DNA from: Candidatus Aveggerthella stercoripullorum
GTDB taxonomy: Bacteria; Actinomycetota; Coriobacteriia; Coriobacteriales; Eggerthellaceae
Assembly (NCBI GenBank): GCA_018712955.1
Contig: DVGB01000030.1
Span: 1-35,114, forward strand
DNA length: 35,114 bases
Direction of reading: 5' to 3'
The notes under the pieces are model-generated. The model made no database searches and was not told the DNA's origin. It worked only from the letters and a program-made list of their open reading frames with translations. Position numbers and translations under genes: made by a program. The stretch's first letter is position 1, and each line of letters begins with the position of its first letter. Below, one piece after another: positions 1 through 35,114 of this stretch.

Positions 1-1503
1 GAGCGCTTGCCGAAGCGTCCGGTCGTGGCGGCGTTTACCGCTACAGCGACAGATAAAGTGCGCGCGGACATCGTGCGGTTGCTTGGGCTGCAGAGCCCGG
101 TTACGGCGGTTACCGGCTACGATCGCCCGAACCTTTTCTTTGGCGTGGAGAAGCTGTCGCCGAAGCGCAAGCGCGACCGCGTCCTTTCCTACGTGCGCTC
201 GCGGCATGGCGAAGCGGGCATCGTGTACTGCTCTACGCGCAAAGACGTCGAGGCTGTGCGCGACTGGCTTGTCGAGAACGGCGTGAGGGCGGTAGCTTAC
301 CACGCAGGCATGTCGGCGGACGTGAGGGCTGAAAGCCAGCGTGCGTTCATCGACGACGACGTGCTGGTCATGGTGGCAACGAACGCATTCGGCATGGGCA
401 TCGACAAATCGAACGTGCGTTACGTAATCCACTACAACATGCCGAAGAGCATCGAGGCGTACTACCAGGAAGCAGGCCGTGCGGGGCGTGATGGCGAGCC
501 ATCGGACTGCCTGCTCCTGTGGAGCGACGGGGATGTGTCCACCTGTCGGTATTTCATCGAAGAGGCGGCGGTCAATGAAGAAATGACTGCCGAAGAGGTC
601 ATGGCGGTCCGTGCCAGCCAGCGTCGTCTGCTGGAGGCTATGGTGGGCTACTGCCACACCACCGGCTGCTTGCGTCGCTATATTCTTGACTACTTTGGCG
701 ACGAGGCAGGAGGTGGCAAGCGTGCAGGGACGGTGGCGAGCGAGCATGCCGCGGTCGCGGCGTCGTCCGACATGCGCGAAGAGGGCTGCCGGGGCAGTTC
801 GCGTTCAGGGAGCGCCGTGTCGGCGGCTGCAGGCTGCGGCAACTGTTCGAACTGTCTGGGCGAATTCGATGCCGTGGACGCCACCGAGGTGGCGCGTGCT
901 TGCGTGAGGTGCGTGCGCGAGCTTAACGGCAGTTTCGGCAAGACCATGGTAGTGGACGTGCTGCGCGGCTCAAGGTCGCAGCGCGTGCTCGAGAACGGTT
1001 TGAACGAGCTGGAGTCGTACGGCACGGTCAAAGAGAGCGCGGCATTCGCGAAAGAGGTTATCGAGCTCTTGGCGGCTTCTGGGGTGCTCTCGGTCTCCGA
1101 GGGCACCTACCCGGTGGTCGGGCTCGGGCCGAAGTCGTTTGCGGTCGACGCTCCGGATTTCGCGTTCTCCATCAAGCGCATGAAGCGTCCGAAAGAGGGT
1201 TTTTCGGGCATATCCGACGTCTCGGCAGGCAGCTTGCGCACTTTCGGTGCAGCGGGAACGGATGCGGCGCCGTATTCCGAGGAGTTGTTCGTGCGTCTGC
1301 GTGCGCTGCGAAAGCGCTTGGCGGACGAAGCGCACGTGCCGCCGTACGTGGTGTTCTCCGACAAGACGCTGCGCGGCATGTGCGCGCTTTTGCCGTCGAA
1401 AGAAGAAGAGTTCCTTCAGGTCAGCGGCGTCGGCGAACGCAAACTGGAGCGGTATGGGTCTTCCTTCCTGGCGGAAATAGCCGCGTTCCGTGCAGGGGAG
1501 TGA
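1..1503 (+). CDS. recQ: ATP-dependent DNA helicase RecQ, 3' part (start outside window)
   Basis: RecQ is a 3'-to-5' DNA helicase acting in recombination repair and at stalled forks. The reading frame is open to the left edge, so Walker A and the DEAH box are outside. Visible in order: motif III AFTATAT (nt 31-51), helicase C-terminal domain ending in motif VI QEAGRAGRDG (466-495), the RQC zinc site with cysteine codons at 667, 835, 844 and 853 (last three CGNCSNC), a winged-helix region, and a C-terminal HRDC domain (about 1279-1490). The stop is at 1501-1503. Odd: about 55 residues rich in Ala, Gly and Ser separate the first zinc cysteine from the other three, where E. coli RecQ has a short turn. 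The family call is secure; the effect of the insertion is unknown. Confidence 0.94.
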   Translation, partial: ERLPKRPVVAAFTATATDKVRADIVRLLGLQSPVTAVTGYDRPNLFFGVEKLSPKRKRDRVLSYVRSRHGEAGIVYCSTRKDVEAVRDWLVENGVRAVAYHAGMSADVRAESQRAFIDDDVLVMVATNAFGMGIDKSNVRYVIHYNMPKSIEAYYQEAGRAGRDGEPSDCLLLWSDGDVSTCRYFIEEAAVNEEMTAEEVMAVRASQRRLLEAMVGYCHTTGCLRRYILDYFGDEAGGGKRAGTVASEHAAVAASSDMREEGCRGSSRSGSAVSAAAGCGNCSNCLGEFDAVDATEVARACVRCVRELNGSFGKTMVVDVLRGSRSQRVLENGLNELESYGTVKESAAFAKEVIELLAASGVLSVSEGTYPVVGLGPKSFAVDAPDFAFSIKRMKRPKEGFSGISDVSAGSLRTFGAAGTDAAPYSEELFVRLRALRKRLADEAHVPPYVVFSDKTLRGMCALLPSKEEEFLQVSGVGERKLERYGSSFLAEIAAFRAGE

Positions 1504-1532
1504 GTGTTCAGCGTTTCGTAACAATCGCTCGA

Positions 1533-1538
1533 TATACT
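1533..1538 (+). promoter_or_regulatory. Candidate -10 box for ddh
   Basis: TATACT lies 51 bases before the ddh start in the short gap after recQ. No convincing -35 hexamer is present 16-18 bases upstream, and there is no TG extension. Position is the main support. Confidence 0.35.
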
Positions 1539-1589
1539 GTCCTCGGCAAAGGAAAAGCGCCGCATGGGCGGCAGAAGGAGCAATTCACC

Positions 1590-2579
1590 ATGTCTGAAAT
1601 CCGCATTGGCATCCTGGGCTACGGCAACCTGGGCCGTGGCGTCGAGCTGGCCATTCGCCAGAACGCCGACATGAGGCTGGTCGCGCTGTTCACGCGTCGC
1701 GACCCGTCCTCGCTGACTCCGTTGACCGAAGGCGTGCCGGTCTATTCCGCCGATTCCCTTCCGGAGCACACTGCCGACATCGACGTGCTTGTGCTTTGCG
1801 GCGGCAGCGCCACGGACCTGCCGGAGCAAACCCCGCGCTACGCTTCCCTGTACAACGTAGTCGACTCGTTCGACACGCACGCAAACATCCCGCAGCATTT
1901 CGCGAACGTCGACGCGGCGGCGAAGGAGGGCGGTAAAGTCGCCGTTATCTCCGGCGGTTGGGATCCGGGCATGTTCTCCATCGCACGCCTGTACGCGAAC
2001 TGCATTCTGCCGGAAGGCCAGGATTACACGTTCTGGGGCCGCGGCGTTTCCCAGGGCCATTCCGACGCCATTCGCCGCATTCCGGGCGTTGCGGACGCTC
2101 GTCAGTACACCGTCCCGGTTCCCGCCGCTCTCGAGGCAGTGCGTGCGGGCGAAAACCCTGAGCTGACGACGCGTCAGAAGCACACTCGCGAATGCTACGT
2201 TGTTGCAGAAGAGGGCGCTGACTTGGCCGCGATCGAAAAGGCGATCGTCGAGATGCCGAACTACTTCGCCGATTACGACACGACGGTGACGTTCATCTCC
2301 CAGGAAGAGCTCGACCGCGACCATGCGGGCATCCCGCACGGCGGTTCGGTCATCCGCACGGGCAAGACCGGTGCCGAGGGCGAAGACCAGCATGTCATCG
2401 AATTCTCGCTCAAGCTGGACTCCAACCCCGAGTTCACAGGCAGCGTGCTCGTGGCCTGCGCTCGCGCCGCGCATCGCATGGCCGAAGAGGGCCAGGCTGG
2501 CTGCCGCACCATGTTCGACATTGCTCCCGCGTACCTGTCCCCGCTTTCGGGCGACTATCTCCGCGCTCACATGCTGTAG
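1590..2579 (+). CDS. ddh: meso-diaminopimelate dehydrogenase
   Basis: Catalyses the single-step NADPH-dependent reductive amination of tetrahydrodipicolinate to meso-diaminopimelate, a precursor of lysine and peptidoglycan, bypassing the succinylase/acetylase routes. The product is 329 aa, close to the roughly 320-330 aa of the family. The N-terminus has a Rossmann motif (GILGYGNLGRG, residues about 6-16). The family signature WGRGVSQGHSDAIRRIPGV is centrally placed, and TFWGRG and GSV are also DapDH-like. ATG at 1590 is preferred because GAAGGAG (1574-1580) sits 9 bases upstream; the frame is open further upstream but lacks homology there. It is monocistronic, ending at a strong terminator (2617-2646). 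No other DAP or lysine genes are adjacent. Confidence 0.93.
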   Translation: MSEIRIGILGYGNLGRGVELAIRQNADMRLVALFTRRDPSSLTPLTEGVPVYSADSLPEHTADIDVLVLCGGSATDLPEQTPRYASLYNVVDSFDTHANIPQHFANVDAAAKEGGKVAVISGGWDPGMFSIARLYANCILPEGQDYTFWGRGVSQGHSDAIRRIPGVADARQYTVPVPAALEAVRAGENPELTTRQKHTRECYVVAEEGADLAAIEKAIVEMPNYFADYDTTVTFISQEELDRDHAGIPHGGSVIRTGKTGAEGEDQHVIEFSLKLDSNPEFTGSVLVACARAAHRMAEEGQAGCRTMFDIAPAYLSPLSGDYLRAHML

Positions 2580-2616
2580 TCTTGTTGCGCCGGTCTGGTG
2601 GGAACGTGAATGACCG

Positions 2617-2646
2617 AACGCCCGCTGCGTTTGCAGCGGGCGTTTT
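2617..2646 (+). terminator. Rho-independent terminator of ddh
   Basis: A perfect 12-bp stem (arms 2617-2628 and 2633-2644, AACGCCCGCTGC with its complement) closes a GTTT loop and ends in a short T-run (2643-2646). It lies 37 bases after the ddh stop and immediately before the extended -10 box of the gat operon. Confidence 0.9.
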
Positions 2647-2654
2647 GCTATCAT
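2646..2654 (+). promoter_or_regulatory. Extended -10 promoter for gatCAB
   Basis: TGCTATCAT matches the extended -10 form TGNTANNNT seen repeatedly in this window. It directly follows the ddh terminator and would give a leader of about 160 nt before gatC. No clear -35 is visible; that region is occupied by the terminator stem. Confidence 0.5.
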
Positions 2655-2683
2655 AGCCTCCGTGTGATTCGGGAGGGTTCTCC

Positions 2684-2764
2684 ATGCGCTCCTGGCTCCG
2701 CTCTCGCATGCCCCGTCCGACAAGGCGCAATCGAAGAGCATGCCGTTCCTTACCCGGGGAATAG
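2684..2764 (+). CDS. Possible Arg-rich leader peptide (26 aa) upstream of gatC
   Basis: A 26-codon frame from ATG 2684 to TAG 2762-2764 lies inside the gatCAB leader. A good ribosome binding site, GGGAGGG (2671-2677), sits 6 bases before the ATG. Nine of 26 residues are arginine, using codons that are scarce in the neighbouring genes (AGG, CGA, AGA) together with a TTA leucine and an AAT asparagine. It could be a translated leader peptide or upstream ORF controlling gatC. It may equally be chance: the frame is short and I see no attenuator hairpin after it. Confidence 0.28.
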   Translation: MRSWLRSRMPRPTRRNRRACRSLPGE

Positions 2765-2819
2765 AGGGCGTCGTCTGCCGGATGCGTAGGATGCCTCCAT
2801 CCAAGAAAAAGGATTGCAG

Positions 2820-3128
2820 ATGACCCAACACGTGACCGAAAAGGACGTGCGCGACATCGCGACGTACACGCGCATCGCGCTCTCCGACGAAGAGCTGCCG
2901 CAGATGACGAAAGACCTCAACGACATCATCGACAGCCTGAAGCCTATTACCGAATACGACCTGGAGGGCGTGGAGCCCACGTTCCATCCTATCGGAAGTC
3001 TCTCCAATGTCATGCGCGAAGACGTGGAGACCGCGTCCTTTAGCCAGGAAGAGGCGCTTTCCAACGCGCCGAAGCAGCAGGACGGCTATTTCCTGATTCC
3101 GGCGATTCTGGGCGGAGGTGACCAGTAA
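2820..3128 (+). CDS. gatC: Asp-tRNA(Asn)/Glu-tRNA(Gln) amidotransferase subunit C
   Basis: Small stabilising subunit of the GatCAB amidotransferase, which converts Glu-tRNA(Gln) and/or Asp-tRNA(Asn) to the amidated forms in the cytoplasm. It is 102 aa, the usual family size. GatC features include the N-terminal helix VRDIATYTRIALSDEE, the linker segment DIIDSLKPI and the C-terminal tail NVMREDV...PAILGGG. ATG 2820 is chosen over an in-frame TTG at 2814 because AAAAGGA (2807-2813) is well spaced before it. Its stop shares one base with the gatA start (TAATG at 3126), so gatC and gatA are translationally coupled. Presence of GatCAB implies that the organism lacks a dedicated GlnRS and/or AsnRS, or has a misacylating GluRS/AspRS. 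Confidence 0.93.
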   Translation: MTQHVTEKDVRDIATYTRIALSDEELPQMTKDLNDIIDSLKPITEYDLEGVEPTFHPIGSLSNVMREDVETASFSQEEALSNAPKQQDGYFLIPAILGGGDQ

Positions 3129-4609
3129 TGGCGAACTTCGCAACGATGAGCGTGCGCGAAATCCAGGCGGGCCTGGCAGGGAAGCAGTTCTCCGCGCGCG
3201 AGGTCGCCGAGGACGCGCTGGCGCGCATTGCGGCGGTCGACCCGCAAATCCATGCGTTCCTCGAAGTGACCGAAGAGGCGGCCTACGAGCAGGCGCGCAC
3301 GGTCGACGAGGCCATCGCGGAAGGGCGCTTGGCCGAAATGGGGCCGCTGGCGGGCGTGCCCGTTGCCTTCAAGGACAACATGAACATGAAGGGCACTCAT
3401 ACCACGTGCTCGTCCCGCATGCTAGAAAACTACGTGTCGCCGTACACGGCGACGTGCGTGGCAAAGACCATCGAGGCAGGCGGTATTCCGCTCGGCAAGC
3501 TGAATATGGACGAGTTCGCGTTCGGTTCCTCGACGGAGACGTCGGCGTTCGGCATTACGCGCAATCCGTGGGATTTGGAGCGCGTGCCGGGCGGCTCTTC
3601 GGGCGGTTCTGCCGCTGCTGTGGCGGCAGGCCTCGCGACCGTGACGCTTGGCTCTGATACGGGCGGCTCCATCCGTCAGCCGGGCAGCTTCTGCGGTATC
3701 GTTGCCGTGAAGCCTGCGTACGGCACGGTTTCTCGCTACGGCGTTGTGGCCTTCGGCTCGTCCCTTGACCAGGTTGGTCCGTTCGCCCGCTCGGTGGAAG
3801 ACGCGGCGCTTGCACTCAACGCGCTTGCAGGGCACGACCCGCTGGACTGCACGAGCCAGCAGCTGGGCGTGGACTACACGGCCAACCTCGCCGAAGGCGT
3901 CGCAGGCATGAAGGTGGGCATCGTCCCGGCGTTCATGCAGGCGGAGGGCTTGGATGGCGAAGTGCGTGCGAAAGTGGAAGAGGCCGCTGCAAAGCTCGAG
4001 TCCTTGGGTGCCGAGCTCGTGGAGGTCGATTTGCCGAACGCGCAGGCGGCCATGAGCGCATACTACGTGCTGGGGCCCTGCGAGGCATTCTCCAACCTGG
4101 CGCGCTTCGATTCCGTGCGCTATGGCTATTGCGCCGAGGGCCATAAAGACCTGGGCGGCCAGTACGAGGAAAGCCGCCATGAAGGCTTCGGGCCGGAAGC
4201 CCGCCGTCGCATCATGCTGGGAAGCTACCTGCTTTCTGCGGGCGTCTACGACAAGTACTACTATCCGGCGCAGCAGGTGCGCACGCTCATTACGCAGGAC
4301 TACCGCCGCGCGTACGAAAGCGTGGACGTCATCCTGGCTCCCGTTTCCCCGCGCACGGCGTTCAAGTTCGGCGAGATCAGCGATCCGACCACGATGTATC
4401 TTTCCGACATGTTCACCATTTCCATCAACATCGCGGGCAACGGCGGCATGAACATGCCGGTGGGACTGGGCGCGGAGTCCGGCATGCCGGTGGGCGTGCA
4501 GCTTATCGCCCCGCAGTTCAAAGACGAGAACATGCTGCGCGTGGCGGCGGCGCTCGAGACGGTCTACGGGCCGGCTCCGGTGGCACCGCAGTTCGCAGTG
4601 GAGAGGTAA
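3128..4609 (+). CDS. gatA: Asp-tRNA(Asn)/Glu-tRNA(Gln) amidotransferase subunit A
   Basis: Glutaminase subunit of GatCAB: it hydrolyses glutamine and passes ammonia through a tunnel to GatB. It is 493 aa and belongs to the amidase-signature family. The Ser-cisSer-Lys triad is visible as K82 (VAFKDNMN), S157 (PGGSSGGSAAA) and S181 (DTGGSIRQPGSFCG), matching the spacing of characterised GatA proteins. ATG 3128 overlaps the gatC stop by one base, and GGAGG (3114-3118) precedes it. gatB follows after 12 bases. Nothing is missing or truncated. Confidence 0.96.
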   Translation: MANFATMSVREIQAGLAGKQFSAREVAEDALARIAAVDPQIHAFLEVTEEAAYEQARTVDEAIAEGRLAEMGPLAGVPVAFKDNMNMKGTHTTCSSRMLENYVSPYTATCVAKTIEAGGIPLGKLNMDEFAFGSSTETSAFGITRNPWDLERVPGGSSGGSAAAVAAGLATVTLGSDTGGSIRQPGSFCGIVAVKPAYGTVSRYGVVAFGSSLDQVGPFARSVEDAALALNALAGHDPLDCTSQQLGVDYTANLAEGVAGMKVGIVPAFMQAEGLDGEVRAKVEEAAAKLESLGAELVEVDLPNAQAAMSAYYVLGPCEAFSNLARFDSVRYGYCAEGHKDLGGQYEESRHEGFGPEARRRIMLGSYLLSAGVYDKYYYPAQQVRTLITQDYRRAYESVDVILAPVSPRTAFKFGEISDPTTMYLSDMFTISINIAGNGGMNMPVGLGAESGMPVGVQLIAPQFKDENMLRVAAALETVYGPAPVAPQFAVER

Positions 4610-4621
4610 GGCGAAGCGCAG

Positions 4622-6199
4622 ATGAAAAAGCTCGAAGAAGTCCTGAAAGACTGGGAAGCGGTCATCGGCCTGGAAATCCACGCTGAGCTGACCACTTTGA
4701 CCACGAAGATGTTCTGCGGCTGCAAGCTTGAATTCGGCGCCGCTCCCAACACGCATACCTGTCCGGTGTGCCTTGGCCTGCCGGGCGCGCTGCCGGTGCC
4801 GAATAAAGCTGCCATCGAGTCCATCGTTTTGGCGGGTTTGGCGACCAACTGCGAAATCCAGAAGCATTCGCTGTTCTACCGCAAGAACTATATGTATCCG
4901 GACATGGCGAAGAACTTCCAGACCACGCAGGGTCCGATCGCCTTCTGCATGGGCGGCCATCTGGAGCTGGACGTGGACGGCGCTGCGGCCAAAGAGCGCT
5001 ATCGTCTGGACGATCTGGCCGTGGGCGAAACGGAGGGCAATATCACCCGCACGTCCGACGGCTATACCGCGCACGTGGGCATTACGCGCATCCACATGGA
5101 AGAGGATGCGGGCAAGATGGTGCACATCGGCGGCGGGGAAGGCCGCATTGCGGGCGCGACGCATTCGCTCGTGGACTACAACCGTGCAGGCACGCCGCTC
5201 ATCGAACTGGTGACCGAGCCGGATCTGCGCACGCCGGAAGAGGCGCGCCTGTTCATGCAGAAGCTGCGTCAGATCTACCTGGCCATCGGCATTTCCGACT
5301 GCTCGATGGAAGAGGGCAGCCTGCGCTGCGACGGTAACGTGAGCTTGCGCCGTCGCGGTACCACGCAGTTCGGCACGAAGACCGAGCTCAAGAACATGAA
5401 CAGCTTCAAGAACCTTCACGACGGCTTGGCCTACGAAATCTGCCGTCAGGCGGAGGTGCTTGAAGAGGGCGGCATCATCTACCAGGAAACGCGCCATTGG
5501 GACCCGTCTGCCAAGCGCACGATCGTCATGCGCGTGAAGGAGACGGCGGATGACTACCGCCTGTTCCCCGAGCCCGACCTGGCGCCCTACGACCTGTCCG
5601 ACGAGTTCATCGAAGGCGTGCGTGCGAAGCTGCCCGAGCTGCCGGACCAGAAAGCGAAGCGTTACGAGGCGGACTTCGGCCTCTCGGCGTACGATGCGCG
5701 CCATCTGGTAGAGCATCGCGCGACGGCGAACTTCTTCGAATCCTGCATGGGCATTGCAGACGGCGATGCCGCGAAGCTGGCGAAGCCGGTCGCGAACCTT
5801 GTCATCAACGACATTGCGGCGCGCATGAACGCCGATGAGTCCTTCGACCTGGCGAACTGCCCGCTTACGCCCGCACGTGCCGTCGAGCTGGTGAAGCTGC
5901 TGGCGGAGGACGCCATTTCTTCCAAGCAGGCGAAAGAAGTCTTCGCGGCGGTGCTGGACGAGGACAAGGATCCTGCCGCTATCGTGGAAGAGCGCGGCAT
6001 GAAGCAGGTCTCTGATACGGGCGCTATCGAGGCCGTGGTCGACGCGGTCGTCGCAGCCCATCCTGACGAGGTTGCCCGCTACAAGGAAGGCAACCAGAAG
6101 CTTATCGGGTTCTTCGTCGGCCAGTGCATGAAGGAAATGCGCGGCCAGGGCAACCCGAAGGTCATTAACCAGCTGCTTGCGCAGAAACTGGCAGAGTAG
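4622..6199 (+). CDS. gatB: Asp-tRNA(Asn)/Glu-tRNA(Gln) amidotransferase subunit B
   Basis: Kinase/transamidase and tRNA-binding subunit of GatCAB: it phosphorylates the misacylated amino acid and amidates it with ammonia from GatA. It is 525 aa. The cradle domain starts WEAVIGLEIHAEL and contains the zinc-type cysteines CGCK and CPVC near residues 35-60, followed by YRKNYMYPDMAKNFQ, GITRIHMEEDAGK, and LVDYNRAGTPLIE. A C-terminal YqeY-like helical domain (about 380-525) ends in the GatB/YqeY tail GQCMKEMRGQGNP. ATG 4622 lies 12 bases after gatA; the RBS is modest. This is the last gene of the operon, and a long hairpin follows at 6259. Confidence 0.96.
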   Translation: MKKLEEVLKDWEAVIGLEIHAELTTLTTKMFCGCKLEFGAAPNTHTCPVCLGLPGALPVPNKAAIESIVLAGLATNCEIQKHSLFYRKNYMYPDMAKNFQTTQGPIAFCMGGHLELDVDGAAAKERYRLDDLAVGETEGNITRTSDGYTAHVGITRIHMEEDAGKMVHIGGGEGRIAGATHSLVDYNRAGTPLIELVTEPDLRTPEEARLFMQKLRQIYLAIGISDCSMEEGSLRCDGNVSLRRRGTTQFGTKTELKNMNSFKNLHDGLAYEICRQAEVLEEGGIIYQETRHWDPSAKRTIVMRVKETADDYRLFPEPDLAPYDLSDEFIEGVRAKLPELPDQKAKRYEADFGLSAYDARHLVEHRATANFFESCMGIADGDAAKLAKPVANLVINDIAARMNADESFDLANCPLTPARAVELVKLLAEDAISSKQAKEVFAAVLDEDKDPAAIVEERGMKQVSDTGAIEAVVDAVVAAHPDEVARYKEGNQKLIGFFVGQCMKEMRGQGNPKVINQLLAQKLAE

Positions 6200-6258
6200 C
6201 CGGGGTGCGTCCATCCGGGCCGAGGATTCCGGGTTTCCCGCCCCTGTTTTGAGAGCAT

Positions 6259-6313
6259 CGCCTACCATTCGCGTGCAAAGCGAGACAAGAGCGCGCGAAT
6301 GGTAGGCGTATTT
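6259..6313 (+). terminator. Terminator after gatB
   Basis: A perfect 15-bp stem (arms 6259-6273 and 6294-6308, CGCCTACCATTCGCG and its complement) with a 20-base loop is followed by TATTTT. It is 59 bases after the gatB stop. The stem is unusually long and its loop large, so it could also be a processed or regulatory hairpin. Confidence 0.75.
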
Positions 6314-6480
6314 TGTTGCAGCGCGTTTCGCCTGCCGAATTGCAGGCCCTATCGTGCGGCCCGTCACGTTCGTGCGGCGGTTTTCCTGTTCGAGTCGTTT
6401 TCGTGCTGTTCGTTGCTTCCGAAACGGTTTTCGTTTGACGGGCGAGCGCACGGAAGGCACGAGTGGCAGATTGTTTCCTA

Positions 6481-6499
6481 GTTCAATACTTGCTTGAAC
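6481..6499. promoter_or_regulatory. Inverted repeat upstream of the aquaporin promoter (operator candidate)
   Basis: GTTCAA (6481-6486) and TTGAAC (6494-6499) form a perfect 6-bp dyad separated by 7 bases. It ends 3 bases before a TTGACC -35 candidate, a position suited to an activator or repressor. The binding protein is not identifiable. Confidence 0.4.
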
Positions 6500-6502
6500 C
6501 GA

Positions 6503-6531
6503 TTGACCCTATTTCGCGACATTGGCACCAT
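6503..6531 (+). promoter_or_regulatory. Candidate promoter for the aquaporin gene
   Basis: TTGACC (6503-6508), a 17-base spacer and CACCAT (6526-6531). The -35 is good and the -10 is poor (3 of 6), which would suit an activated promoter. It would give an 80-90 nt leader. Confidence 0.35.
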
Positions 6532-6617
6532 AGGCAAGCTGTTTTTTGCCCGGTGAAAATGACCGCTTGCGAAGAATTCAATGCCGGGCACCGAATAGAA
6601 AGCAAAGAGGGGTAAAC

Positions 6618-7319
6618 ATGGAAATTTCTGCAGGGAAGAAGTACGCGGCCGAAGCGCTCGGCACGTTCACGTTGACGCTGTTCGGCTGCGGCAGTGCCGC
6701 TATCGCCGGCGCCACGCTTGGCACGCTGGGCATTGCGTTTGCGTTCGGTCTGTCCATCGTGTGCATGGCGTTTGCCATTGGCAACATTTCAGGCTGCCAT
6801 ATCAACCCGGCCGTGTCTCTGGGCGTGTTCCTGGACGGTCGCATGTCTGCGAAGGACCTGGTCGGCTACTGGGTTGCTCAGTTCATCGGCGGTCTTGTCG
6901 CTGCTGCCGTGCTGCTGCTTATCGTGAACATGTGCGGTCTGGGCGGTGCGCTGCAGACCGGCCTGGGCTGCAACGGCTTTGACGACGCCTCCACCGTCGG
7001 CCTCAGCATGTTCGGTGCTGTTCTCGTCGAAATCATCCTGACCTGCGTTTTCGTGCTCACCATCCTGGGCGTGACCGCTGACGAGAAGACTTCTCCGTTC
7101 GCGGGCATTGTGATCGGCCTGACGCTGGCCTTCGTGCACATCATGGGCATTCCGCTGACGGGCACTTCCGTGAACCCGGCGCGCAGCTTCGGTCCCGCCG
7201 TCATGATGGCAACCCAGGGCGATATGACCGCGCTTTCCCAGGTATGGGTCTTCATCGTCGCGCCGCTTGCGGGCGCTGCTCTGGCCGCTCTGATCTACCG
7301 CGCGCTGTACCGCAAGTAA
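6618..7319 (+). CDS. aqpZ: Aquaporin (MIP family), AqpZ-like
   Basis: Membrane channel for water or small neutral solutes. The protein is 233 aa with six membrane spans and two re-entrant NPA loops: INPAVSLG (N63) and VNPARSFGPA (N186, with the filter Arg at 189). The N-terminal KYAAEALGTFTLTLFGCGSA is typical of AqpZ/GlpF proteins. The Arg context and VNPARSFGPA favour the orthodox water-channel (AqpZ) branch over glycerol facilitators, which have NPARDxGPR, but substrate specificity is inference. ATG 6618 follows AGAGGGG (6606-6612); the open frame upstream has no membrane or family features. It stands alone between two hairpins. Confidence 0.92.
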   Translation: MEISAGKKYAAEALGTFTLTLFGCGSAAIAGATLGTLGIAFAFGLSIVCMAFAIGNISGCHINPAVSLGVFLDGRMSAKDLVGYWVAQFIGGLVAAAVLLLIVNMCGLGGALQTGLGCNGFDDASTVGLSMFGAVLVEIILTCVFVLTILGVTADEKTSPFAGIVIGLTLAFVHIMGIPLTGTSVNPARSFGPAVMMATQGDMTALSQVWVFIVAPLAGAALAALIYRALYRK

Positions 7320-7329
7320 AACCTCCTTC

Positions 7330-7348
7330 GCGCAGTGTGCCACTGTGC
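7330..7348 (+). terminator. Hairpin just after the aquaporin gene
   Basis: GCGCAGTG (7330-7337) pairs with CACTGTGC (7341-7348), including one G-T pair, over a 3-base loop. It lacks a following T-run, so it is a weak terminator or an RNA-end stabiliser. Confidence 0.35.
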
Positions 7349-7365
7349 GAGAACGGGTATCATCG

Positions 7366-7398
7366 AAAGCCGTCGTATCGGGAGATGCGGCGGCTTTT
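7366..7398 (+). terminator. Terminator hairpin between aqpZ and the NdpA-like gene
   Basis: A 14-bp stem (7366-7379 with 7384-7397, three G-T pairs) with loop GGGA is followed by TTTTT at 7394-7398. It should terminate aquaporin transcripts. A TATCAT box at 7358-7363 lies upstream of it and the next start codon is at 7430; if that box is used, the hairpin would be a leader attenuator for the next gene. Confidence 0.75.
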
Positions 7399-7429
7399 TG
7401 TCTGTACGAGCAGCGTGAAAGGGAGCTCC

Positions 7430-8491
7430 ATGAAGATCAACCATGCCATCTTGCACGTGCTGGACTTCACGTCCTGTGTGCACGTGTTCGCTGAAGAAGA
7501 GATGGACCCTGCGGGGAAAATGGCGAAAGGCTTCGTGGCAAAGCACGTCGGCAAGGCGCTTTCCAGCATCGACAATAAGCGCGGGACATTCGCGCCGGAC
7601 AGTGGTTTTGCCGAAGAACTGCAGGCGTATGCGCGCGGTGAGCTCGGCTTCGTCGACTTGTCCGCCCAGATAGCCGCGTTCGTCGGCGAGGAGCTCGGGC
7701 GCGCGGACAAGGCAGAGTCGACCGATGTGCTCGTGGTCGATTTCGAACAGGAAGAGGAGCGCCTGGCGGGCGAGTTGGACGAATCCCAGGCGGAAGCGGC
7801 GTACCGTGGCCGTGCGCGCCGCTCTTTCGCGATCATGCTGCTCGAGAGCAAGCAGGCGTACATGCACGAGGTCAAGCGCGGTGACTCGGGGCTGCAGCAG
7901 TGCGAAGTCGCACGTCATCACGCAATCTTGCCGAACCCTTCCCAAAAGGTCGCGTCCTATGCGCTCGTGGACATGCGCTCGCTCGCTGTCCAGTTCAGCG
8001 ACAAACCGCGCAAGATTGCAGGGGAGGAGCGCTGGCTCATCCCCGACGGCCTGCTCCAGTGCTCTATGCAAGCTTCCAGCAAAGAGACCATTCAGACGGT
8101 TGCCCGCATTGTGGAAGACGTCGCAGAAGAGTACGGTGCGAACACGGCGACGGCGCTTTCCAGGGCGAAGGCGTATGTCTCCGAAAACGTGTCAGAGTTC
8201 GAGGAGATCGTGCCTGAAGAGCTGGGGCGCGAAGTGTTTGGCGAGGGCACGCCGTTGCTCGACCGCTATGAAGCTGCCGTGGCGGAGGAAGCGCTGCCTG
8301 CGCGCATTGCCGTCGAGAGGGAGGCTGCAAAGCGCGTAGCGCGCAATCACAAGATTCGCACTGACACGGGCATCGAGATTACGTTTCCGGCGGAATACGG
8401 CCGCAACCCTGATTTTATCGAGTTTGTAAGCGGTCCTGACGGCAAGATTTCTATCGAGCTCAAGAATATCTCCCACATCGAGAATCGGTAG
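7430..8491 (+). CDS. Nucleoid-associated protein, NdpA/YejK (37-kDa) family
   Basis: The N-terminus (MKINHAILHVLDF) and overall pattern match the NA37/NdpA family of nucleoid-associated proteins, of which E. coli YejK is the known member; these bind the chromosome, but their role is poorly defined. It is 353 aa, near the family size of about 335-350. The sequence is acidic and mixed alpha/beta with no membrane segment. Other family-like parts are DVLVVDFEQEEERLAG, the central QVARHHAILPNP-like stretch, and the C-terminal GIEITFPAEYG...ISIELKNI. ATG 7430 is preceded by GAAAGGGAG (7417-7425); upstream in-frame sequence runs back into the aquaporin gene and is not coding. The family call rests on recognition of the pattern, not on a search. 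Confidence 0.72.
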   Translation: MKINHAILHVLDFTSCVHVFAEEEMDPAGKMAKGFVAKHVGKALSSIDNKRGTFAPDSGFAEELQAYARGELGFVDLSAQIAAFVGEELGRADKAESTDVLVVDFEQEEERLAGELDESQAEAAYRGRARRSFAIMLLESKQAYMHEVKRGDSGLQQCEVARHHAILPNPSQKVASYALVDMRSLAVQFSDKPRKIAGEERWLIPDGLLQCSMQASSKETIQTVARIVEDVAEEYGANTATALSRAKAYVSENVSEFEEIVPEELGREVFGEGTPLLDRYEAAVAEEALPARIAVEREAAKRVARNHKIRTDTGIEITFPAEYGRNPDFIEFVSGPDGKISIELKNISHIENR

Positions 8492-8680
8492 GCGCGGAGT
8501 GCGCGCCGACGCTGTGTCCTCGGTGTGAAAGGGCGAAGGATATTGACGGGAAGTTCGTCGGTCCCTGCGGGGTATTGCGCTACCATACGACGGACATTGC
8601 TCCTGTAGCCTCCGCTGCGCTTCGTCGGCATGCCCGCCAGAGCGAAGTCGGCGGAGGCTTTGACCGAAAGCCTGAAAGCT
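8492..8680 (+). promoter_or_regulatory. Leader of the DUF2797-like gene with hairpins and candidate -10
   Basis: A short GC hairpin at 8491-8507 (GGCGCG with CGCGCC) follows the NdpA-like stop. A TACCAT box at 8584-8589 is a possible -10. Downstream, AGCCTCCGC (8607-8615) pairs with GCGGAGGCT (8651-8659), enclosing inner pairings CTTCG/CGAAG, and ends in TTT. This could be a terminator for the upstream gene or a leader structure for the next. Confidence 0.4.
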
Positions 8681-9577
8681 ATGACCCGATTCAAGCCTGA
8701 CCACGAAATCGTTCTTGCCGGATTCGGCTACGCCGACGACGGTCCTCATTTGGTGCTGAACGACATCGACGAAGCAAAGCGGTATGTGTTTCCCGTCCTC
8801 GGCCGTACGTTCTCCCTGAGGCGCCTGCAGAAACGCTACTGCACCGGGCCTTTCGACCTGAAGACGTTCGAGGCGCGGTGCTGTCCGAACAAGGTCGAGC
8901 TACTGCCGGACATGAAGGAAACGCAGTGTCCGGCATGCATCGAGGAGACTGGATTCAATCCGTCGTTCTATTTTGCAACCACCATTTCGCCACAGCAGCG
9001 GGCCTACAACCTGACGCCGCATTTCGTGTACATGGCCTATTTCGCGCCAGGGTTTGTCAAAGTGGGGATTTCGTCCGAGACGCGCGGCGTCGAGCGACTG
9101 CTTGAGCAGGGGGCGCGTGCTGCCTGCGTGATCGGACGATTCGAGAATGCCGATGCCGCACGAGAACTGGAGGCACGCCTGTGCGCCGAAGAGGACATCT
9201 ACGAGACCATGCGCGCGTCGAAGAAGTGCGACTTGCTGGTGGAGGTGCCCTACCGTTTCGAGGAGGGAGCAAGCGCCCTGCGCGCGACTGCCGAAGCGCA
9301 TGATGTTGCGATTCTCGAAGGGCCGTTCGACCTTTCTCCCTACTATTTCGGCGGGCCTTCACCAAGCGTTGACGAGATGACGCTGCCGCAGGACGACGCG
9401 GACGGGGTGTGCGCAGGGCGTTGCGTGGGCATGGTCGGAGCCGACCTTGTGTTCCGCCAGAAGGAGATGAACTTCGTGACGCTGGTCAAAGAGTGGGAAT
9501 CCCACGTGGTCGAACTGTATGTGAACGAAGTCGTTCATGAGTACGCTTACGAACCTGCCCAGATGATGCTGCTTTAG
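8681..9577 (+). CDS. DUF2797-like zinc-site protein of unknown function
   Basis: Resembles the DUF2797 family; function unknown. From ATG 8681 it is 298 aa. Four conserved-looking cysteine positions, RYC, RCCP and QCPAC (about residues 48-90), could form a zinc site. A central segment (VYMAYFAPGFVKVGIS, then VERLLEQGARAA) resembles the GIY-YIG-like core seen in DUF2797 and T5orf172-type proteins, but a catalytic role is only inference. The frame is open to an ATG at 8630, but that ATG lies in the loop of the 8607-8659 hairpin and has no ribosome binding site, while GAAAG at 8665-8669 or 8672-8676 precedes 8681. A hairpin without a T-run follows the stop. Confidence 0.65.
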   Translation: MTRFKPDHEIVLAGFGYADDGPHLVLNDIDEAKRYVFPVLGRTFSLRRLQKRYCTGPFDLKTFEARCCPNKVELLPDMKETQCPACIEETGFNPSFYFATTISPQQRAYNLTPHFVYMAYFAPGFVKVGISSETRGVERLLEQGARAACVIGRFENADAARELEARLCAEEDIYETMRASKKCDLLVEVPYRFEEGASALRATAEAHDVAILEGPFDLSPYYFGGPSPSVDEMTLPQDDADGVCAGRCVGMVGADLVFRQKEMNFVTLVKEWESHVVELYVNEVVHEYAYEPAQMMLL

Positions 9578-9592
9578 AAAGCACAGGGGCAG

Positions 9593-9620
9593 GGCGGCAG
9601 ACGTTTTGTCGTCTGCCGCC
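9593..9620 (+). terminator. Hairpin after the DUF2797-like gene
   Basis: A perfect 11-bp stem (9593-9603 with 9610-9620, GGCGGCAGACG and its complement) around the loop TTTTGT, starting 16 bases after the stop. There is no T-run on either strand, so it may stop transcription weakly or protect the RNA end. Confidence 0.5.
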
Positions 9621-9740
9621 GGACTCAAAGACTCCAGGCTGTCCGTCGGAAAGACGCGCGTGCTCCGGCAAGCGTTCTGTGTGCTGTAGGTAATGAATTG
9701 GCAAACTTTTCGCGGTGCGCTTTCGGGGCATACGCGCGTT

Positions 9741-9749
9741 TGTTAGCAT
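9741..9749 (+). promoter_or_regulatory. Extended -10 promoter upstream of the acetyltransferase
   Basis: TGTTAGCAT fits the TGNTANNNT form. It would start transcription near 9756, leaving an unusually long leader before the GTG at 9963. No -35 is apparent. Confidence 0.45.
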
Positions 9750-9789
9750 AGGCGGGCATCGTTCCAGGGCGTTTTCGACGAATTTCAGG

Positions 9790-9966
9790 ATGCATGCCTT
9801 TGACGGTTTCCGAGGAGTGCATGCACGGCGACCGCCAAAGTGCTTTGAGGAGACGACGCGCGCGTGCAGCCGACTGCGCGAAGGCGGCATTTCCAACAGA
9901 CGACTGGAGCGCAACGGAGGCGAGAGGGTCTGTCCGTGCGGGACTGGCCAAGAGGAGCATACGTGA
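9790..9966 (+). CDS. Doubtful small frame overlapping the acetyltransferase start
   Basis: A 58-codon frame from ATG 9790 ends in TGA at 9964-9966, overlapping the acetyltransferase GTG in the four-base GTGA arrangement common for coupled genes. It contains a CPCG motif near its end. Against it: no good ribosome binding site, several codons scarce in neighbouring genes (CGA, AGA, AGG), and no recognisable family. It may be a leader frame or chance. Confidence 0.22.
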   Translation: MHAFDGFRGVHARRPPKCFEETTRACSRLREGGISNRRLERNGGERVCPCGTGQEEHT

Positions 9967-10589
9967 ACACATTCCAGAGCATTCTTGGGAGCGACGGGGA
10001 TTTGACCCTGCGTTTTGCCACGTTGGAGGACGCCGAAGCGCTGCTCGAGATCTATGCGCCCTACATCAGCCAGCCGGTGACCTTCGAGTACGAAGTGCCG
10101 CCTCTGGAAGAATTCCGCCATCGCATTATCGAGCGCATCGCGTTCTATCCCTACCTGGTCATGGAGGCGGACGGCTCCCCGGTGGGCTATGCCTACGCCA
10201 GCCGCTACAAAGCGCGGCCGGGGTATCAGTGGGACGTGGAGCTCTCCGTCTATGTGGACCAGAACTGCCGCGGGCGTGGGGTCGGCCGCAAGCTATACGC
10301 GGCTCTGCTGACGCTGCTCAAGATGCAAGGCGTGCGCAATGCGTTCGGTATTGTGTCCATGCCGAATGTCGGCAGCATGCATCTGCACCGGAAGATGGGA
10401 TTCCGCGTCGTGGGTATTCAATACCGTGCAGGGTACAAGTGCGGGGAGTGGCACGACGTGCTCATTTTCCAGAAGGAGATGGGCGACTTCGATGCCGAAC
10501 CGCAGCCGATCATTCCCGTTGCCGCCTTCGAGCCGAGCACGATTGAAAGCGTTTTGAAGGGCGCTCTCGACGGCTCCTTGAAGGTGTAG
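9963..10589 (+). CDS. GNAT N-acetyltransferase, phosphinothricin acetyltransferase (PAT/MnaT) type
   Basis: Acetyl-CoA dependent N-acetyltransferase. The protein is 208 aa. The N-terminal pattern (LRFATLEDAEALLEIYAPYI, then VTFEYEVPPLEEF) matches the PAT/YncA group, which acetylates methionine sulfoximine, methionine sulfone or phosphinothricin. The acetyl-CoA loop is CRGRGVGRKLY, and the C-terminal NVGSMHLHRKMGFRVVG is also typical. GTG 9963 is used because AGGAG (9953-9957) lies 5 bases before it and the family homology begins just after; no ATG fits. A C-terminal extension of about 35 residues follows the usual end of the fold. The natural substrate cannot be read from sequence. Confidence 0.85.
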   Translation: MNTFQSILGSDGDLTLRFATLEDAEALLEIYAPYISQPVTFEYEVPPLEEFRHRIIERIAFYPYLVMEADGSPVGYAYASRYKARPGYQWDVELSVYVDQNCRGRGVGRKLYAALLTLLKMQGVRNAFGIVSMPNVGSMHLHRKMGFRVVGIQYRAGYKCGEWHDVLIFQKEMGDFDAEPQPIIPVAAFEPSTIESVLKGALDGSLKV

Positions 10590-10604
10590 CGGCGCAGCGT
10601 CCGG

Positions 10605-10610
10605 TATAGC
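10605..10610 (+). promoter_or_regulatory. Weak -10 candidate for nfo
   Basis: TATAGC in the gap after the acetyltransferase, 95 bases before the nfo start. It matches 4 of 6 consensus positions, with no TG extension and no -35. nfo may instead be read through from the acetyltransferase gene. Confidence 0.25.
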
Positions 10611-10705
10611 ACGGAGGCTGCGAAAAGCCGCTGTTGCCTTTCACCTCTCGTACGCACGCAAATCCAAACGACGCGTGCCTGAACTTTTCCACGAAAGCAT
10701 TCCTT

Positions 10706-11545
10706 ATGAGCGATCTGACCATCGGGTGCCACCTTTCCAGTGCCAAAGGCTTTGCTGCCATGGCGAAGACCGCCGAGTCCATCGGTGCGAACACTTTCCA
10801 GTTCTTCACGCGCAATCCGCGCGGTGGCAAGGCGAAAGCCCTCGATCCGGACGACATTGCTGCGTTTCGAGATTATGCTGGCAGAATCGGCATAACCGTG
10901 TTCTTGGCGCATGCGCCCTATACCCTCAATCCTGCTGCTGCCGACGAGCGCGTGCAGGAGTTCGCACGCGCGACGTTTGCGGACGACCTTGCGCGCATGG
11001 AGGCAACGCCCGGCCAATACTACAACTTCCATCCGGGCAGCCACGTGAAGCAAGGCGTCGAGACGGGAATCGAAAAGATCGCTGCGGTGCTCAACGAAGT
11101 GCTGCGCCCTGAGCAGACCACGACAGTCCTGCTCGAAACCATGGCAGGCAAGGGTACCGAAATCGGCCGCTCGTTCGAGGAGCTGGCGGCGATTATCGAG
11201 CGCACGGAGCTTTCCGACCGGATGGGGGTATGCCTTGACACCTGTCACGTATGGGATGCAGGCTACGATATCGTGCATGACCTTGACGGCGTGCTCGAGT
11301 CGTTCGATCGCTCGGTGGGGCTGGACCGTCTGAAGGCGATCCACCTGAACGACAGCCTGAACGAGCGCGGTGCGCGCAAAGACCGCCATGCGCGCATTGG
11401 CGAAGGCCGTATTGGGTTTGCGGCCCTTTCTGCGGTGACCAAACATCCGGCCTTGCGCCATCTGCCGTTTTTTCTCGAGACTCCCAACGAGTTGCCAGGC
11501 TATGCTGACGAGATCGCCCGCCTGAGAGAGGCGTGGCGCGCGTAA
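10706..11545 (+). CDS. nfo: Endonuclease IV (AP endonuclease, family 2)
   Basis: Cleaves DNA 5' of abasic sites in base excision repair using a trinuclear zinc centre in a TIM barrel. The 279-aa length equals that of E. coli Nfo. All metal ligands are present in order: H69 (AHAPY), H109 (NFHPGS), E144 (LLETMAGKG), D178 and H181 ([10 protein letters not shown]), H213 (IHLND), D226 and H228 ([10 protein letters not shown]), E258 (FLETP). ATG 10706 begins the conserved [11 protein letters not shown]; the in-frame upstream extension is not conserved. The ribosome binding site is weak (GAAAG at 10693-10697). It is the second DNA-repair gene here besides recQ and uvrB, with no shared operon. Confidence 0.95.
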
Positions 11546-11642
11546 GCGCAGGGTCGGGGCTGAAGTTTCGCTCGCGGCAAAGGTGCCGTGCGCAGGCCGC
11601 GCCGCGTCTTTGCCCGCAGTCCGGTCGAAGGGTCGGATGCGG

Positions 11643-11648
11643 TATGAT
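11643..11648 (+). promoter_or_regulatory. Candidate -10 for the four-helix membrane protein gene
   Basis: TATGAT lies 79 bases before ATG 11728 in the nfo downstream gap. There is no clear -35 and no TG extension. Confidence 0.35.
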
Positions 11649-11727
11649 GAGGTTCGCGCGCAGTTTCCGGACGTAGCTGCGCGCATGCGCAAAGCGCGTT
11701 CGCCTCGAAGCAGACGAAAGGAAGGGC

Positions 11728-12195
11728 ATGAGCTCGAAACAGCACAAAGGCAGCGGTAAGCAGAAACTCGTTTCCGTTTCGGTGCGCGACCTGCAGGCGC
11801 TCTTGGTCGTGTCCGTTGCGACCCTTGCCGCCGCTATTCTGATGCTCGTGTTGACGGGTGCCGCGCTCCAGTCCATCGACACGGGCGCCGGGCTTTCTTG
11901 GCTGCGGCTTTTCACGCCTGTCGGGAGCATTATGGACTTGCTGCTCGTGCTGTTCGGCGCCATTTTGCTGCTCGCTCTGGGCATCTTGGGCTATTTCGTG
12001 TCGAAGGTTCCTTCTCGCATCGTGCCGTTCTTCTGGCTGAGCATGCTTACCATCGCATTCGAGGGCGCGGATTTCTTCGGACGTCTGGCGCTCGGCGTCT
12101 CTTGGCTTAATATCGTAGGATTCGTTCTGGCACTGGGATGCTTTGTGTGCGCCTTGCGCTTGCGCAAGCAGCTGATCATCCGCTCGGACCAGTAG
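11728..12195 (+). CDS. Unknown membrane protein with four predicted spans
   Basis: Not recognised. The protein is 155 aa: a basic, Lys/Ser-rich N-terminus (about residues 1-18), then four hydrophobic segments at roughly 25-50, 65-92, 98-118 and 125-145, and a short Lys/Arg-containing tail. The positive residues at both ends suggest that both termini are cytoplasmic. GAAAGGAAGGG (11716-11726) supports ATG 11728. No active-site motif is visible. It has its own short upstream gap with a possible -10 and is followed by 155 bases before the PHP gene, so no operon partner can be named. Confidence 0.7.
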   Translation: MSSKQHKGSGKQKLVSVSVRDLQALLVVSVATLAAAILMLVLTGAALQSIDTGAGLSWLRLFTPVGSIMDLLLVLFGAILLLALGILGYFVSKVPSRIVPFFWLSMLTIAFEGADFFGRLALGVSWLNIVGFVLALGCFVCALRLRKQLIIRSDQ

Positions 12196-12350
12196 ACCAG
12201 TAGTTTTCCTAGAGCCTGCGGCGACAGACCGCTGCGTGCAGGGGAGCGTGCCGTGGGCGTGCGCTGCGGGGAAGGGTGGACGTTTGTCGTCTGGCGCTTT
12301 CGCGCGCTAAGGCCGTCGGGGCGAACTGCACGACGGTGAGAGGAGGTCCG

Positions 12351-13211
12351 ATGAACCAGGCGATGCTGTTTGAGCTCTTAGGGGTGCACGGAGGGGTTTC
12401 TTTCAGCGCGGACTTGCACGCCCATTCGACCGTCTCCGACGGGTCGGAGACGGCAGAGCAGCTGGTTTCTCGTGCAGCAGGCGCGGGCATCACGCACCTT
12501 GCCTTCACCAATCACGACACAACGCGCGGTATTGCGGCGGCTCAGCGCGCAGGGCGCGCGGTCGGCGTGACCGTTGTGGGGGGCATCGAAGTGTCGGCGT
12601 ACGATTTCCGGCGCGGTCGCAAAGTTCATATTCTCGGACTGGGACTGCACGAAGGATCGCCCGCTGTCGAACGTCTGTGCCGCCCGCTTCTGCAACGACG
12701 CGACGAGAATTCTCGTTGGCAGCTTTCGCGCCTTTTGGAGGCGGGCTACCGTATTGACGTCGAGCGTGTCGAGCACCTTGCGGCTGCTTCCGCCTGTTTG
12801 TACAAACAACATATCATGGCGGGATTAGTGGACGAGCCCTGCACAAGCCCAGCCTGGCAGCGACTTTATCGCCGCCTGTTCAAGGGGGAAGGCATTGCGT
12901 CACGCGATATCGCGTACGTGGATGCCCGCGATGCGGTGGAGGCCATCGTGCGCGACGGGGGATGTGCAGTCTTGGCGCATCCCGGCCAGACGAAAAGCTA
13001 TGAGCTTGTTCCGGAGCTTGTGGAGGCGGGTTTGACCGGCATCGAGCGCTTGCACCCTGACCATAGCGAAGCGGACCACGATCGCTGCTTCAACCTGGCG
13101 CAACGGTTCGGCCTGTTCTGCACGGGCGGCTCTGACTACCACGGGACTTTCGGGCGCTCGCCTTCGCTCGGCTGTTGTCGCATAGAAGGGAGCGTGCCAT
13201 GGAACGACTGA
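12351..13211 (+). CDS. PHP-domain metal-dependent phosphoesterase (YciV/TrpH-like)
   Basis: Trinuclear-metal PHP phosphoesterase. Characterised relatives hydrolyse 3',5'-nucleoside bisphosphates or trim RNA 5' ends (RNase AM, YciV). It is 286 aa. Ligand motifs occur in order: DLHAHSTVSDGS (H23, H25), TNHDT (H55, D56), GIEVSA (E80), LAHPGQ (H210) and GSDYHG (D262, H264). ATG 12351 is set by a strong AGGAGGT (12341-12347), 3 bases upstream. Its last 13 bases overlap the next gene, which suggests co-translation. The exact substrate is not determined. Confidence 0.88.
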   Translation: MNQAMLFELLGVHGGVSFSADLHAHSTVSDGSETAEQLVSRAAGAGITHLAFTNHDTTRGIAAAQRAGRAVGVTVVGGIEVSAYDFRRGRKVHILGLGLHEGSPAVERLCRPLLQRRDENSRWQLSRLLEAGYRIDVERVEHLAAASACLYKQHIMAGLVDEPCTSPAWQRLYRRLFKGEGIASRDIAYVDARDAVEAIVRDGGCAVLAHPGQTKSYELVPELVEAGLTGIERLHPDHSEADHDRCFNLAQRFGLFCTGGSDYHGTFGRSPSLGCCRIEGSVPWND

Positions 13212-13489
13212 CCAAAAAGCTTGCGAACGGGTCGTATGCGGTCGAAGGTTCGGCAATTGCAGTGGGCGAAGACGGTCTTGCGTACGGGGAGGCGGTCGAC
13301 CGGTTGGCCCATTACGAGAACGTGCGCGAAACGCTGGCATCTCGAATCGCGGAACTCGAAGCGCGCCTAGAGCCCCTCAAGGCGTCCGGGCGTGCTCGCA
13401 GTGCGACCGCGCAACAGTTGACGGCGCAGAAGCTTGCCCTTTCCAGCACGCTTTCCCTTATGGAGTCGGTTGAGCGATCGGCTCGCTAG
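13199..13489 (+). CDS. Small protein with a coiled coil, overlapping the PHP gene
   Basis: A 96-aa protein of unknown function. The N-terminal part (ERLTKKLANGSYAV, then GEAVDRLAHYENV) resembles small proteins common in Gram-positive phages and their hosts that carry an A(V/I)DRLAxYE motif. Residues about 45-60 (ASRIAELEARLEPL) and 67-92 look like a coiled coil. ATG 13199 is preceded by GAAGGGAG (13187-13194) and overlaps the end of the PHP gene by 13 bases. An in-frame earlier start at 13175 lacks a ribosome binding site. The coupling suggests a partner role for the PHP protein, which is inference only. Confidence 0.68.
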   Translation: MERLTKKLANGSYAVEGSAIAVGEDGLAYGEAVDRLAHYENVRETLASRIAELEARLEPLKASGRARSATAQQLTAQKLALSSTLSLMESVERSAR

Positions 13490-13572
13490 TCCTTTTGCCG
13501 CCGGACGTTGGTCGCCTCCACACCGTTCGATTGCCCCCGTTGTTTTCGGCATAACACGTAAACTCAAATAAT

Positions 13573-13586
13573 TAACCTCTGGTAAC
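13573..13586. promoter_or_regulatory. AT-rich imperfect dyad upstream of feoA (iron-regulator site candidate)
   Basis: TTAACC-TC-TGGTAA is an imperfect dyad just upstream of the feoA -10, within an AT-rich patch (about 13548-13592) unusual for this genome. DtxR/IdeR-type boxes are TTAGG-centred dyads and would fit iron control of feoAB, but this match is poor. Confidence 0.22.
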
Positions 13587-13592
13587 ATTCTC

Positions 13593-13601
13593 TGCTATAG
13601 T
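13593..13601 (+). promoter_or_regulatory. Extended -10 promoter for feoAB
   Basis: TGCTATAGT, an extended -10, lies 74 bases upstream of the feoA ATG. Confidence 0.6.
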
Positions 13602-13675
13602 ATGAGGCCGAAAAACGAGGTGTGGCGCCCTTGCCCTGAAAGGATGCAAAGAGCGTCGAAGATTCGAGAGGGCTT

Positions 13676-13954
13676 ATGGCGGCAAGTCGGATGACATTGG
13701 ACAAGGCGGGCATCGGCGGGCGCTATCGCGTGGAAGACATGCAGCTTCCGACAGCGGTGGAAAAGCGCCTGGAAGCGCTGGGCATGACGCATGGCGCGCT
13801 CATCGAGGTGCTCAACGGCAAGGGCAAAGGGACGGTCATCGTGCGCGTGCGGGGCACGCGTTTTGCCCTCGGCCGCGCTCTTTCGTCCGGCATTTCGGTC
13901 AGCGCGGAAGCGGGAAGCGGCGCGTTGGCGAGCGTGGAAGGAGCGGTGCGGTGA
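13676..13954 (+). CDS. feoA: Ferrous iron transport protein A
   Basis: Small cytoplasmic SH3-like partner of FeoB, needed for Fe(II) uptake. It is 92 aa. The FeoA pattern is visible: GIGGRYRVEDMQLPTAVEKRLEALGM-THGALIEVLN, then a beta-rich end with VRGTRFALGRALSSGISV. ATG 13676 follows GAGAGGG (13667-13673) closely. Its stop overlaps the feoB start as GTGA (13951-13954), indicating translational coupling. The 14-residue tail after the fold is Ala/Gly-rich and looks dispensable. Regulation is probably by iron through the site near 13573, which is weakly supported. Confidence 0.9.
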   Translation: MAASRMTLDKAGIGGRYRVEDMQLPTAVEKRLEALGMTHGALIEVLNGKGKGTVIVRVRGTRFALGRALSSGISVSAEAGSGALASVEGAVR

Positions 13955-16050
13955 GCTGTTGTGACCAGAAGGCGCCGCAGACGGCTGCTCCTGCGGGCGC
14001 CGAAAGCCTGACCGTTGCCTTTATCGGTAATCCGAACTGCGGAAAGACCACGTTGTTCAATGCGTACACCGGCGCGAACTTGAAGGTCGCGAACTGGCCG
14101 GGCGTCACGGTCGAGAAGGTGGAAGGAAGCTTCGACTACGAAGACGGCCATATGCACCATGTACGCCTCGTAGACTTGCCAGGTACGTACAGCCTCACGT
14201 CCTACACCATGGAAGAGCGCGTTTCGCGCGATTTCATCCTTTCGGGAGAAGCCGACGTGGTGGTGGACGTGGTCGACGCGTCTGCTCTCGAGCGCAATCT
14301 CTACCTGACGCTTCAATTGCTGGAAATGGGAAAACCAGTCGTCGTGGCGCTCAACATGATGGACGTGGTGGAGAAGCGGGGCATGGAAATCGACACATCC
14401 CGTCTTCATGAGATGCTGGGCGTGCCCGTCGTGCGCACGTCCGGGCGTACGCGGCGTGGCGTGCGCCCGCTGATGCACGCGGTGGTCCATCATGCTGACA
14501 CGGATGCGCCCGAACCGCTCATTCACGACCATGATGAAGAAGAGATGCCGGAAAAGCATGCTCGCTTCGCTATAGTCTACAGCCCCGACATGGAGGTGCG
14601 CATCGACGCTGTGCAGGCGGAGCTGGAATGGGCATATCCGCAGATTGTGAACGCGCGTTGGCATGCCATCAAGACGCTCGAAGGCGACGAGGCGGTCAAA
14701 ACGCTCTATCCGGTTGATATGCCGGACGTGCTCGACCGCAGCTACGAAAGCGAAATCATCAACCAGAAGTACGCTTTCATCGAAGAAGTCGTGCGGGAAG
14801 TGGTGGTGAACCGCGAAGAGAAGGCGGCTTTGACCGATCGCGTGGATTCGGTCGTCACGAACAAATGGCTTGGCGTACCGGTCTTCCTGCTTGTGATGGC
14901 AGCGGTCTTTGCGTTCACGTTTTTGGTGGGCGACTGGCTCAAGGGGTATTTGGAAATCGCTCTCGAGTGGTTTAGCGAAGCCGTTGCGACCGGGCTTACG
15001 GCTATCGGCGTGCACGAGCTGGTCACGGCACTTGTCGTGGACGGTGTCATTGCCGGCGTGGGCGCCATCATCACGTTCCTGCCGAACATCGCGGCGCTAT
15101 TCTTCGCGCTGGCGCTTTTGGAGGACAGTGGCTATATGTCGCGCGTCGCGTACGTCATGGACGGTATTATGGGCAAACTCGGCCTTTCGGGCCGCGCGTT
15201 CTTGCCGCTCGTGCTCGGGTTCGGGTGCTCGGTTCCTGCCGTCATGGCCACGCGCACGCTGGAGGATGCGCGCGACCGGCGCAAGACCATGCTCGTGACC
15301 CCGTTCATGTCCTGTTCGGCGCGCCTGCCCATATACATTCTGTTCTCGGGGATCTTCTTCCCGGACTGCGCGATGGTGGTCGCATATTCGCTGTACGTGG
15401 TCGGCCTGCTCGTGGCGCTTATTGCGGTATGGGTCATGCATGTGCTGGAGAAGCGCCAGGGACGGCAGTCGACAGGGCTTTTGATCGAGCTGCCGGAGTA
15501 CAAGATTCCTTCTGCGCGCACGGTCGCTATCTACGTGAAGGAGAAGGTGCTCGACTATGTGCAGCGTGCGGGTACGGTCATCTTCGTGGCATCGGTCATC
15601 TTGTGGCTGCTTTTGACCTTTGGCCCTGAGGGCTATACCGAGGACATGGGGCAGAGTTTCGCGGCGGTGATCGGTCGGGCGTGCGTACCTTTCTTTGCTC
15701 CGATCGGCTTGGGCTTCTGGCAGATATCCACGGCTCTCATCGCGGGCATTTCCGCGAAAGAAGTCGTGGTGTCGAGTACGGCCATCCTCTTCGGCGTAGC
15801 GAACGCCACGTCGGATGCTGGCATGGCGGCTATTGCCGAGGCGCTCTCATCGGTAGGGTTCGGCCCGCTCAACGCGTATTGCCTCATGGTGTTCTGCCTG
15901 CTCTACGTTCCCTGCGTGGGCACGATTGCCACCATCAAGAAAGAGAGCGGCAGCTGGAAGTGGACGGCATTTTCCGTTGTCTTCCAAATTGCTGTGGCGT
16001 GGATTGTGGCGTTCGCGATCTACCAGGTGGGCAGCCTCGTTCTCGCGTAA
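13951..16050 (+). CDS. feoB: Ferrous iron transporter FeoB (GTPase-coupled permease)
   Basis: Inner-membrane Fe(II) transporter with an N-terminal GTPase. The protein is 699 aa. GTPase motifs: G1 GNPNCGKT (26-33), G3 DLPG (75-78), G4 NMMD (about 131-134). A GDI-like helical region follows, and then the permease with Gate motifs (FLPNIAALFFALALLEDSGYMSRVAY and FGCSVPAVMATR, about residues 380-440) and the CSARLPIY segment. The second half repeats the Gate pattern (GISAKEVVVSS, CVGTIATIKKE). GTG 13951 overlaps the feoA stop. Cysteines at positions 3 and 4 precede the GTPase domain. No feoC-like gene follows. A 40-residue His/Asp/Glu-rich stretch after the GTPase (HHADTDAPEPLIHDHDEEE) may bind metal. 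Confidence 0.96.
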   Translation: MSCCDQKAPQTAAPAGAESLTVAFIGNPNCGKTTLFNAYTGANLKVANWPGVTVEKVEGSFDYEDGHMHHVRLVDLPGTYSLTSYTMEERVSRDFILSGEADVVVDVVDASALERNLYLTLQLLEMGKPVVVALNMMDVVEKRGMEIDTSRLHEMLGVPVVRTSGRTRRGVRPLMHAVVHHADTDAPEPLIHDHDEEEMPEKHARFAIVYSPDMEVRIDAVQAELEWAYPQIVNARWHAIKTLEGDEAVKTLYPVDMPDVLDRSYESEIINQKYAFIEEVVREVVVNREEKAALTDRVDSVVTNKWLGVPVFLLVMAAVFAFTFLVGDWLKGYLEIALEWFSEAVATGLTAIGVHELVTALVVDGVIAGVGAIITFLPNIAALFFALALLEDSGYMSRVAYVMDGIMGKLGLSGRAFLPLVLGFGCSVPAVMATRTLEDARDRRKTMLVTPFMSCSARLPIYILFSGIFFPDCAMVVAYSLYVVGLLVALIAVWVMHVLEKRQGRQSTGLLIELPEYKIPSARTVAIYVKEKVLDYVQRAGTVIFVASVILWLLLTFGPEGYTEDMGQSFAAVIGRACVPFFAPIGLGFWQISTALIAGISAKEVVVSSTAILFGVANATSDAGMAAIAEALSSVGFGPLNAYCLMVFCLLYVPCVGTIATIKKESGSWKWTAFSVVFQIAVAWIVAFAIYQVGSLVLA

Positions 16051-16201
16051 AGGCGTGCAGGCTGCGCGCAGGCGGTTCTTGGCGTGCGCTGCACGGCCTT
16101 CGGCGGGCATGGAGCGAAGACCGTGCGGTATTCCTGCCGCCGTACGAACGAGGCCGTGTGCGGTATTGTCGATGCCTATCACATTCCAACGTCGGGCGGC
16201 A

Positions 16202-16226
16202 TGCTATAGTAAAGCTTTGCTACAAT
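16202..16226 (+). promoter_or_regulatory. Two extended -10 boxes upstream of the YbhN-like gene
   Basis: TGCTATAGT (16202-16210) and TGCTACAAT (16218-16226) lie 99 and 83 bases upstream of ATG 16309. Either or both could serve the gene; neither has a clear -35. Confidence 0.5.
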
Positions 16227-16308
16227 GCATGAAACCGCAGGTGAAACGCCCTTCCGGCAGGCATAATGCCACGGAGCCGGGAGTGCCCGAAAGAGGACGA
16301 GGCCGCCC

Positions 16309-17682
16309 ATGAAGTTGAACATACGCAACCTCTTCGCCGGTCTGGTCATTATCATCGTTTTGGCGTTCGTCCTGTTCCGCGGAGACCAGTTGGTCGAGCT
16401 CGTGGAGACGATGAAGCAGGGTTCGCCCGCGTTCATGGCGATAGCGATTCTGACCCAGCTTGGAAAGTACGTCTCCCAAAGCTTCGCGTACTCGTTCGCG
16501 TTCAAAGCGGTCGGCGAGCACATGGCACCGCGGAACACCCTGCCGCTCGTGTTCGGCACGTTCTTCATGAACACCATCGCCCCGTCGCTCAATCTGGCAG
16601 GCACCACGCTCGTCGTGGACGACGCCCGCCGACGCGGGATTCCAGCGGGCAAGGCCACGTCGGCTGCGCTGCTCATGCAGATCACCATCGACTCGGGCTT
16701 TGCCATCATCATGCTGACAGGCTTTCTGGTGCTTGCCATTACGGTGGGCTTGGACCCGGTGTGGGTGCTGCCTGGCCTGCTGGTGTTGGCTATCGTGAGC
16801 GTCATGGTGTTCATCATGGTCATGGGCAGAAAGCGTCCGCAGGTCATGATCCGACTGCTCTCCAAGGTCGACCGTCTCATCAACCGCATACTGCTCAGGC
16901 TCGGCAAGGCATCGCTCAAGCCGTGGGTCGAGCGGACGGTCGGCTCGTTTTCTGAGGCGGCAGGGCTTATCGCCCACCAGCCGAAGACGACGGCGAAAGC
17001 GTTCGGCTGCTCGGTGTTCGCGTCCATTTGCGAGCTTTCGTGCTTCTGCCTGGTCGGCATAGGATTCGGCGTCTTCTCGCCCGAAGCCCTGGTGTGCGGA
17101 TACGTCGTCGCGACCTTGTTCGCCATGGTTTCCATCACGCCGCAGGGAGTCGGTGTCGTCGAAGCGGCGGTGACGGTGGCGTTCACTTCGTTCGGCGAGG
17201 CAGCGTCTGCGGGCTTGTCCATCGCGCTTGTGTACCGCGGCATCGTCTTCTGGATGCCGTTTATCATCGGTGCCATTCTTATCCAGACCACGAAGACCTT
17301 CCGGGGCGCGGGCAAGAAGAAGGAGCCCGCCGCCGGTTCCGAAGCGAACGAAGGCTTGCGCGGGGATACGCCAGATGGGCCCGACGCGGCCGAAAGCTCC
17401 ACGCTGCGCACGAAAGTGTACGAGCATTCGCCGGATTTCGCCCAGGCAGCGGTCGAGCAGTTCGTGACGCTTGATGAAGAGGCGGAAGCGGCCGCACTGG
17501 TCGACGCAGCCCGGGAACGGGGCGTATCCTTCGAGGTTTCGACCGTGCCCGGCGAACAAAGCGGGCTTCAAGGGGAGCCTTCTCGGGAGTCGGGGTCGCG
17601 CGTGCGCCAACGCGGTGCTGCCGCATATCGGGCAAAGCGCGACCGTCGTAGCGTGCATATCCGGCGCGTACCCCGATCGTAG
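16309..17682 (+). CDS. YbhN/UPF0104-family integral membrane protein (flippase-like)
   Basis: Matches the lysylphosphatidylglycerol synthase TM-region / YbhN / AglD-like group, proposed lipid or lipid-linked-sugar flippases. It is 457 aa. About eight hydrophobic segments fill residues 1-325, with family-like parts NTLPLVFGTFFMNTIAPS, ATSAALLMQITIDSG and ISITPQGVGVVEAAVT (near 280-300). After KTFRGAGKKKEPAAG comes a roughly 130-residue hydrophilic tail ending in an Arg-rich stretch (RAKRDRRSVHIRRVPRS), absent from most relatives. ATG 16309 follows a modest GAGG (16298-16301). It lacks the catalytic LPG synthase domain, so lysine transfer is not supported. The substrate is unknown. Confidence 0.75.
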   Translation: MKLNIRNLFAGLVIIIVLAFVLFRGDQLVELVETMKQGSPAFMAIAILTQLGKYVSQSFAYSFAFKAVGEHMAPRNTLPLVFGTFFMNTIAPSLNLAGTTLVVDDARRRGIPAGKATSAALLMQITIDSGFAIIMLTGFLVLAITVGLDPVWVLPGLLVLAIVSVMVFIMVMGRKRPQVMIRLLSKVDRLINRILLRLGKASLKPWVERTVGSFSEAAGLIAHQPKTTAKAFGCSVFASICELSCFCLVGIGFGVFSPEALVCGYVVATLFAMVSITPQGVGVVEAAVTVAFTSFGEAASAGLSIALVYRGIVFWMPFIIGAILIQTTKTFRGAGKKKEPAAGSEANEGLRGDTPDGPDAAESSTLRTKVYEHSPDFAQAAVEQFVTLDEEAEAAALVDAARERGVSFEVSTVPGEQSGLQGEPSRESGSRVRQRGAAAYRAKRDRRSVHIRRVPRS

Positions 17683-17764
17683 CGTTCTGTACGACGCTTG
17701 GAGTACAAAGCGATGTCGGATCGATGACGGGACCGTGCCAGTTTTCTTCCGCGAATCCGGCGAA

Positions 17765-17773
17765 TGCTATGGT
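17765..17773 (+). promoter_or_regulatory. Extended -10 promoter for the 17827 gene
   Basis: TGCTATGGT lies 53 bases before ATG 17827 in the gap after the YbhN-like gene; no -35 is visible. Confidence 0.45.
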
Positions 17774-17826
17774 TGTCCTGTACCGAGAGGCGGGCGCAAG
17801 AAGGCCTGCCACTAAGGAGTGAGACC

Positions 17827-18438
17827 ATGGCAGAGAACAACCAGCCTACTTTCCCGACCGAGCCTGTTGCGAACGATTCCGCTGCGACGGCATCGACGCC
17901 TGCCCCGAACTACGGCCAGTCCCACGCCCCTGTCGGCTCCGTGCAGGGCGAAGCAAGGCCGAACGATGCGTCTGCCGTACCGGGTGCTTCCGGTTTTGTG
18001 CCAGGAGCAACAGCCTCCCATTTCGATACGACGGGTGCGCAGCCGGGCGCGCAGGCGACTGCGCATGCTGAGTCTGCGTCGGGATACGCTCCTGTGCCGC
18101 CGACGATGCCGCCTCAAGGGGCTCCGTACGGACAGCCGTGCGCTCCTTTCCAGCCGCCTGTGCCCGAACTGACTGGCGGAATGAAGTTCGGTTATTTCGC
18201 GCTGGGCTTTTTGGGGAACCTGCTCGGCATTCTGGTCTCCTGGCTCATTAACGCCGACAAGCATCCTGCTATCCGCAATGCCGCGATCAAATGGTCGGCA
18301 ATCGGCTTTGCGGCCACGTTCGTGATCGGCATCGTGGTGGCGGTCGCGCTGGTAGGCATGATCGGTGCGTTCGTTGCCGCCATTGGCGCGGGAGCCTATA
18401 CGGCCGACCCCTCGCTTTCGTACTACGGCATGTTCTAG
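17827..18438 (+). CDS. Unknown membrane protein with a Pro/Ala-rich N-terminus
   Basis: Not recognised. The 203-aa protein has a disordered, Ala/Pro/Gly/Ser/Gln-rich N-terminal half (about 1-115) with repeated P-x-P and GQ-type runs, then two hydrophobic spans at roughly 120-142 and 152-185. The linker between them, NADKHPAIRNAAIKWSAIG, resembles small two-span proteins (DUF4190/4870-like layout) common in Actinobacteria. A good ribosome binding site, AAGGAGTGAG (17814-17823), supports ATG 17827. No partner gene is obvious; the next promoter (18484) starts the Trk operon. Confidence 0.65.
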   Translation: MAENNQPTFPTEPVANDSAATASTPAPNYGQSHAPVGSVQGEARPNDASAVPGASGFVPGATASHFDTTGAQPGAQATAHAESASGYAPVPPTMPPQGAPYGQPCAPFQPPVPELTGGMKFGYFALGFLGNLLGILVSWLINADKHPAIRNAAIKWSAIGFAATFVIGIVVAVALVGMIGAFVAAIGAGAYTADPSLSYYGMF

Positions 18439-18483
18439 GCCTTCCGTGCGTCAATATTAAGACCATCTTTACATGCGCAGCCC

Positions 18484-18489
18484 TATACT
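18484..18489 (+). promoter_or_regulatory. Candidate -10 for the Trk operon
   Basis: TATACT lies 46 bases before ATG 18536. A TTTACA at 18468-18473 looks like a -35 but is only 10 bases upstream, too close to pair with this box. Confidence 0.4.
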
Positions 18490-18535
18490 CGGCGCTAGCA
18501 GGCATGCAGCGCGTATGCGGGGAAAGGGGTGCTTC

Positions 18536-18955
18536 ATGGGATTCGTCAAAACAAGGCGGGCGCTTGTCGTCGGCTGCGGCGAATTCGGCCTCGCCGTCGC
18601 CGACCGGCTTTCGTCCGCCGGTTGTTCGGTCGTGGCAATCGACAAAAATCCTGCTGCATTCAACGGGCTGACGGCGTCCTTCGGCGGCGAAACGGTCGTG
18701 GGCGACGGCGCCGACGTTTCGGTGCTCGAAGAGTGCGAAATAGGCCTCGCGTCCTACTTCGTCGCGTGCACGTCGCGCGATTCGGTCAACTATTTCATTG
18801 CGCGCGTGGCAAGCGAAGTCTACGGTGTCGAGCATACGTTCGCCCGCTTGGAGGATGCCGACCTGATCGACATGCTCGAGGACGGGACGGTCGAGCCTAT
18901 CTGCCCGCATGCGCTCTGCCTGGAGGCGTTCTGCCGTATTGCGAACATGGGCTGA
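18536..18955 (+). CDS. RCK_N (TrkA-N) K+ uptake regulatory protein, copy 1
   Basis: Cytoplasmic nucleotide-binding gating subunit of a Trk/Ktr-type K+ transporter. It is 139 aa, a single RCK_N Rossmann fold with no RCK_C (TrkA-C) domain. The dinucleotide motif GCGEFG (about 14-19) and the acidic residue ending beta-2 (VVAIDKNP) are intact, followed by VVGDGADVSVLEECEI and VACTSRDSVNYFIARVA. ATG 18536 is preceded by GGAAAGGGG (18520-18528); an upstream ATG at 18473 lies before the -10 candidate and is unlikely. It is followed after 9 bases by a second RCK_N gene, then trkH, kinase and response regulator. Confidence 0.85.
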   Translation: MGFVKTRRALVVGCGEFGLAVADRLSSAGCSVVAIDKNPAAFNGLTASFGGETVVGDGADVSVLEECEIGLASYFVACTSRDSVNYFIARVASEVYGVEHTFARLEDADLIDMLEDGTVEPICPHALCLEAFCRIANMG

Positions 18956-18964
18956 GGGGGAGCC

Positions 18965-19537
18965 ATGCGCATTGTCATTGCAGGCGGGCGTTCCCGCACA
19001 GACTATCTGATCGAATCGCTCGTCATGAGCGGTCACGAGGTCGTCGCCGTCAATATCGACCGCGCGTGGTGCGAGTACCTTTCCTCGCGCCATGACGTGC
19101 CGGTGGTCTGTGGCGACGCGACGAAGCGCTACGTGCTCGACGACGCGGACATCGAAGGTTTCGACCTTATTATCGCGCTGTCCGACAGCGATGCGGACAA
19201 CCTGGTCATCTGCCAGATGGCGCGGTACTTTTTCGGGATAGAGCGACAGGTGTGCACGGCCTACAACCCGCGCAATGTCGCGGTGTTCAAAAAGCTCGGC
19301 ATCTCGTCGGTCGTGAGCGCGACGTTCATGCTCTCGCGGCTTATCGAGGAAGCGTCCTTGGCGGCGTTAGGCGGCGAGGTGCCGAAGCACGCCCGGGAGC
19401 GCCATGCGGCGGAAGGCGCGCGCTTCGACCAGGGGGACGAACTTGACGCGACGGCGGGCCTGCGCCGTGTGCTGAGCGACGGCCTGCATGCTGCCGAAGA
19501 AGAGCGGCACGGCTTCTGGAGGGGGCGTCGTGTCTAG
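18965..19537 (+). CDS. RCK_N (TrkA-N) K+ uptake regulatory protein, copy 2
   Basis: A second RCK_N protein, 190 aa, probably forming a heteromeric ring with copy 1 under TrkH. The Rossmann fold is clear (MRIVIAGGRSRTDYLIESLVMSGHEVVAVNID; later VVCGDATKRYVL and ALSDSDADNLVICQMA) but the GxGxxG loop is altered to AGGRSRTDY, losing the third glycine, so ligand binding may differ. About 50 hydrophilic residues (EVPKHARERHAAEG onward) replace the usual RCK_C. ATG 18965 follows GAGGGGGAGC (18954-18963). It overlaps the trkH GTG by 8 bases. Confidence 0.83.
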   Translation: MRIVIAGGRSRTDYLIESLVMSGHEVVAVNIDRAWCEYLSSRHDVPVVCGDATKRYVLDDADIEGFDLIIALSDSDADNLVICQMARYFFGIERQVCTAYNPRNVAVFKKLGISSVVSATFMLSRLIEEASLAALGGEVPKHARERHAAEGARFDQGDELDATAGLRRVLSDGLHAAEEERHGFWRGRRV

Positions 19538-21020
19538 CGTCCATCGCAACAGTTCGCACGCTGCTGCAGGCTACGTCGGCGTGGCCCTCGTTCTTGCGGG
19601 CGCGATGATGCTCACGCCGCTCATAGCGCTGCTTGCCTTTCCCGAAGAGACGGCTTTGGCGCCATACTTCATTTTCCCCAGCGTTGGAACCATGCTGGTA
19701 GGCTACCTGGTCTACTATTTCGGGGCGAAGGGTGCGGCCGCCATGACGCTCACGCGCGTCGAAGCGGCAGGCGTCACCACGCTCATCTGGGTGCTTGCGG
19801 TCGTCGTGTACGCCATTCCGTTGGTGCTGTCCGGGATACTCGGCATCCCAGAGGCCATTTTCGAGTCCACAAGCGGCCTGACCACGACCGGGTTCACGGT
19901 AGTGGACGTCGCTTCGTGTCCGAAGCTGTTCTTGCTGCACCGCAGCCTGATGCACTACGTTGGCGGCGTGGGCCTTATCCTGGTGCTTGCGTGCGTCGTG
20001 AGCGATGCGCACGGGCTGAAGATGTACAACGCGGAAGGGCATACGGAGCGCCTGCTTTCGGGCGTGACCAGCTCGGCGCGCACGGTGCTCGTGCTGTACA
20101 CGGGCATTATCGTTGCGGGGGTCGTGGCGCTTGCCGTCGCGGGCATGCCGGTTTTCGACGCCATCAACATCTCCATTTCGGCGGTCTCGACAGGCGGATT
20201 TGCCGTTCGGCCGGACAGTATGGCATCCTACGACAGCTTTGCGATAGAGCTCATCACTGTCGTGCTCATGCTTGCAGGCGCGACGAACTTTCTTTTGAAC
20301 TTCATGCTGCTGCAAGGGAAGTTCCGTGCGTTCTTGCGCCATGCCGAAACCCTCCCATTCTGGGGCATCGTTGTGGTTTCGACGATACTGTTGGCCGCCA
20401 TGCTGCTGGCGGGCAACGAGGCGGACACGCCGCTCGAAGCGATGCGCATCGGGCTTTTCCAGGTGGTGTCCGTCATGACCTCGACGGGCTTGCAGACGGT
20501 GCCGAGCTTTGCGACGCTGCTTTCGGGCATTCTGTACGTGCTCGTATTCCTTATGGTGGTCGGGGGTGAAGCGGGCTCGACCGCCGGCGGTATCAAGGTG
20601 TACCGTCTGGTCGTGTACGTGAAGGGCATGCTCTGGTCCTTCCGCGAAAAGTTCGGACACCGGCGCCGTGTCTACAGCACGAAGATCAACCGTTTCGGCA
20701 AGTCTCTCGAATGCTCGAAAGAGGAGCTGTCTTCCGTGCAGATGTACGTAGGCGTGTACATGACCTTGCTGGCCATCTGCGGGTTCGTGTTCGCGCTGTT
20801 CGGCGCTTCGGTCGGGGAAGCGGTATTCGAGGCGGCATCGTGCCTGGGCAACACGGGGGTCGGCGTCGGGTTCATCCAGAATGGGTCGTCGCCTGTCGTG
20901 CTCTTGGCGGGGTCTGCCGCTATGCTGTTCGGGCGACTTGAGATTTTCCCGCTCGTGTTCGGGCTTCGATGGATGTTGCACGGCATCGGAGAGGAGGCGC
21001 GCAGTGTTGCGCGGCGTTAA
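19530..21020 (+). CDS. trkH: TrkH-family potassium transporter, membrane subunit
   Basis: K+-translocating subunit of the Trk/Ktr superfamily. The protein is 496 aa with four repeated M1-P-M2 units. The selectivity-filter loops are visible in order: SGLTTTGFTV, SAVSTGGFAV, VMTSTGLQTV and CLGNTGVGVGF. GTG 19530 is chosen because GGAGGGGG (19518-19525) lies 4 bases upstream; the open frame continues upstream inside the RCK gene. It overlaps the next gene by 17 bases (GTG 21004), so the operon is tightly coupled. Whether Na+ or H+ is cotransported cannot be read from sequence. Confidence 0.93.
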   Translation: MSSVHRNSSHAAAGYVGVALVLAGAMMLTPLIALLAFPEETALAPYFIFPSVGTMLVGYLVYYFGAKGAAAMTLTRVEAAGVTTLIWVLAVVVYAIPLVLSGILGIPEAIFESTSGLTTTGFTVVDVASCPKLFLLHRSLMHYVGGVGLILVLACVVSDAHGLKMYNAEGHTERLLSGVTSSARTVLVLYTGIIVAGVVALAVAGMPVFDAINISISAVSTGGFAVRPDSMASYDSFAIELITVVLMLAGATNFLLNFMLLQGKFRAFLRHAETLPFWGIVVVSTILLAAMLLAGNEADTPLEAMRIGLFQVVSVMTSTGLQTVPSFATLLSGILYVLVFLMVVGGEAGSTAGGIKVYRLVVYVKGMLWSFREKFGHRRRVYSTKINRFGKSLECSKEELSSVQMYVGVYMTLLAICGFVFALFGASVGEAVFEAASCLGNTGVGVGFIQNGSSPVVLLAGSAAMLFGRLEIFPLVFGLRWMLHGIGEEARSVARR

Positions 21021-22500
21021 CGTCAACCTTCGAAATGCGGGGATAGCGGGATTGCTGTTCGTCGCGGGCATTGCGGCGGCGTTCGGGTTTTCCCTTCTGG
21101 GGCTTGGACCGGAGGCGAGCTTCCTGCTGTTCGTCCTGGGCGTCCTCATTGCGTCCATCGAAACGGACTCGGGATTATGGGGCATCGTGCTCGGTGTCCT
21201 TTACCTGCTGGTATACGACTTTTTCTTCCTGGTGCCCCATATGGCGCTGCCCATTTTGAACCGCAATGACGCTATCACGCTGGTCATCTTTGCCATTGTC
21301 GCCCTTATCACCGGAGCGCTGGCGAACCAGATGAAACAGCAGGTCCAGATTGCGGAGCAGAACGCGCGCGTGCTGCGGCGCCTGAACAAAATCAGCACGG
21401 GGCTGATCGACAGCACGTCTGCGGAAGGTGCGTGCGACTTTTCGTCCGCGGCTTTGCAGAAGATTCTCGAGCGCGATGTCGCGATCACCCTGGGGCCGCC
21501 TTCGGGCGACGATGCGGCGGTCGAATGCTTCGAGCAGGGCTACCAAACGGGCGCGGGCCTGCCGGGCTATGCTGGCTGTACAACGCGGTATCTCCCGCTT
21601 GCGGCGAAGTCCCGCACGTACGGGGTGGTGGCAGTGGACTGCAGCGAAGGGGACGTAGACCCGTCGAGCAAGACCTTCCTCGACTCCGTGATAACGCAGA
21701 CGGTCATTGCCATCGAGCGCAATGAGCTCGAAGAGCATGCGCGTGCCGACGACCTCAAGATCGAGCGCGAACGGTTCAAGACGACCCTGCTGCGGAGCGT
21801 GTCGCACGACCTTCGCACGCCGCTTGCGGGCATCCAGGGAAATGCCGAATTGCTGCAAAAGAACTTCGATCAGATAGCTCCCGCCGACCGCGATGCGCTG
21901 CTGCTGTCCATTTCGAGCGACGCGCGCTGGCTGGCCGAGATGATCGACAATCTTTTGGGTATGACGCGCGTCCAGGATGAGGACGTGCCGCTCGACTTCC
22001 AGCCTGAAGTGGTCGACGACGTCATCGGCGATGCGGTGATGCGGGAGATGCCCTATCGGGGCGACCATGAAATCACCGTCGAGCCCCCGGAAGAGGTCGT
22101 TACCGTCCCTATGGACGGCAAGCTCATCCGCCAGGTTCTCATGAACCTGATAGACAACGCCATCAAGCATTCGTCCGCTTCGTCGCATATTCGGGTGTCG
22201 GCGGAGCGCGAAGGGGAGGCGATGGTTTTCCGCGTGGCGGACGACGGCGGCGGCATTGCGCCGGATATGCTCGAGAAGGTGTTCGGCCGCTTTGTGACAG
22301 AAGACGTGGAGTCGAGCCAGAAAAGCGGCATGGGCCTTGGCCTGAGCATCTGTCGGGCTATTGTGGAAGCGCACGGCGGGCATATCGTGGCGCGCAACAA
22401 CGACGAAGGCGGCGCAACGCTCGAGTTCACGCTGCCCATGCACCATGACGACGAGGAGGAAGAGCGCGTTCGGGAAGGAGCGGATGCCCATGGCAGATGA
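21004..22500 (+). CDS. KdpD-like sensor histidine kinase lacking the N-terminal KdpD domain
   Basis: 498 aa. It starts with four membrane spans (about residues 8-110, DUF4118-like, with the KdpD-type SFFF/DFFFLVPH segment), then a GAF-like region (about 125-240), the dimerisation box SVSHDLRTPLAG (H268) and an ATPase domain with NLIDNAIKHS, DDGGGIAPDMLEKVFGRF and GMGLGLSIC. Classic KdpD also has an N-terminal sensor plus UspA domain (about 370 residues); both are absent. GTG 21004 lies after GAGAGGAGG (20990-20998) and overlaps trkH by 17 bases. The neighbouring K+ genes suggest that it senses K+ or osmotic state and controls this Trk operon rather than a Kdp ATPase, which is not present here. 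Confidence 0.88.
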   Translation: MLRGVNVNLRNAGIAGLLFVAGIAAAFGFSLLGLGPEASFLLFVLGVLIASIETDSGLWGIVLGVLYLLVYDFFFLVPHMALPILNRNDAITLVIFAIVALITGALANQMKQQVQIAEQNARVLRRLNKISTGLIDSTSAEGACDFSSAALQKILERDVAITLGPPSGDDAAVECFEQGYQTGAGLPGYAGCTTRYLPLAAKSRTYGVVAVDCSEGDVDPSSKTFLDSVITQTVIAIERNELEEHARADDLKIERERFKTTLLRSVSHDLRTPLAGIQGNAELLQKNFDQIAPADRDALLLSISSDARWLAEMIDNLLGMTRVQDEDVPLDFQPEVVDDVIGDAVMREMPYRGDHEITVEPPEEVVTVPMDGKLIRQVLMNLIDNAIKHSSASSHIRVSAEREGEAMVFRVADDGGGIAPDMLEKVFGRFVTEDVESSQKSGMGLGLSICRAIVEAHGGHIVARNNDEGGATLEFTLPMHHDDEEEERVREGADAHGR

Positions 22501-23182
22501 GATCCTGGTCGTGGAAGACGACGACACCATTCGGAGGCTCCTGAAGATTTCTCTGCGCACGGAAGGGTATCGCGTGTCCGAGGCGAGGACGGGCGCGGCC
22601 GCCCTCTTGCTTGTGGAGGCGAACGCGCCGGCGCTCGTTCTGCTCGACCTAGGGCTGCCCGATTGCGACGGTATGGATGTGCTGGCGCGCGTGCGCGAGG
22701 AGGGGAGCACACCGGTCATTGTCGTGACGGCGCGCAATCTGGACGACCAGAAAGTCCGCGCACTCGATGCGGGCGCCGACGACTATGTGGTGAAGCCGTT
22801 CAGCATGGCAGAGTTGTTCGCGCGCATTCGCGTTGCGCTGCGCCATCATGCCGAAGCGCGCCAGGGGACGGCCACCCCGCAAGTCTTTGCCGTCGACGGC
22901 CTGGAAATAGATTGCGACACGCGGACGGTGACGCTCGACGGCGAGCAAATTCACCTGACGCCGTACGAATACCGCCTGCTTGTCGTCATGGTGGAGAATC
23001 GCGGCAAGGCGCTGACGCACCGGTTCATCCAAAGCGAGGTCTGGGGTTATCCGGCGGCTGACGGCTACAAGACGCTGCGCGTGATCATGGCGTCCTTGCG
23101 GCGTAAGCTTGGCGACAAGCCGGCGACGCCGCGCTTTGTCGCGACCGAAGTGGGCGTCGGGTACCGGTTTATCGGCGAATAG
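22490..23182 (+). CDS. KdpE-like OmpR-family response regulator
   Basis: 230 aa. Receiver domain with acidic pocket E9-D12, phospho-acceptor D53 (LVLLDLGLP), and VVKPF; C-terminal winged-helix DNA-binding domain (about 130-230) with LTPYEYRLLVVMVENRGKAL and a GVGYRF end, closest in pattern to KdpE. ATG 22490 is preferred over the in-frame ATG 22484 because AAGGAG (22475-22480) is 9 bases from the former and only 3 from the latter. It overlaps the kinase gene's end (22500). A short terminator follows. Confidence 0.88.
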   Translation: MADEILVVEDDDTIRRLLKISLRTEGYRVSEARTGAAALLLVEANAPALVLLDLGLPDCDGMDVLARVREEGSTPVIVVTARNLDDQKVRALDAGADDYVVKPFSMAELFARIRVALRHHAEARQGTATPQVFAVDGLEIDCDTRTVTLDGEQIHLTPYEYRLLVVMVENRGKALTHRFIQSEVWGYPAADGYKTLRVIMASLRRKLGDKPATPRFVATEVGVGYRFIGE

Positions 23183-23185
23183 GAC

Positions 23186-23204
23186 GGCGGAGCGCCCGCC
23201 TTTT
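23186..23204 (+). terminator. Terminator of the Trk operon
   Basis: GGCGG (23186-23190) pairs with CCGCC (23196-23200) around a 5-base loop, followed by TTTT and, after GCC, another TTTT. It begins 4 bases after the regulator stop. A second hairpin, GCACGG/CCGTGC (23214-23228), lies just beyond. Confidence 0.6.
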
Positions 23205-23309
23205 GCCTTTTGCGCACGGGTGCCGTGCAGCATGGGCGGACCTGCGCTGGTCTCTTCGCCAGGTTTTGCGGCGATTCTCTTCGCACTCTGTTTCGCGCGT
23301 ATTGCAGGT

Positions 23310-23327
23310 GTTCCTCCTTCAAGGAAC
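23310..23327. promoter_or_regulatory. Inverted repeat over the leuC -35 region
   Basis: GTTCCT (23310-23315) and AGGAAC (23322-23327) form a 6-bp dyad with a 6-base gap. It covers the place where the -35 of the leu promoter would be, so it may be an operator; it could also be a weak extra terminator. Confidence 0.35.
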
Positions 23328-23340
23328 GATACTTTTTGAG

Positions 23341-23349
23341 TGTTAGAAT
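23341..23349 (+). promoter_or_regulatory. Extended -10 promoter for leuCDB
   Basis: TGTTAGAAT lies 43 bases before leuC. Confidence 0.55.
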
Positions 23350-23392
23350 GGGCGGGTTTTCAGAACGCCGCGACACGCGAAGGAGAGAGCGC

Positions 23393-24658
23393 ATGCCACG
23401 TCCCATGACGATAGCCGAGAAGATTCTGGCGGCTCATGCGGGGTTGGACGAAGTCGTTCCGGGCCAGCTGATCGAATGCGATTTGGATCTGGTCCTTTCC
23501 AACGACATTACCGGTCCTATTGCCATCAAGGAATTCCGCAAGATTGGCGCGGAAAAGGTCTTCGACCCCGCGAAGATTGCGCTTGTGCCTGACCACTACG
23601 CGCCCAACAAGGACATTAAAAGTGCGGAGCAGACGAAGATGCTGCGCGATTTCGCCCATGAACAGGGTATCGTGCACTACTACGAGGTTGGCTGCATGGG
23701 CGTAGAGCATGCGCTGCTGCCCGAGCAGGGCGTGGTGACTGCCGGCGACCTTATCATCGGCGCTGACTCCCATACCTGCACGTACGGTGCGCTCGGCGCG
23801 TTCTCCACGGGCGTCGGCTCTACGGACGCCGCGGTAGGCTTTGCGACCGGCCGCGCCTGGTTCAAGGTTCCGGAGTCGCTGAAGTTCAACATCGAAGGCG
23901 AGCTGCGCCCGGGCGTTACCGGCAAGGACATCATTCTCTACCTTATCGGCATGATCGGCGTGGATGGTGCGCTGTACAAGGCCATGGAGTTCACGGGCAG
24001 CGCCATTCGCAGTCTGTCCATGGAGGGCCGCCTGGCCATTTCCAACATGGCCATCGAGGCAGGCGGCAAGGCAGGCATCATCGAGGTAGACGACGTGACG
24101 CGCGCCTACATGGAAGGCCGCATGGAGCGTACCCCGGTCGAGTACCACTCTGACCCGGGTGCCGAATACGCCCACGTGTACGAGATCAAAGCGGAGGATA
24201 TCCCGGTCATGGTCAGCTGGCCGCACCTGCCGTCCAACGCGCACCCGGTGGCGGAATCCCGCGACATCACGATCGACCAGGCGGTCATCGGCAGCTGCAC
24301 GAACGGCCGTATCGAGGACATGCGCCAGGCGGCGGAAGTGCTGCGCGGTCGGAAGGTCCACCCGAACGTGCGCTGCATCGTCATTCCCGCTACGCAGCTG
24401 GTCTATCGCCAGTGCATCGAAGAGGGCCTGATGGAGGTCTTCCTGGATGCGAACTGCGCCGTGTCCACGCCCACCTGCGGTCCGTGCTTGGGCGGTTACA
24501 TGGGCATCCTTGCGGCGGGCGAACGCTGCGTGGCCACCACGAACCGCAACTTCGTCGGCCGTATGGGCGACCCGACGTCCGAAGTGTACCTGTCCAACCC
24601 GGCCGTGGCCGCTGCGTCCGCCGTAGCGGGCCACCTCGCCCTCCCCGAAGACCTGTAA
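23393..24658 (+). CDS. leuC: 3-isopropylmalate dehydratase large subunit
   Basis: Iron-sulfur (de)hydratase of leucine biosynthesis, isomerising 2- to 3-isopropylmalate with LeuD. The protein is 421 aa, the shorter HACN/LeuC2 class rather than the 460-470 aa enterobacterial form. Cluster cysteines are in SCTNGR and TPTCGPCLGG; ADSHTCTYGALGAF and GVGSTDAA are aconitase-family signatures. AAGGAGAG (23379-23386) precedes ATG 23393; the upstream open frame lies in the promoter region. This short class also includes homoaconitases, but the adjacent leuD and leuB support the leucine route. leuA is not in the window. Confidence 0.94.
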   Translation: MPRPMTIAEKILAAHAGLDEVVPGQLIECDLDLVLSNDITGPIAIKEFRKIGAEKVFDPAKIALVPDHYAPNKDIKSAEQTKMLRDFAHEQGIVHYYEVGCMGVEHALLPEQGVVTAGDLIIGADSHTCTYGALGAFSTGVGSTDAAVGFATGRAWFKVPESLKFNIEGELRPGVTGKDIILYLIGMIGVDGALYKAMEFTGSAIRSLSMEGRLAISNMAIEAGGKAGIIEVDDVTRAYMEGRMERTPVEYHSDPGAEYAHVYEIKAEDIPVMVSWPHLPSNAHPVAESRDITIDQAVIGSCTNGRIEDMRQAAEVLRGRKVHPNVRCIVIPATQLVYRQCIEEGLMEVFLDANCAVSTPTCGPCLGGYMGILAAGERCVATTNRNFVGRMGDPTSEVYLSNPAVAAASAVAGHLALPEDL

Positions 24659-24690
24659 ATGTGAAAAAGGGTCAGGCACTTTTTCACATT
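24658..24690. repeat. REP-like hairpin repeat between leuC and leuD
   Basis: A perfect 12-bp stem (24658-24669 with 24679-24690) around the 9-base loop GGTCAGGCA. The core runs GTGAAAAAG-GGTCAGGCA-CTTTTTCAC. It begins inside the leuC stop codon. Its 27-base core aligns with the copy at 32790-32816 at 21 positions with a compensatory pair change, so the two belong to one family. It lies between two operon genes and ends near a run of T, so it could also reduce readthrough to leuD. Confidence 0.75.
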
Positions 24691-24706
24691 TTGAGAGGAG
24701 ATCGTC

Positions 24707-25213
24707 ATGGAATTCAAAGGCACCGCGCACCGTTACGGGCGCGACATCGACACTGACGTCATCATCCCGGCGCGCTATCTGAACACCTCCGATCCGGCGG
24801 AGCTTGCGAAACATTGCCTGGAGGATCTGGACAAAGATTTCGTGGCGAAGGTCCAGCCGGGCGACATTCTGGTGGCGGAAGAGAACTTCGGCTGCGGTTC
24901 GTCCCGTGAGCATGCGCCGATCTGCATCAAGGCGGCAGGCGTGTCCTGCGTCATCGCGAAGAGCTTTGCGCGCATTTTCTACCGCAATTCCATTAACATC
25001 GGCCTGCCTATCATGGAGTGCCCGGAAGCCGTGGACGCCATCAAGCAGGGCGATATGGTGAAGGTCGACGCCGATGCCGGCACCATCACGGACGAGACGA
25101 CGGGGGAAACCTTCCAGGCTCACCCGTTTCCGCCGTTCATTCGCGAGATCATCGAAAAGGGCGGCCTGGTCGCCCGCACGCGCGAAATCCTGGCGGCGAA
25201 GGCTGCCGAATAG
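24707..25213 (+). CDS. leuD: 3-isopropylmalate dehydratase small subunit
   Basis: Swivel-domain partner of LeuC, 168 aa. The typical N-terminus [24 protein letters not shown] and the loop [12 protein letters not shown] (near 60-70) are clear; the short YLNT-type substrate loop is typical of the small IPMI/homoaconitase class. ATG 24707 follows GAGAGGAG (24693-24700). It is separated from leuC by 48 bases filled by the hairpin repeat, and from leuB by 131 bases. Confidence 0.94.
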
Positions 25214-25344
25214 CGAAGCGAAGGAAGGCTCCGTTCGCGACAAGGCGCGGCGGGGCCAGATCATGCACGAGGGCGTCGGCCGCGACGGTCGCGACCGCCT
25301 GCCTTCGCTCTCTTTTCGCAGATGAATGAAAGAAGGATGCTGGC

Positions 25345-26454
25345 ATGACTGCTGCTTACAAAATCTGCCTTTTGCCGGGCGACGGCATTGGGCCTGAGAT
25401 TATCGCCGAAGGCGTAAAGGTGCTCGACGCGCTTGGCGCGAAGTACAACGTGACGTTCGAGTACACCGAAGCGCTGCTGGGCGGTGCTGCCATCGATGTG
25501 ACGGGCACGGCGCTGCCACAGGAGACGTTGGATGTGGCGAATGCGTCCGATGCTGTGCTGCTGGCGGCCGTCGGCGGTCCGAAGTGGGACACGACCGACC
25601 CGGAGAAGCCCCGTCCCGAACAGGGGCTTTTGGGCATTCGCAAAGCGCTCGGCCTCTATACGAACCTGCGCCCGGTGAGGATTTTCAACGCGCTTGCAGG
25701 TGCGTCGACGCTTAAGCCCGAGGTGATCGACGGCGTGGATTTGGTCATCGTCCGCGAACTGACGGGTGGTTTGTACTTTGGTCGTCGTGAGCGCTTCTAC
25801 GATGAAGAAGGGGCCGGGGTGAACGGTGCCTGCGGACAGCGCGCGTACGACACGCTCGAGTACCGCGAATACGAGATCGAGCGCATTGCGCGGCAAGCAT
25901 TCGACGCCGCGCGCAAACGCCGCAGCAAGGTCACGAGCGTGGACAAGGCGAACGTGCTGGAGACGAGCCGTATGTGGCGCGAGATCATCCACCGTGTTCA
26001 CGATGCGGACTATCGGGACGTCGAGCTGGAGGATTTGCTGGTCGACAACACCGCCATGCAGCTCATCAACCGTCCGGCCGACTTCGACGTCGTGGTCACC
26101 GAGAACATGTTCGGCGACATTCTTTCGGACGAGGCGGCTCAGATCACCGGCTCGCTGGGCATGCTGGCCAGCGCCAGCCTGGGGGATGGAACGGCGCTCT
26201 ACGAACCGAGCCATGGCAGCGCGCCGGACATTGCAGGCCAAGGCATCGCGAACCCGCTTGCGCAGATTCTCTCGGTCGAAATGATGCTGCGCTACAGTTT
26301 CGGCATGAACGATGCGGCAGACGACATCAATCGTGCGGTGACCGCCGTGCTCGACGAGGGCTGGCGCACGGGCGACATCAAGGGTCCGGACACCGCGGCG
26401 GACCACGTAGTGGGTACCGCGCAGATGGGCGACCTGGTGGTGGCGCGCCTGTAG
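25345..26454 (+). CDS. leuB: 3-isopropylmalate dehydrogenase
   Basis: NAD+-dependent oxidative decarboxylation of 3-isopropylmalate. It is 369 aa. Family signature parts are [11 protein letters not shown] (N-terminal), [47 protein letters not shown] and the metal/coenzyme region [23 protein letters not shown], with HGSAPDIAG near the end. ATG 25345 follows AGAAGGA (25330-25336). The 131-base gap from leuD contains AGCGAAGG (25217-25224) and CCTTCGCT (25302-25309), a loose long-range pairing followed by CTCTTTT. A strong terminator ends the operon. Confidence 0.95.
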
Positions 26455-26476
26455 GCGCAAAGAATAGTGCATGCTG

Positions 26477-26522
26477 AACGGCCCGGGTGGCGGAGTGGAC
26501 GAACTGCCTCCCGGGCCGTTTT
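26477..26522 (+). terminator. Terminator of the leu operon
   Basis: An 11-bp outer stem, AACGGCCCGGG (26477-26487) with CCCGGGCCGTT (26510-26520), a T-T mismatch and a 5-bp inner stem (GGCGG with CTGCC), ending in TTTT (26519-26522). Its 5' half reads like the start of a tRNA-Leu, see findings. Confidence 0.88.
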
Positions 26523-26685
26523 GCGCAGAGAGGCGCAGTGCCAACGCGCTCGTCGGTTCCGACGATTCGAGTTTTGCTGCATGTTGCTACGGGTAAGGGT
26601 TGTGGGCGCAGGCAGAGAGGTGGTGCTCTTGCGGCCGCATGCGCCCAGGACCCAGCATGTCTTCGAGGCATTTCGCCGTACCTCA

Positions 26686-26716
26686 TTGACTTTGAGCGGA
26701 CTTCAAGTCCTAGCAT
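26686..26716 (+). promoter_or_regulatory. MerR-type promoter/operator for the CMD gene
   Basis: TTGACT (26686-26691), a 19-base spacer and TAGCAT (26711-26716). The spacer length is that of MerR-family promoters. The dyad CTTTGAG-CGGA-CTTCAAG (26690-26707) fills the -35/spacer boundary and fits CTTNNAG-N4-CTTNNAG, as in AdhR/NmlR-type sites. The regulator gene is not in the window. Confidence 0.75.
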
Positions 26717-26814
26717 GCATTCCGAGCTGTTGGACGGCATGAGAGCTGGGCGGCAAAACAATCGGCATAACGTGGCTGCTTGGCAAGTCTGTTGGCAGGG
26801 AAGGGAGCGAGAGC

Positions 26815-27552
26815 ATGGCAGAACAGCAAAAGTCGAGGGGTCTATGCGCGGGGTTCGAGGAAACCGATCCGGAATTAGCGCGCATTGTGAGCGCGTTCAT
26901 GGACGAAGTGCAGCACGAGGAGGCAGTGCAGCTTCCCGCGCGCACGCGCGGGCTGTGCGTGGCGGCCACGCTGCTCGGCTGCCAGGGTATCGACGCATTT
27001 CGCGCGGAGCTGCCGGGCATTCTTGATGCGGGCGTGACCCCGGTCGAGCTGCGTGAGGTGGTCTACCAGGCGGTGGACTATGTGGGGATTGGCCGTGCGC
27101 TGCCCTTCGTGAACGCGCTGGACGAGGTGCTTACGGAGCGTGGCGTGGAGCTTCCGTTCGAAGCGCAGGGCACTGTTGTGGCGGGCGATCGCCTGCAGAA
27201 AGGCAATCAGGCGCAGGTGGATATCTTTGGCGAGGGCATGCGCGGTGCGTGGGAGACCTGCCCTTCCGAGCGTGCGGTCGTGAGCCGTTGGCTTGCCGCG
27301 AACTGCTTCGGCGACTACTACACGCGCGGTGGTCTTACGCTGGCAGAGCGCGAGATGGTCACGTTCTGCTACCTGGCGGCGCAGGGTGGGTGCGAACCGC
27401 AGGTGACGGCGCACGCTGGCGGCAACCTGCGCATGGGCAACGACAAAGCGTTCCTTTACGCCGTCGTGCACCAATGCCTGCCCTACATCGGCTATCCACG
27501 CAGTCTGAATGCGCTTGGCTGTGTGGACAAAGCTGCCGAATCTCAGGCGTAG
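26815..27552 (+). CDS. Carboxymuconolactone decarboxylase (CMD) family protein, two-repeat
   Basis: AhpD-like alpha-helical family; members act as decarboxylases, as peroxidase partners, or have unknown redox roles. It is 245 aa and has two CMD repeats: about 40-110 (ARTRGLCVAATLLGCQG ... ELREVVYQAVDYVGI) and 165-235 (LAEREMVTFCYLAAQGGCEPQVTAHAGG ... HQCLPYIGYPRSLNAL). The second retains a Cys-x7-Cys-x5-His set; the exact CxxC of AhpD is absent. ATG 26815 follows GAAGGGAGCGAGAG. It is controlled by a MerR-type promoter nearly identical to that of the cupin gene downstream, so the two probably respond to the same electrophile or oxidant signal. True substrate unknown. Confidence 0.8.
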   Translation: MAEQQKSRGLCAGFEETDPELARIVSAFMDEVQHEEAVQLPARTRGLCVAATLLGCQGIDAFRAELPGILDAGVTPVELREVVYQAVDYVGIGRALPFVNALDEVLTERGVELPFEAQGTVVAGDRLQKGNQAQVDIFGEGMRGAWETCPSERAVVSRWLAANCFGDYYTRGGLTLAEREMVTFCYLAAQGGCEPQVTAHAGGNLRMGNDKAFLYAVVHQCLPYIGYPRSLNALGCVDKAAESQA

Positions 27553-27595
27553 ACGACGTCGCTTGCGGTCGTTGCGGCGGCAACGCATGCGCGCC

Positions 27596-27626
27596 TTGAC
27601 TTCGAGCGGACTTCAAGGGATACGCT
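27596..27626 (+). promoter_or_regulatory. MerR-type promoter/operator for the cupin gene
   Basis: TTGACT (27596-27601), 19-base spacer, TACGCT (27621-27626). The dyad CTTCGAG-CGGA-CTTCAAG (27600-27617) differs from the CMD site at one base in 18. The -10 is weaker than in the CMD promoter, in keeping with activator dependence. Confidence 0.75.
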
Positions 27627-27742
27627 TGCGACGCAGAAAGGACGATTGCGCGTTCGGGCCGAACGGGTCTTCAAAGAAGTGAAACGCGATGCTCGCAGAA
27701 TCCTTCGGCCATGTCCGAACGCCGCGTGAAAGGAGCAACGAT

Positions 27743-28171
27743 ATGGACGATCAGAAGCTTGCAGAGGCGAAGGCCAGCTTAGGTGCGGGCATGGCGTTCC
27801 CGATTGGTGAGCCGAACCCGTTCGGGCAGTATTTTGTCGGGCAGAGCTACCTGGCGCAGTTGACGATAGAGCGCGTGGGCGTCAACAACGTCACGTTCGA
27901 GCCGGGCTGCCGCAATAACTGGCACGTGCATCACGGCGCAGGTCAGATTCTGATTACCGTAGGCGGTCGCGGTTGGTATCAAGAGTGGGGCAAACCCGCC
28001 GTCGAGCTCAAGCCGGGCGTCGTCGTGAACATACCGCCGGAGGTCAAGCACTGGCACGGTGCGGCGAAGGACAGCTGGATGGCGCATATCGCCTTTTCTG
28101 AGCCGGTTGAGGGCGCATCGAACGAGTGGCTTGAGCCGGTCGATGACGAAGAGTACGCTGCGGTGGAGTAA
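27743..28171 (+). CDS. Cupin-domain protein
   Basis: 142 aa, single small beta-barrel cupin. Motif 1 is GCRNNWHVHHGAGQILITVGG, with metal-ligand histidines and Gln where many have Glu; motif 2 is PPEVKHWHGA. N-terminal GQSYLAQLTIERVGVNNVTFEPG also fits the short cupins encoded beside CMD proteins in gut bacteria. ATG 27743 follows AAAGGAG (27729-27735); the frame is open upstream but crosses the leader. The shared MerR operator is the main functional link with the CMD gene. Enzymatic activity cannot be assigned. Confidence 0.86.
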   Translation: MDDQKLAEAKASLGAGMAFPIGEPNPFGQYFVGQSYLAQLTIERVGVNNVTFEPGCRNNWHVHHGAGQILITVGGRGWYQEWGKPAVELKPGVVVNIPPEVKHWHGAAKDSWMAHIAFSEPVEGASNEWLEPVDDEEYAAVE

Positions 28172-28213
28172 GCATTCGGCAAAAGCGCGTTACAAGTTCG
28201 AGAAAAACACGCG

Positions 28214-28246
28214 AAGCGGGCGGGAGAAAATCGTGCCCGCTTTTTT
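28214..28246 (+). terminator. Terminator of the cupin gene
   Basis: AAGCGGGC (28214-28221) pairs with GCCCGCTT (28235-28242) over a 13-base loop, ending in six T (28241-28246). It is 42 bases after the stop. Confidence 0.9.
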
Positions 28247-28252
28247 GTGCGC

Positions 28253-28258
28253 TATAAT
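28253..28258 (+). promoter_or_regulatory. Consensus -10 for the MFS gene
   Basis: A perfect TATAAT, 38 bases before ATG 28297 and immediately after the cupin terminator. The -35 position falls in the terminator stem and has no match. Confidence 0.55.
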
Positions 28259-28296
28259 CGCAGGCCGTTTGCGAACGACGAGAGAAAGGCGAGTGC

Positions 28297-29508
28297 ATGG
28301 CGAACGCGGCAGGCATGACGTCCAAACAATGGCTTCCGCTTATCGGGCTGGCGTTCTCTGCTTTCATGCTCAACACGTCGGAGTTTATGCCCATTGGCCT
28401 GCTCGTGGACATCGCGGCAGACTTTTCTATGACCGAGGCAGAGGCGGGCGCCATGATTTCGGTCTATGCGCTGGCGGTGCTGGTTTTGTCGTTACCGCTC
28501 ATGATTGCGGCATCGCGTTTCGCCTTCAAAAGACTCATGCTTGCGGTCATTGCCGTGTTCGGCGTGGGACAGCTTTTTTCGGCATTGGCGCCTAACTTTG
28601 CCCTGCTTGTCGGCGCACGGTTGGTGGTTGCGGCGGCGCACGCCGTATTCTGGTCTATCGCTTCGCCCATGGCGGTCTATGCGGTCGACTACCGGCGTTC
28701 TTCCTTGGCGCTCAGCTGTATAGCCACCGGGTCCGCCGTCGCCGTCGTGTGCGGTCTGCCACTGGGGCGTGCTGTCGGCTTGGCCCTGGGCTGGCGCATG
28801 ACGTTTGCATGCGTGGCGGCGGCAGCGTTCATCGCACTGGTTTATCTATGGCGCACGCTTCCGAAGATGCCGGCGGGCAAGCGCTTTACCGTGAAGGAAC
28901 TGCCCGCTCTGCTGAAGATTCGCCCGCTTACGGGTGTTTTCGTCGTGACCGTGGTGCTGGCAGGCGCCCATTTCGTGGGATATAGCTACATAGAGCCGTT
29001 TTTGCTGCAGGTTACCGGCATGCCGGAAGGGCTGGTCACCGTTGTTTTGGCCGTATACGGCGCAGCAGGCATCCTGGGAAGCGCCCTTTTCTCGCGCCTG
29101 TACGGCATGATGCGGTTTGCTTTCGTGCGCACTGCCATCCTGGGCGTCACCGGGGCATTGGCGCTCATGGCGGTCTCGTCTGCTACGTTCGGCACGTCTA
29201 TCGCCGATTGCGTACTGTGGGGCATGTGCTACACCGCGTTCAATGTCGCGTTCCAGGCCGAGGTGCTGAAATACGCGCCCGCCGACGCGTCCGCAGTGGC
29301 AATGTCCATTTATTCAGGCCTGTTCAACCTCGGAATCAGTGGGGGTACGCAAGTGGGCGGCATGGTGGTGGCTGCCGGGGGTATCGGTGCAGTCGGCTAT
29401 GTGGGCGCAGCGTTCGGCGTTCTGGCGTTCGTGCTGTGCAGTGCGCTCATGATTCGGCCGATGCGCCGTGCGGACGCGTTGTCTGTCGAAGTCGCGTCGC
29501 GCAAATAA
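28297..29508 (+). CDS. MFS exporter, DHA1 sugar/drug efflux (SotB-like)
   Basis: Inner-membrane proton-coupled exporter of 403 aa with 12 predicted spans. The N-terminal LAFSAFMLNTSEFMPIGLL is the SotB/YdeA/YdhP-type start (TxEFxPxGLL) of the DHA1 group. The between-span-2-and-3 loop SRFAFKRLMLAV, motif AHAVFWSIASPMAVYAVDYRRSS, and the second-half NVAFQAEVLKYAPADASAVAMSIYSGLFNLGI also fit. ATG 28297 follows GAGAAAGGCGAG. The substrate (arabinose/IPTG-type sugars, purine analogues or drugs) is not predictable. It stands alone. Confidence 0.84.
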   Translation: MANAAGMTSKQWLPLIGLAFSAFMLNTSEFMPIGLLVDIAADFSMTEAEAGAMISVYALAVLVLSLPLMIAASRFAFKRLMLAVIAVFGVGQLFSALAPNFALLVGARLVVAAAHAVFWSIASPMAVYAVDYRRSSLALSCIATGSAVAVVCGLPLGRAVGLALGWRMTFACVAAAAFIALVYLWRTLPKMPAGKRFTVKELPALLKIRPLTGVFVVTVVLAGAHFVGYSYIEPFLLQVTGMPEGLVTVVLAVYGAAGILGSALFSRLYGMMRFAFVRTAILGVTGALALMAVSSATFGTSIADCVLWGMCYTAFNVAFQAEVLKYAPADASAVAMSIYSGLFNLGISGGTQVGGMVVAAGGIGAVGYVGAAFGVLAFVLCSALMIRPMRRADALSVEVASRK

Positions 29509-29512
29509 GCGC

Positions 29513-29532
29513 TGGCGACGCATCCGTCGCCA
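29513..29532 (+). terminator. Hairpin after the MFS gene
   Basis: TGGCGACG (29513-29520) pairs with CGTCGCCA (29525-29532) over a CATC loop, 4 bases after the stop. No T-run follows, so termination efficiency is uncertain. Confidence 0.45.
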
Positions 29533-29568
29533 TAGTCATGGCCGTTCGCTTCGGCCGTCAAAAGTCGT

Positions 29569-29763
29569 CTTTGTGGACGTAAATGAAAACTGAGAAGCAT
29601 CGAGACCGAGGATCGTTCGGACGATGCAGGATCTCGCGTTGCCGAACGCGGCGTTTCCTCAGGTGGCGGAAAGTCGGGCTGTCGCGATTGCTCTGTTCGC
29701 ACGCGACAGGCTGCCTGTTGCGCCTTGATTATGCTTCCAGGTTTTCGTTTGCGTCCACAAAGT
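29569..29763. repeat. Diverged 32-bp inverted pair flanking 131 bases
   Basis: The left arm (29569-29600) and right arm (29732-29762) share CTTTGTGGACG/CGTCCACAAAG without mismatch, GAAAAC/GTTTTC and GAAGCAT/ATGCTTC, about 27 of 32 matching positions, several differences being transitions. The interior contains further dyads, such as CGCGTT/AACGCG and GTCGCG/CGCGAC. This could be a MITE-like element, a pair of protein sites or an RNA. No transposase and no clear target duplication is seen. Confidence 0.5.
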
Positions 29764-29943
29764 TCGATTTCTCCGACGCGCGAACGTCGTCACGAATTCC
29801 GCTGCCGTTTGGGTGCACCTGCGAACGCGAAAGTTGCGCGCAGTGTGCACATCTGCTGTGCAGTCGAGTTGCCGTTCGCGCGCGCATGCGAGCGCACAAG
29901 TCTCAATTCGGCTACGATTCAAGACCGCCTGCGTGGCGCTGGG

Positions 29944-29949
29944 TACAAT
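29944..29949 (+). promoter_or_regulatory. Candidate -10 for the SixA-CHAD gene
   Basis: TACAAT lies 62 bases before ATG 30012. There is no clear -35. Confidence 0.4.
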
Positions 29950-30011
29950 GACGGCAGCATGGTGCTCGCAACGCGATGCTCGTTCGCGAAGGTCGAAGGA
30001 AAGGGGCTCCC

Positions 30012-31691
30012 ATGACGGCACGCACGCTCATTCTTGTCAGGCACGGTAAAGCGCAGTCGCGCAATCTGGGAATTCCGGACGAAGAGCGCACGCTTACGAA
30101 GGCGGGCGTGCAGGCTTTGCGCGCATGGCTGCCACAGTCTGCGAAGCTCGCGAAAGCCCTGTTCGCCGAAGCGAAAGAAGAAATGGCGGAGAAAACTTCG
30201 TTAGTCGCCAAAACGGATGTAGCGGACGGCGGCGAAGATTGCGATCGCGCTGCACAGGGTGCGGCCCCTTCTCCGATAGAGGTATGGGCGAGTCCGACCG
30301 CGCGGACCCGGCAGACGGCGCGCGAAGTGGTCCGGGCGTACAGTTGCGACATACCGGTAGTCGAGCACGAAAGCCTGCTGCGCCAGGATTTCGCTGCGTT
30401 CTGCGGGGAGCTTGCAGCAACTACAACGCCGTGCGTGATTGCCGTAGGCCACAATCCGTTCATGGAGGACGTGCTTGCATGCCTGTGCGGCGCACGCCTT
30501 GATTGCGCAACGGGCGCTGTCGCCGCGGTGCGCTTGCCGCTGCGTCCTGAAGAGTGGTTTGTAGGCGAGGCCGATTCCGCCGACAGCCATTTGACGGCTG
30601 AAGCGCAGGGGTATTTCGATATTCCTCCAATGGCGGGTGTCGATTGCCTGGCAAAGAACGGGGCAGAGGCGGCGTCGGCTGCGCACGAGGGCGTCGCGTC
30701 CGCTGCCGAGCTGACGACGGACGCTCCTGCGGTGTCGAGCGTACGAGCGAATTCGGCCCCGGGCGTCTCCTCAATGCCAGGTGTTGCGTCTCCGTTCTGC
30801 TCGCCAGGTGGTGCATCTTGCAACGGTGCGCGGCTGCTCTGGTTCGTGCAAGGTCCGCAGTCCCAGCGTTGGAAGGCGCGTGCTGCCATCGAGGACAAGG
30901 TCCAGGCGGGCTGTGATGCGGTCGAAGCGCGCCTGGAGGCTTTCCTGGCATCTCCGGACGACGTGGAAACGCTGCACAAACTGCGCGTTTCCATTCGCAC
31001 GCTGCGCAGCCTGCTTGCGTTCGCCTCTCCGTTTCTTCGCCGCAAAGCCCACAAGGCGCTCCAGCGCAATCTCCGGGATGTGGTGGTCCAGACATCGCGC
31101 TTGCGCGAATACGACGTGCTGCTGAAGCAAGCGGCTGACCTGACGGTACCTGCCGAGGAGCTGTGCGCTGCGGTTCGGCTGGCGAGGGAGAGCGAGCGCG
31201 ACCAGGTGGTGCGCGCTCTTTCGAGCAAGGAGACCGCACGGGCCCTTGCGTTCGTTCGAAAAGGCGTCGAGCGCATGCCATGGACTGACCGCGTTAAGCG
31301 AGAGGGCGTCGTCCTCGAGCAAGCACGCCAGCGCTTCGACGAAATGGCCTGTACGGTGGACGAAGGCTTCGAAACGGTGGATTTCGCAGATGCGGACGCG
31401 GTGCATACGCTGCGCAAGCAGGCAAAGCGCGTTCGCTATGCGGCAGAGAACTTCCCGGAGATTCTAGGCGCCGACGTTGCCGAGGAAGCGCGGCGTATGG
31501 TGGGCGTGCAAGACCGCCTGGGTGCTGTGTGCGATGCGCGCGTGAACGTGGGCATCGTCTGCGAATTCCCGACAGAGGGGCTTTCTCCGGAGGCGCGTCG
31601 TGCCCTGGGCGCGCTGCTCGAGCAGAATATGGCGTTCGAAGAGGCGTTCCTACGCGATGTTGCGCGCTCGAGCAGTGCTGCAGGGGAGTAG
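30012..31691 (+). CDS. SixA-type histidine phosphatase fused to a CHAD domain
   Basis: 559 aa with two domains. Residues 1-165 form a histidine phosphatase of the SixA type: LVRHGKAQ (phospho-acceptor H10), SPTARTRQTARE and VIAVGHNPF (second H147). A roughly 35-residue insertion after the first helix is unusual. Residues 190-300 are an Ala/Ser/Gly-rich linker. Residues about 300-545 are a CHAD domain, with its two conserved helices LHKLRVSIRTLRSLL (H322) and HTLRKQAKRVRYAAE (H465). CHAD domains bind polyphosphate; SixA removes phosphate from His-phosphotransfer proteins. Joining them suggests a phosphatase recruited to polyphosphate or acting on a polyphosphate-linked substrate (inference). 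ATG 30012 follows AAGGAAAGGGG (29996-30006). No ppk or ppx is adjacent. Confidence 0.87.
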   Translation: MTARTLILVRHGKAQSRNLGIPDEERTLTKAGVQALRAWLPQSAKLAKALFAEAKEEMAEKTSLVAKTDVADGGEDCDRAAQGAAPSPIEVWASPTARTRQTAREVVRAYSCDIPVVEHESLLRQDFAAFCGELAATTTPCVIAVGHNPFMEDVLACLCGARLDCATGAVAAVRLPLRPEEWFVGEADSADSHLTAEAQGYFDIPPMAGVDCLAKNGAEAASAAHEGVASAAELTTDAPAVSSVRANSAPGVSSMPGVASPFCSPGGASCNGARLLWFVQGPQSQRWKARAAIEDKVQAGCDAVEARLEAFLASPDDVETLHKLRVSIRTLRSLLAFASPFLRRKAHKALQRNLRDVVVQTSRLREYDVLLKQAADLTVPAEELCAAVRLARESERDQVVRALSSKETARALAFVRKGVERMPWTDRVKREGVVLEQARQRFDEMACTVDEGFETVDFADADAVHTLRKQAKRVRYAAENFPEILGADVAEEARRMVGVQDRLGAVCDARVNVGIVCEFPTEGLSPEARRALGALLEQNMAFEEAFLRDVARSSSAAGE

Positions 31692-31768
31692 CGAACGGAT
31701 TCTCGCAGGGCTTCAACAGCTTTCTTTTACGGCGCCCGTTTACGCCGCAATCTAGTTGCGGTTTGCAT

Positions 31769-31789
31769 CTATATGTTGACAACATATAG
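31769..31789. promoter_or_regulatory. 21-bp palindromic operator upstream of padR
   Basis: CTATATGTTG (31769-31778), a central A (31779) and CAACATATAG (31780-31789) form a perfect dyad of 10-bp arms. It covers the -35 hexamer TTGACA (31776-31781). PadR regulators commonly bind AT-rich ATGT/ACAT dyads in their own promoters, so autoregulation is likely. Confidence 0.8.
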
Positions 31790-31804
31790 TTTGTGGCGTA
31801 TACC
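31776..31804 (+). promoter_or_regulatory. Promoter of padR-nifX-like operon
   Basis: Consensus TTGACA (31776-31781), 17-base spacer and TATACC (31799-31804). An alternative TATAGT (31785-31790) with TTTGCA (31762-31767) would also be overlapped by the operator. Confidence 0.7.
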
Positions 31805-31855
31805 GAACCTATCGCCAAGGACGCTGCGGAACGTGGCAGAAAGGAAGTCGTGAGG

Positions 31856-32323
31856 ATGTCGCAGGAAACGTGCGCTCAGCCAGGCGAACGACCGGGCAAT
31901 CGGCCTTGTTGTCGTCGCTCGGTGGGCGTGCCGGTGGAGCCGGCGATTCTTGCGGCGCTGCTTACGGCGGAAGGGTACGGGTACGACCTGCGCAAGTCCA
32001 TCAACGCCATGACAGGCGGGGAATTGGACGTCGATGCAGGCGGTCTGTACCGGGCGTTGCGTCGCCTTGAAGAAAGCGGTGCGCTCGCTTCGCGCTGGGG
32101 CGACGAAAGCTCCGGGCCGCGCCGTCGCGAATACGAGCTTACCGAAGAAGGCGTCGAGCTTGCACGCCAATGGCTGGTTGCCATGCGCCGTCGCGAACGG
32201 GCGGATCGACTGCTCGGGGACATGCTCGAGCACGGACTCGCCGCTTCGGGCAGCTCGGGGGGACCGAAGCCGTGCTGCGGCTGTCCGCGCGCGGGCTGCA
32301 TGAAAGAAAGGATGACACGATGA
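31856..32323 (+). CDS. PadR-family transcriptional regulator with Cys-rich ends
   Basis: 155 aa winged-helix regulator. The PadR fold (about 30-110) is recognised by VEPAILAALLTAEGYGYDLRKSI, DAGGLYRALRRLEESGALASRW and RRREYELTEEG. Six or more cysteines lie outside it: near the N-terminus (ETCAQ, RPCCRR) and in the tail (PCCGCPRAGC). These suggest metal or Fe-S sensing. ATG 31856 is favoured by AAGGA (31841-31845), 10 bases upstream; GTG 31850 is possible. Its stop overlaps the next ATG as ATGA (32320-32323), so it is coupled to the NifX-like gene. The palindrome upstream is its probable operator. Confidence 0.86.
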   Translation: MSQETCAQPGERPGNRPCCRRSVGVPVEPAILAALLTAEGYGYDLRKSINAMTGGELDVDAGGLYRALRRLEESGALASRWGDESSGPRRREYELTEEGVELARQWLVAMRRRERADRLLGDMLEHGLAASGSSGGPKPCCGCPRAGCMKERMTR

Positions 32324-32682
32324 AGGTAGCTATTCCCACCATGGGCCAGGGCGGCATGGATTGCGAGCGTTCCGGCCATTTCGGCCATTGCGATTGCTTT
32401 ACGGTCGTCGATATCCAGGACGGCGAGATTACAGGCACGTCCATTATCGACAACCCGCCGCATGAAGAAGGCGGCTGCCTGCGTCCGGTGTCCCTGCTGG
32501 CAGACAACGGCATCGATGCCATCGTCGCTGCGGGCATGGGCATGCGCCCGATGATGGGCTTCCAGCAGGTGGGCATCACGGTCTACTTCGAGAACCAGAC
32601 GCCGAACGTGGGCGAGGTCGCGAAAATGGCTGCCGCTGGCACGCTGCCGGTCATGGGCGCCGAGCACGCCTGCCATCACTAA
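32320..32682 (+). CDS. NifX/NifB-type dinitrogenase cofactor-binding family protein
   Basis: 120 aa single-domain member of the family that includes NifX, NafY and the NifB C-terminus; in organisms without nitrogenase these are small proteins thought to bind metal clusters. Family-like parts are MKVAIPTMGQGGMDCERSGHFGHCDCFTVVDI (HFGHC near 20-25), GGCLRPVSLLADNGIDAIVAAGMGMRPM and a metal-type tail HACHH. GAAAGGATG (32305-32313) precedes ATG 32320. No nif genes are present, so nitrogen fixation is not implied. Coupling to a Cys-rich PadR suggests metal or redox control. Confidence 0.87.
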   Translation: MKVAIPTMGQGGMDCERSGHFGHCDCFTVVDIQDGEITGTSIIDNPPHEEGGCLRPVSLLADNGIDAIVAAGMGMRPMMGFQQVGITVYFENQTPNVGEVAKMAAAGTLPVMGAEHACHH

Positions 32683-32694
32683 AGAATAACTGTG

Positions 32695-32715
32695 GCGAGT
32701 TACGCGACTCGCTTT
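32695..32715 (+). terminator. Terminator of the padR-nifX-like operon
   Basis: GCGAGT (32695-32700) pairs with ACTCGC (32707-32712), followed by TTT, 12 bases after the stop. A second hairpin follows at 32736. Confidence 0.6.
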
Positions 32716-32735
32716 CAGCATTCCCCTCCTCTCGA

Positions 32736-32769
32736 GAAGGCCTTCGACACTCGTCCGTCGGAGGCCTTC
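32736..32769 (+). terminator. Second hairpin downstream of nifX-like gene
   Basis: GAAGGCCT (32736-32743) pairs with AGGCCTTC (32762-32769), with an inner CGAC/GTCG pairing. The run of T after it is weak. Confidence 0.45.
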
Positions 32770-32789
32770 CCGCATTTCCTTGGGAAAAG

Positions 32790-32896
32790 GAGAAAAGGGG
32801 TCGGTCGCTTTTTCTCATGTGCACAGTCAGGGCGAGAAAAAGCGATGGGCCTTTTCTCTCGTTCGTAAGGATGAGAAAAAGCGGCCGACCCCTCTC
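32790..32896. repeat. Cluster of three REP-like hairpin repeats
   Basis: Copy A (32790-32816, GAGAAAAGG-GGTCGGTCG-CTTTTTCTC) is in + orientation; copy B (32834-32858) and copy C (32873-32896) are inverted and partly degenerate. A 22-base stretch of copy A (32797-32818) pairs with copy C (32871-32892) with one mismatch, giving a REPIN-like inverted pair around copy B. The same family occurs at 24658-24690. Confidence 0.75.
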
Positions 32897-32929
32897 GGGG
32901 AGGGGAGGTTTCGTTGCGTACGGATGTTC

Positions 32930-32938
32930 TGGTATGAT
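32930..32938 (+). promoter_or_regulatory. Extended -10 promoter for uvrB
   Basis: TGGTATGAT, an extended -10, lies 83 bases before uvrB. No SOS (LexA) box of the actinobacterial or E. coli type was recognised nearby. Confidence 0.6.
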
Positions 32939-33021
32939 AAAAGTTCATGAGAAGCGGCGCTGTACGGTGCGCGTTGCGCGGCGGGGCTCCCATCCCGTCG
33001 GCGTTTGATGGGGAGGTCCCA

Positions 33022-35114
<2,093 letters not shown>

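Follow-up and report, generated by a model that had tools for sequence, protein, structure and literature searches.

Two near-identical MerR-type promoters at a CMD-cupin locus point to an NmlR/AdhR-like regulon in Eggerthellaceae

NmlR/AdhR proteins respond to formaldehyde or methylglyoxal, and the regulons under their control typically include a thiol-dependent alcohol dehydrogenase. The regulon described here is headed by P0001, a predicted regulator of this class, and differs from the known examples in its targets. AdhR of Bacillus subtilis controls yraC, a gene of the carboxymuconolactone decarboxylase (CMD) family, and requires Cys52 for its response to aldehydes (PMC4776306), and MerR promoters have spacers of 19-20 bp and are activated by distortion (PMC9909328). 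P0001 resembles AdhR (YraB) in being a MerR protein of the NmlR class, in conserving Cys52 and in having a CMD-family target, in our case according to a predicted site. The targets of AdhR are adhA, yraA and yraC, whereas here we find aldo/keto reductases, cupin proteins, flavodoxins, iron alcohol dehydrogenases and lar genes. Neither an adhA-type gene nor a thiol-dependent alcohol dehydrogenase was seen behind a site among the assigned targets, with eight sites having no assigned gene. Compared with NmlR of Haemophilus and Neisseria (adhC-estD), P0001 is likewise a short MerR protein in which the position of the sensor cysteine is kept and for which NmlR is the best curated model, but it falls below the cut-off of that model, and its targets do not include the glutathione-dependent adhC/estD pair.

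The window, i.e., the whole stretch of 35,114 nucleotides that was analysed, contains a CMD gene and a cupin gene on the forward strand, each preceded by its own promoter. The features of this locus are as follows:

26477-26522, + strand: terminator-like hairpin, AACGGCCCGGG ... CCCGGGCCGTT plus a T-run (seen by eye; the loop exceeds the limit of the hairpin scan)
26686-26691, + strand: -35 element TTGACT of the CMD promoter (read from the sequence and matched by pattern)
26690-26707, + strand: operator CTTTGAG-CGGA-CTTCAAG, in the middle of the spacer of the CMD promoter (matrix score 32.9)
26711-26716, + strand: -10 element TAGCAT of the CMD promoter, after a 19-bp spacer (register kept over 66 foreign sites)
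26815-27552, + strand: gene for a two-domain CMD-family protein of 245 amino acids (PF02627, E=4e-20)
27596-27601, + strand: -35 element TTGACT of the cupin promoter (read from the sequence and matched by pattern)
27600-27617, + strand: operator CTTCGAG-CGGA-CTTCAAG of the cupin promoter (matrix score 36.0)
27621-27626, + strand: -10 element TACGCT of the cupin promoter, after a 19-bp spacer (read from the sequence and matched by pattern)
27743-28171, + strand: gene for a cupin protein of 142 amino acids, with an alternative longer frame from 27689 (PF07883, E=7e-8)
28216-28246, + strand: terminator-like hairpin GCGGGC ... GCCCGC plus six T, past the cupin gene (seen by eye; the loop exceeds the limit of the hairpin scan)

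Direct reading gives TTGACT-TTGAGCGGACTTCAAGTCC(19)-TAGCAT for the CMD promoter from 26686 and TTGACT-TCGAGCGGACTTCAAGGGA(19)-TACGCT for the cupin promoter from 27596, with the gene starts 98 bp and 116 bp downstream, respectively. This is exactly what an earlier note on this DNA had described, namely TTGACT followed by exactly 19 bases and a -10 before both genes, and the operators are as it quoted them. Its general notation for the dyad, CTTNNAG-N4-CTTNNAG, was wrong, as the symmetric form is CTTNNAG-N4-CTNNAAG, with the arms CTTTGAG and the reverse complement of CTTCAAG. At both promoters, the distance of 19 bp between the -35 and -10 elements lies within the 19-20 bp of MerR-type promoters and the inverted repeat is centred in the spacer, with no essential difference from known long-spacer promoters of this type. 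The promoter scan detected no sigma-70 promoter with a 16-18 nt spacer in 26400-28330. The arms of the window operators (TTTG/TTCG and TTCA) differ from the commonest GG/CC arm form.

The first hairpin trails the upstream gene, which belongs to the isopropylmalate/isocitrate dehydrogenase family. Since terminator-like hairpins, as judged by eye, lie on either side of the CMD-cupin pair, the pair looks like a transcription unit of its own. The CMD protein stays far below the cut-off for PcaC (4-carboxymuconolactone decarboxylase; 43.1 versus 155.7 bits), so that a phenolic or protocatechuate pathway, as one might read from the CMD name, is unsupported, and the phenolic or catechol signal suggested in the earlier note finds no support either. 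For the cupin protein, the nearest NCBIfam model is (R)-mandelonitrile lyase, with 119.9 bits under a cut-off of 140. Any specific chemistry assigned to the two proteins from these matches would be of low confidence.

Within the window, CTTYGAGNNNNCTTCAAG is matched exactly by the two sites only; every other match needs three mismatches. The scores listed above were obtained with a matrix trained on 66 sites from other genomes, the genome under study being excluded. The same two dyads read backwards score 9.0 and -0.1, the rest of the window reaches at most 0.8, and the best-scoring position on either strand of 4 Mb of simulated sequence reaches 14.4. With at most one mismatch, TTGACTTNGAGNNNNCTYNAAG matches five sites of the own genome, along with about 75 sites in 23 of the 60 genomes of the family, compared to no match of the reversed pattern in the same 60 genomes; among the reversed loci, no matrix score exceeds 18. 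A chance origin of the sites is rejected on the matrix null and these reversed controls. Although the pattern used to search for the training sites left out the -10, this element emerges at the 19-bp register (first position T in 59 and last position T in 62 of the 66 sites), which provides independent support for a spacer of 19 bp.

Three MerR genes were found in the own genome. One of them, at 9897-10286 of contig C101, encodes P0001, a protein of about 130 amino acids with a MerR DNA-binding domain (PF13411, 67.9 bits). Its best NCBIfam model is NmlR (E=7e-45), ahead of other models by about 90 bits, with a score that misses the cut-off of the NmlR model (151.8 versus 175 bits); the closest solved structure is 3gp4, a MerR-family protein. 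Homologues with an identity of at least 43% are present in 24 of the 60 family genomes. P0001 has Cys52, a residue that stands in a KCMR motif in 23 of the 24 homologues, the remaining one having a cysteine in a diverged context. Each of the 24 genomes has a site directly before the regulator gene. Sites with at most one mismatch occur in 20 of these 24 genomes versus 3 of the 36 others (Fisher p=3e-9), and two of the three exceptions, which have near-perfect sites, encode a MerR protein that belongs to a more distantly related subgroup. This second subgroup (L133-L138) has divergently placed sites of the TTGACTTAAAG type. A matrix built solely from sites in the regulator's own promoters gives 26.8 and 24.7 for the window sites, versus 20.8 for the other MerR subgroup. 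The earlier assignment of the dyads to the MerR family (AdhR/NmlR-like) is thus supported by the co-occurrence with the regulator, the matrix scores and the self-sites, and with P0001 the genome does encode an NmlR/AdhR-like protein.

When the own genome was searched by mismatch pattern, nine candidate sites were obtained in total, including the two in the window. Others lie before the regulator gene, three aldo/keto reductase genes (on contigs C39, C69 and C90) and, at the end of a contig, a larE-type gene. One candidate (G000:C40:36152, score 25.1) has no recognised gene behind it, and another (G000:C59:10584, score 15.5) lies before an FdhD-like frame. Throughout the family, genes behind sites were assigned by homology. 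Aldo/keto reductases come first behind 23 sites, those of the own genome counted in, and the other first genes encode the regulator, CMD, cupin or CMD-cupin proteins, LarB, LarE, flavodoxins, iron alcohol dehydrogenases and DUF362 proteins. The motif therefore does not occur at random positions, a possibility that had been raised against it, as the sites precede genes of related function in the own and in other genomes. The name "CMD-cupin regulon" proposed earlier is correct in that both genes have sites, but too narrow, the range of targets being far wider.

CMD genes lie behind predicted sites in genomes G000, G020, G031 and G041, and cupin genes have sites of their own in G027, G041, G003 and G058. 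Gordonibacter sp. 28C, a relative in culture, likewise has such sites at its CMD locus. Only 5 of 20 CMD loci bear a site, and cupin loci with a site are likewise a minority, indicating that the membership of CMD and cupin genes in the regulon varies among species. One genome encodes both domains in a single protein with one operator before its gene (L106:3079-3828), a fusion that supports a joint function of CMD and cupin. In a set of 80 CMD loci taken from many different gut bacteria, a cupin gene is found nearby in 42, an aldo/keto reductase gene in 41 and a flavodoxin gene in 38; the recurrence of these neighbours shows that the gene set coheres beyond this regulator. The sister species has one site before its CMD gene, with the cupin gene behind and no second site. 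Separate promoters for the two genes, as put forward in the earlier note, are thus present here, but the single promoter of the sister species makes the layout a local variant rather than a rule.

A further group of targets is related to the nickel-pincer cofactor. In 19 of the 24 genomes with the regulator, larB or larE follows a site, and gene orders of the type merR-(larE)-larB-larC occur in ten. In most regulator genomes, larB, larC and larE are located behind the operator or within the merR operon (L319-L338; G000:C101:11819-12095). As in the lactate racemase system larA-larBCE, homologues of larB, larC and larE are among the targets, with NCBIfam matches above cut-off. Unlike that system, there is no canonical LarA (PF09861) in the 24 regulator genomes, where other divergent LarA homologues may be overlooked, and no larA lies within about 8 kb of the lar operons. 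Weak PF09861 matches in two regulator genomes correspond to the divergent NPN isomerase group 22.

We consider it about 85% probable that both window sites act as MerR-type promoters within a single NmlR/AdhR-like regulon and are bound by P0001, which would probably be activated via Cys52. Our confidence is high for a MerR-type regulon with P0001 as its regulator and moderate for an electrophile as the signal, which would be plausible by analogy given the presence of Cys52. If P0001 works like known MerR proteins, a dimer would bind the dyad within the 19-bp spacer and, when not activated, hold a promoter whose -35 and -10 elements stand too far apart. Activation would probably come about when a reactive carbonyl or another electrophile modifies Cys52; P0001 would then kink and untwist the spacer so that RNA polymerase could use both elements. 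The CMD and cupin genes would then be induced jointly with the aldo/keto reductase genes, the regulator gene itself and the lar genes.

The frequent lar operons could, however, point to an effector other than an electrophile. It is possible, albeit clearly less probable, that the same regulator acts on the same promoters in response to a metabolite, a metal or the redox state rather than to an aldehyde or quinone, and that the regulon mainly serves the nickel-pincer cofactor and 2-hydroxy-acid/carbonyl metabolism, with the CMD, cupin and aldo/keto reductase proteins as parts of that catabolic route. The lar genes behind sites and the merR-lar gene orders argue for this alternative, as does an Intestinimonas MAG (L289), in which larE and larB adjoin a cupin and a CMD gene with a LysR-like gene nearby, so that the set coheres in a different neighbourhood. 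On the other hand, the cysteine required for aldehyde sensing in AdhR is conserved, and carbonyl detoxification, too, would suit targets such as CMD, flavodoxin, iron alcohol dehydrogenase and the aldo/keto reductases. Slightly more doubtful still is a narrower version, according to which the NmlR-like protein would be a dedicated regulator of nickel-pincer cofactor synthesis, with the CMD-cupin proteins and aldo/keto reductases in the pathway of an NPN-dependent enzyme that is not a canonical LarA.

We regard it as unlikely that another MerR protein controls the two window promoters. Another MerR gene does exist on contig C102, the own genome is 86% complete, so that a further regulator may be missing from the assembly, and in other genomes comparable divergent sites accompany the MerR proteins of the second subgroup. 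Yet the C102 protein has a serine at the alignment position of Cys52 and no site before its gene, which makes it an improbable candidate; the genome of the sister species (G020), which is 98% complete, has one strong P0001 homologue and the same CMD site; and the matrix comparison favours the class of P0001. The third MerR gene, on contig C87, was rejected, as its product looks HspR-like, judging from the adjoining DnaJ-like gene, and no site precedes it. Finally, it is very improbable that the two sites are nearly identical by chance or through a recent copying event that has no role in regulation. The sister species does not have the second site before its cupin gene, as such a copy might imply, but the scores are far outside the null, the cupin genes with their own sites in four other genomes and the CMD-cupin fusion gene with its operator speak against it, and the sequences around the two sites show no relationship to each other. 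Copying of a larger stretch, and with it a single duplication creating both promoters, is thereby ruled out. On contig C102 (L003), both the MerR gene and the adjoining aldo/keto reductase gene appear to be in broken frames, due to either an assembly error or decay.

For the Eggerthellaceae, a family of gut bacteria, no such regulon was found in the literature searched. The analysis supplies its probable regulator, P0001, along with a matrix for the operator and a list of targets, and it brings together orphan genes for CMD, cupin and iron-sulfur aldo/keto reductase proteins in one response. Control of a CMD gene by AdhR is already known; the predicted NmlR-like control of lar genes may be new. 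The literature searched, which covered few subscription papers, contains no NmlR-like or MerR control of lar genes, and we take this as a lead rather than as proof of novelty. If the lar link is functional, the shared operator offers a route to the missing NPN-dependent enzyme, and if a dedicated nickel-pincer regulator is the true reading, the regulon would suggest that the cofactor has a use not yet recognised. DUF362 genes are located behind the operator in two genomes. PF09861, the LarA N-domain, matches DUF362 proteins weakly, two of them slightly over cut-off (L310, L314, L315; L080, L079), and on the basis of these matches DUF362 proteins and LarA are possibly distantly related.
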